NCBI GenBank assembly: GCA_905234855.1
Contig: CAJOIU010000015.1
Span: 1 to 39,606 of the forward strand
Length of the DNA: 39,606 nucleotides
Origin: an uncultured Oscillospiraceae bacterium
GTDB taxonomy: Bacteria; Bacillota; Clostridia; Oscillospirales; Oscillospiraceae
Reading direction: 5' to 3'
The position numbers were made by a program, and so were the translations under genes. Of the stretch, positions 1 through 39,606 are shown one piece after another. How positions within the stretch are numbered: the first letter of the stretch is position 1; each line of letters starts with the position of its first letter. The notes under the pieces are model-generated. The model was not told where the DNA came from, did not search any database, and worked only from the letters and a program-made list of their open reading frames with translations.

Positions 1-1986
1 TTTTCCTATCTCAACCGGCCGCTCACCGTCGGGCGGCTTATGATGAAAAACCGCATCCTCATGACCGCGATGCATACGCTGTATTCGCGGGACGGCCTGC
101 CCACGCCGCGCTTCAACGAGTTCTATTGGCGGCGCGCCGAGGGGGAGACCGGTCTGGTGGTCGTCGGCGCCTGCCGGTTCGACGGCAAGGGCGCGCGAGA
201 GAGCACCATGAGCCTCGCGGACGACGACTGTATCGAGCCGTGGCGGGAGTTTACCGCAGGGATGCGCGAGCGCGGCTGCCCCGTGGCCGTGCAGCTCTAC
301 CATGCCGGGCGGTATATGTACAACGCGGACGTGCTCGATGAAGGCGGCGCGGTGGCACCGTCGGCGGTATATACGCCGTTTACGAAGGAGACCGCACGCG
401 CCATGAACCTAGAGGAGCTGCACGCCATCATCGAGGCGTGGGCGCAGGGCGCGCGCCGGGCGCGGGAGGCGGGCTTCGACGCGGTGGAGATCTCCGGCTC
501 GGCAGGGTATCTTATTTCGCAGTTTTTGTCCCCCATGACGAATCTGCGGGAGGACGAATACGGCGGGAGCTTTGAAAACCGCTGCCGTTTCCCGCTGGAG
601 GTCATCGCCGCTGTGCGGAAGGCCGTGGGCGACGACTATACCGTGCTGATGCGCTATGGGGCGCATACGCTCGTCCCCGGCGCGGGAACGAGCGCCGAAT
701 GCCGGGATTTCGCTGTCCTCGCTGCCAAGGCGGGCATAGATATGCTCGACCTCACCGGCGGCTGGCATGAAAGCCGCACGCCCCAGCTCACGGGCGAGAT
801 GCCGAAGGCAGCCCTTTCGTATCTCGCGGCGGAGATCAAAAAGGCGGTGGATATCCCCGTCGCGATGGCGAACCGCATGGGCGACCCGCGGGAGGCGGAA
901 AAGGCCGTTGCCCTCGGCCGATGCGATGCGACGGCCATGGGGCGCGCGCTGATCGCGGAGCCGGATATCGGAAAATTCGTCCGCATGGGCGCGCCGGAGC
1001 GTGTGCGCCCATGTACGAGCTGTAATCAGGGGTGTCTCGCCGGGACTTTTTTCGACAAACCCATCCGCTGCCTCGCCAACGGCCTCGCCGGTCGGGAATG
1101 GGAGCTTTCGCCACGGCCGGCCGAGACGCCGAAGCGCATCCTTGTCGTAGGCGGCGGCCCCGCCGGGATGGAATGCGCCCTGCGGGCGGCGCAGCGGGGG
1201 CATGACGTGACGCTGTGGGAGAAAAACGACCGCCTCGGCGGTCAGATGGCGCTGTTTTCCACGCTGCCCGCGCGGGACGAGTTCGGCGCGCTGCTGCGGT
1301 GGTATGAGCGGGCGTTGTCGGCGGTGGGTGTGACCGTCTGTCTCGGCAAAACGGCGGACGTAGATGTGATCCGCGCGGGCGGCTTCGACGCCTGTGTGCT
1401 GGCGCAGGGGCGGGTGTATAAGCCATCGCCGGTGTCGGCGGAACCGGGCGCGGCGCCGGTGTACACCATGGAGCAGATGTTCCGGGAGCGCCCGATCCTG
1501 CCCCAGCGCGTCGCCGTCATCGGCGGCAGCTTCGTGGGGTTGGAACTGGCGAGGCAGCTCTTGCTGGAGGCGAGCGTCTCGCCGGAGGAGCTGTTTTACC
1601 GTATGCGCTATGGCGTGGAGCCGGACGGGGCGCTGCATGAGGCGCTGCGGACGTCGGATCGGCAGGTGGCCGTGTTCGAGCGGGGCAAGCTCGGAGCGGG
1701 CTACGAGCCGGGCATCGCATGGCCGACGCTGGGCGATCTGAAACGCTTCGGTGCGGCGCTGAAGCCGAAAACAGAGGTCATCGCCATCACCGCCGAAGGA
1801 GTGCAGACTGCGGAGGGCGTATGGCCGTGCGACGCGGTGGTCGTATGCCCCGGCACGGAGCCGGATGAGCGCCTCCGGGAAGCGCTGGCGGGCGTCCTGC
1901 CCTGCTATGAGATCGGCAATGCCGCGCGTCTCGGCCGCGCCATCGACGCCATCGAGGCGGGTTGCTGCCTTGGCTGCGAGATTTGA
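1..1986 (+). CDS. NADH:flavin oxidoreductase, OYE/2,4-dienoyl-CoA reductase type (5' partial)
   Basis: The frame is open from base 1. The residues before the first ATG at 40 (L-N-R-P-L-T-V-G-R-L) match the usual N-terminus of the old yellow enzyme barrel, so the true start lies outside the window. Codons 1 to about 325 form the FMN TIM barrel. A CX2CX3CX11C cluster (Cys codons at 1012, 1021, 1033, 1069) is the 4Fe-4S site of the FadH/BaiCD/trimethylamine dehydrogenase group. A GGGPAG dinucleotide fold near codon 384 binds FAD, and a second one (IGGSFVG, nt about 1518) binds NAD(P)H. By family, such enzymes reduce activated C=C bonds of enoates, bile acid intermediates or enoyl-CoAs; the substrate cannot be read from sequence. 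The stop TGA at 1984-1986 abuts the tRNA promoter. Confidence 0.93.
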   Translation, partial: FSYLNRPLTVGRLMMKNRILMTAMHTLYSRDGLPTPRFNEFYWRRAEGETGLVVVGACRFDGKGARESTMSLADDDCIEPWREFTAGMRERGCPVAVQLYHAGRYMYNADVLDEGGAVAPSAVYTPFTKETARAMNLEELHAIIEAWAQGARRAREAGFDAVEISGSAGYLISQFLSPMTNLREDEYGGSFENRCRFPLEVIAAVRKAVGDDYTVLMRYGAHTLVPGAGTSAECRDFAVLAAKAGIDMLDLTGGWHESRTPQLTGEMPKAALSYLAAEIKKAVDIPVAMANRMGDPREAEKAVALGRCDATAMGRALIAEPDIGKFVRMGAPERVRPCTSCNQGCLAGTFFDKPIRCLANGLAGREWELSPRPAETPKRILVVGGGPAGMECALRAAQRGHDVTLWEKNDRLGGQMALFSTLPARDEFGALLRWYERALSAVGVTVCLGKTADVDVIRAGGFDACVLAQGRVYKPSPVSAEPGAAPVYTMEQMFRERPILPQRVAVIGGSFVGLELARQLLLEASVSPEELFYRMRYGVEPDGALHEALRTSDRQVAVFERGKLGAGYEPGIAWPTLGDLKRFGAALKPKTEVIAITAEGVQTAEGVWPCDAVVVCPGTEPDERLREALAGVLPCYEIGNAARLGRAIDAIEAGCCLGCEI

Positions 1987-1987
1987 C

Positions 1988-2016
1988 TTGATTTCACCGC
2001 CACCGACGTGTATAAT
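1988..2016 (+). promoter_or_regulatory. Sigma-A promoter of tRNA-Leu
   Basis: TTGATT (1988-1993), a 17-nt spacer, then a perfect TATAAT (2011-2016). Mature tRNA-Leu begins 12 nt further on. The alternative TTGACT at 1983 would give a 22-nt spacer. Confidence 0.8.
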
Positions 2017-2027
2017 ACTAACGGCGC

Positions 2028-2114
2028 GCCGGTGTGATGGAATTGGCAGACGTACCGGATTCAAAATCCGGCGGTGGCGACACCGTGCGGGTTCGACCCC
2101 CGCCACCGGCACCA
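2028..2114 (+). tRNA. tRNA-Leu (anticodon CAA)
   Basis: The acceptor GCCGGTG (2028-2034) pairs with CACCGGC (2104-2110), followed by A and an encoded CCA (2112-2114). The anticodon stem CCGGA/TCCGG holds the loop TTCAAAA, placing anticodon CAA at 2062-2064 (reads UUG). The long variable arm with a GGTG/CACC stem is typical of class II tRNA-Leu, and the T arm carries GGTTCGACC. Confidence 0.97.
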
Positions 2115-2123
2115 AACCAATAT

Positions 2124-2170
2124 AATCCGAACCTTTTTCCGATAGGAGATTGGTTCGGATTTATTGTTTT
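2124..2170 (+). terminator. Intrinsic terminator of tRNA-Leu
   Basis: AATCCGAACC (2124-2133) pairs perfectly with GGTTCGGATT (2152-2161) over 10 bp, followed by a T-rich tail (TATTGTTTTC). Confidence 0.75.
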
Positions 2171-2283
2171 CTTCAAGAAATTCGAGGACACCCATTTCCG
2201 AAACGGCGTCATCAAGCGCCCCACATCGAAACCGAGAGGGCCGAGAAAGCACAAGAGATGAAAATGATATGGAGGACAAGAAC

Positions 2284-2531
2284 ATGAAACCCATTATCTC
2301 TTGCAAGTTCAACATGGACACTGCCTGCGTGGAGCTGCGGTTCCTCGACGGCACGATGCTTGCCATCGACACCATTGCCGTGGAGGACGAAGTCGCCGCC
2401 AATATGTCGAGCGCTCGGAGCTGGATTACCTAATCTATAATGACCCAATCGGATACACAGACCTGATCCTCAACGGTGATCCCGAAGCATATCTCCGGCA
2501 GGTGACGGTTTATCACCCATTGGCTACCTGA
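2284..2531 (+). pseudogene. DUF6061-like small protein, frameshifted
   Basis: An ATG at 2284 follows GGAGG (2271-2275) by 8 nt and opens MKPIISCKFNMDTACVELRF. The frame runs into AANMSSARSWIT and stops at 2433. The frame beginning near 2407 continues what looks like the same protein (RSELDYLIYNDP... to HPLAT) and stops at 2529-2531. Joining the two frames requires restoring one base near 2406-2410, giving about 82 residues. From memory this resembles the DUF6061 family, small proteins common near Clostridia mobile elements; the function is unknown. It could be a decayed gene or a sequencing error. Its position just behind tRNA-Leu suggests it came with an integrated element. Confidence 0.6.
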
Positions 2532-2541
2532 ATATAAACGG

Positions 2542-2580
2542 GCGGCGGTGCCATTCACAGCTCCGCCGCTCAGTTTCTGT
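2542..2580. terminator. Bidirectional terminator hairpin
   Basis: GCGGCGG (2542-2548) pairs with CCGCCGC (2563-2569). On the plus strand a T-rich tail follows (CAGTTTCTGTTATT); on the minus strand CGTTTATATT follows. It lies between the 3' ends of the frameshifted DUF6061 gene and the radical SAM mini-operon and can serve both. Confidence 0.6.
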
Positions 2581-2582
2581 TA

Positions 2583-2930
2583 TTATGACATATTCGCTTC
2601 CAGCTGCTCGATAGCCGGATTGTGGCTCATGATCTCGCCCAGCAGCTTTTCCGCCTTATCTCGCGTCTCGTTCAGGAGCTTGAGCGGACGCTCTGCTCCA
2701 TAATACAGAAGAACATACCATACGGGCAGTCCCAGCCCACAGCAGCCATGGCTGTTCATCTGCGAGGAATACAGACGCGCGCTCTGAACCGCGTCCAGAG
2801 GCAGATACTCCCGGTTTGGGAGATACACTGCCTTTCCCGAAACACGGAAGGAGCCAAAGGATGTGGCTGTCTTCGCGTCCGTCTTTGCATCTGGGATCTC
2901 TCGCCCCGGAAGGATCGTATTCCAAGCCAT
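2583..2930 (-). CDS. Uncharacterised 115-aa PH-like protein
   Basis: Start ATG (2928-2930) has AAGGAGG 8 nt upstream. The open frame extends further upstream, but that part is the out-of-frame tail of the 52-aa gene. The protein has alternating hydrophobic stretches (SFGSFRVSGKAVYLPNREYL, then LPVWYVLLYYGAERPLKLL) and a C-terminal helix. This pattern recalls bacterial PH-like beta barrels, but I do not recognise a named family. A Cys pair (HGCCGLG) lies mid-protein. No signal peptide or membrane segment is visible. It is the last gene of the radical SAM mini-operon, 43 nt after the 52-aa membrane peptide, so its role is probably linked to that enzyme or peptide. Confidence 0.75.
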   Translation of the reverse strand: MAWNTILPGREIPDAKTDAKTATSFGSFRVSGKAVYLPNREYLPLDAVQSARLYSSQMNSHGCCGLGLPVWYVLLYYGAERPLKLLNETRDKAEKLLGEIMSHNPAIEQLEANMS

Positions 2931-2973
2931 TTCGCTTCCTCCTTGTAAGACCGTGATGTGGATCGGATCGGGA

Positions 2974-3132
2974 TCAGCTTCTCCGACCCGACTCCTTGAC
3001 CCAGAAGTGCCACTTGGGCGCCTTAGGCATGGGCTCATGCTTGATAAGAGCACGGATGACGCGTCGGTGGGTAAACAGGCAGCAGACGACAAGTATGCAA
3101 ACTACGATCAAAACTATGGTTCCGGTTTTCAT
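2974..3132 (-). CDS. 52-aa single-pass membrane peptide
   Basis: ATG (3130-3132) lies 8 nt after a perfect AGGAGG (3141-3146) that overlaps the end of the radical SAM gene region. The product starts MKTGTIVLIVVCILVVCCLF, a strong hydrophobic segment of about 17 residues, then a basic stretch (THRRVIRALIKHEP) and a tail with two Trp (APKWHFWVKESGRRS). N-terminus outside and basic tail inside is the likely topology. It lies between the radical SAM gene (20 nt) and the 115-aa gene (43 nt). I recognise no family. It could anchor the operon's proteins at the membrane or, less likely, be a substrate of the radical SAM enzyme. Confidence 0.7.
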   Translation of the reverse strand: MKTGTIVLIVVCILVVCCLFTHRRVIRALIKHEPMPKAPKWHFWVKESGRRS

Positions 3133-3152
3133 TCGATATTCCTCCTAACAAT

Positions 3153-4253
3153 TCAGTTGGCCGCTCCGGCCATGATCTGCTCTACCAAGTGCCGTTTCTC
3201 GTATAGTACGCAGCCTCCGGCATGATCCTCCATCAGGTGACCTCCGTCCCGCAGCTCGTGGAAGAGCCGGGAGTCGATGGCCTCCCGCAGGGAGGTCTCC
3301 GCCACATTGATGTCCGAATAGGGCGAGAAGGGACAGGGCTCCGCGCCGCCGTGGGAGTTGATGTGGAAGAAGCCCCGTCCTGCGGCCAGGCAGCCGCCGG
3401 AGCTCTTTTCATCTCCCGGGAAGGACACGAATACCGCTTCGGAGTGGGTTTGACGCAGCCTGTCGATTCCCGCCCGGATGCGCTCCCGCTCCGCGTCCCC
3501 GGGCGCGAGTTGCTTCGCCTCCTCCGTCACCGGGACAAACTCAATATAGAAGACCGCCTTGCAGCCCCGGTCTGTGAGGCTCGTCACGAATTCGTCGGAG
3601 AGGACCTCGTCCAAGTTTTCCGTGGTCACCGTGGCGGAGGCTCCGAACAGCAGGCCCCGCCGGTGGAACTCGTCCATGTTGGCGATGAGCTTGTCGTAGA
3701 TCCCCTCGCCACGACGGGCGTCGGTGGTCGCCTGATCACCCTCGATGCTCATGACCGGAATGAGGTTCCGGCATTTGTCAAACAGGTTAAAATACCACTC
3801 GTCGATGAAGGTACCGTTTGTGAAGATGGGGAACAGGATGCTCTGCATCTTCCCCGCCGCCTCGATAATGTCCCGCCGGAGCATGGGCTCGCCGCCCGCC
3901 AGCAGGATGAAGCTGACGCCCAGCTCATCCGCCTGGCGGAAAATGTCCAGCCACTGGTCGTTTGTGAGCTGTCGCACCGGGGCGCAGTCCTCGGTGGCGT
4001 GGTTCGAGCGGGAATAGCACCCGGCGCAGTGCAGGTTGCAGGCGCTGGTGATACTGGCGATGAGATAGGACGGAACGTGCAGCCCCTTCGCCTCCTCCGC
4101 CGCCCGGCGCTTGGATGCCTTGGCGGAGGCCGCGGCGAATTTTGCCATGAACGCGCTCTCCCGCGGGTCCTTCAAGGTCGCACGCAGCGCGTCTTTTACG
4201 ATGTTTTCCACACCCTCGGTCAGATAAGCCTGGATGTCTTTGATTTTTTCCAT
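3153..4253 (-). CDS. Radical SAM protein with C-terminal Cys cluster
   Basis: 366 aa starting at ATG 4251-4253 behind GCGAGGTG. The radical SAM motif CNLHCAGC places C72, C76 and C79 as 4Fe-4S ligands. AGGEPMLRRDI follows (the SAM-contacting GGEP). Three downstream Cys, at about 288, 307 (EPCPFSPYSD) and 348 (GGC), suggest a short SPASM/twitch-like auxiliary cluster. Residues 1-60 form a charged helical extension (KFAAASAKASKRRAAEEAKG). The class is clear but the substrate is not. Its partners are a 26-aa ORF upstream and a 52-aa membrane peptide plus a PH-like protein downstream, all in one transcription unit. The nearby TetR-type remnant and operator-like repeat suggest it was once TetR-controlled. 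Confidence 0.9.
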   Translation of the reverse strand: MEKIKDIQAYLTEGVENIVKDALRATLKDPRESAFMAKFAAASAKASKRRAAEEAKGLHVPSYLIASITSACNLHCAGCYSRSNHATEDCAPVRQLTNDQWLDIFRQADELGVSFILLAGGEPMLRRDIIEAAGKMQSILFPIFTNGTFIDEWYFNLFDKCRNLIPVMSIEGDQATTDARRGEGIYDKLIANMDEFHRRGLLFGASATVTTENLDEVLSDEFVTSLTDRGCKAVFYIEFVPVTEEAKQLAPGDAERERIRAGIDRLRQTHSEAVFVSFPGDEKSSGGCLAAGRGFFHINSHGGAEPCPFSPYSDINVAETSLREAIDSRLFHELRDGGHLMEDHAGGCVLYEKRHLVEQIMAGAAN

Positions 4254-4305
4254 GGTGCACCTCGCTTGCTGTGTAATGGAAGTGTAACAGTTGATAATGG
4301 TAGTT

Positions 4306-4386
4306 TCAACTCGACGCCGGCGCTGTTGCGTCGATGCTTATGTTCAGCAGCTCGCCGATCATTGCTTCCCTTGTAACCTGCGCCAT
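4306..4386 (-). CDS. 26-aa ORF, DUF1858-like N-terminus (truncated) or small peptide
   Basis: ATG (4384-4386) lies 9 nt after a perfect AGGAGG (4396-4401). It encodes MAQVTREAMIGELLNI followed by SIDATAPASS and a TGA. The MIGELLNI stretch resembles the start of DUF1858 proteins (about 60-80 aa, with a CxxC motif), of which only the first third would remain. It leads the radical SAM operon, 52 nt upstream of that gene. A 26-aa ORF in front of a radical SAM gene could also be a RiPP precursor, but no Cys, no repeated core and no protease or transporter supports that. Confidence 0.45.
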   Translation of the reverse strand: MAQVTREAMIGELLNISIDATAPASS

Positions 4387-4436
4387 TTATACTTTCCTCC
4401 TGTAATTCGTACAATTTACTATGTATCCAAGAAGCA

Positions 4437-4455
4437 CACAACTGGTTGTGCACAA
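4437..4455. promoter_or_regulatory. Operator-like inverted repeat downstream of the radical SAM promoter
   Basis: CACAAC-TG-GTTGTG (4437-4450) overlaps the palindrome TTGTGCACAA (4446-4455). Both lie just downstream of the -10 box of the minus-strand promoter, where a TetR-type repressor would block transcription. A truncated TetR gene lies about 300 bp away. Confidence 0.4.
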
Positions 4456-4460
4456 TCTTT

Positions 4461-4488
4461 ATTGTAGCGGAACAGACCATGATTTCAA
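4461..4488 (-). promoter_or_regulatory. Sigma-A promoter of the radical SAM mini-operon
   Basis: Minus-strand TTGAAA (4483-4488), 16-nt spacer, TACAAT (4461-4466). The 26-aa ORF starts about 70 nt downstream. Confidence 0.65.
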
Positions 4489-4535
4489 CTCAGAATCCAT
4501 GTGTATCCTCTCGTTATGAGATAATTTATATAAAA

Positions 4536-4552
4536 TTTATCATTATGATAAA
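4536..4552. promoter_or_regulatory. AT-rich palindrome, candidate operator
   Basis: TTTATCATTATGATAAA is a perfect 17-nt palindrome (8-bp arms) between the divergent promoters of the radical SAM operon and the broken flavodoxin gene. It is a plausible repressor site; no regulator can be assigned. Confidence 0.35.
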
Positions 4553-4570
4553 AACTAAGAGTATTCTGGA

Positions 4571-4598
4571 TTGACCGGGAAGCATTCGTGGTTACAAT
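4571..4598 (+). promoter_or_regulatory. Sigma-A promoter of the broken flavodoxin gene
   Basis: TTGACC (4571-4576), 16-nt spacer, TACAAT (4593-4598). AGGAGG (4634-4639) and the start codon of the remnant follow. Confidence 0.6.
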
Positions 4599-4647
4599 AT
4601 ATTTAGAACAAACTAATAGTGCGCAATATATTCAGGAGGCTATGATT

Positions 4648-4745
4648 ATGAGCAAGGTATCGGCTGCGCTTTTTCTGCCACAGGTGTCACGGCCGAGGGA
4701 GAGGGCAATATCGCGGCGCTCAGCGCCGACACATACATGCAATGA
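4648..4745 (+). pseudogene. Flavodoxin-like gene, N-terminal remnant with frameshift
   Basis: ATG at 4648 is 8 nt after AGGAGG (4634-4639). The first frame gives MSKVSAALF. A one-base shift near 4675 continues as SATGVTAEGEGNIAALSADT before a stop at 4743-4745. The composite matches the start of flavodoxin/NAD(P)H-oxidoreductase-like proteins (MSKxLVAYFSATGVTA...), including the FMN phosphate loop S-A-T-G-V-T. Everything after about residue 32 is missing and replaced, head-on, by the truncated TetR gene. The intact promoter and RBS suggest recent inactivation by a deletion. Confidence 0.5.
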
Positions 4746-4899
4746 TGGCATATTTATCCTTGAACTGCCGATAGAAGGTCGCGGGGGAATAACCGGCGTT
4801 ATCAACAATATCCTGAACCGTGATCTTGTCGATGGGCTTCTGTTCCGCCAGCTCCCGGAAGGACTCCGCAAGGAGCTCTTTTGCCGTTTTTCGCTTCAA
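4720..4899 (-). pseudogene. TetR/AcrR-type regulator, DNA-binding domain only
   Basis: A TTG start (4897-4899) lies 9 nt after GGAGG (4909-4913); a GTG at 4923 is an alternative. The product reads KRKTAKELLAESFRELAEQK, then KITVQDIVDNAGYSPATFYRQFKDKYAII, a textbook TetR helix-turn-helix, then stops after ACMCRR. Only about 59 residues remain of the usual 180-200, so the ligand-binding and dimerisation domain is missing. Its 3' end collides with the flavodoxin remnant on the opposite strand near 4735-4745, consistent with a deletion that joined the two genes. Confidence 0.7.
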
Positions 4900-4999
4900 C
4901 TGACCATTCCTCCAGCCGGGCACGCAATTCTTAGCGTCCTGTTATGCAAACAAAATATACCTCATGTTTGTATCGAGCGATACTACTGTTTCGGACTGT

Positions 5000-5028
5000 A
5001 TTATATCACATTACCCCATTTTTTTTAA
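5000..5028 (-). promoter_or_regulatory. Promoter of the TetR remnant
   Basis: Minus strand: TTAAAA (5023-5028), 17-nt spacer, TATAAT (5000-5005) with an extended TG motif. The serine recombinase remnant begins immediately at its outer edge. Confidence 0.5.
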
Positions 5029-5586
5029 CTCTGGATTTGTGAAGCCGTATCGAAGCTGACCGCCGCCACGGAGAAAACCGCTGCCCGTATTGCTGCCGCG
5101 CTGGAACCGGCTTCGGATATTGCCAGCCTGACAGAGGAAATCGAGGAACTGCGTTCGCAAAAGAACCGCATCCTCGCTCATGCCCGATGTGAGGACGCCG
5201 GGGATATGAAGGCGGATCTGGAGATCAAGGCCGCCAACGAGAAGCTCGCCAAGCCCAAGATGACCGCCAAGCAGGTTCGATACTCGGTCACGCGCTTCCG
5301 AAAGCTGGATGTACGGATTAAGGAACACCGCAAGATGTTGATTGACGTTTTCCTCAACGCGGTGTATCTTTATGATGACAAGGCGGTCATCACCTTCAAT
5401 TACAAGGATGGAGCATCGACCATAACCTTTGATGACATCAATAACACGCTGTGCTCGGGGACGGGTTCGGATTTGGGATCCTCTGGTGCACCAGCTTCAA
5501 AGCCTTGGAACACCCGCATTCAGGTTTTTTTCAAAACCCCATCGGCGCTCCCGCAGCCCATGGGAAACGACAGGCGGTATGCATGA
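5029..5586 (+). pseudogene. Large serine recombinase, C-terminal remnant
   Basis: The frame is open from 5029 with no start codon until 5206. It encodes a coiled-coil stretch (SLTEEIEELRSQKNRIL) and then KLDVRIKEHRKMLIDVFLNA, VYLYDDKAVITFNYKDG and GSDLGSSGAP. This order is typical of the far C-terminus of large serine recombinases of Clostridia integrative elements. The resolvase catalytic domain, recombinase domain and zinc ribbon are all absent. The residues after about 5485 are probably read-through into non-recombinase DNA. The frame's stop codon overlaps the start of the next gene (ATGA at 5583-5586). It is the scar of a lost or rearranged element and differs from the intact recombinase at 37823-39442. 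Confidence 0.75.
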
Positions 5587-8120
5587 AAAAGCTCATCGTC
5601 GGCATCCTCGCCCATGTGGATGCCGGGAAAACAACCCTTTCGGAGGCCATGCTCTACCTCACCGGGCAGATACGGAAGCTCGGCCGGGTCGATCATAGGG
5701 ATACCTTCCTTGACACCCATACCCTTGAACGCGAACGAGGCATCACGATCTTTTCCAAGCAGGCGCGGCTGAAAACGGACGCGCTGGAGCTTACACTGCT
5801 CGATACGCCCGGTCACGCCGACTTTTCCGGTGAGATGGAGCGCACGCTGCCCGCCATGGACTATGCCATCCTCGTCATCAGCGGCACGGACGGTGTACAG
5901 GCTCATACGGAGACACTATGGGAGCTGCTGGCCCGCTATCGTGTGCCGACCTTTGTGTTCATCACCAAAATGGACGCCGCCAAAACGACGCCCGAAGCGC
6001 TGATGGACGATCTGCGTTCCCATCTGTGCGAGGGCTGCATAGAGCTCTCCCGCACCGATGACGAGGCCGTTGCCATGCTGGACGAAACGGCGCTGGATCG
6101 ATATATGGAAACCGGCAGCGTGACGGATGACGAGATCGCCCGTCTCATCCGGGAACGGAAGCTGTTTCCCGTATGCTTCGGCTCCGGGCTGAAGCTCGAT
6201 GGCGTGGAGGATTTCCTGCATACGATCGCGCGCTTCGCGGAGGAACCCGCCTATCCTCCGGTATTCGGCGCACGGGTATACAAGATCGCCCGGGACGGGC
6301 AGGGCAATCGCCTGACCTATATGAAGATCACGGGCGGTTCGCTCTCCGTGCGGGATACGTTGCGGTATCTCCCCCTGCACGGCGGCGAGGCCATCGAGGA
6401 AAAGGCCGCGCAGCTTCGGCTGTATTCCGGCATGAAATTCGAGACGGCGCAGACGGCTGCAGCCGGGAGCGTCGTCGCCGTAACAGGGCTTTCGGCCACA
6501 TGGCCGGGGCAGGGACTCGGCGCGGAGCCGGATACGGAAACGCCGCTTCTGACCCCGGCGCTGGGCTACCGCATCGTGCTGCCGGAGGGCTGCGACGCCC
6601 GTACCATGCTGCCGAAGCTGCGTCAGCTGGAGGAAGAGGAGCCTCTCCTGCATATCGCATGGCAGCCGACCCTTGGCGAGATCCACGTCCAGCTCATGGG
6701 CGCGGTGCAGATCGACATATTGAAAAGCCTTGTCCGCGAGCGGTTTGACGCGGATGTGCAGATCGACGCGGGACATATCCTCTACCGAGAGACCATCGCG
6801 GACACGGTGGAGGGCGTCGGGCATTTCGAGCCGCTGCGGCATTATGCCGAGGTGCATCTGCTGCTGGAGCCCGGGGAGCGGGGGAGCGGGCTCGTGTTCG
6901 ATACGGCGTGCGGCGAGGACGCCCTAGACCTCAACTGGCAGCGGCTGATCCTCACCCATCTGGAGGAAAAGCCCCATCTCGGTGTACTCACCGGCTCGCC
7001 GCTGACGGACGTGAAGATCACGCTTCTCGCCGGGCGCGCCCATCTCAAGCACACCGAGGGCGGCGATTTCCGGCAGGCGACCTATCGCGCGGTGCGGCAG
7101 GGACTGATGCAGGCGCGGAGCGTGCTTCTGGAGCCGTATTATGCCTTCCGGCTGGAGGTTCCCGCAGATCAGATCGGCCGCGCCATCAGCGATATCCATG
7201 CCATGGGCGGAACGCATTCCTCCCCGGAGGCCGCGGGTGACCGCATGGTACTGACCGGTGCCGCGCCGGTGGCCGCCATGGCGGACTATATGACCGAGGT
7301 GGCATCCTATACCCGTGGACGGGGGCGGCTCTCCTGCCATGTGGACGGCTGGCAGCCCTGCCGAAACGCCGAGGCCGTCATCGCGGAGATCGGCTATGAC
7401 CCGGAGGCGGATACCGAAAACACGCCGGACAGCGTTTTCTGCGCCCACGGCGCGGGCTTCAATGTGAAATGGAGCAATGTGCCGGAATACATGCACCTCG
7501 AAAGCGCCCTGCGCAAAAGCGCGGAGCCGGAGCCTGTTCCCCGTGTCAACCGGCGCAACCTCGATATCGCCGAGAAGGAGCTGGAAGCCATTATGGAGCG
7601 GGAATTCGGCCCCATCCGCCGAAAGGTCTACTCCGCGCCCACGGTGAACAGCGCCGTCGGCATCCAGATGCAGGCGAGGAAAAAGAAAGAGCGCGTCATC
7701 GTGGACGGGTATAACGTCATTTTCGCATGGGACGAGCTGAAGGCACTCTCGGAAAAGAGCCTCGATCTCGCCCGCTCCCGGCTCATTGATATACTCATCA
7801 ACTACCAGAGCTATACAAAGTCCGAGGTCGTTCTCGTATTTGACGCTTATAAGGTGCCCGGCGGGCAGGGGACGAAGTACAACGAGGCAAAGCTCCACAT
7901 CGCCTATACCAAGGAGGACGAGACCGCGGATATGTACATCGAGCGGCTCGCGAACGAGATCGGCAAAAACGAATCCGTCCGCGTCGTCACGTCGGATTCA
8001 CTCATCCGCCTCTCCGCGCTGCGCTCCGGCGTTCTGCGCACCTCCTCCCGGGAGTTTCAGAACGAGGTGGATTGGGTGCTGGAGCAGATCGGACAGCTCG
8101 TGAAAAAATCACAGGAGTAA
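5583..8120 (+). CDS. Ribosome-protection-type GTPase fused to a Rae1/YacP-like NYN nuclease domain
   Basis: 845 aa from ATG 5583, where MKKLIVGILAHVDAGKTT matches the start of the Tet(M)/EF-G G domain; the longer frame upstream is recombinase remnant. G1 is AHVDAGKTT (10-18), G2 RGIT, G3 DTPGH (D74) and G4 TKMD (128-131) instead of the usual NKxD. Residues to about 640 follow the Tet(M)/Tet(O) domain order, but the Tet(M) domain IV loop Y-S-P-V-S, which displaces tetracycline, is not conserved. Residues about 700-845 form a YacP/Rae1-type NYN domain (VDGYNVIFAW, YQSYT, VVLVFDAYK, TKEDETAD, VTSD, REFQNEV) with acidic residues D708, D754, D783 and D805. In Bacillus, Rae1 cleaves mRNA in the ribosomal A site. 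The fusion predicts GTP-driven entry at the A site coupled to mRNA cleavage. The gene is 1 nt from ylmH. No promoter is evident upstream. Confidence 0.9.
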   Translation: MKKLIVGILAHVDAGKTTLSEAMLYLTGQIRKLGRVDHRDTFLDTHTLERERGITIFSKQARLKTDALELTLLDTPGHADFSGEMERTLPAMDYAILVISGTDGVQAHTETLWELLARYRVPTFVFITKMDAAKTTPEALMDDLRSHLCEGCIELSRTDDEAVAMLDETALDRYMETGSVTDDEIARLIRERKLFPVCFGSGLKLDGVEDFLHTIARFAEEPAYPPVFGARVYKIARDGQGNRLTYMKITGGSLSVRDTLRYLPLHGGEAIEEKAAQLRLYSGMKFETAQTAAAGSVVAVTGLSATWPGQGLGAEPDTETPLLTPALGYRIVLPEGCDARTMLPKLRQLEEEEPLLHIAWQPTLGEIHVQLMGAVQIDILKSLVRERFDADVQIDAGHILYRETIADTVEGVGHFEPLRHYAEVHLLLEPGERGSGLVFDTACGEDALDLNWQRLILTHLEEKPHLGVLTGSPLTDVKITLLAGRAHLKHTEGGDFRQATYRAVRQGLMQARSVLLEPYYAFRLEVPADQIGRAISDIHAMGGTHSSPEAAGDRMVLTGAAPVAAMADYMTEVASYTRGRGRLSCHVDGWQPCRNAEAVIAEIGYDPEADTENTPDSVFCAHGAGFNVKWSNVPEYMHLESALRKSAEPEPVPRVNRRNLDIAEKELEAIMEREFGPIRRKVYSAPTVNSAVGIQMQARKKKERVIVDGYNVIFAWDELKALSEKSLDLARSRLIDILINYQSYTKSEVVLVFDAYKVPGGQGTKYNEAKLHIAYTKEDETADMYIERLANEIGKNESVRVVTSDSLIRLSALRSGVLRTSSREFQNEVDWVLEQIGQLVKKSQE

Positions 8121-8121
8121 C

Positions 8122-8868
8122 ATGGAATCGGATTTTATCAAACGCATCGGGGACCTCGCGGATCGCTGTGAGCGGACGAGCTCCGTGACTGCCACGGGCT
8201 TTCTCACCCCGGCGGAGCAGTATGAGCTGCGGGCATGGGCAGCCTCCCATCCCGGTGTGAGGCTGCATCTCACCGGCGGGCAGCCAGACTGCGAGCGGCA
8301 GGCGGCGTTTTTCCTGCCATATTATATGGAGGCAGAAGACCTTGACCCGTCCGAATACATTCGCGCTGTGCGGATCGACGCCTATTTCGGCGAGCCGACG
8401 CACCGCGACTATATGGGTGCGGCGCTGGGTCTTGGCATCCAGCGGGAATGGATCGGGGATTTCCGCGTTGTCGGAACCACCGCCTATGTTTTTTGCCTCC
8501 CCAGCGTGGAGCCGCTGCTCCTCGATGAGCTGACGAAGGCAGGGCGCGTCAGCGTCAAAACAAACTCCTGCCCCCTCGCGGACGTTCCCACGCCGGAGCG
8601 CAAGGTGAAAAAGCTGAGTTTCACAGTGAAAAGCCCCCGGCTTGACGCGGTGGCAGGCTCCATGTTCGGCCTTTCCCGCACCGCGGCGGCGGAGCTCATC
8701 CGCATGGGCGCGGCTAGCCTCAACTACACGCCCTGCCTCCATGTGGACGCCCCCGTGAAGGAGGGCGACGTTATCTCCCTGCGGGGGCATGGCAAGGGAG
8801 CGGTCACCGCCTTCGGCAGCCGCTCCCGCAAGGATCGGCTGTTTGTGGAAGCGGAGGTATATTTATAA
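8122..8868 (+). CDS. ylmH: YlmH-family S4 RNA-binding protein
   Basis: 248 aa; ATG 8122 lies 1 nt after the preceding stop with AGGAG at 8113-8117, so translation is probably coupled. Residues 1-165 form the YlmH N-terminal region (LTPAEQYELRAWAASH, FLPYYM, YIRAVRIDA, HRDYMGAALGLGIQREWIGD, YVFCLPSV). Residues about 175-245 are the S4 domain (LDAVAGSMFGLSRTAAAELI, VKEGDVISLRGHGKG). In Bacillus, YlmH binds 50S-peptidyl-tRNA complexes in ribosome-associated quality control; in Firmicutes it usually sits in the ylm/divIVA cluster. Its location here, in one operon with a ribosome-directed GTPase-nuclease fusion, points to a shared role on stalled ribosomes (inference). Confidence 0.93.
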   Translation: MESDFIKRIGDLADRCERTSSVTATGFLTPAEQYELRAWAASHPGVRLHLTGGQPDCERQAAFFLPYYMEAEDLDPSEYIRAVRIDAYFGEPTHRDYMGAALGLGIQREWIGDFRVVGTTAYVFCLPSVEPLLLDELTKAGRVSVKTNSCPLADVPTPERKVKKLSFTVKSPRLDAVAGSMFGLSRTAAAELIRMGAASLNYTPCLHVDAPVKEGDVISLRGHGKGAVTAFGSRSRKDRLFVEAEVYL

Positions 8869-8870
8869 CG

Positions 8871-8907
8871 CAAAAAAGCGCGGAAATATTTCCGCGACGC
8901 ATTTTTT
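8871..8907 (+). terminator. Intrinsic terminator after ylmH
   Basis: Perfect palindrome CGCGGAAATATTTCCGCG (8879-8896), flanked by A6 (8872-8877) and T6 (8902-8907). It can act in both directions. Confidence 0.8.
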
Positions 8908-8927
8908 CGCCTGATCTGCGCATACTA
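8899..8927 (+). promoter_or_regulatory. Sigma-G-like promoter of spoVAD
   Basis: GCATT (8899-8903), 17-nt spacer, CATACTA (8921-8927). This fits the forespore sigma-G pattern (G-Y-A-T-R ... CATxMTA), apart from the last base of the -35 box. The -10 ends only 5 nt before the ATG, so the transcript would be almost leaderless. No Shine-Dalgarno precedes the ATG. Confidence 0.5.
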
Positions 8928-8932
8928 CCGCC

Positions 8933-9952
8933 ATGGAAACGAAACGTATCGGAAAGCAGACGGTGAAGCTCACCCTGCAGCCTTCCGTAGCCGCTGCGGC
9001 CTGCGTGGGCGGCAAGAAGGAGAGCGAGGGCCCGCTGCGGAAATATTTCGACTATCTCAGCAATGACTCCCGCTTTGGGGCGAAAAGCTGGGAAAAGGCC
9101 GAGAGCGCCATGCTCAAAATGTGCTATTCCCTCGCCTGTGACAAGGCCAAGACCCCGCCCAGCGACATCGAATATGTCTTCTCCGGCGACCTGTTGAATC
9201 AATGCGCCGGTTCGGCCTATGCCATGCGTGACTGTGGCGCTCCCTATTTCGGTCTCTACGGCGCCTGCTCCACTATGGCAGAGGGGCTTTCGCTGGCCGC
9301 CATGCTCATCGACGGTGGCTTCTGCAGCACGGCGGCGGCCGCCACCAGCTCCCATTTCTGCTCCGCGGAGCGGCAGTATCGCTTCCCCCTGCAATACGGC
9401 AACCAGCGCCCGCCCACGGCGCAGCGCACCGTTACGGGGGCGGGGGCGCTCATCCTGAAGGAGAACGGCGACGGGCCGTATATCACCCATGTTACCACCG
9501 GCGTCATCACCGACGCGGGGGTGGCGGATATGAACAACATGGGTGCGGCCATGGCTCCGGCGGCCTATACTACCCTCACCGCCCATTTCGCGGATACCGG
9601 CAGGACCCCGGATTACTATGACGCGATCGTGACGGGCGATCTCGGCGTCGTGGGCTCGGATATCCTGCGGGAGCTGTTTGCCATCGACGGAGTGGAGCTG
9701 GGCGTCCGCTATATGGACTGCGGCAGGCTTATCTATTATATCGACAGTCAGGACGCCCACGCGGGCGGCTCCGGCTGCGGCTGTTCCGCCTCGGTACTGT
9801 GCGGGCATTTTCTCCACGGCATGGCCGAGGGGCAGTGGAAGCGGCTGCTTTTCTGCGCCACGGGCGCCATGATGAGCCCCACGACGAACCAGCAGGGCGA
9901 GAGCATACCCTCGATCTGCCATGCCGTGGCGCTGGAAAACAGTCGATGCTGA
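8933..9952 (+). CDS. spoVAD: Stage V sporulation protein AD
   Basis: 339 aa, full length for the family. The N-terminus METKRIGKQT aligns with the MKLTGKQT start of known SpoVAD, supporting ATG 8933. The thiolase-like fold shows in FSGDLLNQCAGSAYAMRD, YGACSTMAEGLSLAAMLIDG, SSHFCSAERQYRFPLQYGNQ, TGAGALIL and DAHAGGSGCGCSAS. SpoVAD binds dipicolinic acid and works with the membrane proteins SpoVAC and SpoVAE to load it into the forespore. Here it heads the operon and spoVAC is not adjacent. The gene shows that the organism can form endospores or descends from a spore former. Confidence 0.97.
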   Translation: METKRIGKQTVKLTLQPSVAAAACVGGKKESEGPLRKYFDYLSNDSRFGAKSWEKAESAMLKMCYSLACDKAKTPPSDIEYVFSGDLLNQCAGSAYAMRDCGAPYFGLYGACSTMAEGLSLAAMLIDGGFCSTAAAATSSHFCSAERQYRFPLQYGNQRPPTAQRTVTGAGALILKENGDGPYITHVTTGVITDAGVADMNNMGAAMAPAAYTTLTAHFADTGRTPDYYDAIVTGDLGVVGSDILRELFAIDGVELGVRYMDCGRLIYYIDSQDAHAGGSGCGCSASVLCGHFLHGMAEGQWKRLLFCATGAMMSPTTNQQGESIPSICHAVALENSRC

Positions 9953-9968
9953 AAGGGGTGCTCTGCAT

Positions 9969-10331
9969 ATGTGGATCGACTTGCTGAAGGCATTTCTCGT
10001 GGGCGGCGTGTTCTGCCTTATCGGTCAGCTTCTCATCGACCTGACGAAGCTTACACCCGCCCGCATCCTCACGATGTATGTTGTGATCGGGGTGATCCTC
10101 GGCGCGGTGGGAGTATATCAGCCGCTGGCGGACTGGGCGGGCGCGGGCGCCACCGTTCCGCTGACCGGCTTCGGCAATCTCCTCGCCAAGGGCGTGCGGG
10201 ACGCCGTGGCGGAAAAGGGGCTGCTGGGGGTGTTTACAGGCGGCTTTACCGCAGCGGCGGGAGGCATCGGGGCGGCTGTCTTTTTCGGCTTGATCGCGGC
10301 GCTTCTGTTCAAAAGCAAAGAGAAATACTGA
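9969..10331 (+). CDS. spoVAE: Stage V sporulation protein AE
   Basis: 120 aa, start ATG 9969 behind AAAGGGG, 16 nt after spoVAD. Four hydrophobic segments are visible (FLVGGVFCLIGQLLIDL, ILTMYVVIGVILGAVGVY, a glycine-rich loop with TGFGNLLAKG, and GLLGVFTGGFTAAAGGIGAA with VFFGLIAALLF). This is the canonical SpoVAE (SpoVAEb) layout, and the family is a membrane component of the dipicolinate channel. The basic end KSKEKY stays on the cytosolic side. It is co-transcribed with spoVAD and probably under the same sporulation-specific control. Confidence 0.95.
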   Translation: MWIDLLKAFLVGGVFCLIGQLLIDLTKLTPARILTMYVVIGVILGAVGVYQPLADWAGAGATVPLTGFGNLLAKGVRDAVAEKGLLGVFTGGFTAAAGGIGAAVFFGLIAALLFKSKEKY

Positions 10332-10340
10332 TTTTTTCCA

Positions 10341-10381
10341 AAATACTCCCATGGCTCCGGGTGGATGCCATGGGAGTATTT
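10341..10381. terminator. Hairpin after spoVAE
   Basis: AATACTCCCATGG (10342-10354) pairs perfectly with CCATGGGAGTATT (10368-10380), extendable to 14 bp, with a 13-nt loop. There is no proper U-run downstream, only TTTA, so it may be a weak terminator or an mRNA end stabiliser. Confidence 0.5.
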
Positions 10382-10396
10382 ACGCATGGCGCCGTC

Positions 10397-10425
10397 TTGC
10401 GGCTCCTGTCGAGTTATGCTATAAT
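10397..10425 (+). promoter_or_regulatory. Sigma-A promoter of the plus-strand sugar-phosphate transferase
   Basis: TTGCGG (10397-10402), 17-nt spacer, perfect TATAAT (10420-10425) with an extended TG at 10417-10418. The predicted start is near 10432. Confidence 0.75.
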
Positions 10426-10432
10426 GCGCACA

Positions 10433-10475
10433 GGCGGCGGTGAGATACATAGCCGCGGTTTCGGCCGCTGCCGCC
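10433..10475 (+). other. GC-rich 5' leader hairpin
   Basis: GGCGGC (10433-10438) can pair with GCCGCC (10470-10475), enclosing an inner CCG/CGG stem. It would form the very 5' end of the transcript. No riboswitch class is recognised; it may simply protect the mRNA. Confidence 0.3.
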
Positions 10476-10507
10476 GCTTTCGCACGATGGCATGAGGTGA
10501 CGCCGCT

Positions 10508-11974
10508 ATGATCCAGAAAAGCCATACTTTTCCGAAAATCATGAATATGCTTTCCGACGCGCTGCTGACGCTGCTGGCCTATTACGCCGCCGTCGGTCTG
10601 CGCTTCGAGGTGCTGGACGGCGTGGAGAGCGTCCCTATGACGCAGGGGCGCGTGATGCTCGTGATCGTCCTTTACTGCTTTGCCGTTGTGTTCGGTTATT
10701 TCTGCTTCAACCTATATGGACGGCATCAATATATCCGCCGCGGCACGGGCGTCGCCACTATCCTCAGCGTGACCGCCGCCGGCGTTCTCCTTCTGATCGC
10801 AGTATTTTTCCTCCTGCGCATCATTGACTTCTCCCGGTGGACGCTGGCATTTTTCTGGCTGTTTTCCTGCGTTTTCCTCATCGCCAAGCATGAGCTTGTC
10901 ACCCAGATCGCAGCGCGCTTGGCTCGCGACGGACGGAATCTGCGCCATGTCGCCGTTGTCGGCGACGGCTTCCTTGCCCATCAGTTCATGCGGGACACGG
11001 AAAAATACCCCGAGATGGGCGTTGTGGTGGATGGATACATAAGCGCTGTGGAAAAGCCGGAGCTGGGCCGCCGCCTCGGAAGCTATGAGGAGCTTTCCGA
11101 GGTCTTGGAGGAATACCACATCGACTGCCTCGTGGTGGCTCTCGAAGCCCATGAGACTGTCTTTATGCGCGATATCCTCACCATTGCGGAAAAGGAAGGC
11201 ACCCGCATCGAGCTGATCCCCTTCTATAACGAATATATGCCGACCCATCCGGCCATCGAGGTCATCGGCAGCACCAAAATGATAAACCTCCGCTCCACCC
11301 CGCTCGACAGCATCGGCTGGGCCTGCGTGAAGCGGGCGATGGATATCGTCGGCTCCAGCCTCATCATCCTGCTCACCTCGCCCCTCATGCTGCTGACCGC
11401 CATCGGCGTGAAGCTCAGCAGCCCCGGACCGATCTTTTTCAAGCAGGAGCGGGTAGGCAAGGATAAGAAGCCGTTCCAAATGCTGAAATTCCGCAGCATG
11501 CGCACCGATATCGATCACACCGGCTGGTCCACCGACAGCGATCCGCGCAAAACAAAATTCGGCAGCTTCATCCGCAAATTCAGCATAGATGAGCTGCCGC
11601 AGACCTTCAACGTCTTGGTGGGACAGATGAGCCTCGTAGGTCCGCGGCCGGAGCTGCCCCGCTATGTCCGTCAATTCAAGGAGGATGTGCCGCTTTATCT
11701 CGTCCGGCAGCAGATCCGCCCCGGCATGACCGGCTGGGCGCAGATCCACGGCCTGCGCGGCGATACCTCCATCGAGGATCGCGTCAAATACGATATCTGG
11801 TACATAGAAAACTGGAGCTTTATTCTGGATATCAAGATCCTGCTGAAAACCGTTTTCGGCGGCTTTATGAACACGGAAAAGCTGCAGACCGCCGCTGATC
11901 CCGCCGCCACGGAAGCGCCGGAAGCGGAAGCGGCCGCCGCCGAGGAAAAGGAGGAGACGGCGGCCGCGCTGTAA
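10508..11974 (+). CDS. Polyprenyl glycosylphosphotransferase (WcaJ/EpsL-type) starting EPS assembly
   Basis: 488 aa, ATG 10508 behind AGGTGA. The N-terminal half has four to five membrane segments and a nucleotide-binding-like middle domain ([16 protein letters not shown]). The C-terminal bacterial sugar transferase domain starts near residue 273 ([18 protein letters not shown]). It carries [44 protein letters not shown] and [12 protein letters not shown]. The enzyme moves a hexose-1-phosphate from a UDP-sugar to undecaprenyl phosphate, the first step of Wzx/Wzy-type polysaccharide synthesis. The last 35 residues are an Ala/Glu-rich tail. Its 3' end faces the minus-strand operon with 6 nt between stop codons. 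A second enzyme of this class lies at 22810-24216. Confidence 0.94.
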
Positions 11975-11980
11975 GCGCCG

Positions 11981-13096
11981 TCAGCCCCGACGCCCCGCTT
12001 GGGCGAGCGCCGCATCATAGAACTCCTCCAGCTTTTTTGCCTCCCGCCGGATATCGAAGCGGTCATCGATCCGGCAGACACGGTCTGCCGCCGGAAGGTC
12101 GTTTATTGCCCCTGCCCATGCGCTGACCCCATCCTCGAGCCGGAGGAAGCGGATGCGATCCGTCACCTGAGCCTCCCGGGGGACATTATCCGACGCCAGC
12201 ACCGGAAGCCCGGCGCATTGCGCCTCCACCGCCGCCAAGCCCAGTCCCTCGTAGCGGGACGGGAACACGAAAACATCCATCGCCTGATACAGCCGCTCCA
12301 CATCCGGCCGCGCCGACAGAAACAGCACCGCCTCCCGCAGTTCCAGCTCGTCCGCCATGCGGCGGATCGCTTCCTCGGTTTTGCCGATGCCGATCAGCAC
12401 CAGCACCGCCTCCGGGCGGCTTTTTCGCACCTCCGCCAAGAGTTCGATCAGAAACTCTTGGTTTTTTTGATAGCAGAATCGGCCGACGTGACCGAGAACG
12501 AGTGTATTTTCCAGCCCCAGCTCACGGCGCGTCGCCTCCCGCGCCTGCGGATCAAAGCGGAACCGTTCGGTGTCGATGGCGTTATTGAACACCGCGACCT
12601 TCCCAGCCTCCACCGACCGCTTCCCAAAAAGCCACTGCCCGGCATACCGCGAGCAGGCGCAATAGTGTGTGGCAAACAGCTTGGCAAAAGGACGCAGGGC
12701 ATATTTCAAAAGATTGCGCTTCGTCTCTCCCCGATTGGCCGTGCTGTGGTTGTGATTGATGCGGACAGGCGACCCCGCCGCCCACGCCGCGAAAAGGGAG
12801 AAGACCGCCAGCGTGTTCATGCCCGAATGGACGATGGGGTAGGAATTTTCCCGAAACCGCTTAACAAGCGCGCGGATATACTGCGGCAAACGCTGGCACG
12901 GCGGGATCACGAAATACCGCGCGCCCAAGTCGATCAGCTCCTGCGGCGGCTGGCACGCACCGTCAGCTTCGATATAATAATCGAACTGATATTTCGTGCG
13001 GTCGATGTTCCGATAATAGTTGTTGACGACCGCTTCCACACCGGCCGCGTTCAGCTTTCCGATGACCTGCGCGACTCGGATCGGTTCTCTTGTCAT
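11981..13096 (-). CDS. Glycosyltransferase, GT4 family
   Basis: 371 aa. N-terminal Rossmann part: IRVAQVIGKLNAAGVEAVVN, with the acceptor-side glycine region; HNHSTANRGE is typical of Firmicutes EpsF-like enzymes. C-terminal GT4 domain: LVLGHVGRFCYQKNQEFLIE (donor-binding start), then FPSRYEGLGLAAVEAQCAGL with the EX7E motif. It is a retaining transferase adding a sugar from an NDP-sugar to the lipid-linked repeat unit; donor and acceptor are not predictable. It is the last gene of the minus-strand EPS operon, separated from the gene before it by a hairpin that may reduce its expression. Confidence 0.92.
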   Translation of the reverse strand: MTREPIRVAQVIGKLNAAGVEAVVNNYYRNIDRTKYQFDYYIEADGACQPPQELIDLGARYFVIPPCQRLPQYIRALVKRFRENSYPIVHSGMNTLAVFSLFAAWAAGSPVRINHNHSTANRGETKRNLLKYALRPFAKLFATHYCACSRYAGQWLFGKRSVEAGKVAVFNNAIDTERFRFDPQAREATRRELGLENTLVLGHVGRFCYQKNQEFLIELLAEVRKSRPEAVLVLIGIGKTEEAIRRMADELELREAVLFLSARPDVERLYQAMDVFVFPSRYEGLGLAAVEAQCAGLPVLASDNVPREAQVTDRIRFLRLEDGVSAWAGAINDLPAADRVCRIDDRFDIRREAKKLEEFYDAALAQAGRRG

Positions 13097-13116
13097 TCGA
13101 TCACCGCCTTTTTGTG

Positions 13117-13167
13117 AAAAGCATCCTCCCGAACGGCAGCTATGGCCGCCCGGGAGGATGATGCTTT
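13117..13167 (-). terminator. Imperfect hairpin inside the EPS operon
   Basis: AAAGCATCCTCCCG (13118-13131) pairs with CGGGAGGATGATGCTTT (13151-13167), with a 3-nt bulge. In minus-strand reading a short TTTTCAC run follows. It begins within the stop codon of the wzy-like gene and could act as an attenuator or processing site before the last gene. Confidence 0.45.
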
Positions 13168-14374
13168 ATTCCGAACCCGGCTGCTTCCATAGCGATGCGC
13201 CGGACACCGCCAGCGGCAGCAGCAAAAACGGATGATAGCAGTATTCCAGCAGATGATGCTCAAAGGCGCATTGCAGCGCAATAACAGCAAGGATACCCAG
13301 CCGCTCCCACGACCGCGCCTTGCTCTCGCGCATGGCGCTGAATACCAGCGTCAGCAGAACGCACAGCAGCATCACGATGCCGAAACGGAACAGGGTATTG
13401 ATATAGGAGCAGTCCAAGAAGAAATAGTACTCGACCCATTCCGTCCTGCCGCCCAGCCCGTTCATCGGGATATCCATACCGTAGGCCGTGAAGGGATAAT
13501 CATTGAACGCGATCTTTCCCAGCGCCAGCCGATTGCTCAGAAGGTCGTTCACCTTCGACATCCACGCGATATCCCCTTCATATTGGCTCGTAAGCACGAT
13601 CATGACGATCGCCATGACCGGGGCGCTGACGATGAAGGCAATGCGCAGCCACCGGGGGAGAAGAAGCTCCTTCCCCCGCTTGGAGACGATCCGCCGGGCG
13701 AGCTTCATGCCCAGCAGCCCCAGCGCCAGAAGCAGGATGCAGCCGGCATTGTTGCGCGCGTCGCACAGCACGATGCTGATAACCGCCAAGCCCGCGATGA
13801 CCGCGATCTCCACATAAGTGATATTCCGCTCCCGCAGCCACGCCCAGAGCGCCGCGAGGAAAAACAGATGAGCGGTGAAATCCGTCGGATAGATGATGCC
13901 GAAGGATTGGCGCATGGCGCCCCCGCGGTAATAGACGAGATTTTCGATGACGCCGGCCTCCGCCAGAATGACCGTGGTGATCAGCGCCGCCGCCGAAACG
14001 GCAAAATAGGTCCATCCGATCTTTTTGAAGGAGACTCCGTGGGCGCCGATCACGAGTACCGCCAGCTCGATCTCATAGTACCGCCATGCCATCTGAAAGC
14101 TGATGCACGACGTGCTGATCCACAGAAGACCGATCACGATCTCCGGCACGTTCCACGAGCGATCCCACGCCGTCTTGGCGCCGACGATGAAGATGAGTCC
14201 CAGCCGGAAGCCCATGAGCAGTTCCGTGCTCCATGGCATCTGCTCCTCGGTGATCATCGTCGTATACCGAAACGACATCAGCGCGATCACTGCCACGCAG
14301 AAGAGATAGGCATATTCAAAAAAGACATCTACGCCGTTTTGCCGCCGCAGACGTGCGCCGCTCGTCTTATCCAT
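13166..14374 (-). CDS. Wzy/EpsG-like polysaccharide polymerase, multi-pass membrane protein
   Basis: 402 aa, ATG 14372-14374 behind AGGAAGGA. About ten to eleven hydrophobic segments are visible (for example YLFCVAVIALMSF, IVIGLLWISTSCISF, FLAALWAWL, IAVIAGLAVISIVLCDARN, IAFIVSAPVMAIVMIVLTS). A large outer loop carries NDYPFTAYGMDIPMNGLGG and FFLDCSYINTLFRFGIVML, a pattern common in Firmicutes repeat-unit polymerases. The polymerase role is inferred from topology and locus, since these proteins share little sequence. It follows glf by 31 nt. A second, O-antigen-ligase-like protein at 17011-18405 makes it unclear which of the two is the polymerase. Confidence 0.75.
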   Translation of the reverse strand: MDKTSGARLRRQNGVDVFFEYAYLFCVAVIALMSFRYTTMITEEQMPWSTELLMGFRLGLIFIVGAKTAWDRSWNVPEIVIGLLWISTSCISFQMAWRYYEIELAVLVIGAHGVSFKKIGWTYFAVSAAALITTVILAEAGVIENLVYYRGGAMRQSFGIIYPTDFTAHLFFLAALWAWLRERNITYVEIAVIAGLAVISIVLCDARNNAGCILLLALGLLGMKLARRIVSKRGKELLLPRWLRIAFIVSAPVMAIVMIVLTSQYEGDIAWMSKVNDLLSNRLALGKIAFNDYPFTAYGMDIPMNGLGGRTEWVEYYFFLDCSYINTLFRFGIVMLLCVLLTLVFSAMRESKARSWERLGILAVIALQCAFEHHLLEYCYHPFLLLPLAVSGASLWKQPGSE

Positions 14375-14405
14375 AGGAGTTCCTTCCTTGTTCTCCGGCT
14401 CCGCT

Positions 14406-15533
14406 TCAGCGCGAAAGCTCCGCCGCCCAGCGATCCAGCGCCGCCGCGATCACCGCGTCCATATCGTAGTACTTATACTCCCCCAAACGGCCGCCGAATA
14501 TGACGTTTTTCTCGCCCTCGGCCAGCGCTTTGTATTGCGTGTACAGCGCGCCGTTCTTCGCGTCGTTCACGGGATAATAGGGCTCGTCCCCCGGCTTCCA
14601 CTCAGCGCTGTATTCCCGGCTGATGACCGTTTTGGGAAGCTCATTGCCCGCCTCGTCCTTGCCGAACTCGAACCATTTATGCTCGATGATGCGCGTCCAC
14701 GGCGTTTCCCGGTCGGTATAGTTCACCGCGGCGTTTCCTTGGAAATTCGGCATATCCAGCGTCTCGGTCTCGAAGCGGACGGAGCGGTATTCCAGCGCCC
14801 CGAGGCGGAAGCCGAAATAGGCGTCGATGGCGCCGGTGTAGACGACCTTATCCGCCAGCGCGTCGAGCGTCGCCTTTTGGGCGAGATAGTCCGTATCCAG
14901 CCGCACCTCGATGCCGTCGAGCATACGCTCCACAAGCTTCGTATACCCGCCGATGGGGATGCCCTGATACAGGGCGTTGAAATAGTTGTTGTCAAACGTC
15001 AGCCGCACCGGCAGACGCTTGATGATGAAGGCCGGGAGCTGATCGCAGGGACGACCCCATTGCTTCTCGGTATATCCCCGGACGAGCTTTTCATAAATAT
15101 CCGTTCCCACGAGGCTGATAGCCTGTTCCTCGAGGTTCTTCGGCTCCGTGATGCCAGCGGCGCGGCGCTGCTCCTCTATCTTTGCGGCGGCCTCCGCCGG
15201 GGTCGTCACGCCCCACATGCGGTTGAAAGTGTACATGTTGAAGGGCAGGGAATACAGCTCGCCGTGATAGTTCGCCACCGGCGAATTGGTAAAACGGTTG
15301 AATACTGCGAATTGGTTAACATAATCCCAAACACGCTTATCGTTCGTATGGAAGATATGCGCGCCGTAGATATGGACATGGATGCCCTCCGTTTTTTCCG
15401 TATACACATTTCCGGCGATATGGGGACGCTTGTCGATCACGAGCACACGCTTCCCGGCGTCGGTGGCCTCCCGCGCGAACACCGCGCCATACAGCCCCGC
15501 GCCGACGATCAGATAATCATAGGGTCTTATCAT
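14406..15533 (-). CDS. glf: UDP-galactopyranose mutase
   Basis: 375 aa starting MIRPYDYLIVGAGLYGAVFA (FAD-binding GxGxxG at 11-16). ATG 15531-15533 has GGAGG 5 nt upstream. A second in-frame ATG 7 codons earlier overlaps the wzx stop (ATGA at 15551-15554) but lacks a good RBS. Family hallmarks are VIDKRPHIAGNVYTE, GAHIFHTND, FNRFTNSPVANYHGELYSLP, EKLVRGYTEKQWGR, GGYTKLVERML, YTGAIDAYF, REYSAEW and FGGRLGEYKYYDMD. The enzyme interconverts UDP-galactopyranose and UDP-galactofuranose. With the WbbI-like transferase at 18410-19474 it predicts galactofuranose in the polymer. Confidence 0.97.
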   Translation of the reverse strand: MIRPYDYLIVGAGLYGAVFAREATDAGKRVLVIDKRPHIAGNVYTEKTEGIHVHIYGAHIFHTNDKRVWDYVNQFAVFNRFTNSPVANYHGELYSLPFNMYTFNRMWGVTTPAEAAAKIEEQRRAAGITEPKNLEEQAISLVGTDIYEKLVRGYTEKQWGRPCDQLPAFIIKRLPVRLTFDNNYFNALYQGIPIGGYTKLVERMLDGIEVRLDTDYLAQKATLDALADKVVYTGAIDAYFGFRLGALEYRSVRFETETLDMPNFQGNAAVNYTDRETPWTRIIEHKWFEFGKDEAGNELPKTVISREYSAEWKPGDEPYYPVNDAKNGALYTQYKALAEGEKNVIFGGRLGEYKYYDMDAVIAAALDRWAAELSR

Positions 15534-15550
15534 TTTTTCCTCCGTTCGAA

Positions 15551-17014
15551 TCATCTGCCCAGCATCTGCCGCAGGCGGCCGATGATCTCTTCCTGTAAAA
15601 GCGGCTCCCGCACCGCGAGGGAGACCGCCAGATACGCCGCGCCGAAGGCCGCGGCCTCCAGCATCAGCTTCACCAGCAGCCACGGCACAGACACCGGCAC
15701 AGACATATATGCCTGCACCGGCAGCGCTGCCCCGGCGCCCATGGCGGCAGCCGCGAGAATGCGCCATACCGATACCCGCGGGAGGGCGCGGAGCGTATCC
15801 CGCGTCATCCAAAGCTGCACGATCAGCACCGTCAGCTCTGCCGCCAGCGTGCCGAGCGCAGCGCCGGACGCGCCCATGGACGGGATCAGAAGGGCATTCA
15901 GGATGAGGTCGACCACGCCGCCCGCCGCCACCGACAGCGTCACCTTTTTTTCCTGTCCCAGCGGGATCATGAGCTGGATGCCGAGGATGTTCGTCAGCCC
16001 AATGAGCAGCACCGTGGGCATGATGATCCGCATCCCGGGAACCGACGGCAAAAACGCCTCGCCCGAGAGGATCAGCACCGTTTCCCGCGCGCAGAGCATG
16101 AAAAACACGGTGAGCGGCACGGCGGCAAACAGCACAAAGCGGATGGCTTTATGCAGGATCTTATAAAACTCCTCCCGCTCGCCGCTCTGCACATAATACG
16201 AAAGCCGGGGCAGCAGCACCGTGCCGAGGGAGGTGACAAGGCTCACAAGGATCTGCTTGACACGCACGGCGGTATAATAATACCCCACCTCCGCGTCGCC
16301 TTTCATAAAGCCCAGCATTACCACATCGAGATTCGTATAGATCGTTGTGGCGACGGACATGGCGAAAAAGATCAGCGCGACCTTGATATGCGGCAGGAAG
16401 CTGTAATGCTCGAACCGCCGGAAGGTGATATATTTCCGCAGGCGCAGAAAATTCAGCACATAGGAGCCATAGGACGCAATGAGCAGCACCACGGCATAGG
16501 CCACGACGTTTTCCGGCGAGCGGACGAACAGGAACATCACCACGATGGAGATCACCTTGAAGATCAGCGACCGCACCGTGATATAGGCATATTCCTCGAT
16601 GGCGGAATAGAACCAGTTGACGCCGATGGCATTGAGCAGGATGCTCGTGCTGGTCACCCACAGCAGCAGCTTCATCGCCCGGAAGCGCGGCACCAGCGGG
16701 ATCGCCGCTGCCAGCAGCACATAGCATACCGCCGCCATGACCACATTGATGATCATTAGCTCCTGCACGGTCTTCGACAGGGCTTCCTTATCGTCCCGCA
16801 CCTGCGCACAGGCGCGGATACCGTAGGTGGGGATGCCCAGCATCGCAAGCATGGTGAAATAGCTGATGACCGAAACGGCAAACTCCGCCTTCCCCATCCC
16901 CTCCGGCATCAGCACCCGGGAAACATAGGGATGCGTGATGAGCGGGAACACCAGCGACGACGCGGTGAGGATGAAGTTCATGAGGAAGTTGAAGCGGACG
17001 GAACGCTGCTTCAT
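15551..17014 (-). CDS. Wzx-type polysaccharide flippase (MOP superfamily)
   Basis: 487 aa with 12 to 14 membrane segments. The start MKQRSVRFNFLMNFILTASS and SLVFPLITHPYVSRVLMPEG is characteristic of RfbX/Wzx flippases. YYYTAVRVKQILVSLVTSLG and TVLLPRLSYYVQ mark the second half. It moves the undecaprenyl-PP-linked repeat unit across the membrane for polymerisation. It overlaps the O-antigen-ligase-like gene upstream by 4 nt (ATGA at 17011-17014) and is followed by glf, so the three are translationally tied. Confidence 0.93.
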   Translation of the reverse strand: MKQRSVRFNFLMNFILTASSLVFPLITHPYVSRVLMPEGMGKAEFAVSVISYFTMLAMLGIPTYGIRACAQVRDDKEALSKTVQELMIINVVMAAVCYVLLAAAIPLVPRFRAMKLLLWVTSTSILLNAIGVNWFYSAIEEYAYITVRSLIFKVISIVVMFLFVRSPENVVAYAVVLLIASYGSYVLNFLRLRKYITFRRFEHYSFLPHIKVALIFFAMSVATTIYTNLDVVMLGFMKGDAEVGYYYTAVRVKQILVSLVTSLGTVLLPRLSYYVQSGEREEFYKILHKAIRFVLFAAVPLTVFFMLCARETVLILSGEAFLPSVPGMRIIMPTVLLIGLTNILGIQLMIPLGQEKKVTLSVAAGGVVDLILNALLIPSMGASGAALGTLAAELTVLIVQLWMTRDTLRALPRVSVWRILAAAAMGAGAALPVQAYMSVPVSVPWLLVKLMLEAAAFGAAYLAVSLAVREPLLQEEIIGRLRQMLGR

Positions 17015-18405
17015 ACTTCTCTCCGGCGAGCCTTAGCCAGAACGAACAGCAGATCCCCGAAGGCGAGCCAGAACAGAACGGCATTCGGCGTCATCTGATA
17101 GAACATCGTCCCTTGGTTCAGCGCGCTGGTGATCAGCACGCAGACAATGACCGTAAGAATGGCGATCTCATCCTTATCGCCGGGCTCCATGCGCCCGACG
17201 CATCGGAAAAACAGGATCACCGCCAGCGCGAACCATACGATCAGAATTATCAGACCCGGGAAGCCCTGCGCGGCAAAGAGATTGAATATCTCGCTGTCGA
17301 AGGTGTTCATGTCCCAGTAGTCGTTGTTCACGATATAGGTATCCGGCATATGCTCCTCGGCATATGGCACGACGCCCACGAAGGATACGCCCGTGAGGGG
17401 ACGGCTCATGGCGATATCGATGCCGCTCTGCCATACCCAGAAGCGGCGGTTGCTTTGATCCGCGATGGTTTTATTGAGCTTGTAATCCCGCTCGATCTTT
17501 TTGAGGGCGCTGCTTTTCGGCGCGCTTTCCACCACCAGCTCCGCCGCCGCGTTATAGCCCCGCTGAACGAGCTTAGGCGCGCAGAAGCCTGCCGCCAGCG
17601 CCACGCACGCCAAAACGATCCCCAAGGCGTAATAGGTGAGCTTCTGCTTCCGCCGTTTGCGGTCGAACCAATAAAAGCACAGCCCGACGGCGCAGACGAC
17701 GCCCAAGCACAGCATCCCGTTGCGGGAGTCGGACATGGCGATATACAGCAGCATAACGACCCCGTCCGCGATCAGCGCGCCGCGAAGCCACTTTTTCCCG
17801 CAGCGCCGGTACCAGTAAACGCACAGCGCGATCACGGCGACGCACATGACGGCGCCGAGATTCGGGTCTTGGAAGGCGCCCCACAGGCGCCCCTCATGGA
17901 TGCCCGCGGCCACCGTATAGCTGCCGTTATCCAGCTCCACATAGGAGCTGTCGTAGTTGGCGAACAGCATGCCGAAGCTGATGAGCGCGAGCAGCGTCGT
18001 CCACCCCATATGCAGGATCGAAAACAGCCGCAGGTTCCGATACACATGGGACGGATCCTCTTCCCCGTCATGCGCGTACAGCAGGAAAAAGAACAGCGTC
18101 CACATGGCGAAGAAAACGACGGCATCCTTGTTGATATAGGCGCGGTTAAAGAAAGCCGAGGCCAGATAGCTCAGCCACATCAGCACCGCGCAGGGCAGCA
18201 GCGGCGTTTTGATATATTTCCTAAAGCTCGCCGCGCGGTAAACCAGCAGAACCGCTCCCACGGCCGTCATGGCGTACAGCGCCGCGGAAATCACCCATGT
18301 GCGGTGCGTCAGATTGCACGCGCCGAAGGCGGTATAGAAGAAAATGCACACCGCGAAAGCGCGTTCAAGCCAATCCACAGCGCGCTTTTTGTCGATTCGA
18401 TCCAA
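17011..18405 (-). CDS. O-antigen ligase/polymerase-like membrane protein (TTG start)
   Basis: 464 aa. The start is TTG (18403-18405), 7 nt after AAAAGGAG, and only 4 nt after the upstream stop; no ATG is as well placed. About ten membrane segments are visible, with a large loop containing FQDPNLGAVMCVAVIAL and, later, RPLTGVSFVGVVPYAEEHMP, NDYWDMNTFDSEIFNLFAAQ and GFPGLIILIVWFAL. This is the Wzy_C/O-antigen ligase layout. It either polymerises repeat units or ligates the finished chain to a cell-wall acceptor. Confidence 0.82.
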   Translation of the reverse strand: MDRIDKKRAVDWLERAFAVCIFFYTAFGACNLTHRTWVISAALYAMTAVGAVLLVYRAASFRKYIKTPLLPCAVLMWLSYLASAFFNRAYINKDAVVFFAMWTLFFFLLYAHDGEEDPSHVYRNLRLFSILHMGWTTLLALISFGMLFANYDSSYVELDNGSYTVAAGIHEGRLWGAFQDPNLGAVMCVAVIALCVYWYRRCGKKWLRGALIADGVVMLLYIAMSDSRNGMLCLGVVCAVGLCFYWFDRKRRKQKLTYYALGIVLACVALAAGFCAPKLVQRGYNAAAELVVESAPKSSALKKIERDYKLNKTIADQSNRRFWVWQSGIDIAMSRPLTGVSFVGVVPYAEEHMPDTYIVNNDYWDMNTFDSEIFNLFAAQGFPGLIILIVWFALAVILFFRCVGRMEPGDKDEIAILTVIVCVLITSALNQGTMFYQMTPNAVLFWLAFGDLLFVLAKARRREV

Positions 18406-18409
18406 CGTA

Positions 18410-19474
18410 TTACTCCTTTTCCGTCAGCGCCCGGCGCAGATATGCGCCCCGGCGCAGCTCCCGCCCGATCCGGCAGGCATTTTCGCACAGCCGCCGATAT
18501 TCCTCCGGGGACATCGACCTTGCTATTTCTGATGCCTCCCGCAGGGAGCCCGCCGTGATGCCCGCCTGCTCCCGGGTGATGAATCCCGCCATGGCTGCCT
18601 CGTCCCAGATGGCCACCGGCAGGCCGGAGGCCAGATACAGCGAGGTCTTATGGGGATTGTTGTACCGCAGGTACTCGCCGTAAGTGCCCCGGCAGGTATC
18701 CGCGTCCGGCCCGTCCCACACGAGGCCGAAGCCGCCACGCAGCCGATCCGGCAGCTCCTCGGGCGCAAAGGCGCCGTGGTACCGCAGATTCTCCCGCTCG
18801 GCTCCGGCAAAATTGACGCCGTACAGCTCGAGCCTCACGTCCTCCGGCGCCGTATAGATATATCCGGCCTTTTCCGGCGTCAGATTTCCCGCCACGATGA
18901 GTCCGCGTTCGCTGTCGTCCCCGCCGCCTGCAGGCGCGCCGTCCGCCAGATAATCGAAGATCTCCAGCAAGACCATGCGCTGCCTGTCGATCCCGTGGGC
19001 GGCCAGAAGCTCCGCCATCCGGCCGTTATGAACGATGATACGGTCGCAGGCTGCCAGAAGCGCTTCCTCCTCCGCACGCATACGAAATTTCCGTTTTCGG
19101 TCGAAATCCTCCAGCATACAAAGCCGGATCAACTCAAGATCATGCAGGAGCGCAATGATATGCACGCCGTTTTTCCGCAGCCTCTGCAAAACACCGCCCA
19201 GCAGCATGCTGTTATAAAGCACCGGCATCTGCAGAAAAAGCGTATCTCCCGCCGTCAGTCCCGAGAGCATATCCGCCCATGCGTTCCGCCGCGTCCAATG
19301 TCCGGCGAGCTTTTTCAGCGCGTTGGCATGGATATAATCGGTCTCGTCCGCCCGCAGCGACAGCGGCCGGAAGCCATCCGCCTCGCAGATACGCTCGGCA
19401 TCCAGCCGCGCCTTGGAAAACGCCGTTTTTGCATGGAAGCCCTCGAACTGGTGCTCGCAAACATAGTATTTCAT
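18410..19474 (-). CDS. WbbI-like galactofuranosyltransferase
   Basis: 354 aa from ATG 19472-19474 behind GGGGA. The C-terminal third carries GEYLRYNNPHKTSLYLASGL followed by PVAIWDEAAMAGFI, closely resembling E. coli WbbI (beta-1,6-galactofuranosyltransferase). Other shared points are IIALLHDLELIR, IIVHNGRM, IFDYL and GLIVAGNL, then YGVNF and FGLVWDG. The family transfers galactofuranose from UDP-Galf to the growing repeat unit at the cytosolic face. The UDP-Galf source, glf, is in the same operon. Its stop is 4 nt from the next start. Confidence 0.85.
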   Translation of the reverse strand: MKYYVCEHQFEGFHAKTAFSKARLDAERICEADGFRPLSLRADETDYIHANALKKLAGHWTRRNAWADMLSGLTAGDTLFLQMPVLYNSMLLGGVLQRLRKNGVHIIALLHDLELIRLCMLEDFDRKRKFRMRAEEEALLAACDRIIVHNGRMAELLAAHGIDRQRMVLLEIFDYLADGAPAGGGDDSERGLIVAGNLTPEKAGYIYTAPEDVRLELYGVNFAGAERENLRYHGAFAPEELPDRLRGGFGLVWDGPDADTCRGTYGEYLRYNNPHKTSLYLASGLPVAIWDEAAMAGFITREQAGITAGSLREASEIARSMSPEEYRRLCENACRIGRELRRGAYLRRALTEKE

Positions 19475-19487
19475 CGCATTTCCCCGG

Positions 19488-20564
19488 CTAAAACAAATTG
19501 ACGATGCGCGCGTCGCTCTCCTCGCAGCAGGATATATCATAGCCTGACTGCACAAGCCGCTCGCAGGTATCGCGCCGCTCCTGCTCAGCCGCGCGGAGGA
19601 TGACGTCCGCCCAAGCCTCCGGCGGCTCCGAGAGGGGAAGCCGGGTCACCAGCTCCGTGACCGCCGCCTCCTGCGGCACGGCATCGGATACGACGCTGGG
19701 CAGACCGGCGGCCTGCGCCTCCAGCACCACGATGCCGAAGCCCTCATACAGCGACGGCAGCAAAAAAACGTCCGCCGCTTGGAGCAGCTCGTGAACATCT
19801 CCCCTTACGCCGAGACGCATCACCGCGTCCGTCAGATGCTTTTCTCTTACCCGCTCGTCAAACTCTGACGCCAGCTCGCCGTCACCCACATATATCAGCG
19901 CAGCGGAGGGGTTCTTTTTCCAAACCGCCTCGAAAATATCCAGCAGTCCCAGCGGGTTTTTCTGGGGCGCCATGCGCCCGACATGGATCACAACAAGCCT
20001 GTTGCCCTCCAAGCCCAGCTCGGCGCGTTTTTTCGCCCGTGTCCGGGGATCAAAGCGGTATTTCTTCGCGTCGATGGCATTGGGACTCACGATCGCACGA
20101 TCCGCCTTTTTCCCGAACATGAACACAGACGCCGCGTCCGAGCAGGACACATAGCCGTTCGCCATAAAGCACAGCGCCGGGCGGCACAGCTTATGCAGCC
20201 GCTTCTTTTCCGTTTCGTTGTTGTGGCTGTGGACGATGATCCGTCGTCCCAGCAGGTACGGAACGACCATCGTCACCGCCGCGCCCGCGTCCAAAACATG
20301 GAAATACACTGCCGTGTATTCCTTATGCTCCCGCAGGAGCTTCCAGAGGGCTCGCCAATGCCCCCATAGAGATCTGCTCTTGGCAGGGAAATAATGGATC
20401 TTCGCGCCGCCGGCGGTGAGGATATCCGCGTAGGCGACGGAATCAAAGTCGGTGATAAAATCCAGCATGACGCTGTTTCCCTGCACGCGCCGGAAGAAAT
20501 TAACGATATAGCGCTCCATCCCGCCGGGATTGTAGGTCATGCCGTAGACCAAAACATGCTTCAT
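19488..20564 (-). CDS. Glycosyltransferase, GT4 family
   Basis: 358 aa. MKHVLVYGMTYNPGGMERYI is the typical GT4 glycine-rich start (acceptor side). HSHNNETEKKRLHK and VSCSDAASVFMFGKKADRAIV precede the C-terminal donor domain (VIHVGRMAPQKNPLGLLDIF). The EX7E motif lies in SLYEGFGIVVLEAQAAGLPS. It is similar in build to EpsF/CapM-type transferases. Donor and linkage cannot be predicted. It sits 13 nt upstream of the WbbI-like gene. Confidence 0.92.
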   Translation of the reverse strand: MKHVLVYGMTYNPGGMERYIVNFFRRVQGNSVMLDFITDFDSVAYADILTAGGAKIHYFPAKSRSLWGHWRALWKLLREHKEYTAVYFHVLDAGAAVTMVVPYLLGRRIIVHSHNNETEKKRLHKLCRPALCFMANGYVSCSDAASVFMFGKKADRAIVSPNAIDAKKYRFDPRTRAKKRAELGLEGNRLVVIHVGRMAPQKNPLGLLDIFEAVWKKNPSAALIYVGDGELASEFDERVREKHLTDAVMRLGVRGDVHELLQAADVFLLPSLYEGFGIVVLEAQAAGLPSVVSDAVPQEAAVTELVTRLPLSEPPEAWADVILRAAEQERRDTCERLVQSGYDISCCEESDARIVNLF

Positions 20565-20589
20565 GCCGCTTTGCCCTCCCTTCGCCGGT

Positions 20590-21582
20590 TCATCCTGCCA
20601 GCCTTGACGCCAGATTCATGCACCGCGCCGTGGCGCGATAGGAGACGCAGAAGCCGCAGAGGATCAGCTTGCGTGAAAGCGGGATATTGGCCCGCAGCAG
20701 CTCCCCCGCGTTTTTCTTCATGTTCCGCAGCGCCTGCGCCGCCTGCTCGCGGTAGAGCTTCCGGTCCTCGTCATAGGTCGGCGACAGCGCCAGATTGCAC
20801 AGCACGCCGAAATCGGCGCGTTTGCGGTTCAGGGCGGCCAGCCGCCGTATCTCCGGGTCGCAGCCGTTTTCCTCTGCCGCACGGCATACCAGCTCCCAAG
20901 CGGTCAGAAGATGGAAATTCTTCTCCCCGAAGCGCTGGCTTGTCACGCTTTCGGGATGACAAAAATAATGATAGACGATCTTCGTCCCGGCGGCCGCCGT
21001 CCGGCTGCGCAGGGCGAGCTCAAAGGAGGCCGTGACATCCTCGCCGTTTGCGACCCCTACAGGAAACCGCACCGTTTCGAACAGCTCCCGCTTATAGAGC
21101 TTCCCGCAAGGGTATTGCACATCCTCCTGCGTCCCGTCCTTGAAAAGCAGCTTCAGAAACTCCCGCTGGGTCAGGCTCCGTTCCTCCGATGACACCTGCG
21201 GCAGCACTCCCATATCCGCCGATTTATACAGCCCCGCCATGGAAAAATCCGCGTCAAAGCGGCGCAGGAGGCCGTAGAGATATTCCAGCGCATCCGGCTC
21301 CAGCCAATCGTCGGAATCCACGAAGGCGATATAGGCGCCCCGCGCCCGCTCGATCCCATGGTTCCGCGCATCGCTGACGCCGCCGTTTTCCTTATGGATC
21401 ACCCGCACGCGCCCGTCTCTCGCGGCCCATTCGTCGCAAAGAAGGGGGGATGCGTCCGGCGAACCGTCGTCCACCAGCAGGATCTCGATATCCCCGAAGC
21501 TCTGCTCCGCGATCGACCGAACGCATCGGTCCAGATACGCCTCTGTCTTATATACCGGGACGATCACGCTGATCTCTGGCAT
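20590..21582 (-). CDS. Glycosyltransferase, GT2 family
   Basis: 330 aa from ATG 21580-21582, 5 nt after AAGGAG; the longer open frame lacks such a site and overlaps the preceding gene. ISVIVPVYKTEAYLDRCVRS, EILLVDDGSPDASPLLCDEW, GGVSDARNHGIERARGAYIA and FVDSDDW (the DXD-type metal site) define a GT-A inverting transferase. It is soluble or peripheral, adds a sugar to the lipid-linked repeat unit, and is the third gene of the EPS operon. Confidence 0.94.
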   Translation of the reverse strand: MPEISVIVPVYKTEAYLDRCVRSIAEQSFGDIEILLVDDGSPDASPLLCDEWAARDGRVRVIHKENGGVSDARNHGIERARGAYIAFVDSDDWLEPDALEYLYGLLRRFDADFSMAGLYKSADMGVLPQVSSEERSLTQREFLKLLFKDGTQEDVQYPCGKLYKRELFETVRFPVGVANGEDVTASFELALRSRTAAAGTKIVYHYFCHPESVTSQRFGEKNFHLLTAWELVCRAAEENGCDPEIRRLAALNRKRADFGVLCNLALSPTYDEDRKLYREQAAQALRNMKKNAGELLRANIPLSRKLILCGFCVSYRATARCMNLASRLAG

Positions 21583-21592
21583 ATTCTCTCCT

Positions 21593-22813
21593 TCACTCCC
21601 GCTCCACGCCGAGAAGCTCATCTGCCATGCGGACGATCCGCATATACGACACGGGACGGTCGAATTGCTCCTCCGCGATCCGGCGGCCGGCTTCTCCCAT
21701 CCGGCGGCAGGCGGCAGGATCGTTTTTGAGCGCGAGGATCGCTTCCGCCAGCGCTTCCGCGTCCTCCGGCTCCACATTCACGCCGAAGCCGTCCGCCTCC
21801 ACCTTGTGCCAAAATTCGGGGTTTAAGCATGTGTTGATCATCGGCCGCCCGGAGGCAAGATAGTCTCCGATCTTGGATACGATGCTCTGGGACGCTTTTT
21901 TCACAACGGAGTTGATCGCCGCGTCGGAGCGCACGAGATAGGCTGCCATCACGGGAAAGGGCATATAGCCCATAAACGTAACGTTCCCGGAAAGCTCCCG
22001 CGCCAGCGCCTCAAAATCCCCCCGCAGGGGGCCGTCTCCCAGCAGCATAACGCGGATATCGTCATGCCCGCGCTTTTTGAGGATATCCGCCGCGCGGATG
22101 AGCGTGGCGATATCATAGCTCGTGCCAAGCGTTCCGGCATAGGTGATCCAGAACTCCCCCGCGGTTTTTTCCACTGCGGCAAGATTCTCCGCCGCACCTG
22201 CGTCAAAGGCGGCGATATCGTTTCCTACATAGACCGTGGCCTTGCGGGGGATATCCGCCTTATATTTCAGCGGCTCATCCCGATAATCGTCCGACGAGCC
22301 GATCACGCCGTCCGCCAAGCGATAAGCGCGGCGGGCATCGACCGTAAAATAGGAAAAAAGGATGTCGCTCACCACCGGCACATCGAAGACCATGCGCATG
22401 GCCTCCGGCCAGAGATCCTCTACATCGATAATAAACGGTATGCCGCGGGAGTGCGCATACTGCGCGCTCATCGCGGCGATATGGTTATCCGGGATGATAC
22501 AATATACGAGATCGTATGTGTTCTCTTCCAGATGCTTCTTTATATTTTTGGCCATCACGCGATAGCTGCGGATGCGCTGAAGCTGGATATTTTTCGTATA
22601 GCCGAGCTGCTTCACGAACGTGATGTGACACGCGCCCTCGTTCCGGCGCATCTCCTCCGGCGTACGGAAGCGCTTTTCCCAATGCTGGAAGTTGCTGGTG
22701 ATGAGATCCACCTCATAGCCGCACCGGCAGAACAGCTCTGCCAGATAATACAGGCGTCCCAACCCCTTCTCGCCGGGCAGCGCCACGTCATAGGCGACCA
22801 AAGCGATCTTCAT
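21593..22813 (-). CDS. Glycosyltransferase, GT4 family (WbuB-like)
   Basis: 406 aa. MKIALVAYDVALPGEKGLGR opens the acceptor domain; DLVYCIIPDNHIAA and PFIIDVEDLWPEAMRMVF are typical of WbuB-like GT4 enzymes that act second, after the initiating glycosylphosphotransferase. Donor domain: WITYAGTLGTSYDIATLIRA, VMLLGDGPLRG, then SIVSKIGDYLASGRPMINTC. The classical EX7E second Glu is less obvious than in its neighbours. It overlaps the upstream initiating transferase by 4 nt (ATGA at 22810-22813), which fits consecutive steps. Confidence 0.9.
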   Translation of the reverse strand: MKIALVAYDVALPGEKGLGRLYYLAELFCRCGYEVDLITSNFQHWEKRFRTPEEMRRNEGACHITFVKQLGYTKNIQLQRIRSYRVMAKNIKKHLEENTYDLVYCIIPDNHIAAMSAQYAHSRGIPFIIDVEDLWPEAMRMVFDVPVVSDILFSYFTVDARRAYRLADGVIGSSDDYRDEPLKYKADIPRKATVYVGNDIAAFDAGAAENLAAVEKTAGEFWITYAGTLGTSYDIATLIRAADILKKRGHDDIRVMLLGDGPLRGDFEALARELSGNVTFMGYMPFPVMAAYLVRSDAAINSVVKKASQSIVSKIGDYLASGRPMINTCLNPEFWHKVEADGFGVNVEPEDAEALAEAILALKNDPAACRRMGEAGRRIAEEQFDRPVSYMRIVRMADELLGVERE

Positions 22814-24216
22814 AGGGCAGTCCCTCCCTCATTGTCCACGCCGCGAAGCGCGTCGTTCGGCAGCGGCTCGTCTGCGATCGATTCCGCCTTGAAGGCTTCC
22901 GTGCTTTTTTCCGGGGTGAACAGTACCAGCACCGTCCGCAGGAAGATCTTGATATCGAGCCACACGCTGAAATTCTCGATATAAATGAGATCCAAGATCA
23001 TCTTATCCTTCGGGGAGGTGTTGTACCGCCCGTATACCTGCGCGAGACCGGTCAGTCCCGCCTTTGCCCGCAGGCGGTAGGAGAACTGGGGCAGCTCCTC
23101 GGTATATTTCTCGATATTCTCCAGCATCTCCGGCCGGGGGCCGACGATACTCATATCGCCGCGGATCACGTTGAAAAACTGCGGCAGCTCGTCGATGCGG
23201 TATTTGCGGATCAGGCGGCCGACCTTGGTGATGCGGTCGTCGTCGCTCGTGACGGAGCGATGGATGCCGCCCACCTCCGGGCGCATGGAACGGAACTTGA
23301 CGATGCTGAATTCCCGTCCGTCGATGGTGGCACGCTTCTGGCGATAAAACACGTCGCCGCCATCCTCCAGCTTGATTGCCGCGGCCGTGATAAGCAGCAC
23401 CGGGGAGGCAACGGTAAGAAAAATCACCGCCATGAGGATATCCACGATCCGCTTGAGTACCTGTTCCTCCGGCGAGATCTTTTCCGCCGCGGCATAGAGC
23501 ACCGTGGCGTCATCGAAGTAGATCTGCTTGCCGGAATATGTCACCACATCCGACAGCTCCATGCTGTAATAGATATCCTTCCGCTGCTGATAGCAGTATT
23601 CCACGAGCCATGCCCGCTCGGATTCAGAAAGGTCATAGATGAATACGGTATCGGCTGCGTCGATCTTCGAGAGAAGCCCGTCGTCCCCCAAATAGGCGAT
23701 CTGCTCGATGGCATATTGCTTTTTGTAGCGGGCGATCTTCGTAACCCAATCCGCGCAGTCGTCCCCCTGCTTTGCGATCACGAGGCAGCGCTGGGGCTTG
23801 TTGATGGTGAAATACACGCCGTTTCCGAGATAGGCCATGCCCGTGAGGATGCCGATCTGCACCGCAAAGACCGTGAGCAGCAGCCATGGATGCTCATACA
23901 CGAAATGCTCCTGATGGATGATCGTGTAGTTCATGATGCATAGAAACAGGTGCGCGACAAGATCGGAAAACAGCACCACCAGCGACATGGTGGCGATGAT
24001 GGAGCGGCTTTTGCGGATGCCGATCTCAAAGCCGCCGTAGACCGAGCACATGAGGATATAAACAATAGCAAAGGACAGCAGGACGATCACAGAGGTGCGG
24101 CTCAGCACCAGAAGCTGGGGGTTATAGATCGAAAACAGCCCCATCAGCGCCAGCGCGCACAACGCCATCACCAGCAAGCGGATCAACATAACAAGCAAGC
24201 TTGTCGGCTTTCGCAT
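22810..24216 (-). CDS. Polyprenyl glycosylphosphotransferase initiating the minus-strand EPS operon
   Basis: 468 aa from ATG 24214-24216 behind GGAGGGG; the frame extends further upstream without a better start. Four N-terminal membrane segments are followed by a nucleotide-binding-like domain (KQIYFDDATVLYAAAEKISP). The catalytic sugar transferase domain begins near residue 253 (LKRIVDILMAVIFLTVASPV) with YRQKRATIDGREF, KFRSMRPE, DELPQFFNVI, MSIVGPRPEM and KAGLTGLAQVYGRYN. It transfers a sugar-1-phosphate to undecaprenyl phosphate. It is the first gene after the promoter at 24309-24337. Confidence 0.94.
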   Translation of the reverse strand: MRKPTSLLVMLIRLLVMALCALALMGLFSIYNPQLLVLSRTSVIVLLSFAIVYILMCSVYGGFEIGIRKSRSIIATMSLVVLFSDLVAHLFLCIMNYTIIHQEHFVYEHPWLLLTVFAVQIGILTGMAYLGNGVYFTINKPQRCLVIAKQGDDCADWVTKIARYKKQYAIEQIAYLGDDGLLSKIDAADTVFIYDLSESERAWLVEYCYQQRKDIYYSMELSDVVTYSGKQIYFDDATVLYAAAEKISPEEQVLKRIVDILMAVIFLTVASPVLLITAAAIKLEDGGDVFYRQKRATIDGREFSIVKFRSMRPEVGGIHRSVTSDDDRITKVGRLIRKYRIDELPQFFNVIRGDMSIVGPRPEMLENIEKYTEELPQFSYRLRAKAGLTGLAQVYGRYNTSPKDKMILDLIYIENFSVWLDIKIFLRTVLVLFTPEKSTEAFKAESIADEPLPNDALRGVDNEGGTAL

Positions 24217-24308
24217 CGCTGAACACCCCTCCTTTTCCCGGTACCCTCTGCCGTATGAAGTATTCCCCATATCCGGGAGGATTTGTCATAGGCAGAGCCT
24301 GTTTTGAT

Positions 24309-24337
24309 ATTGTACCCTTATTTCGACAGAATTTCAA
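24309..24337 (-). promoter_or_regulatory. Sigma-A promoter of the ten-gene EPS operon
   Basis: Minus strand: TTGAAA (24332-24337), 17-nt spacer, TACAAT (24309-24314). Transcription would start near 24302, leaving an 85-nt leader before ATG 24216. Confidence 0.75.
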
Positions 24338-24359
24338 GTATTTGCGCGAATATACGCGC

Positions 24360-24390
24360 AAAAGCGGCGCCCGCAAAAACGGAGCGCCGC
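24360..24390 (-). terminator. Terminator separating the small membrane protein from the EPS operon
   Basis: Minus strand: GCGGCGC-T-CCG, loop, CGG-GCGCCGC (24364-24390), followed by TTTT. It lies between the stop codon of the 97-aa gene and the EPS promoter. Confidence 0.65.
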
Positions 24391-24416
24391 CCATGTATGC
24401 TGTTTTACGCGGAAGC

Positions 24417-24710
24417 TTACTCCGCTTTGTCCGCGCCGGTCTCTTCCGCGGCGGGGGTGTCCTTTTCATCGAACACGACGATATCGTCCTCCACGGTCTT
24501 GCCGGCGTTATCGTCGATATTCAGGACCTGCTTGGCCTTCTTCTTGGCCTTGCTCCACCACACGCCCACCACGGCGACCACCACGACCACCACGCCGGCC
24601 ACGGCTTGGATCGCCATGCTCGTCACGGAGGGGTCGACATACGCGGCGGCGGGGATCATGAGCATCGCGGCCATGCACGCGAAGAAAAACGCAAAACGAA
24701 GCTTTTTCAA
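24417..24710 (-). CDS. Small secreted/membrane protein with YVDPS motif (TTG start)
   Basis: 97 aa. The start is TTG (24708-24710), 7 nt after AAGGA, because KKLRFAFFFACMAAMLMIPA is a signal peptide or first membrane segment that needs its basic end. After AYVDPSVTSMAIQAVAGVVV comes a second hydrophobic helix (VVVAVVGVWWSK), a basic AKKKAKQ stretch and an acidic tail (DDIVVFDEKDTPAAEETGAD). Short proteins with a Y-[IV]-D-P-S motif ahead of such a helix occur next to Firmicutes polysaccharide loci (recalled, not searched). The function is unknown. It has its own promoter (24753-24781) and terminator (24360-24390), so it is expressed separately from both flanking operons. Confidence 0.8.
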   Translation of the reverse strand: MKKLRFAFFFACMAAMLMIPAAAYVDPSVTSMAIQAVAGVVVVVVAVVGVWWSKAKKKAKQVLNIDDNAGKTVEDDIVVFDEKDTPAAEETGADKAE

Positions 24711-24752
24711 TGGTATATCCTTCTTTCTGATATATAAGTTTTAATCAAGCTG

Positions 24753-24781
24753 AGTATAGCATCCGGGACGGCTTTTCGCAA
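24753..24781 (-). promoter_or_regulatory. Promoter of the 97-aa membrane protein
   Basis: Minus strand: TTGCGA (24776-24781), 17-nt spacer, TATACT (24753-24758) with an extended TG. It begins 7 nt after the stop codon of the upstream operon. Confidence 0.65.
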
Positions 24782-24787
24782 GCCCTG

Positions 24788-26593
24788 TTAAGCGCCGATT
24801 TTTTCCAGCGCCCGGTAAAGCGCCTCGTTGTCCGCCGCGTCCCGCACGGCGACGCGGATGAAGCTCTGTCCGCCGAAGCCGTTTTTGGCGGATAGGTCCT
24901 TTATAAGGATATCGTCCTCCTTCAGAAGCCGGTCGGCCAGCGCCTTCGAGCCGATGCCCTCCACGCGGCACATGACATAGTTCGCCTGCGAGGGATACGG
25001 TGTTAGGAAAGAAAACGCTCCCAGCCGCCGGAGCATCTCGGCGCGCTGGCGGCAGATCTCGTCACACGCCGCTTCATACTGCGAGGCATACAGGCCGTAG
25101 ATCTGGAAGAAATATTCGCCGAAGGAATTGATGTTCCACACGGGGAGAAGCTGCCGCATCCGCTCGATCCACGCCGTATCCGACCCGGCGCACACACCGA
25201 GCCTCAGCCCCGGCACGCCATAGGACTTGCTGATGCTCTTCATGACGAGGAGGTTCGGAAAGGCCTCCAGCGTCTCGTTTTTGAGAAGCGTGAAGCGCTT
25301 TTCCGGCTCCGCGAAATCCACGAACGACTCGTCCACGATGAGCCTCGTGCCGTGATCGCGGCAGATCGCCGCCAGCTCCAGCACCTCCGGCTCGGTCAGA
25401 AACGCGCCGCTGGGATTGTCGGGATTGATGAGGATGAGGTTGTCGCATTCCCGCGCCGCGGCACGCAGCTCGTCCATATCGAAGCGGAAGTCATGCGCCG
25501 CGCCGGACAGCTCCGCGATCTCGCATTCCGGGAAGCAGCGGATGTATTCATTGAAGGCAGGGATCGAGAGAGCGGTCTTCCCCCGCACCGTGCGGCCGAG
25601 GGTGTTGATAAGCTCCGCCGCGCCGTTGCCGACAAGAAGGCAGTCCTCCTTCACGCCGAACATTTTGCCCGCCAGCAGCTTCTGCACCCGCATGCCGGAG
25701 GGATACTGGGTCAGCAGCCGGGGATAGAAATACTCCATCTGCTCGAGCATCTTCTTCGGTGGGAAATAGGGATTCACGAGATAGCAGAAGTCCTTCAGCC
25801 CGCCGTAGCGCCAATAGCCGCCGAAATGCAGCTCATAGGCATGGAGCCGTTCCTCGTCCCGGGCGAACATGGTGTTCGCGATATCGAGATCCTGCACGTC
25901 GTCGATCTCGTACCACTTGATATCGCCCATATCGAAGGCGCGCAGTCCCGCAAACGGCAGATGCGCCAGCGCCTTGAGCACCATTTCGTAATACTGGTTC
26001 GTGCCGTAGGCGCGGACATAGGCGCTCAGAAACGGCTCGTACTGATCCCGGGAGAAGGCGCGGCTGAATTTATAGACGTTCACCGTTTTATAATACTGGT
26101 CGGCGCTGGCGAAGCTGAAATCCTTCTTCTCCACAAATTCGCGGATGATCCCGTTTTCATCCACCAGCGTCACGGTGCCGTCCATCCAATGCTCATATTT
26201 CGCCACAGCCACCATGTTCGGCGCATCCGCCTCCGCCATCATGCGGATGAGCCGCGGCTCATAGATGAGGTCGGATTCCAGCAGGATGGTATCGTCCGAC
26301 GCGAGTTTTTCCCGCGCCAAATACAGCGAATATATATTGTTCGTCGTCGCATAATCCTCGTTCACGACGAAGTCCAGCTCGAAATCCGCGAGCTTTTCCC
26401 GCGCGAAGGCCATGAGCTTTTCGCCCTCGTAGCCCACGACGATGACGAATTTTCGGATCCCTGCCTCGCGCAGTGCATCCGCCGCGTGCTCAAGGAGCGT
26501 GCGTCCGCCCACCTTCACCATGCATTTCGTTTGGTTGTTCGTATACGCGCCGAGGCGCTTGCCCATGCCGGCGGCCAGCATCAATGCCTGCAT
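24788..26593 (-). CDS. Cytidylyltransferase-like domain fused to CobD/HisC-like PLP enzyme
   Basis: 601 aa, ATG 26591-26593 behind AGGAGG. Residues 1 to about 240 are a LicC/PntC-like nucleotidyltransferase: MLAAGMGKRL, TKCMVKVGGRTLLEHAADAL, ESDLIY (metal Asp) and DIKWYEIDDVQDL. Residues about 255-601 are a fold-type I PLP enzyme closest to CobD/HisC: NGAAELINTL, INPDNPSGAF, VDESFVDF and SISKSYGVPGLRLG with Schiff-base Lys456. CobD-type enzymes decarboxylate phosphothreonine, and some relatives use phosphoserine, so the fusion could make an aminoalkyl phosphate and activate it as a CDP derivative. Alternatives are an aminotransferase acting with a phosphonate, as in PntC fusions. It is the last gene of the operon, 15 nt after the GNAT gene. 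Confidence 0.88.
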   Translation of the reverse strand: MQALMLAAGMGKRLGAYTNNQTKCMVKVGGRTLLEHAADALREAGIRKFVIVVGYEGEKLMAFAREKLADFELDFVVNEDYATTNNIYSLYLAREKLASDDTILLESDLIYEPRLIRMMAEADAPNMVAVAKYEHWMDGTVTLVDENGIIREFVEKKDFSFASADQYYKTVNVYKFSRAFSRDQYEPFLSAYVRAYGTNQYYEMVLKALAHLPFAGLRAFDMGDIKWYEIDDVQDLDIANTMFARDEERLHAYELHFGGYWRYGGLKDFCYLVNPYFPPKKMLEQMEYFYPRLLTQYPSGMRVQKLLAGKMFGVKEDCLLVGNGAAELINTLGRTVRGKTALSIPAFNEYIRCFPECEIAELSGAAHDFRFDMDELRAAARECDNLILINPDNPSGAFLTEPEVLELAAICRDHGTRLIVDESFVDFAEPEKRFTLLKNETLEAFPNLLVMKSISKSYGVPGLRLGVCAGSDTAWIERMRQLLPVWNINSFGEYFFQIYGLYASQYEAACDEICRQRAEMLRRLGAFSFLTPYPSQANYVMCRVEGIGSKALADRLLKEDDILIKDLSAKNGFGGQSFIRVAVRDAADNEALYRALEKIGA

Positions 26594-26608
26594 ATGCTTT
26601 TCCTCCTG

Positions 26609-27412
26609 TCAGTCCTCACGGATCAGCCTTGCGTAAAGGCCGAGGAAGGTATACCCCATCCGACGATGGAGCGAGAGCGTATTTTCGTTGTCCGCCCCGA
26701 GAAAGGCAAGGCCGCGCTTGCCCTCCAGCTTCACGAGGTTCCATGTGCTTGCCGTGATGGCGCGGCCAAGGCCGTGTCCGCGCATGGCGGGATCGGTGAC
26801 GAGGCCGTTGATAACGGCAAGCTCGTCCGTCTCCGCGCTCAGGGCGTTCGTTGCCACGAGCCGCCCGTCCGCCGTCCGCATGACGAACAGCCGCCCGAAG
26901 CCCTCCCGGATGCGGCGCACCAGCGATTCGCACAGGCCGTCGTAGGTATACACGGTGTTATAGATATGCTCCTTCATCATGAGCGCGGCGATCTCCGGCA
27001 CATCGGCCTCCCCCGCGGGCTGCACGGCAAGCTCGCTCTTGCCGTCCATGAGCTTGTCCGCCGTGATGATATGGCTCAGCTCATAGGTATATCTCCCCGC
27101 CGGCAACGTGTCCCGGAGCGGGTCGATGATCTCCTGCGTGCCGGTGACGACCTTCGGATCGAGCCGGGCGATCAGAGCGAGGGCGTCTTCCTTCGGGAAC
27201 GCGCCCCGGCTATAGAGGTGCAGCGCGTCGTAATAGCGGTACATGACCGCCGAAAGGCGGCCGTCTCCGTCCTCGCAGACCCACAGGCCAAGGCCGTCGC
27301 CCTGCGTGCCGCATTCCAGCAGATCCATATAGAGATAGAAGCAGATGACCTTGTCCCTGCCGATGTATTCCGTGACACGGGGTATGTAGCTGTCGTCGCA
27401 CTTTTTGAGCAT
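26609..27412 (-). CDS. GNAT N-acetyltransferase
   Basis: 267 aa; ATG 27410-27412 lies 2 nt after the upstream stop, with GGAGA inside the preceding gene. The C-terminal GNAT domain (residues about 130-267) shows LAVINGLVTDPAMRGHGLGR with the acetyl-CoA loop R/Q-G-x-G-x-G/A variant R-G-H-G-L-G, then SLHRRMGYTFLG at the end. The N-terminal 125 residues look like a degenerate second GNAT-like half (CFYLYMDLLECGTQGDGLGL). The likely job is acylation of an amino group, for example on an amino-alcohol or amino sugar made by this operon (inference). No membrane segment is visible. Confidence 0.85.
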   Translation of the reverse strand: MLKKCDDSYIPRVTEYIGRDKVICFYLYMDLLECGTQGDGLGLWVCEDGDGRLSAVMYRYYDALHLYSRGAFPKEDALALIARLDPKVVTGTQEIIDPLRDTLPAGRYTYELSHIITADKLMDGKSELAVQPAGEADVPEIAALMMKEHIYNTVYTYDGLCESLVRRIREGFGRLFVMRTADGRLVATNALSAETDELAVINGLVTDPAMRGHGLGRAITASTWNLVKLEGKRGLAFLGADNENTLSLHRRMGYTFLGLYARLIRED

Positions 27413-27414
27413 GT

Positions 27415-29319
27415 TTATTTCTCTCCGTTTGCTTCGGATTTCTGTTTTTTCTGATTTTCCACCATGCGTCCGATGAGATATTGCGCGCCGTATTTCCCGC
27501 TCTCGCCGAAGTGGTACAGCCGCTCCCGGCGGACGGTCTCCAGCACTTCCTCATACGCTGCCCGCTCGCGGATCATGCGGTCAACGGCGTCGGCGGCCTT
27601 TTCACGCGCCTCCTCCGGCGCGATGGCGATGCCGATGATGCTGCGGATCTGATCGTCGGGGGCGTATTTTGCCACGTCCTCCTCTGTCCAAGCCTCGTTC
27701 ACGATCTTGCGGGGGGTATTGATGAACAACACCGGCTTTTTCGTCGCCATGGCGTATTCATAGCCGATGTTCGACCAGTCCGTCACCACGAGATCGGCGG
27801 AAAACACGGTCTCGTTCGAGCTGAAATTGAGCTGGAAGCGGAATCGGTTACTGTCGTATCCCTCGCAGGCGCGCATAAGCTGATCGAGCTTTTGGGGAAA
27901 CCGCCGGATATACTGGGGATGGGGGCGCACGGTCACATCATACCCCGCAGCCAGCAGCGGCTCGGCCAGATCGCCAAGGCAGCTGTCGAGGATGTTCCCC
28001 TCCTGCCACGACGGGGCGATGAGGATCGTTTTCGGATCGTGTTCCACCTTTTCCATGGCGTCATACTGGGCAGCCATATTGTCGATCACGCCGTAGCCGC
28101 AGGGGACCATCTTCTGGTCGGGCAGACCCTTGACCCGGTTCCAAGCCCGCATCTCCTCCTCGAAGCCGGGCGTCGGGGTGAGCAGCGTGTCGTAGTGATC
28201 CAGCGCCCCCTTGCGCAGCGTGATGAGGCCGGAGAACATGCCGTGGAAGATATAGACATATTCGATATCCTTGCGGACATAGCTGCGCTTGAGGTGATAG
28301 GTTTCGATATCGGGCATCGTCATGGCGACGATATCCGCGTCCATCTTCATAAACAGGGTGATGAGCCGCCGCTCGCCGATATAATAGGGCTGGATGCGGG
28401 GCTCCCTGGCCGCGATGGCAAAGATCTGGTCGTCCGGGTCGCTGGTGACATAGTGGATCACCGCGTTCGTTCGGGCGAGCAGCTCCTCGATGATGTTTTG
28501 GAAATACTTATAGAACCCACTGGCCTCGGAATAGAACACGAGGCGCTTGTTCGCCACATGGAAAAAGCGCTTATAATCCGCCTTTTCCCGCTTTTTCAGC
28601 TCCTTCGACTGTGCCTCGCCCAAGCGGTCGAGCTTATCCAGCTCCTCCCGGCTGGCGGCGAGGTCGCTGTAATCCACATAGTTTTTCGGTGGCATGATGA
28701 GGTTGCACACAAGCTGCACCGCGATCGTCATGAGGTTCGAGAAAATCCAGTACAGCGCCACGCCTACCGAAACGAACGCGCCCAGCACCAGCGAGATCCC
28801 GATGGAAACGCCGTTCGTGAAAAGCTGCTCCCGGCGGCTCTGCTCCCGCTGCAGCGGGTTTATATGGTTCTGCGCGATGCTCAGGATCACGGCCGCCGCG
28901 CCCGCCGCCAGCGGCATCACCCATGTCCAGCCGCCGTCCGCCGAGGGGATCAGCCCCAGCCGCGGCGCGGCGCCGGTATCGGTGATGTTGTGGATAACGC
29001 CGATGAGACCCAGCAGGATGATGATCTGGATCACGAGCGGCACGATGGTCAGCATGGGATGATAGTGCTTTTCCTTGTACATCGCCACCTGCGCCTCGTT
29101 GATCTGCTCGGTATCGCCGTAATACCGCGCTTTGATGCGGTTGATATCGGGCAGGATGGATACCATTTTGAGGCCGTTGGCGTTCGACCACAGCGACACC
29201 GGCAGCAGCAGGATCTTCGTCAGCAGCGTAAACAGCGCGATGGCGGCGACCCAATTCGGAACCAGCGCATAGCACCAATCCATCACATAGCCGAATATTT
29301 TTGCGAGAAAGTCAATCAT
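27415..29319 (-). CDS. YidC/Oxa1-like membrane domain fused to TagF-like polyol-phosphate transferase
   Basis: 634 aa from ATG 29317-29319, 18 nt after the sulfatase-like gene; a TTG 6 codons upstream is an alternative. Residues 1 to about 205 follow YidC2/SpoIIIJ: WVAAIALFTLLTKILLLPVS, where K35 occupies the place of the conserved groove Arg, then MYKEKHYHPM, VPLVIQIIILLGLIGVIHNI and YWIFSNLMTIAVQLV. Residues about 240-634 are a CDP-glycerol glycerophosphotransferase-like domain: YIFHGMFSGL (H359), IAPSWQEGNILD, VRPHPQY (H467) and VVTDWSNIGYEYAMATKKPV (D514). TagB/TagF enzymes transfer polyol phosphates from CDP-polyols to wall polymers. The YidC part may serve as a membrane anchor or lipid-facing groove. 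I know of no experimental work on this fusion. Confidence 0.9.
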   Translation of the reverse strand: MIDFLAKIFGYVMDWCYALVPNWVAAIALFTLLTKILLLPVSLWSNANGLKMVSILPDINRIKARYYGDTEQINEAQVAMYKEKHYHPMLTIVPLVIQIIILLGLIGVIHNITDTGAAPRLGLIPSADGGWTWVMPLAAGAAAVILSIAQNHINPLQREQSRREQLFTNGVSIGISLVLGAFVSVGVALYWIFSNLMTIAVQLVCNLIMPPKNYVDYSDLAASREELDKLDRLGEAQSKELKKREKADYKRFFHVANKRLVFYSEASGFYKYFQNIIEELLARTNAVIHYVTSDPDDQIFAIAAREPRIQPYYIGERRLITLFMKMDADIVAMTMPDIETYHLKRSYVRKDIEYVYIFHGMFSGLITLRKGALDHYDTLLTPTPGFEEEMRAWNRVKGLPDQKMVPCGYGVIDNMAAQYDAMEKVEHDPKTILIAPSWQEGNILDSCLGDLAEPLLAAGYDVTVRPHPQYIRRFPQKLDQLMRACEGYDSNRFRFQLNFSSNETVFSADLVVTDWSNIGYEYAMATKKPVLFINTPRKIVNEAWTEEDVAKYAPDDQIRSIIGIAIAPEEAREKAADAVDRMIRERAAYEEVLETVRRERLYHFGESGKYGAQYLIGRMVENQKKQKSEANGEK

Positions 29320-29337
29320 GTGTTCCTGCTCCAGCAA

Positions 29338-31107
29338 TCAATAGAAAGAATCATACAGCGGCTGCACCTCATCCGCCACGCCGAAATTGTACCAATACCG
29401 CTCTTTGTTCAGGATCGTGTCCCGGTCGCCGTCATAGTGGAACACACCGAAGACGTTATAGCGCTCAAAGCCGTTGGCCTCCGCATCCCATTGATCGAGG
29501 TTGCCGATCCATTCCACCTCGGGATACTGGCTCATATAGCCCCAGACCCGGGTGGTGCGGATGCGGCGGTCGCCCTCGTGCCAGTCGAAAAAGGTCGTGC
29601 CGTAATCGCCGTAGTCCTCGCCCAGCAGGGAGAGGATCGTGGGCATCACGTCCTCCTGCGCCACAGGCGCGGAAGAGACCTCCATCTCGTTGCGGGTCTC
29701 ACCGGGGAGTTTTATCATGCCCACCGTCTGGAAGCATTCGAAATAGCCATGATCGGCGGAAATGATGATCGTGGCGCGGTCATACACCCCGATGGCGCGC
29801 AGATACTGGAAGAAAGTATCCAGCATCACAAGATAGCCGTGGAGCGCCGTGGTGCGGTCGGTCTCGTCCTCGGCGCACAGATAGCCGTCGTAATCCACCA
29901 CATAGGGGAAATGCGCGCCCGCCATGTGATACCAGTTGAATACATTATACTCATCGGTGAGCGTGAGCCCCTCGTCCTCCAGCGAGGACTGGAAATCATA
30001 GTTGATGCGCAGCTTCTTCACGCCTTGGAAGGTGGAGATATCCACGATGCCGCCGGTGGAGACGCAGAAGTCGTTTTTCAGCATGATGGGCATATAGCGG
30101 TACAGTGACATATCCAGCACGAACTCGAAAAACAGCGGCGTCACCACGAGCCGGCCGGCCTCCACGACGTTATCGGCCTTGCCGATCATATTCTCCGCCC
30201 CCAGCGCGGCGTAGTTCGACTCCATGAAGAGGTTCGCCCGATAGCCGTGGTCGTGGAGGATATCGTAGAATTGCTCCGCCGTATCGCTGTGCCATGCGTT
30301 ATAGACCGCCTGCCGGGTCGGCACCGTCGTATCGAGATACTGGTGCGTGGCGAGGTACATGAGGCTCGGGAAGGTGAAGGAATAGCAGGACGACATATTG
30401 TCGTAATACAGAAAATCCTTAAAAGTTTCCCGCAGAGCGGGATCCAATTCAAGCTGCTCCTCGAAGATGAGGGGGTTGAACTGGTCGAGGGTGATAAAGA
30501 TGATGTTTTCGCCGGTGGAGAAGGTGAACTGGCCGGAGCCGTCAAGCTGGTAGTTGGGCGAGGATTTGTCCTCCGGCACCCATGTCGAGATAAGCGCCGT
30601 GGTCTGTGCGACGAACAGCGCCAGCGACGCGATCAGCGCCACGGTCTTGGCCTGCTCGGGGAAAAAGGTCGCCAACGCGATGAGCGCCGCGATCACCGCG
30701 ATCCATATGGCGGCGTTGCGATAGGCGTCCTGCGGGAAGTCGCGCCAATCAAAGGTGTTGCCGTCCAGCGTGCCGATCACGCCGTTCATGAACGCGCCCT
30801 GCACATAGAACATGACCGCCGCGCCCAGCAGCAGCCCCATGGCAACGCCCCGCCACCGGCCGGGAACAAACGCGGCCAGCGCCGCCAGAACCAGCGCGGC
30901 GCCCACCGTCACGAGACCGAACGCGGGCGCGAGGCTGCCCGCCGAGAACGTCAGGTACATCTGGTTCGAGTTCACGATATCCAGCGGCCCGAAAAAGATC
31001 ACCGTGTAGCATAGGGCAAACGCCGGAGCCAACAGCGTCAGAAAGCGCTTCGGCCACGTTTTCCAGTAATCTCCCGCCGTTTTGTTTTCCTGCTTCTTTT
31101 CCGCCAT
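29338..31107 (-). CDS. Sulfatase-fold membrane phosphotransferase-like protein
   Basis: 589 aa from ATG 31105-31107, 10 nt after AGGAGG; the frame upstream to 31230 lacks a comparable start. Five N-terminal membrane segments (FLTLLAPAFALCYTVIFFG ... ALIASLALFVAQTTALIST) precede an extracellular alkaline phosphatase/sulfatase fold from about residue 200. Candidate metal ligands are D208 (IIFITLDQF) and D452/H453 (ISADHGYFE); the presumed Thr nucleophile is T245 (SCYSFTFPSLMYL). LtaS-, OpgB- and EptA-type relatives move phosphoglycerol or phosphoethanolamine from lipids to surface glycans; hydrolysis is also possible. It is the first gene of the four-gene operon, so its product probably acts outside the cell on the same polymer. 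Confidence 0.87.
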   Translation of the reverse strand: MAEKKQENKTAGDYWKTWPKRFLTLLAPAFALCYTVIFFGPLDIVNSNQMYLTFSAGSLAPAFGLVTVGAALVLAALAAFVPGRWRGVAMGLLLGAAVMFYVQGAFMNGVIGTLDGNTFDWRDFPQDAYRNAAIWIAVIAALIALATFFPEQAKTVALIASLALFVAQTTALISTWVPEDKSSPNYQLDGSGQFTFSTGENIIFITLDQFNPLIFEEQLELDPALRETFKDFLYYDNMSSCYSFTFPSLMYLATHQYLDTTVPTRQAVYNAWHSDTAEQFYDILHDHGYRANLFMESNYAALGAENMIGKADNVVEAGRLVVTPLFFEFVLDMSLYRYMPIMLKNDFCVSTGGIVDISTFQGVKKLRINYDFQSSLEDEGLTLTDEYNVFNWYHMAGAHFPYVVDYDGYLCAEDETDRTTALHGYLVMLDTFFQYLRAIGVYDRATIIISADHGYFECFQTVGMIKLPGETRNEMEVSSAPVAQEDVMPTILSLLGEDYGDYGTTFFDWHEGDRRIRTTRVWGYMSQYPEVEWIGNLDQWDAEANGFERYNVFGVFHYDGDRDTILNKERYWYNFGVADEVQPLYDSFY

Positions 31108-31140
31108 GCGACGAAAACCTCCTGTGATCGCTTGAGAATG

Positions 31141-31170
31141 CTTAACAAAATTTAATCTTCTCTTAACAAA
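31141..31170 (-). repeat. 9-bp direct repeat with 12-nt spacer, LytTR-type spacing
   Basis: Minus-strand TTTGTTAAG occurs at 31162-31170 and again at 31141-31149, exactly 21 bp apart. Two 9-bp direct repeats separated by 12-13 bp, with core GTT-N-[AG]-[TG], is the pattern bound by LytTR-family response regulators. The first positions deviate from that consensus. The repeat lies between the predicted promoter and the start of the sulfatase-like gene. Confidence 0.5.
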
Positions 31171-31201
31171 GAGTAAAGTTTCCTGCCTCACAAATATATT
31201 A

Positions 31202-31230
31202 ATATTATCATGCATTCGGCAGAAATACAA
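31202..31230 (-). promoter_or_regulatory. Putative promoter of the sulfatase/YidC-TagF operon
   Basis: Minus strand: TTGTAT (31225-31230), 17-nt spacer, TAATAT (31202-31207) preceded by TG. This is a moderate match. A weaker alternative is TTTACT with TAAATT further downstream. Confidence 0.4.
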
Positions 31231-31249
31231 CCGATTTTCCGGGTGCTGT

Positions 31250-31265
31250 GGGAGAATATTTTCCC
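31250..31265. promoter_or_regulatory. Imperfect palindrome between divergent promoters
   Basis: GGGAGAATATTTTCCC (14 of 16 positions symmetric) lies between the -35 boxes of the minus-strand operon promoter and the acyltransferase promoter. It is a candidate shared operator. Confidence 0.35.
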
Positions 31266-31281
31266 AATTTGCGCCGACCTA

Positions 31282-31310
31282 TTGACGAAGCACCGAAAAA
31301 TTATTATAAT
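31282..31310 (+). promoter_or_regulatory. Sigma-A promoter of the acyltransferase gene
   Basis: TTGACG (31282-31287), 17-nt spacer, perfect TATAAT (31305-31310). The start codon at 31384 follows after a 67-nt leader. Confidence 0.8.
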
Positions 31311-31383
31311 TTTTTCATAAATCTGTTTGAAACATCCCGCGGGAGCAGCGGCTTCCGCGTCTTGGTTCTTGAAGGAGATAACC

Positions 31384-32478
31384 ATGGAAACGCTTGCAGC
31401 CCCTTTGCCCGGAGCACAGATCGCCCCGCCCAGAAAGCGCTGGTTCCGCGCCGACAATATCCGCTACATACTGCTTTTCAACGTCATCGCCGAGCATATG
31501 CTCACCCAGACGGGCTATTTGCCCGGTCAGGTCGCGCCGGTGAACATTTCGGCGCATTGGCTCGTCACCGTCATCGTATGCTGGTCGCGCATGATCACCA
31601 TGCCCGGCTTCTGCTTCATATCCGGCTACTTCTCGAAGAAGGGCGACAAATGCTATCAGAGCGCGATTTTTGACTTTCTCGTGCCGTACCTCATCTTCAA
31701 CAGTCTGTTTGTGCTGTGCTACGGCACAAGCGCGCCGAATATCTTTACGCCGACGTTCGCGTACTGGTATCTCATGTGCATGTTTTTCTGGAAGCTCCTC
31801 ACAAAAGCGCTCCAGCAGATCAAATACATCGTGCCCATCTCCTTCGTCGCCGCGCTGCTCGTCGGCGCGTTCTGCTCCGATGTCGGACACTTCATGAGCA
31901 TCAGCCGGACGATCGGCTTCCTGCCGTTTTACCTCATCGGCATGAAGCTCAGCCGCGAGGATGTGGCAAAGCTCGAAAACCTGCCGAAGCTTCCCGTCTT
32001 CCTCGTCACGATGGCCGTCATGGCTGTGTGGGGCTGGCTGAACGTCAAAGAGGTCTTCCACATCGACTTCTTCTATTATTGGGCGCCGTTTGCGGGCGAC
32101 CCCGCGCACCCCGAGTTTATGAACTTTTCCTACGGGATCGGGAAGGGCCTTTTGCTGCGTGCCCTCGGCTATGCGGTCTCCTTCCTTCAGATCATCTTCC
32201 TGTTTGTCTTTGTGCCGGACAGGTCTCTGCCCGTCATGCGCGATGTGGGCACCCGCACCATGGTGCCGTACCTGCTGCACACCTACGTCATCATGTTCAT
32301 GCGCAACCTGTATGTCCTCGTTCCCGCGCTGACCGTGTGGTACATCTCCATCCCCATCGCGCTGCTCATAGCCGTGGGCGTCATGTCCCTCCTCAGCCTG
32401 CCGGTGCTGAACGACCTCTACGGCAGTCTCATCAAGTTCATCAAAAAGCTTTTCTATCAGGAGCCGAAAATCGCATAA
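31384..32478 (+). CDS. Acyltransferase-3 family membrane protein
   Basis: 364 aa, ATG 31384, 6 nt after AAGGAG. About ten membrane segments follow a short cytosolic start (RKRWFRADNIRYILLFNVIA, where the family usually has a catalytic His: H18 in other members, here HMLTQTG just after). FCFISGYFSKK and FLVPYLIFNSLFVL are typical of the OafA/OpgC/YkfA-like acyltransferases that acetylate or succinylate surface glycans from a cytosolic acyl donor. It is divergent from the sulfatase/YidC-TagF operon, so acylation of the same polymer is plausible. A terminator follows at 32484. Confidence 0.88.
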   Translation: METLAAPLPGAQIAPPRKRWFRADNIRYILLFNVIAEHMLTQTGYLPGQVAPVNISAHWLVTVIVCWSRMITMPGFCFISGYFSKKGDKCYQSAIFDFLVPYLIFNSLFVLCYGTSAPNIFTPTFAYWYLMCMFFWKLLTKALQQIKYIVPISFVAALLVGAFCSDVGHFMSISRTIGFLPFYLIGMKLSREDVAKLENLPKLPVFLVTMAVMAVWGWLNVKEVFHIDFFYYWAPFAGDPAHPEFMNFSYGIGKGLLLRALGYAVSFLQIIFLFVFVPDRSLPVMRDVGTRTMVPYLLHTYVIMFMRNLYVLVPALTVWYISIPIALLIAVGVMSLLSLPVLNDLYGSLIKFIKKLFYQEPKIA

Positions 32479-32483
32479 CAAAG

Positions 32484-32519
32484 ATCGCCGGAGCAGCCCG
32501 CTCCGGCGATTTCTGTTTT
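32484..32519. terminator. Bidirectional terminator, acyltransferase/threonine synthase
   Basis: ATCGCCGGAGC (32484-32494) and GCTCCGGCGAT (32500-32510) pair perfectly around a 5-nt loop, followed by TTCTGTTTT on the plus strand. It lies between convergent genes. Confidence 0.8.
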
Positions 32520-32536
32520 GTTCAATCCTTCGGCGG

Positions 32537-33757
32537 TCAGCCCAGCACGTCCCCCAGCAGGGAGACGTCCGGCCGGATGCGGATCGGTTCCCCTGCCGCA
32601 CGGACGGCATTCGCCGTATCCTTGAGGCCGTTGCCCGTCACGATGGACACCACCTCCGCGTCTGCCGGGAGCTTTCCGGCCATGCATAGCTTCATGAGTC
32701 CTGCCGTGCCGGTTACGCCCGCCGGTTCGCCGAACACGCCGCAGGTCCTGCCCAGATAACGCATCGCGGCAAGGATCTCCTCATCCGTCACCTCCACGGT
32801 CAGGCCGTTCGATTCCCGAATGGCCGCGATGGCCTTATCGGGATTGCGGGGGACGCCGACGGAGATGGAGTCCGCCAGCGTATCCTCCGGCATCGGCTGC
32901 CACGGCTCGCCGGTTTCCACGGCGCGGTTGATGGGGCAGGTCTTTTCCGCCTGCACGCTGATGAGCTTCGGCAGCCGGTCGATGAAGCCTGCGGCATACA
33001 GATCGCGGAAGCCCTTCCACACGCCCGCGATGGTGCAGCCGTCGCCCACCGACAGCGCCGCATAATCCGGCGCGCGCCAGCCGAGCTGCTCCGCGATCTC
33101 CAGCGCCACGGTCTTTTTTCCCTCCATGAGATAGGGATTGATGGCTGCGTTCCGGTTATACCAGCCGTAACGCTCAATGGCTGCCTTCGACATCTCGAAG
33201 GTGTCCTCATACGTCCCCTGCACGGAAAGTACCGTTGCGCCGAAGATAAGAAGCTGCGAAACCTTCCCCAGCGGAGCCCGCTCCGGCACGAAGATGAACG
33301 ATTTGAGTCCCGCGGCGGCTGCGTTTCCGGCCAGTGAGGAGGCGGCGTTCCCCGTGGAGGAGCAGGCGACGGTGTCATACCCCGCCTCCAGAGCCTTCGC
33401 AACTGCCATGGCGGATGCGCGATCCTTCAGGCTCGCCGTAGGATTCTGGCCGTCGTCCTTGATCCACAGCCGCCCAAGCCCCAGCTCCTTCGCAAGGCGC
33501 GGCTCGTCATACAGCGGCGACCAGCCCACCCGCAGCGGCGGCGCGGGCGTATCTTCCTCCACCGGGAGGAACGCCCGATACCGCCACATGGAGTGATCGG
33601 GGGAGGCGGATATCGCCTCCTTTGTCGTATGCGAGCGGATGAAATCATAATCATATACCACGTCCATGACGCCTCCGCAGACGCAGGTCGTGGCATCCGG
33701 CAGAGCCTCCTGCGTCCGTCCGCAGGTCACGCAGCGCAGATACTTCACGTTCTTCAT
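32537..33757 (-). CDS. thrC: Threonine synthase
   Basis: 406 aa from ATG 33755-33757, 10 nt after AGGAGA. An N-terminal zinc ribbon (CVTCGR...CVCGG) precedes a fold-type II PLP domain: SLKDRAS (K111 binds PLP), SSTGNAASSLAGNAAAAG, VQGTYEDTF, NPYLMEGKKTVALEI and the phosphate-binding SVGDGCTIAG. TGNGLKDTANAV is close to the C-terminus. It converts O-phosphohomoserine to threonine and phosphate. It is a single gene with its own promoter; by sequence it could also be a threonine synthase-like enzyme of different specificity, but the match is close. Confidence 0.93.
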   Translation of the reverse strand: MKNVKYLRCVTCGRTQEALPDATTCVCGGVMDVVYDYDFIRSHTTKEAISASPDHSMWRYRAFLPVEEDTPAPPLRVGWSPLYDEPRLAKELGLGRLWIKDDGQNPTASLKDRASAMAVAKALEAGYDTVACSSTGNAASSLAGNAAAAGLKSFIFVPERAPLGKVSQLLIFGATVLSVQGTYEDTFEMSKAAIERYGWYNRNAAINPYLMEGKKTVALEIAEQLGWRAPDYAALSVGDGCTIAGVWKGFRDLYAAGFIDRLPKLISVQAEKTCPINRAVETGEPWQPMPEDTLADSISVGVPRNPDKAIAAIRESNGLTVEVTDEEILAAMRYLGRTCGVFGEPAGVTGTAGLMKLCMAGKLPADAEVVSIVTGNGLKDTANAVRAAGEPIRIRPDVSLLGDVLG

Positions 33758-33805
33758 CTTCCCATAATCTCCTCTCTGTCGGCTCATCGGCAAATTTGTT
33801 AGTTT

Positions 33806-33834
33806 ATTATAGCGCAATCGCCCATATATTGCTA
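33806..33834 (-). promoter_or_regulatory. Promoter of thrC
   Basis: Minus strand: perfect TATAAT (33806-33811), preceded 17 nt upstream by a weak -35 box TAGCAA (33829-33834). Confidence 0.5.
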
Positions 33835-33880
33835 TATCTCACAAAAAAAAGATTTTTTTTACAAATCGGTCACTTTATAT

Positions 33881-33912
33881 TTGAAAAATCCACACAAAAA
33901 GTTTATTATAAT
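33881..33912 (+). promoter_or_regulatory. Probable promoter of the membrane pyrophosphatase gene
   Basis: TTGAAA (33881-33886) and TATAAT (33907-33912) are both present, but the spacing of 20 nt is long. A different -35 (for example GAAAAA, 18-nt spacer) may be used. The region is AT-rich. Confidence 0.4.
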
Positions 33913-33947
33913 AAGGTCTGAACAATAAAAAATAGGAGTGATTCAAA

Positions 33948-36065
33948 ATGGAAAATCTGTTCTGGATCGGCTTCGTGGGTGCGGCCGTCGCGCTCATCTT
34001 CGCTCTCCTTCAGCGGAACAAGGTCATGAAGTTCTCCGAAGGCGACGCAAAGATGGTTAAGCTAGCCTCTGCCATCCGCGAGGGCGCCAATGCCTATCTG
34101 AAGGCGCAGTACACCACCGTCGCCAAGGTTTTTGCGATCGTCTTCGTGCTGCTGCTCATCATCGCATTTGCTTCCAAGGGGCAGATGCTCTCACGTGTGA
34201 CCCCGTTTGCGTTTCTGACGGGCGGTATCTGGTCGATGCTCGCAGGCTTCATCGGCATGCGCATCGCCACCAACTCCAACGCCCGTACCGCCAATGCGGC
34301 GCATGAGAGCCTGAACCGCGGCCTGAACGTCGCCTTCTCCTCCGGCTCCGTCATGGGCTTCACCGTTGTCGGTCTCGGCATCCTCGACATCACTCTTTGG
34401 TTCATCGGTCTGCGCTACATCGGCGGGATCAATGATCCTGTCGCTCTCGGCAACATCATGGTCATGAACGGTATGGGCGCCTCCTTCATGGCGCTGTTCG
34501 CCCGCGTGGGCGGCGGCATCTACACCAAGGCCGCCGACGTCGGCGCCGACCTTGTGGGCAAGGTCGAGGCCGAGGACGACCCCCGCAACCCCGCCACCAT
34601 CGCCGATAACGTGGGCGATAACGTGGGCGACGTGGCCGGCATGGGCGCCGACCTGTATGAGAGCTATGTCGGCTCCATCCTCGCCACCTTCGCGCTGGCC
34701 GCCGCCGCCGGCTACGGCTGGAAGGGAATGTTCCTGCCCGTGGCGCTGGCTGTCTGCGGCATCATCTGCTCTCTGATCGGCTCCTTCCTCGTCAAGACGA
34801 AGGAAGACGCCACCCAGCTCAGCCTCCTCAACAGCCTCCGCACCGGCACCTATACCGCCGCCGTGCTGAGCGCCGTCGTCGCGGCTCCCCTCTGCTATTT
34901 CATCCTCGGCACCGCCAACCACTGCTGGGGCATCTACATCTCCATCCTCTGCGGCTTGATCGGCGGCACCGCCATCGGCTATTTCACCGAGTACTATACC
35001 TCCGATAACTACAAGCCCACCCAGAAGCTTGCCGCGGCCTCCGAGACCGGCTCCGCCACCATCATCATCGGCGGTATCTCTCTCGGCCTCAAGTCCACCA
35101 TGGCTTCCATCCTCATCGTCGGCGCGGCGGTCATCATCAGCTACTTCGCCGCGGGCGGCACCGCCACCATCGTGGACGGCAGCGGCCTCTTCACCGCCAC
35201 CTTCAACCAAGGCCTCTACGGTATCGGCATCGCCGGCGTCGGCATGCTCTCCACCCTCGGCATCACGCTCGCCACCGATGCTTACGGCCCCGTGGCCGAC
35301 AATGCCGGCGGCATCGCCGAGATGAGCGGCCTGCCCGAGGAGGTCCGCGACCGTACCGACGCCCTCGATTCCCTCGGCAACACCACCGCCGCCACCGGCA
35401 AGGGCTTCGCCATCGGCTCCGCCTCCCTCACCGCGCTGGCGCTTCTCGTTTCCTATGTCAATATCGTGCAGGACAAGACCGACGTCGTGCTGAACTTCTC
35501 GCTGACGAGCCCAACCGTTCTTGTAGGACTGTTCATCGGCGCTATGCTGACCTTCGTCTTCTCCGCCTTCACCATGAGCGCGGTGCAGACCGCGGCGCAG
35601 TCCATCGTCGTGGAGGTTCGCCGCCAGTTCCGCGAGATCGCGGGCATCATGGAATACAAGGCCGACCCCGATTACGCGGCCTGCGTTTCCCTCTGCACCA
35701 AGGGCGCGCTGCATGAGATGGTCGTTCCCTCTCTGCTCGCCATCGTTGTTCCCATCCTCACCGGCCTGATCCTCGGCCCCACCGGCGTCGTCGGTCTGCT
35801 GGGCGGCGTTTCCGTCACCGGCTTCGCTATGGCGGTGTTCATGTCGAACGCGGGCGGCGCGTGGGATAACGCCAAGAAGTACATCGAGCGCGGCAACCAC
35901 GGCGGCAAGGGCTCCGATCAGCACAAAGCTGCCGTCGTCGGCGACACCGTGGGCGACCCCTTCAAGGATACCTCGGGTCCGAGCCTCAACATCCTCATTA
36001 AGCTCTGCTCCACCGTGTCCATCGTGTTCTCCGGCCTGATCGTGGCTTTCCATCTCATCGGCTGA
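33948..36065 (+). CDS. hppA: K+-dependent membrane-bound pyrophosphatase (H+ or Na+ pumping)
   Basis: 705 aa, full length, with about 16 membrane helices; ATG 33948 lies 9 nt after AGGAG. The PPi-binding site shows in [20 protein letters not shown] (D197 first) and [20 protein letters not shown]; a third acidic patch is [20 protein letters not shown] near the end. [16 protein letters not shown] carries Ala481 and Gly484, the K+-dependent signature; K+-independent enzymes have Lys at the first site. It couples PPi hydrolysis to H+ or Na+ export at the membrane, saving energy in anaerobes. Which ion is pumped cannot be decided here. It is monocistronic, ending in a strong terminator. Confidence 0.97.
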
Positions 36066-36083
36066 TACCCCAGAAAACATAGC

Positions 36084-36120
36084 TTTTACCGCAGCCGGGC
36101 GACCGGCTGCGGTAAAATTT
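36084..36120 (+). terminator. Terminator of the pyrophosphatase gene
   Basis: TTTTACCGCAGCCGG (36084-36098) pairs over 15 bp with CCGGCTGCGGTAAAA (36103-36117) around GCGA, followed by TTT. Confidence 0.85.
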
Positions 36121-36154
36121 GCCCGGAGCAAGAAGAAAGGAACGAACCTCCTCC

Positions 36155-37516
36155 ATGAACCAACGCACCATGATAAACGATATGACGCGAGGCCCGCTGG
36201 CAAAGCAGATCCTGCTATATTCCGTGCCGCTGATGCTGGCCAATCTCCTGCAGACGCTGTATAACCTCGTCGATCTGGCCGTGGTCGGGCAGGTCACGGA
36301 TTCCGCCTGCGTGAGCGCCGTCTCTGTCGCGGGGCAGATCACCTTTCTGCTATATGCGCTGGGCATGGGACTCGGCAGCGGCACGCAGATCCTCATATCG
36401 CAGCAGGTGGGCGCGGGGAACATGGGCGGCGTGCGGAAGACGACCGGCACATCTCTGACGGCGACGCTGTTTTTGGCGGCGGCTGTGACGGCGGCGGGGC
36501 TCATTTTCAAAAACCTTCTGCTGACACTGCTGAACACGCCGGCGGAGGCCATGCGAGACGCGAAGGAATACATGTTCTGGTGCTGCCTCGGCATCCCCTT
36601 CACTTATGGCTACGGCTCGCTATGCGCCGTGCTGCGGGGCATGGGAGATTCCAAACGTCCGATGTACATCATCGGCATTGCCGCGGCAACGAATGTGGTG
36701 CTGGATATCCTGCTTGTATACAGCTTCGGGATGCGTGCCAAGGGGGCAGCCATTGCCACGGCTGCCGCGCAGGCGGTGAGCTTCCTGTTTGCGCTCGTGT
36801 ATCTTTATCGCCATCGGGAGAGCTTTGGCTTCGACTTCAAGCGGGAGAGCTTTCGCATAGACAAACCCATCCTGCATATGGTAGTCAGTCTTTCCGCGCC
36901 GCTGGCGTTCATGTCCATCGCCATCACCATCTCCATGATGTTCATAAATGCATGGGTCAACGCCTACGGTGTCGTAGCCTCGGCGGTCAGCGGCATCGGC
37001 TCCAAGCTCTACTCCGTGGTGAGCATCGTCACCCAGTCCATGCAGACGGCGGACGCCACCGTGACAGGGCAGAACATCGCGGCGCATCGGGTCGACCGGG
37101 TTAAAAAGGCGCTTTATATCTGCACCGGGATCTGCATGGTGTACTGGGCGGTGATCTCGACGCTCTGCCTCCTGCTCCCGGGACAGATCTTCGGCTTGTT
37201 TTCTACCGATTCTGCCGTACTGGATATGGCTCCCTCGTATATGCTGATCTCCGTGGTCATGTATCTCTCGTTTGCCACGATGGGGCCGCCGCTGGGCTTT
37301 GTAAACGGCGTGGGAAACGTTCGGTTTAACTTTATCATCTCCATTGCGGACGGCGTCGTAGCCCGTATCGGGCTGGGGCTTCTTCTTTCGGGGCCGCTGG
37401 GGCTGGGTCTGCATGGCTACTGGTGGGGCAGCGCCCTTGCCGGCTTCGTCTCCACCATCGGCTGCTGGGCATATTTCTTCTCCGGTCGATGGAAAAACCG
37501 GCAACTTCTCGCTTGA
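36155..37516 (+). CDS. MATE family efflux transporter
   Basis: 453 aa from ATG 36155. The nearest RBS, AAAGGA, is 13 nt away, so ATG 36170 (MINDMTRGPL) is an alternative start. Twelve membrane segments in two MatE halves are visible: MTRGPLAKQILLYSVPLMLA, NLVDLAVVGQ, GLGSGTQILISQQVGAGN, then VSGIGSKLYSVVSIVTQSMQ with TADATVTGQNIAA. It is an Na+- or H+-driven exporter of cationic or aromatic compounds; the substrate is not predictable. It lies alone between the pyrophosphatase terminator and the tRNA-Ala promoter. Confidence 0.94.
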   Translation: MNQRTMINDMTRGPLAKQILLYSVPLMLANLLQTLYNLVDLAVVGQVTDSACVSAVSVAGQITFLLYALGMGLGSGTQILISQQVGAGNMGGVRKTTGTSLTATLFLAAAVTAAGLIFKNLLLTLLNTPAEAMRDAKEYMFWCCLGIPFTYGYGSLCAVLRGMGDSKRPMYIIGIAAATNVVLDILLVYSFGMRAKGAAIATAAAQAVSFLFALVYLYRHRESFGFDFKRESFRIDKPILHMVVSLSAPLAFMSIAITISMMFINAWVNAYGVVASAVSGIGSKLYSVVSIVTQSMQTADATVTGQNIAAHRVDRVKKALYICTGICMVYWAVISTLCLLLPGQIFGLFSTDSAVLDMAPSYMLISVVMYLSFATMGPPLGFVNGVGNVRFNFIISIADGVVARIGLGLLLSGPLGLGLHGYWWGSALAGFVSTIGCWAYFFSGRWKNRQLLA

Positions 37517-37562
37517 CAGAGCCTGCCGGTGTCCCCGACAAAGATTTTTTTCGGCAAAGGTC

Positions 37563-37590
37563 TTTACAAATCCGAAAATCGTGTTATAAT
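37563..37590 (+). promoter_or_regulatory. Sigma-A promoter upstream of tRNA-Ala
   Basis: TTTACA (37563-37568), 16-nt spacer, perfect TATAAT (37585-37590). The partial tRNA copy begins 13 nt downstream and the complete tRNA 106 nt downstream. Confidence 0.7.
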
Positions 37591-37602
37591 ATCTAAGCGT
37601 TG

Positions 37603-37625
37603 TGGGGGCGTAGCTCAGCTGGGAG
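37603..37625 (+). repeat. Partial copy of the tRNA-Ala 5' end (23-bp direct repeat)
   Basis: Bases 37603-37625 are identical to 37696-37718, that is, one base upstream of tRNA-Ala plus its first 22 nt (acceptor 5' strand, D stem 5' strand and most of the D loop). After GGGAG the copies diverge. The 70 nt between the copies contain a nested hairpin: TGTGA/TCACA (37654-37658 with 37681-37685) enclosing GTTGG/CCAAC (37663-37667 with 37672-37676). No anticodon or T arm is present, so it is not a functional tRNA. It may be an attachment-site remnant or a duplication. Confidence 0.7.
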
Positions 37626-37696
37626 CGCAAGCGATACAGTAAATTACGACTTGTGTGACTCAGTTGGTTGCCCAACAATTTCACATCCGACTAAAT

Positions 37697-37772
37697 GGGG
37701 GCGTAGCTCAGCTGGGAGAGCGTTCGGTTCGCATCCGAGAGGTCGAGAGTTCGAATCTCTTCGTCTCCACCA
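37697..37772 (+). tRNA. tRNA-Ala (anticodon CGC)
   Basis: The acceptor GGGGGCG (37697-37703) pairs with CGTCTCC (37762-37768), including the G3-U70 wobble that identifies alanine tRNAs. The anticodon loop TTCGCAT sits between TTCGG and CCGAG, giving anticodon CGC (reads GCG). The T arm is GAGAG-TTCGAAT-CTCTT. Discriminator A and an encoded CCA follow (37770-37772). Confidence 0.93.
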
Positions 37773-37778
37773 TTTTTT

Positions 37779-37812
37779 AGAACATCTGTCCAAAAGACAG
37801 GTGTTCTTTTTT
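37779..37812 (+). terminator. Terminator of tRNA-Ala
   Basis: AGAACATCTGTC (37779-37790) pairs with GACAGGTGTTCT (37796-37807), with one wobble and a CAAAA loop, followed by T6. It also lies just beyond the 3' end of the convergent recombinase gene. Confidence 0.85.
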
Positions 37813-37822
37813 GCTGTTTTTA

Positions 37823-39442
37823 CTAAATTGCCGTGGGTAAAACCGTGGGAACCACGGGTATGGGCTCCTGCATCGAGAAAGATTGCAGCGCCTCGAAGGA
37901 CACGTTCAGGTCTACGGAAAGCTGATACCCGCGGCCCACATGGACTGCCTTGATGAACTGGCAGACGATCATCTTTTTGGCATCGAATGAGCATTTATCA
38001 TACAGATCAGCCCAGCTCAGGATCCGATGGTATTCGTCATGTAGATTCTGTGCTCCGGCAATCAGCTCGTTCAATTCTTCATTCGCCTTGTCATAGATCG
38101 CCTGTGCAGAAGCCAGCTTTTCCTGTGCCTCATACACCAATGTGGTCAGAAGCTCGGCATCGAGCTTGCTCTCCCCGCGGATGACCTTGATAGTTTCCGC
38201 TTTCAGATCGTCGTGATCCTTCTGTGCAGTCTTTACCGTTTCCAGTGACCTGTCTGCTTTCGCTCTGGCAAGATCGATGTCCTTCTGGTGCTGTGCGGAG
38301 ATCAGGTCCTTTTCCGGGATAGTTTTGATCTGGCTGAAGATGTTGCGAATCACCTGATCCATGATGCAATCCAGCCGATCCACGGTATAAACTGTCTGCC
38401 CGCCGCAGTCGGCCGGGTGACGTACTCCGTAGTGGCATTGATAGCGATACCGTGTCACCCTTCCTTCGCTTCCGTCCGGGTTCTTGCATTTGTGGGAGCT
38501 GGTGGTCAGCGTCAAACGGTTTCCGCAGTGGGCACAGTAAACGCGCCCGGCCAGCAACGCGTGAGCTTTCATGTTCATGGGAAACTCCCGGTGCGGCTGA
38601 ATGCGGCCCTGGGAGATCTTCTGCGCCTGGGCGAAGAGCTCGTCGTCGATGATGCGAAGCTCCTCGATACATGCGGACTGGCTCTCGCCGTTTTTGATGA
38701 TCCCAGTGTACATGACGTTTTTTACGATCCGGTTCAGCGTCGTGTTGGTAAAGTCCTTGCCACCGCGGGCGTGGTAACCATTTTCCTGTAGGAAATGGCT
38801 GAGACGAAGTGTACCGTATCCTTCGGTCACATATTTCTCGAAGATAAGTCGCACAACGGCAGCTTCCTCCTCGTCCACAGCCAGATCAAAAACCTCGCGG
38901 TTGCGCTTGTTGACGCGGCCGTTCTTCACCAGCTTGTAACCGTAAGGATAGTGGCCGCCGGTGTAAAGGCCCTCCTCCGTGAGCTGCCCGATCCGGGTCT
39001 TGGTGCGGATAGAGGTCTTGATGCTCTCGCCAGACGCCTGCCAGAACGTGATGTAGTTCAGTAACTTGTCCACATGGGTCTCAAACGTCCGTTGGCCTTC
39101 CTTGGCGCTCCAGACCTCGATGCCTTGATTGACGAACCATTCCACTACGAACGGCGTCTCGTCATCTCGGCGTCCGAGGCGGTCGAACATAAAGACAAGC
39201 AGGATATCGAATTTCCCTGCTACGGCGTCTTTTCGGATCTCCATGATCGCGTCACGGTCGTTGGCCGAAACCTTAAAGCCGGAGACGCCTTTTTCGGAAA
39301 ACTCCCGTACAAGCGTCCAGCCCTTTTCCTGAATGAACGCATGGCAGTATTCCTTCTGCATGGGGATATCGTCCTTCTCCACCTGTCCGATCGTAGATAC
39401 GCGGTACAGCGTGTAGACACGTTTTTGATTGTTCTGCTCCAT
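37823..39442 (-). CDS. Large serine recombinase of an integrative element
   Basis: 539 aa from ATG 39440-39442, 7 nt after AAGGAG; another ATG 2 codons upstream sits too close to the RBS. Resolvase domain (1-150): VYTLYRVST with nucleophile S16, DILLVFMFDRLGRRDDET and the helix after FWQASGESIKTSIRTKTRIG. Recombinase domain (160-290): GHYPYGYKLV, GYGTLRLSHFLQENGYHARG, TTLNRIVKNVMYTGII. Zinc ribbon: CAHCGNRL with later Cys in YQCHYGVRHPADCGG. A coiled coil follows (IDLARAKADRSLETVKTAQK on). It catalyses site-specific integration and excision through a Ser-DNA link. Its 3' end is 50 nt from tRNA-Ala, and no cargo genes lie within the window. Confidence 0.95.
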   Translation of the reverse strand: MEQNNQKRVYTLYRVSTIGQVEKDDIPMQKEYCHAFIQEKGWTLVREFSEKGVSGFKVSANDRDAIMEIRKDAVAGKFDILLVFMFDRLGRRDDETPFVVEWFVNQGIEVWSAKEGQRTFETHVDKLLNYITFWQASGESIKTSIRTKTRIGQLTEEGLYTGGHYPYGYKLVKNGRVNKRNREVFDLAVDEEEAAVVRLIFEKYVTEGYGTLRLSHFLQENGYHARGGKDFTNTTLNRIVKNVMYTGIIKNGESQSACIEELRIIDDELFAQAQKISQGRIQPHREFPMNMKAHALLAGRVYCAHCGNRLTLTTSSHKCKNPDGSEGRVTRYRYQCHYGVRHPADCGGQTVYTVDRLDCIMDQVIRNIFSQIKTIPEKDLISAQHQKDIDLARAKADRSLETVKTAQKDHDDLKAETIKVIRGESKLDAELLTTLVYEAQEKLASAQAIYDKANEELNELIAGAQNLHDEYHRILSWADLYDKCSFDAKKMIVCQFIKAVHVGRGYQLSVDLNVSFEALQSFSMQEPIPVVPTVLPTAI

Positions 39443-39534
39443 ATACATACTCCTTATCATTGGTGTAAGCGAGATGATGTATATAGCGCATTTCAAGTCA
39501 TTATTCTGCTGTCAAGGTGCATATCATCATCTTT

Positions 39535-39563
39535 ATTATGCCGCACGGCAAAAGATAACGCAA
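39535..39563 (-). promoter_or_regulatory. Promoter of the serine recombinase gene
   Basis: Minus strand: TTGCGT (39558-39563), 17-nt spacer, CATAAT (39535-39540). The leader to ATG 39442 is about 85 nt. Nothing else is recognisable between 39564 and the window end. Confidence 0.5.
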
Positions 39564-39606
39564 CCATGCGGATGGCCTAATCCGAGTGATAAGACGCCAA
39601 AAGGAT

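What the first reader, a model, noticed from the sequence alone, without database searches (positions are those of the whole stretch)
5583..8868. Ribosome-directed GTPase fused to an A-site-type nuclease, coupled to ylmH: a candidate translation rescue operon
Seen: an 845-aa protein with a Tet(M)/EF-G-like GTPase body and a C-terminal NYN domain that follows YacP/Rae1 block by block (VDGYN, YQSYT, VFDA, TKEDETAD, VTSD). It is followed after 1 nt by ylmH. Known: Tet(M)-type GTPases enter the ribosomal A site; Bacillus Rae1 cleaves mRNA in the A site; YlmH acts on stalled 50S-peptidyl-tRNA complexes. Inference: one polypeptide may use GTP to reach the A site of a stalled ribosome and cut the mRNA, with YlmH handling the peptidyl-tRNA afterwards. 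I know of no experimental description of this combination.
Basis: partly seen in the sequence, partly recalled or inferred. Interest (0 to 1): 0.8.

Follow-up and report, generated by a model that had tools for sequence, protein, structure and literature searches.

The report
Ribosome GTPase carrying an RNA cutter
A chromosomal protein of gut Clostridia joins a ribosome-type GTPase to the RNA-cutting enzyme Rae1, probably to cut messenger RNA on stalled ribosomes; the fusion was noted in print in 2015, but we found no test of what it does.

Summary
In detail: window 5583-8120 encodes an intact 845-aa protein, an EF-G/Tet-like translational GTPase (1-640) joined by a flexible linker to a YacP/Rae1 NYN nuclease (705-844), with catalytic residues conserved in relatives. 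The architecture is not new: Atkinson 2015 (PMC4342817) noted it in ten clostridial species.

Added here: (1) of 293 genomes of the class, 104 carry the fusion and 4 of these a second NYN_YacP, against 88 of 189 without it, so the fusion appears to take Rae1's place (not kinship-corrected). (2) The GTPase part has one origin (100/99); unfused relatives exist, and 13 of 19 genomes with one have a separate Rae1. The short NYN tree is less clear. (3) In 74 of 103 fused rows the Rae1 match stops at least 20 positions early; in 0 of 30 separate ones. (4) The domain-IV tip is neither EF-G's nor Tet(M)'s.

The ylmH "operon" is genus-only: 32 of 35 genus genomes, 0 of 33 fused genomes outside. An EF-G-like domain IV and Rae1 are both placed in the A site, so they should act in turn.

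Best reading: a GTPase-delivered Rae1 that clears the A site, then cuts the mRNA. Not shown experimentally.

The parts
5583..8120 (+). Fusion gene: translational GTPase + NYN_YacP (Rae1-type) nuclease, 845 aa
5583..7373 (+). GTPase body, EF-G-like domains (residues 1-597); intact P-loop, switch regions with H78, G4 motif TKMD (N in place of T in the unfused relatives)
   Evidence: Pfam, alignment, residue counts, Foldseek
7032..7082 (+). Domain-IV tip loop GRAHLKHTEGGDFRQAT (residues 484-500); H487 aligns with T. thermophilus EF-G H573; Tet proteins have YYSPVSTPADF here
7356..7499 (+). C-terminal extension (residues about 592-639, PCxN...SVFCxHGxGFxVxWxxVxxYMH), shared by fused and unfused members, absent from the Tet proteins aligned; the 8 unfused proteins aligned end within about 13 residues of it
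   Evidence: modelled as hairpin + helix
7515..7682 (+). Linker, residues 645-700: pLDDT under 50 at 645-662 and 679-700 around a predicted helix 664-675
   Evidence: AlphaFold2 model
7695..8117 (+). NYN_YacP/Rae1 nuclease domain (705-845); acidic residues D708, D754, E778, D783, D805; the match to a Rae1 profile ends about 27 positions before the profile does
8122..8868 (+). ylmH-like gene (248 aa), 1 nt downstream; neighbour in this genus only, as far as examined

Best explanation
The protein is a GTPase-delivered Rae1. SHOWN by sequence: an EF-G-class GTPase with intact nucleotide-binding and catalytic residues is covalently joined, through a flexible linker of about 55 residues, to a Rae1-type NYN nuclease with an intact acidic site. 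SHOWN by comparison: genomes with the fusion rarely have another NYN_YacP; it stands in for separate Rae1 in about a third (104 of 293) of the class sample. INFERRED: the GTP-bound body docks like EF-G/Tet factors on ribosomes paused with a free or clearable A site; its domain-IV tip (H487, KHTxGGDFR) empties or advances the A site. On GTP hydrolysis domain IV withdraws, and the tethered NYN domain enters the vacated A site and cuts the mRNA there, as B. subtilis Rae1 is proposed to do. The cut ribosome then goes to tmRNA or RqcH/YlmH, whose genes are present in this genome. The ylmH adjacency is not part of the mechanism outside this genus. Confidence: about 0.6 that the core claim is right (ribosome-targeted mRNA cutting in place of Rae1); about 0.3 for the clear-then-cut order.
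For: Near mutual exclusion: 4 of 104 fused genomes against 88 of 189 others carry a further or separate NYN_YacP, Fisher p 2e-16, not corrected for kinship. Families f43, f44, f48 and f68 contain both fused genomes and genomes with a separate NYN only; the four double carriers are three genomes of one genus (g98, f48) and one of f72. The fused GTPase part has one origin: 33 rows, support 100/99. Both halves exist apart: 19 genomes have an unfused GTPase, 13 of them also a separate NYN_YacP. Asp 708, 754, 783, 805 are kept in 101 of 101 fused rows and 39 of 39 NYN-only rows; K16, D74, D131 in 68 of 68 and H78 in 67 of 68 full-length fused rows (some genomes give two rows). Separate Rae1 lies between an rlmB-like SpoU methylase and a sigma-factor gene at L152, L157, L161 and L163 (four of the eleven loci listed, the only ones with both neighbours scanned), while in this genome the best SpoU methylase gene is followed directly by another gene. 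In 74 of 103 fused rows the Rae1 match ends at least 20 positions early, in 0 of 30 separate ones (the profile was built from those 30, so their figure is by construction). R166P, a change near the end of Rae1, came out with the loss-of-function rae1 suppressors in B. subtilis (PMC6613710, passages), so the GTPase body may have taken over a role of that tail. tmRNA, an RqcH-type NFACT protein and YlmH are encoded in the same genome.
Against: No experiment. Exclusion could reflect dispensability of a duplicate, or shared descent, rather than equal function. 95 of 293 genomes have neither (one of them, G347, has broken GTPase pieces), so the function is not needed throughout the class. 6 of 19 genomes with an unfused GTPase have no NYN_YacP, and the association of unfused GTPase with NYN is weak (p 0.054) and mostly from one family (9 of 13 in f59). 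The NYN tree does not make the fused domains one group: 4 changes, at least 3 forced by starred branches, one exception being the contig-cut row L049. No conserved neighbourhood was found. Domain IV and Rae1 compete for one site, so a timed hand-over has to be assumed. 20 of 103 fused rows keep the Rae1 tail to its end, and some early-ending rows still have 18-21 further residues, which may be a diverged tail. The model gives no reliable placement of the NYN against the body (pTM 0.66).
Confidence: 0.6

Rival explanations
1. Two independent jobs in one chain: the GTPase does an EF-G2/LepA-like task and the NYN does ordinary Rae1 work; the fusion only keeps them at equal amounts, with no hand-over.
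For: Both halves exist alone: GTPase without any NYN_YacP in 6 genomes, NYN without this GTPase in 75 of 293 (one of the 75, G401, is below the Pfam cut-off). The linker is long and predicted disordered.
Against: One ancient fusion of the GTPase part kept across many families with its catalytic residues; early end of the Rae1 match only in fused copies.
Confidence: 0.2
2. Atkinson's proposal: the NYN cleaves rRNA (or tRNA), as an unusual step of antibiotic resistance.
For: Proposed in PMC4342817 (passages), before the 2017 Rae1 paper. PMC10100781 (passages) discusses prolonged stalling by chloramphenicol as a situation in which Rae1 might act.
Against: The domain is a plain Rae1 relative (E 1e-23), and Rae1 is described as a translation-dependent mRNA nuclease (PMC10100781; PMC6613710; passages). 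It is kept in 35 of 35 genus genomes, not scattered like an acquired resistance gene.
Confidence: 0.1
3. A tetracycline ribosomal protection protein with an accessory nuclease (as RefSeq names it in Agathobacter rectalis).
For: Best NCBIfam model is tet_protect (373 bits); RefSeq product name in Agathobacter rectalis.
Against: Below the tet_protect cut-off of 775; four comparison proteins (L167-L170) score 811-1001. Loop III has none of SPVSTP, though a triple S508A P509A V510A Tet(M) can still be active (PMC4750697, passage), so this alone does not decide. Three fused genomes (G060, G192, G128) also carry a protein that passes the Tet cut-off.
Confidence: 0.06
4. One reading: fusion plus YlmH form one dedicated rescue unit.
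For: 1-nt spacing in the window and ylmH close downstream in 32 of 35 genus genomes, 14 of them with an estimated gap of 16 nt or less.
Against: 0 of 33 fused genomes outside the genus; in 18 of 32 genus genomes the estimated gap is 52-2011 nt. ylmH is also followed by spoVAD in 10 of 30 genus loci held, the others being cut short or without the hit, so the cluster looks like genus-level gene order.
Confidence: 0.04

Closest known systems
Tet proteins with a YacP-like NYN domain in ten clostridial species (Atkinson 2015, PMC4342817)
   Same: Same domain architecture and host group; almost certainly the same family (their sequences were not compared here)
   Different: The passages read give one remark and a resistance hypothesis; they do not mention replacement of Rae1, unfused relatives, a single origin or this tip loop
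Rae1/YacP of Bacillus subtilis
   Same: NYN domain with the same acidic residues; E 1e-23 over 138 residues
   Different: Rae1 is a separate protein of about 170 aa (recalled), in clostridial relatives found in rlmB-rae1-sigma-factor order; here it is a C-terminal domain behind a GTPase, at another locus, in most rows with an early-ending match
Tet(M)/Tet(O) ribosomal protection proteins
   Same: EF-G-like domains; highest-scoring NCBIfam model
   Different: Below the family cut-off, different loop III and C-terminal extension, present in every genus genome examined
EF-G / EF-G2
   Same: Same fold class; H487 aligns with EF-G H573
   Different: 244 bits against an EF-G cut-off of 659; shorter stretch between G-domain parts (27 residues against 75 in T. 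thermophilus EF-G); extra C-terminal extension and nuclease
YlmH (RQC factor, PMC11317155)
   Same: The downstream gene in this genus is a YlmH relative
   Different: Not linked to the fusion in the 33 fused genomes examined outside the genus

Membership tests
Rae1/YacP | NYN_YacP domain above Pfam cut-off | tested here: met
   145.1 bits, cut-off 24.6
Rae1/YacP | Acidic NYN/PIN active site | tested here: met
   D708, D754, D783, D805 in 101 of 101 fused rows; E778 in 97 of 101. That these are the catalytic positions is recalled from general knowledge of NYN/PIN nucleases
Rae1/YacP | Separate small protein next to an rlmB-like gene | tested here: not met
   Order seen at four separate-Rae1 loci; here fused, and the best SpoU methylase gene of this genome is followed by another gene
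Rae1/YacP | C-terminal tail after the NYN core | tested here: not met
   In the genus the profile match ends 27-29 positions early with 2-4 residues left (30 of 30 rows); 74 of 103 fused rows end at least 20 early, 0 of 30 separate
Rae1/YacP | Translation-dependent A-site mRNA cleavage | not testable with these tools
   Needs RNA end mapping; Leroy 2017 not held
Tet ribosomal protection protein | NCBIfam tet_protect above cut-off 775 | tested here: not met
   373.4 bits; four comparison Tet proteins 811-1001
Tet ribosomal protection protein | Loop III sequence around TetM Pro509 | tested here: not met
   KHTEGGDF in place of SPVSTPADF; Pro509 contact from PMC8161019 passage; the residues are not strictly needed in Tet(M) (PMC4750697 passage)
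Tet ribosomal protection protein | Confers tetracycline resistance | not testable with these tools
   No phenotype data
EF-G | NCBIfam EF-G above cut-off 659.4 | tested here: not met
   244.4 bits
Translational GTPase superfamily | Intact G motifs and EF-G domain order | tested here: met
   K16, D74, D131 in 68 of 68, H78 in 67 of 68; Pfam domain order; Foldseek E 1.5e-50. G4 first letter is N in 39, T in 27, S in 2 of 68
Clostridial Tet-NYN fusions (Atkinson 2015) | Tet-like GTPase with C-terminal YacP-like NYN in Clostridiales | tested here: met
Rescue operon with ylmH | Adjacency conserved in related genomes | tested here: not met
   32 of 35 in genus, 0 of 33 fused genomes outside

The most novel reading that the evidence does not exclude
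A bacterial mRNA surveillance factor in which one GTPase cycle both clears the A site of a stalled ribosome and hands the site to a tethered nuclease that cuts the mRNA: GTP-timed no-go decay in a single polypeptide. In another bacterial family (f59) it would work as two separate proteins, GTPase plus Rae1.
Probability: 0.3. Interest if true: 0.85.

Novelty: new variant of a known kind. Interest (0 to 1): 0.6.

Why it matters
[quoted passage not shown] If many Clostridia, among them Monoglobus pectinilyticus, Agathobacter rectalis and Intestinimonas butyriciproducens, carry Rae1 on a translational GTPase, the fusion suggests a delivery step and makes it testable, also in species in which the two parts are separate. 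It also warns that a 'tetracycline resistance' name in a gut genome (Agathobacter rectalis) can be this housekeeping-like factor.

Tried and rejected
ylmH operon as a clue: rejected beyond the genus. Conserved neighbours of the GTPase clade: none above 5 of 63 loci; that script picks the longest ORF per region and mis-picks strands in GC-rich DNA (it missed ylmH in the window itself), so it is a weak negative. Mobile gene: of 1372 plasmid records with a match, 2 cover at least 80% of the query, both on large clostridial replicons typed non-mobilizable; unfused relatives occur on Ligilactobacillus salivarius plasmids and in two IMG/VR contigs. The EF-G rows were wrong (antisense ORFs picked) and were dropped; the EF-G comparison rests on the PDB alignment. 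The fold search is dominated by EF-G chains, with modest TM-scores, and adds nothing about the NYN part. The link between unfused GTPase and separate NYN is weak (p 0.054).

Counting notes. In one search five genomes (G377, G318, G195, G303, G330) were assigned to 'fused' although the ORF is broken by a contig end or frame break; G347 (broken GTPase pieces, no NYN hit) falls in the 95 'neither'; G401 (NYN below the Pfam cut-off) is among the 75 'NYN alone'. Part of the NYN rows were not printed; those genomes were classed from the genome table, and for three of the four double carriers (G269, G320, G352) the second NYN row was not seen, only that each has one GTPase match. In one search, 32 of 33 hits were clearly fused; the 33rd (L049) runs off its contig edge but was labelled standalone in the tree and counted among the 39 NYN-only rows, as was the 313-aa frame L090. 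Rows are sequences, not genomes: some genomes are present twice and 29-30 rows are from one genus. L135 was left out and sixteen rows out. From, 72 of 82 loci (those included) gave a full-length ORF, of which 59 went with the window into the alignment for the structure.

Not followed: structure on a 70S ribosome (single-chain prediction only), a kinship-corrected exclusion test (no species tree), the neighbours of six further separate-Rae1 loci listed (and only the downstream one of L164 was scanned), and the DNA between the fusion and ylmH in the 18 wider-spaced genus genomes.


Full report
WHAT IS THERE. Window 5583-8120 (+) is one intact ORF of 845 aa. Residues 4-596 carry the domains of an EF-G-type translational GTPase and residues 705-844 an NYN_YacP nuclease domain. 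The NYN part matches B. subtilis YacP/Rae1 (5mq8, 5mq9) at E about 1e-23. The AlphaFold2 model (60-sequence alignment; mean pLDDT 85.2, pTM 0.66) shows an EF-G-like body, a hairpin-plus-helix extension at 617-636, two low-confidence stretches (645-662, 679-700) around a helix (664-675), and the NYN domain from 703. The 50 matches shown by Foldseek in the PDB are EF-G/EF-2-type factors wherever the title names the factor. ylmH starts 1 nt after the stop codon, followed by spoVAD and a SpoVAC/SpoVAEB gene.

WHERE IT OCCURS. All 35 genomes of the genus, own included, have it, at 70-77% identity in the other 34; so do 5 of the 25 genomes outside the genus in that call. In an order-wide sample of 117 genomes, 33 have an NYN_YacP match, each exactly one; 32 are in frames of at least 833 aa and the last runs off its contig edge. 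In a class sample of 293 genomes (at least 90% complete, the own genome at 82.6% added), 192 have an NYN_YacP match, 191 above the cut-off, 188 exactly one. Combining this with a search by the GTPase part gives: fused 104 (five of them across contig or frame breaks), unfused GTPase with separate NYN 13, unfused GTPase without NYN 6, NYN alone 75, neither 95. Four of the 104 fused genomes carry a second NYN_YacP. In a phylum sample of 348 genomes, 26 pass E 1e-90: 20 (own included) have open frames of 857-927 aa, as in the fused form, and 6 have frames of 651-674 aa; of these six, four align over about residues 1-645, one (G741) over 227-641, and one (G764) is more distant at 36% identity. Named carriers include Monoglobus pectinilyticus (RefSeq 'translation factor GTPase family protein'), Agathobacter rectalis (RefSeq 'TetM/TetW/TetO/TetS family') and Intestinimonas butyriciproducens (L234). 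The class is Clostridia by these records; the window's own genome is an unnamed, probably Oscillospiraceae-related genome, judging by the nearest titled records.

THE FUSION APPEARS TO TAKE THE PLACE OF RAE1. A further or separate NYN_YacP occurs in 4 of 104 fused genomes against 88 of 189 others (Fisher p 2e-16; not corrected for kinship). Families f43, f44, f48 and f68 each hold fused genomes and genomes with a separate NYN only; the four double carriers are three genomes of one f48 genus and one of f72. Separate Rae1 lies between an rlmB-like SpoU methylase and a sigma-factor gene at the four loci with both neighbours scanned (L152, L157, L161, L163), the order known from Bacillus (recalled). 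Seven other loci listed were not scanned on both sides. In this genome the best of three SpoU methylase hits is followed directly by another gene, and the fusion is its only NYN_YacP.

ONE ORIGIN OF THE FUSED GTPASE. In a careful tree of the trimmed GTPase part (56 rows) the 33 fused rows lie on one side of a branch with support 100/99; two quick trees agree (98). Unfused relatives lie next to them, and proteins that pass NCBI's Tet cut-off (L167-L170) lie far outside. The NYN tree (101 rows, 173 columns) is less tidy and does not give one fused group: 4 changes, at least 3 forced by starred branches. 28 of 31 rows labelled standalone form one group, two more (from G353 and G368, both with an unfused GTPase) lie beside a group of 19 fused rows, and the third exception is the contig-cut L049. 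It therefore does not independently support a single fusion, and exchange of the NYN part is possible.

BOTH ACTIVE SITES ARE KEPT. Asp 708, 754, 783 and 805 are present in 101 of 101 fused rows and 39 of 39 NYN-only rows; Glu 778 in 97 of 101 fused and 32 of 39 NYN-only. K16, D74 and D131 are present in 68 of 68 full-length fused rows and H78 in 67 of 68. The first G4 letter is N in 39, T (as in the window) in 27 and S in 2 of 68.

THE TIP AND THE TAIL. The domain-IV tip, GRAHLKHTEGGDFRQAT, is shared by fused and unfused members and differs from the Tet tip (YYSPVSTPADF or YYSPVSTPSDF in L167-L170). H487 aligns with T. thermophilus EF-G H573 and is kept in 94 of 100 fused rows with a residue there (the others have S in 5 and G in 1) and in 20 of 20 unfused rows; EF-G H573 is recalled as important for translocation. 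Members share an extension after domain V (592-639) with C593, C620 and H638 kept in 20 of 20 unfused rows; the 8 unfused proteins aligned end within about 13 residues of it. Against a profile of 30 separate Rae1 proteins, 74 of 103 fused rows stop at least 20 positions early (30 of 30 genus rows, 44 of 73 others); the 30 separate ones reach the end, as they must, since the profile was made from them. In the genus only 2-4 residues remain after the match; in some others 18-21 remain, which may be a diverged tail. In B. subtilis a missense change near the end of Rae1 (R166P) was recovered among loss-of-function efp suppressors (PMC6613710, passages). A tail needed by free Rae1 but dispensable in the fusion would fit a body that now does the docking; this is inference.

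YLMH. ylmH lies close downstream on the same strand in 32 of 35 genus genomes (in two others it is on another contig, one has no YlmH hit), with estimated gaps from -30 to 2011 nt. In 33 fused genomes outside the genus it is never near: 26 on another contig, 4 on the same contig at least 17 kb away, 3 without a YlmH hit. YlmH's role in ribosome-associated quality control is experimental in B. subtilis (PMC11317155, abstract and passages), but the link to the fusion is genus-level gene order.

HOW IT MOST LIKELY WORKS. Shown: architecture, conserved catalytic residues, replacement pattern. From the literature: Tet-type factors bind in the A site and TetM Pro509 reaches the tetracycline site in the decoding region (PMC8161019, passages); [quoted passage not shown] PMC6613710; passages). 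Both therefore claim the same space, so simultaneous action on one ribosome is unlikely. The simplest order is: the GTPase docks and clears or advances the A site, hydrolyses GTP, withdraws domain IV, and the NYN on its flexible linker enters and cuts. The resulting truncated-mRNA complex would be a substrate for tmRNA or RqcH/YlmH, for which this genome has genes. The order of steps and the substrate are not shown.

PRIOR ART. [quoted passage not shown] Eight full-text searches aimed at Rae1, NYN or the fusion listed no experimental study of the fusion; some searches were listed in full, the others only in part, and titles and abstract starts were seen. Leroy 2017 and Condon 2018 on Rae1 are not held, so a mention there cannot be excluded.

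VERDICT. The architecture is known; the replacement pattern, the single origin of the fused GTPase, the split versions and the early-ending Rae1 match were not seen in the papers read and make a testable case for GTPase-delivered mRNA cleavage.

Noticed in passing
window 5038-5586 (+): Open frame running up to and overlapping the fusion start that reads like the C-terminal end of a large serine recombinase (recalled resemblance; no Pfam hit for its ATG-started part; two weak tblastn matches, 30-32%, to unannotated places on Subdoligranulum plasmids): probably a remnant of a mobile element.
   Followed up: partly
L252, L253 (IMG/VR contigs): A 726-aa GTPase of the same clade without the NYN domain, at the end of a viral-collection contig; in L252 an ORF nearby reads like a phage lysozyme (recalled). 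Probably a host gene flanking a provirus.
   Followed up: partly
Ligilactobacillus salivarius plasmids (hits H3-H12): GTPase matching residues 1-640 only (50.6-50.7% identity) on plasmids of 213-231 kb, named tetracycline resistance protein.
   Followed up: no
NZ_CP143948.1 24767-27568: The Agathobacter rectalis fusion is annotated as a Tet(M/W/O/S) resistance protein, a likely misannotation relevant to resistome surveys.
   Followed up: partly
P0001 residues 593, 620, 638: Cys, Cys, His in the C-terminal extension, kept in 20 of 20 unfused rows and nearly all fused rows; might bind a metal.
   Followed up: no
genus loci L006-L031, between fusion and ylmH: The gap between fusion and ylmH varies from none to about 2 kb within one genus; what fills the larger gaps was not examined.
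   Followed up: no
window 3153-4253 (-): Radical SAM protein (Pfam 48.8 bits) with matches to several heme and peptide maturases, below all NCBIfam cut-offs shown.
   Followed up: no
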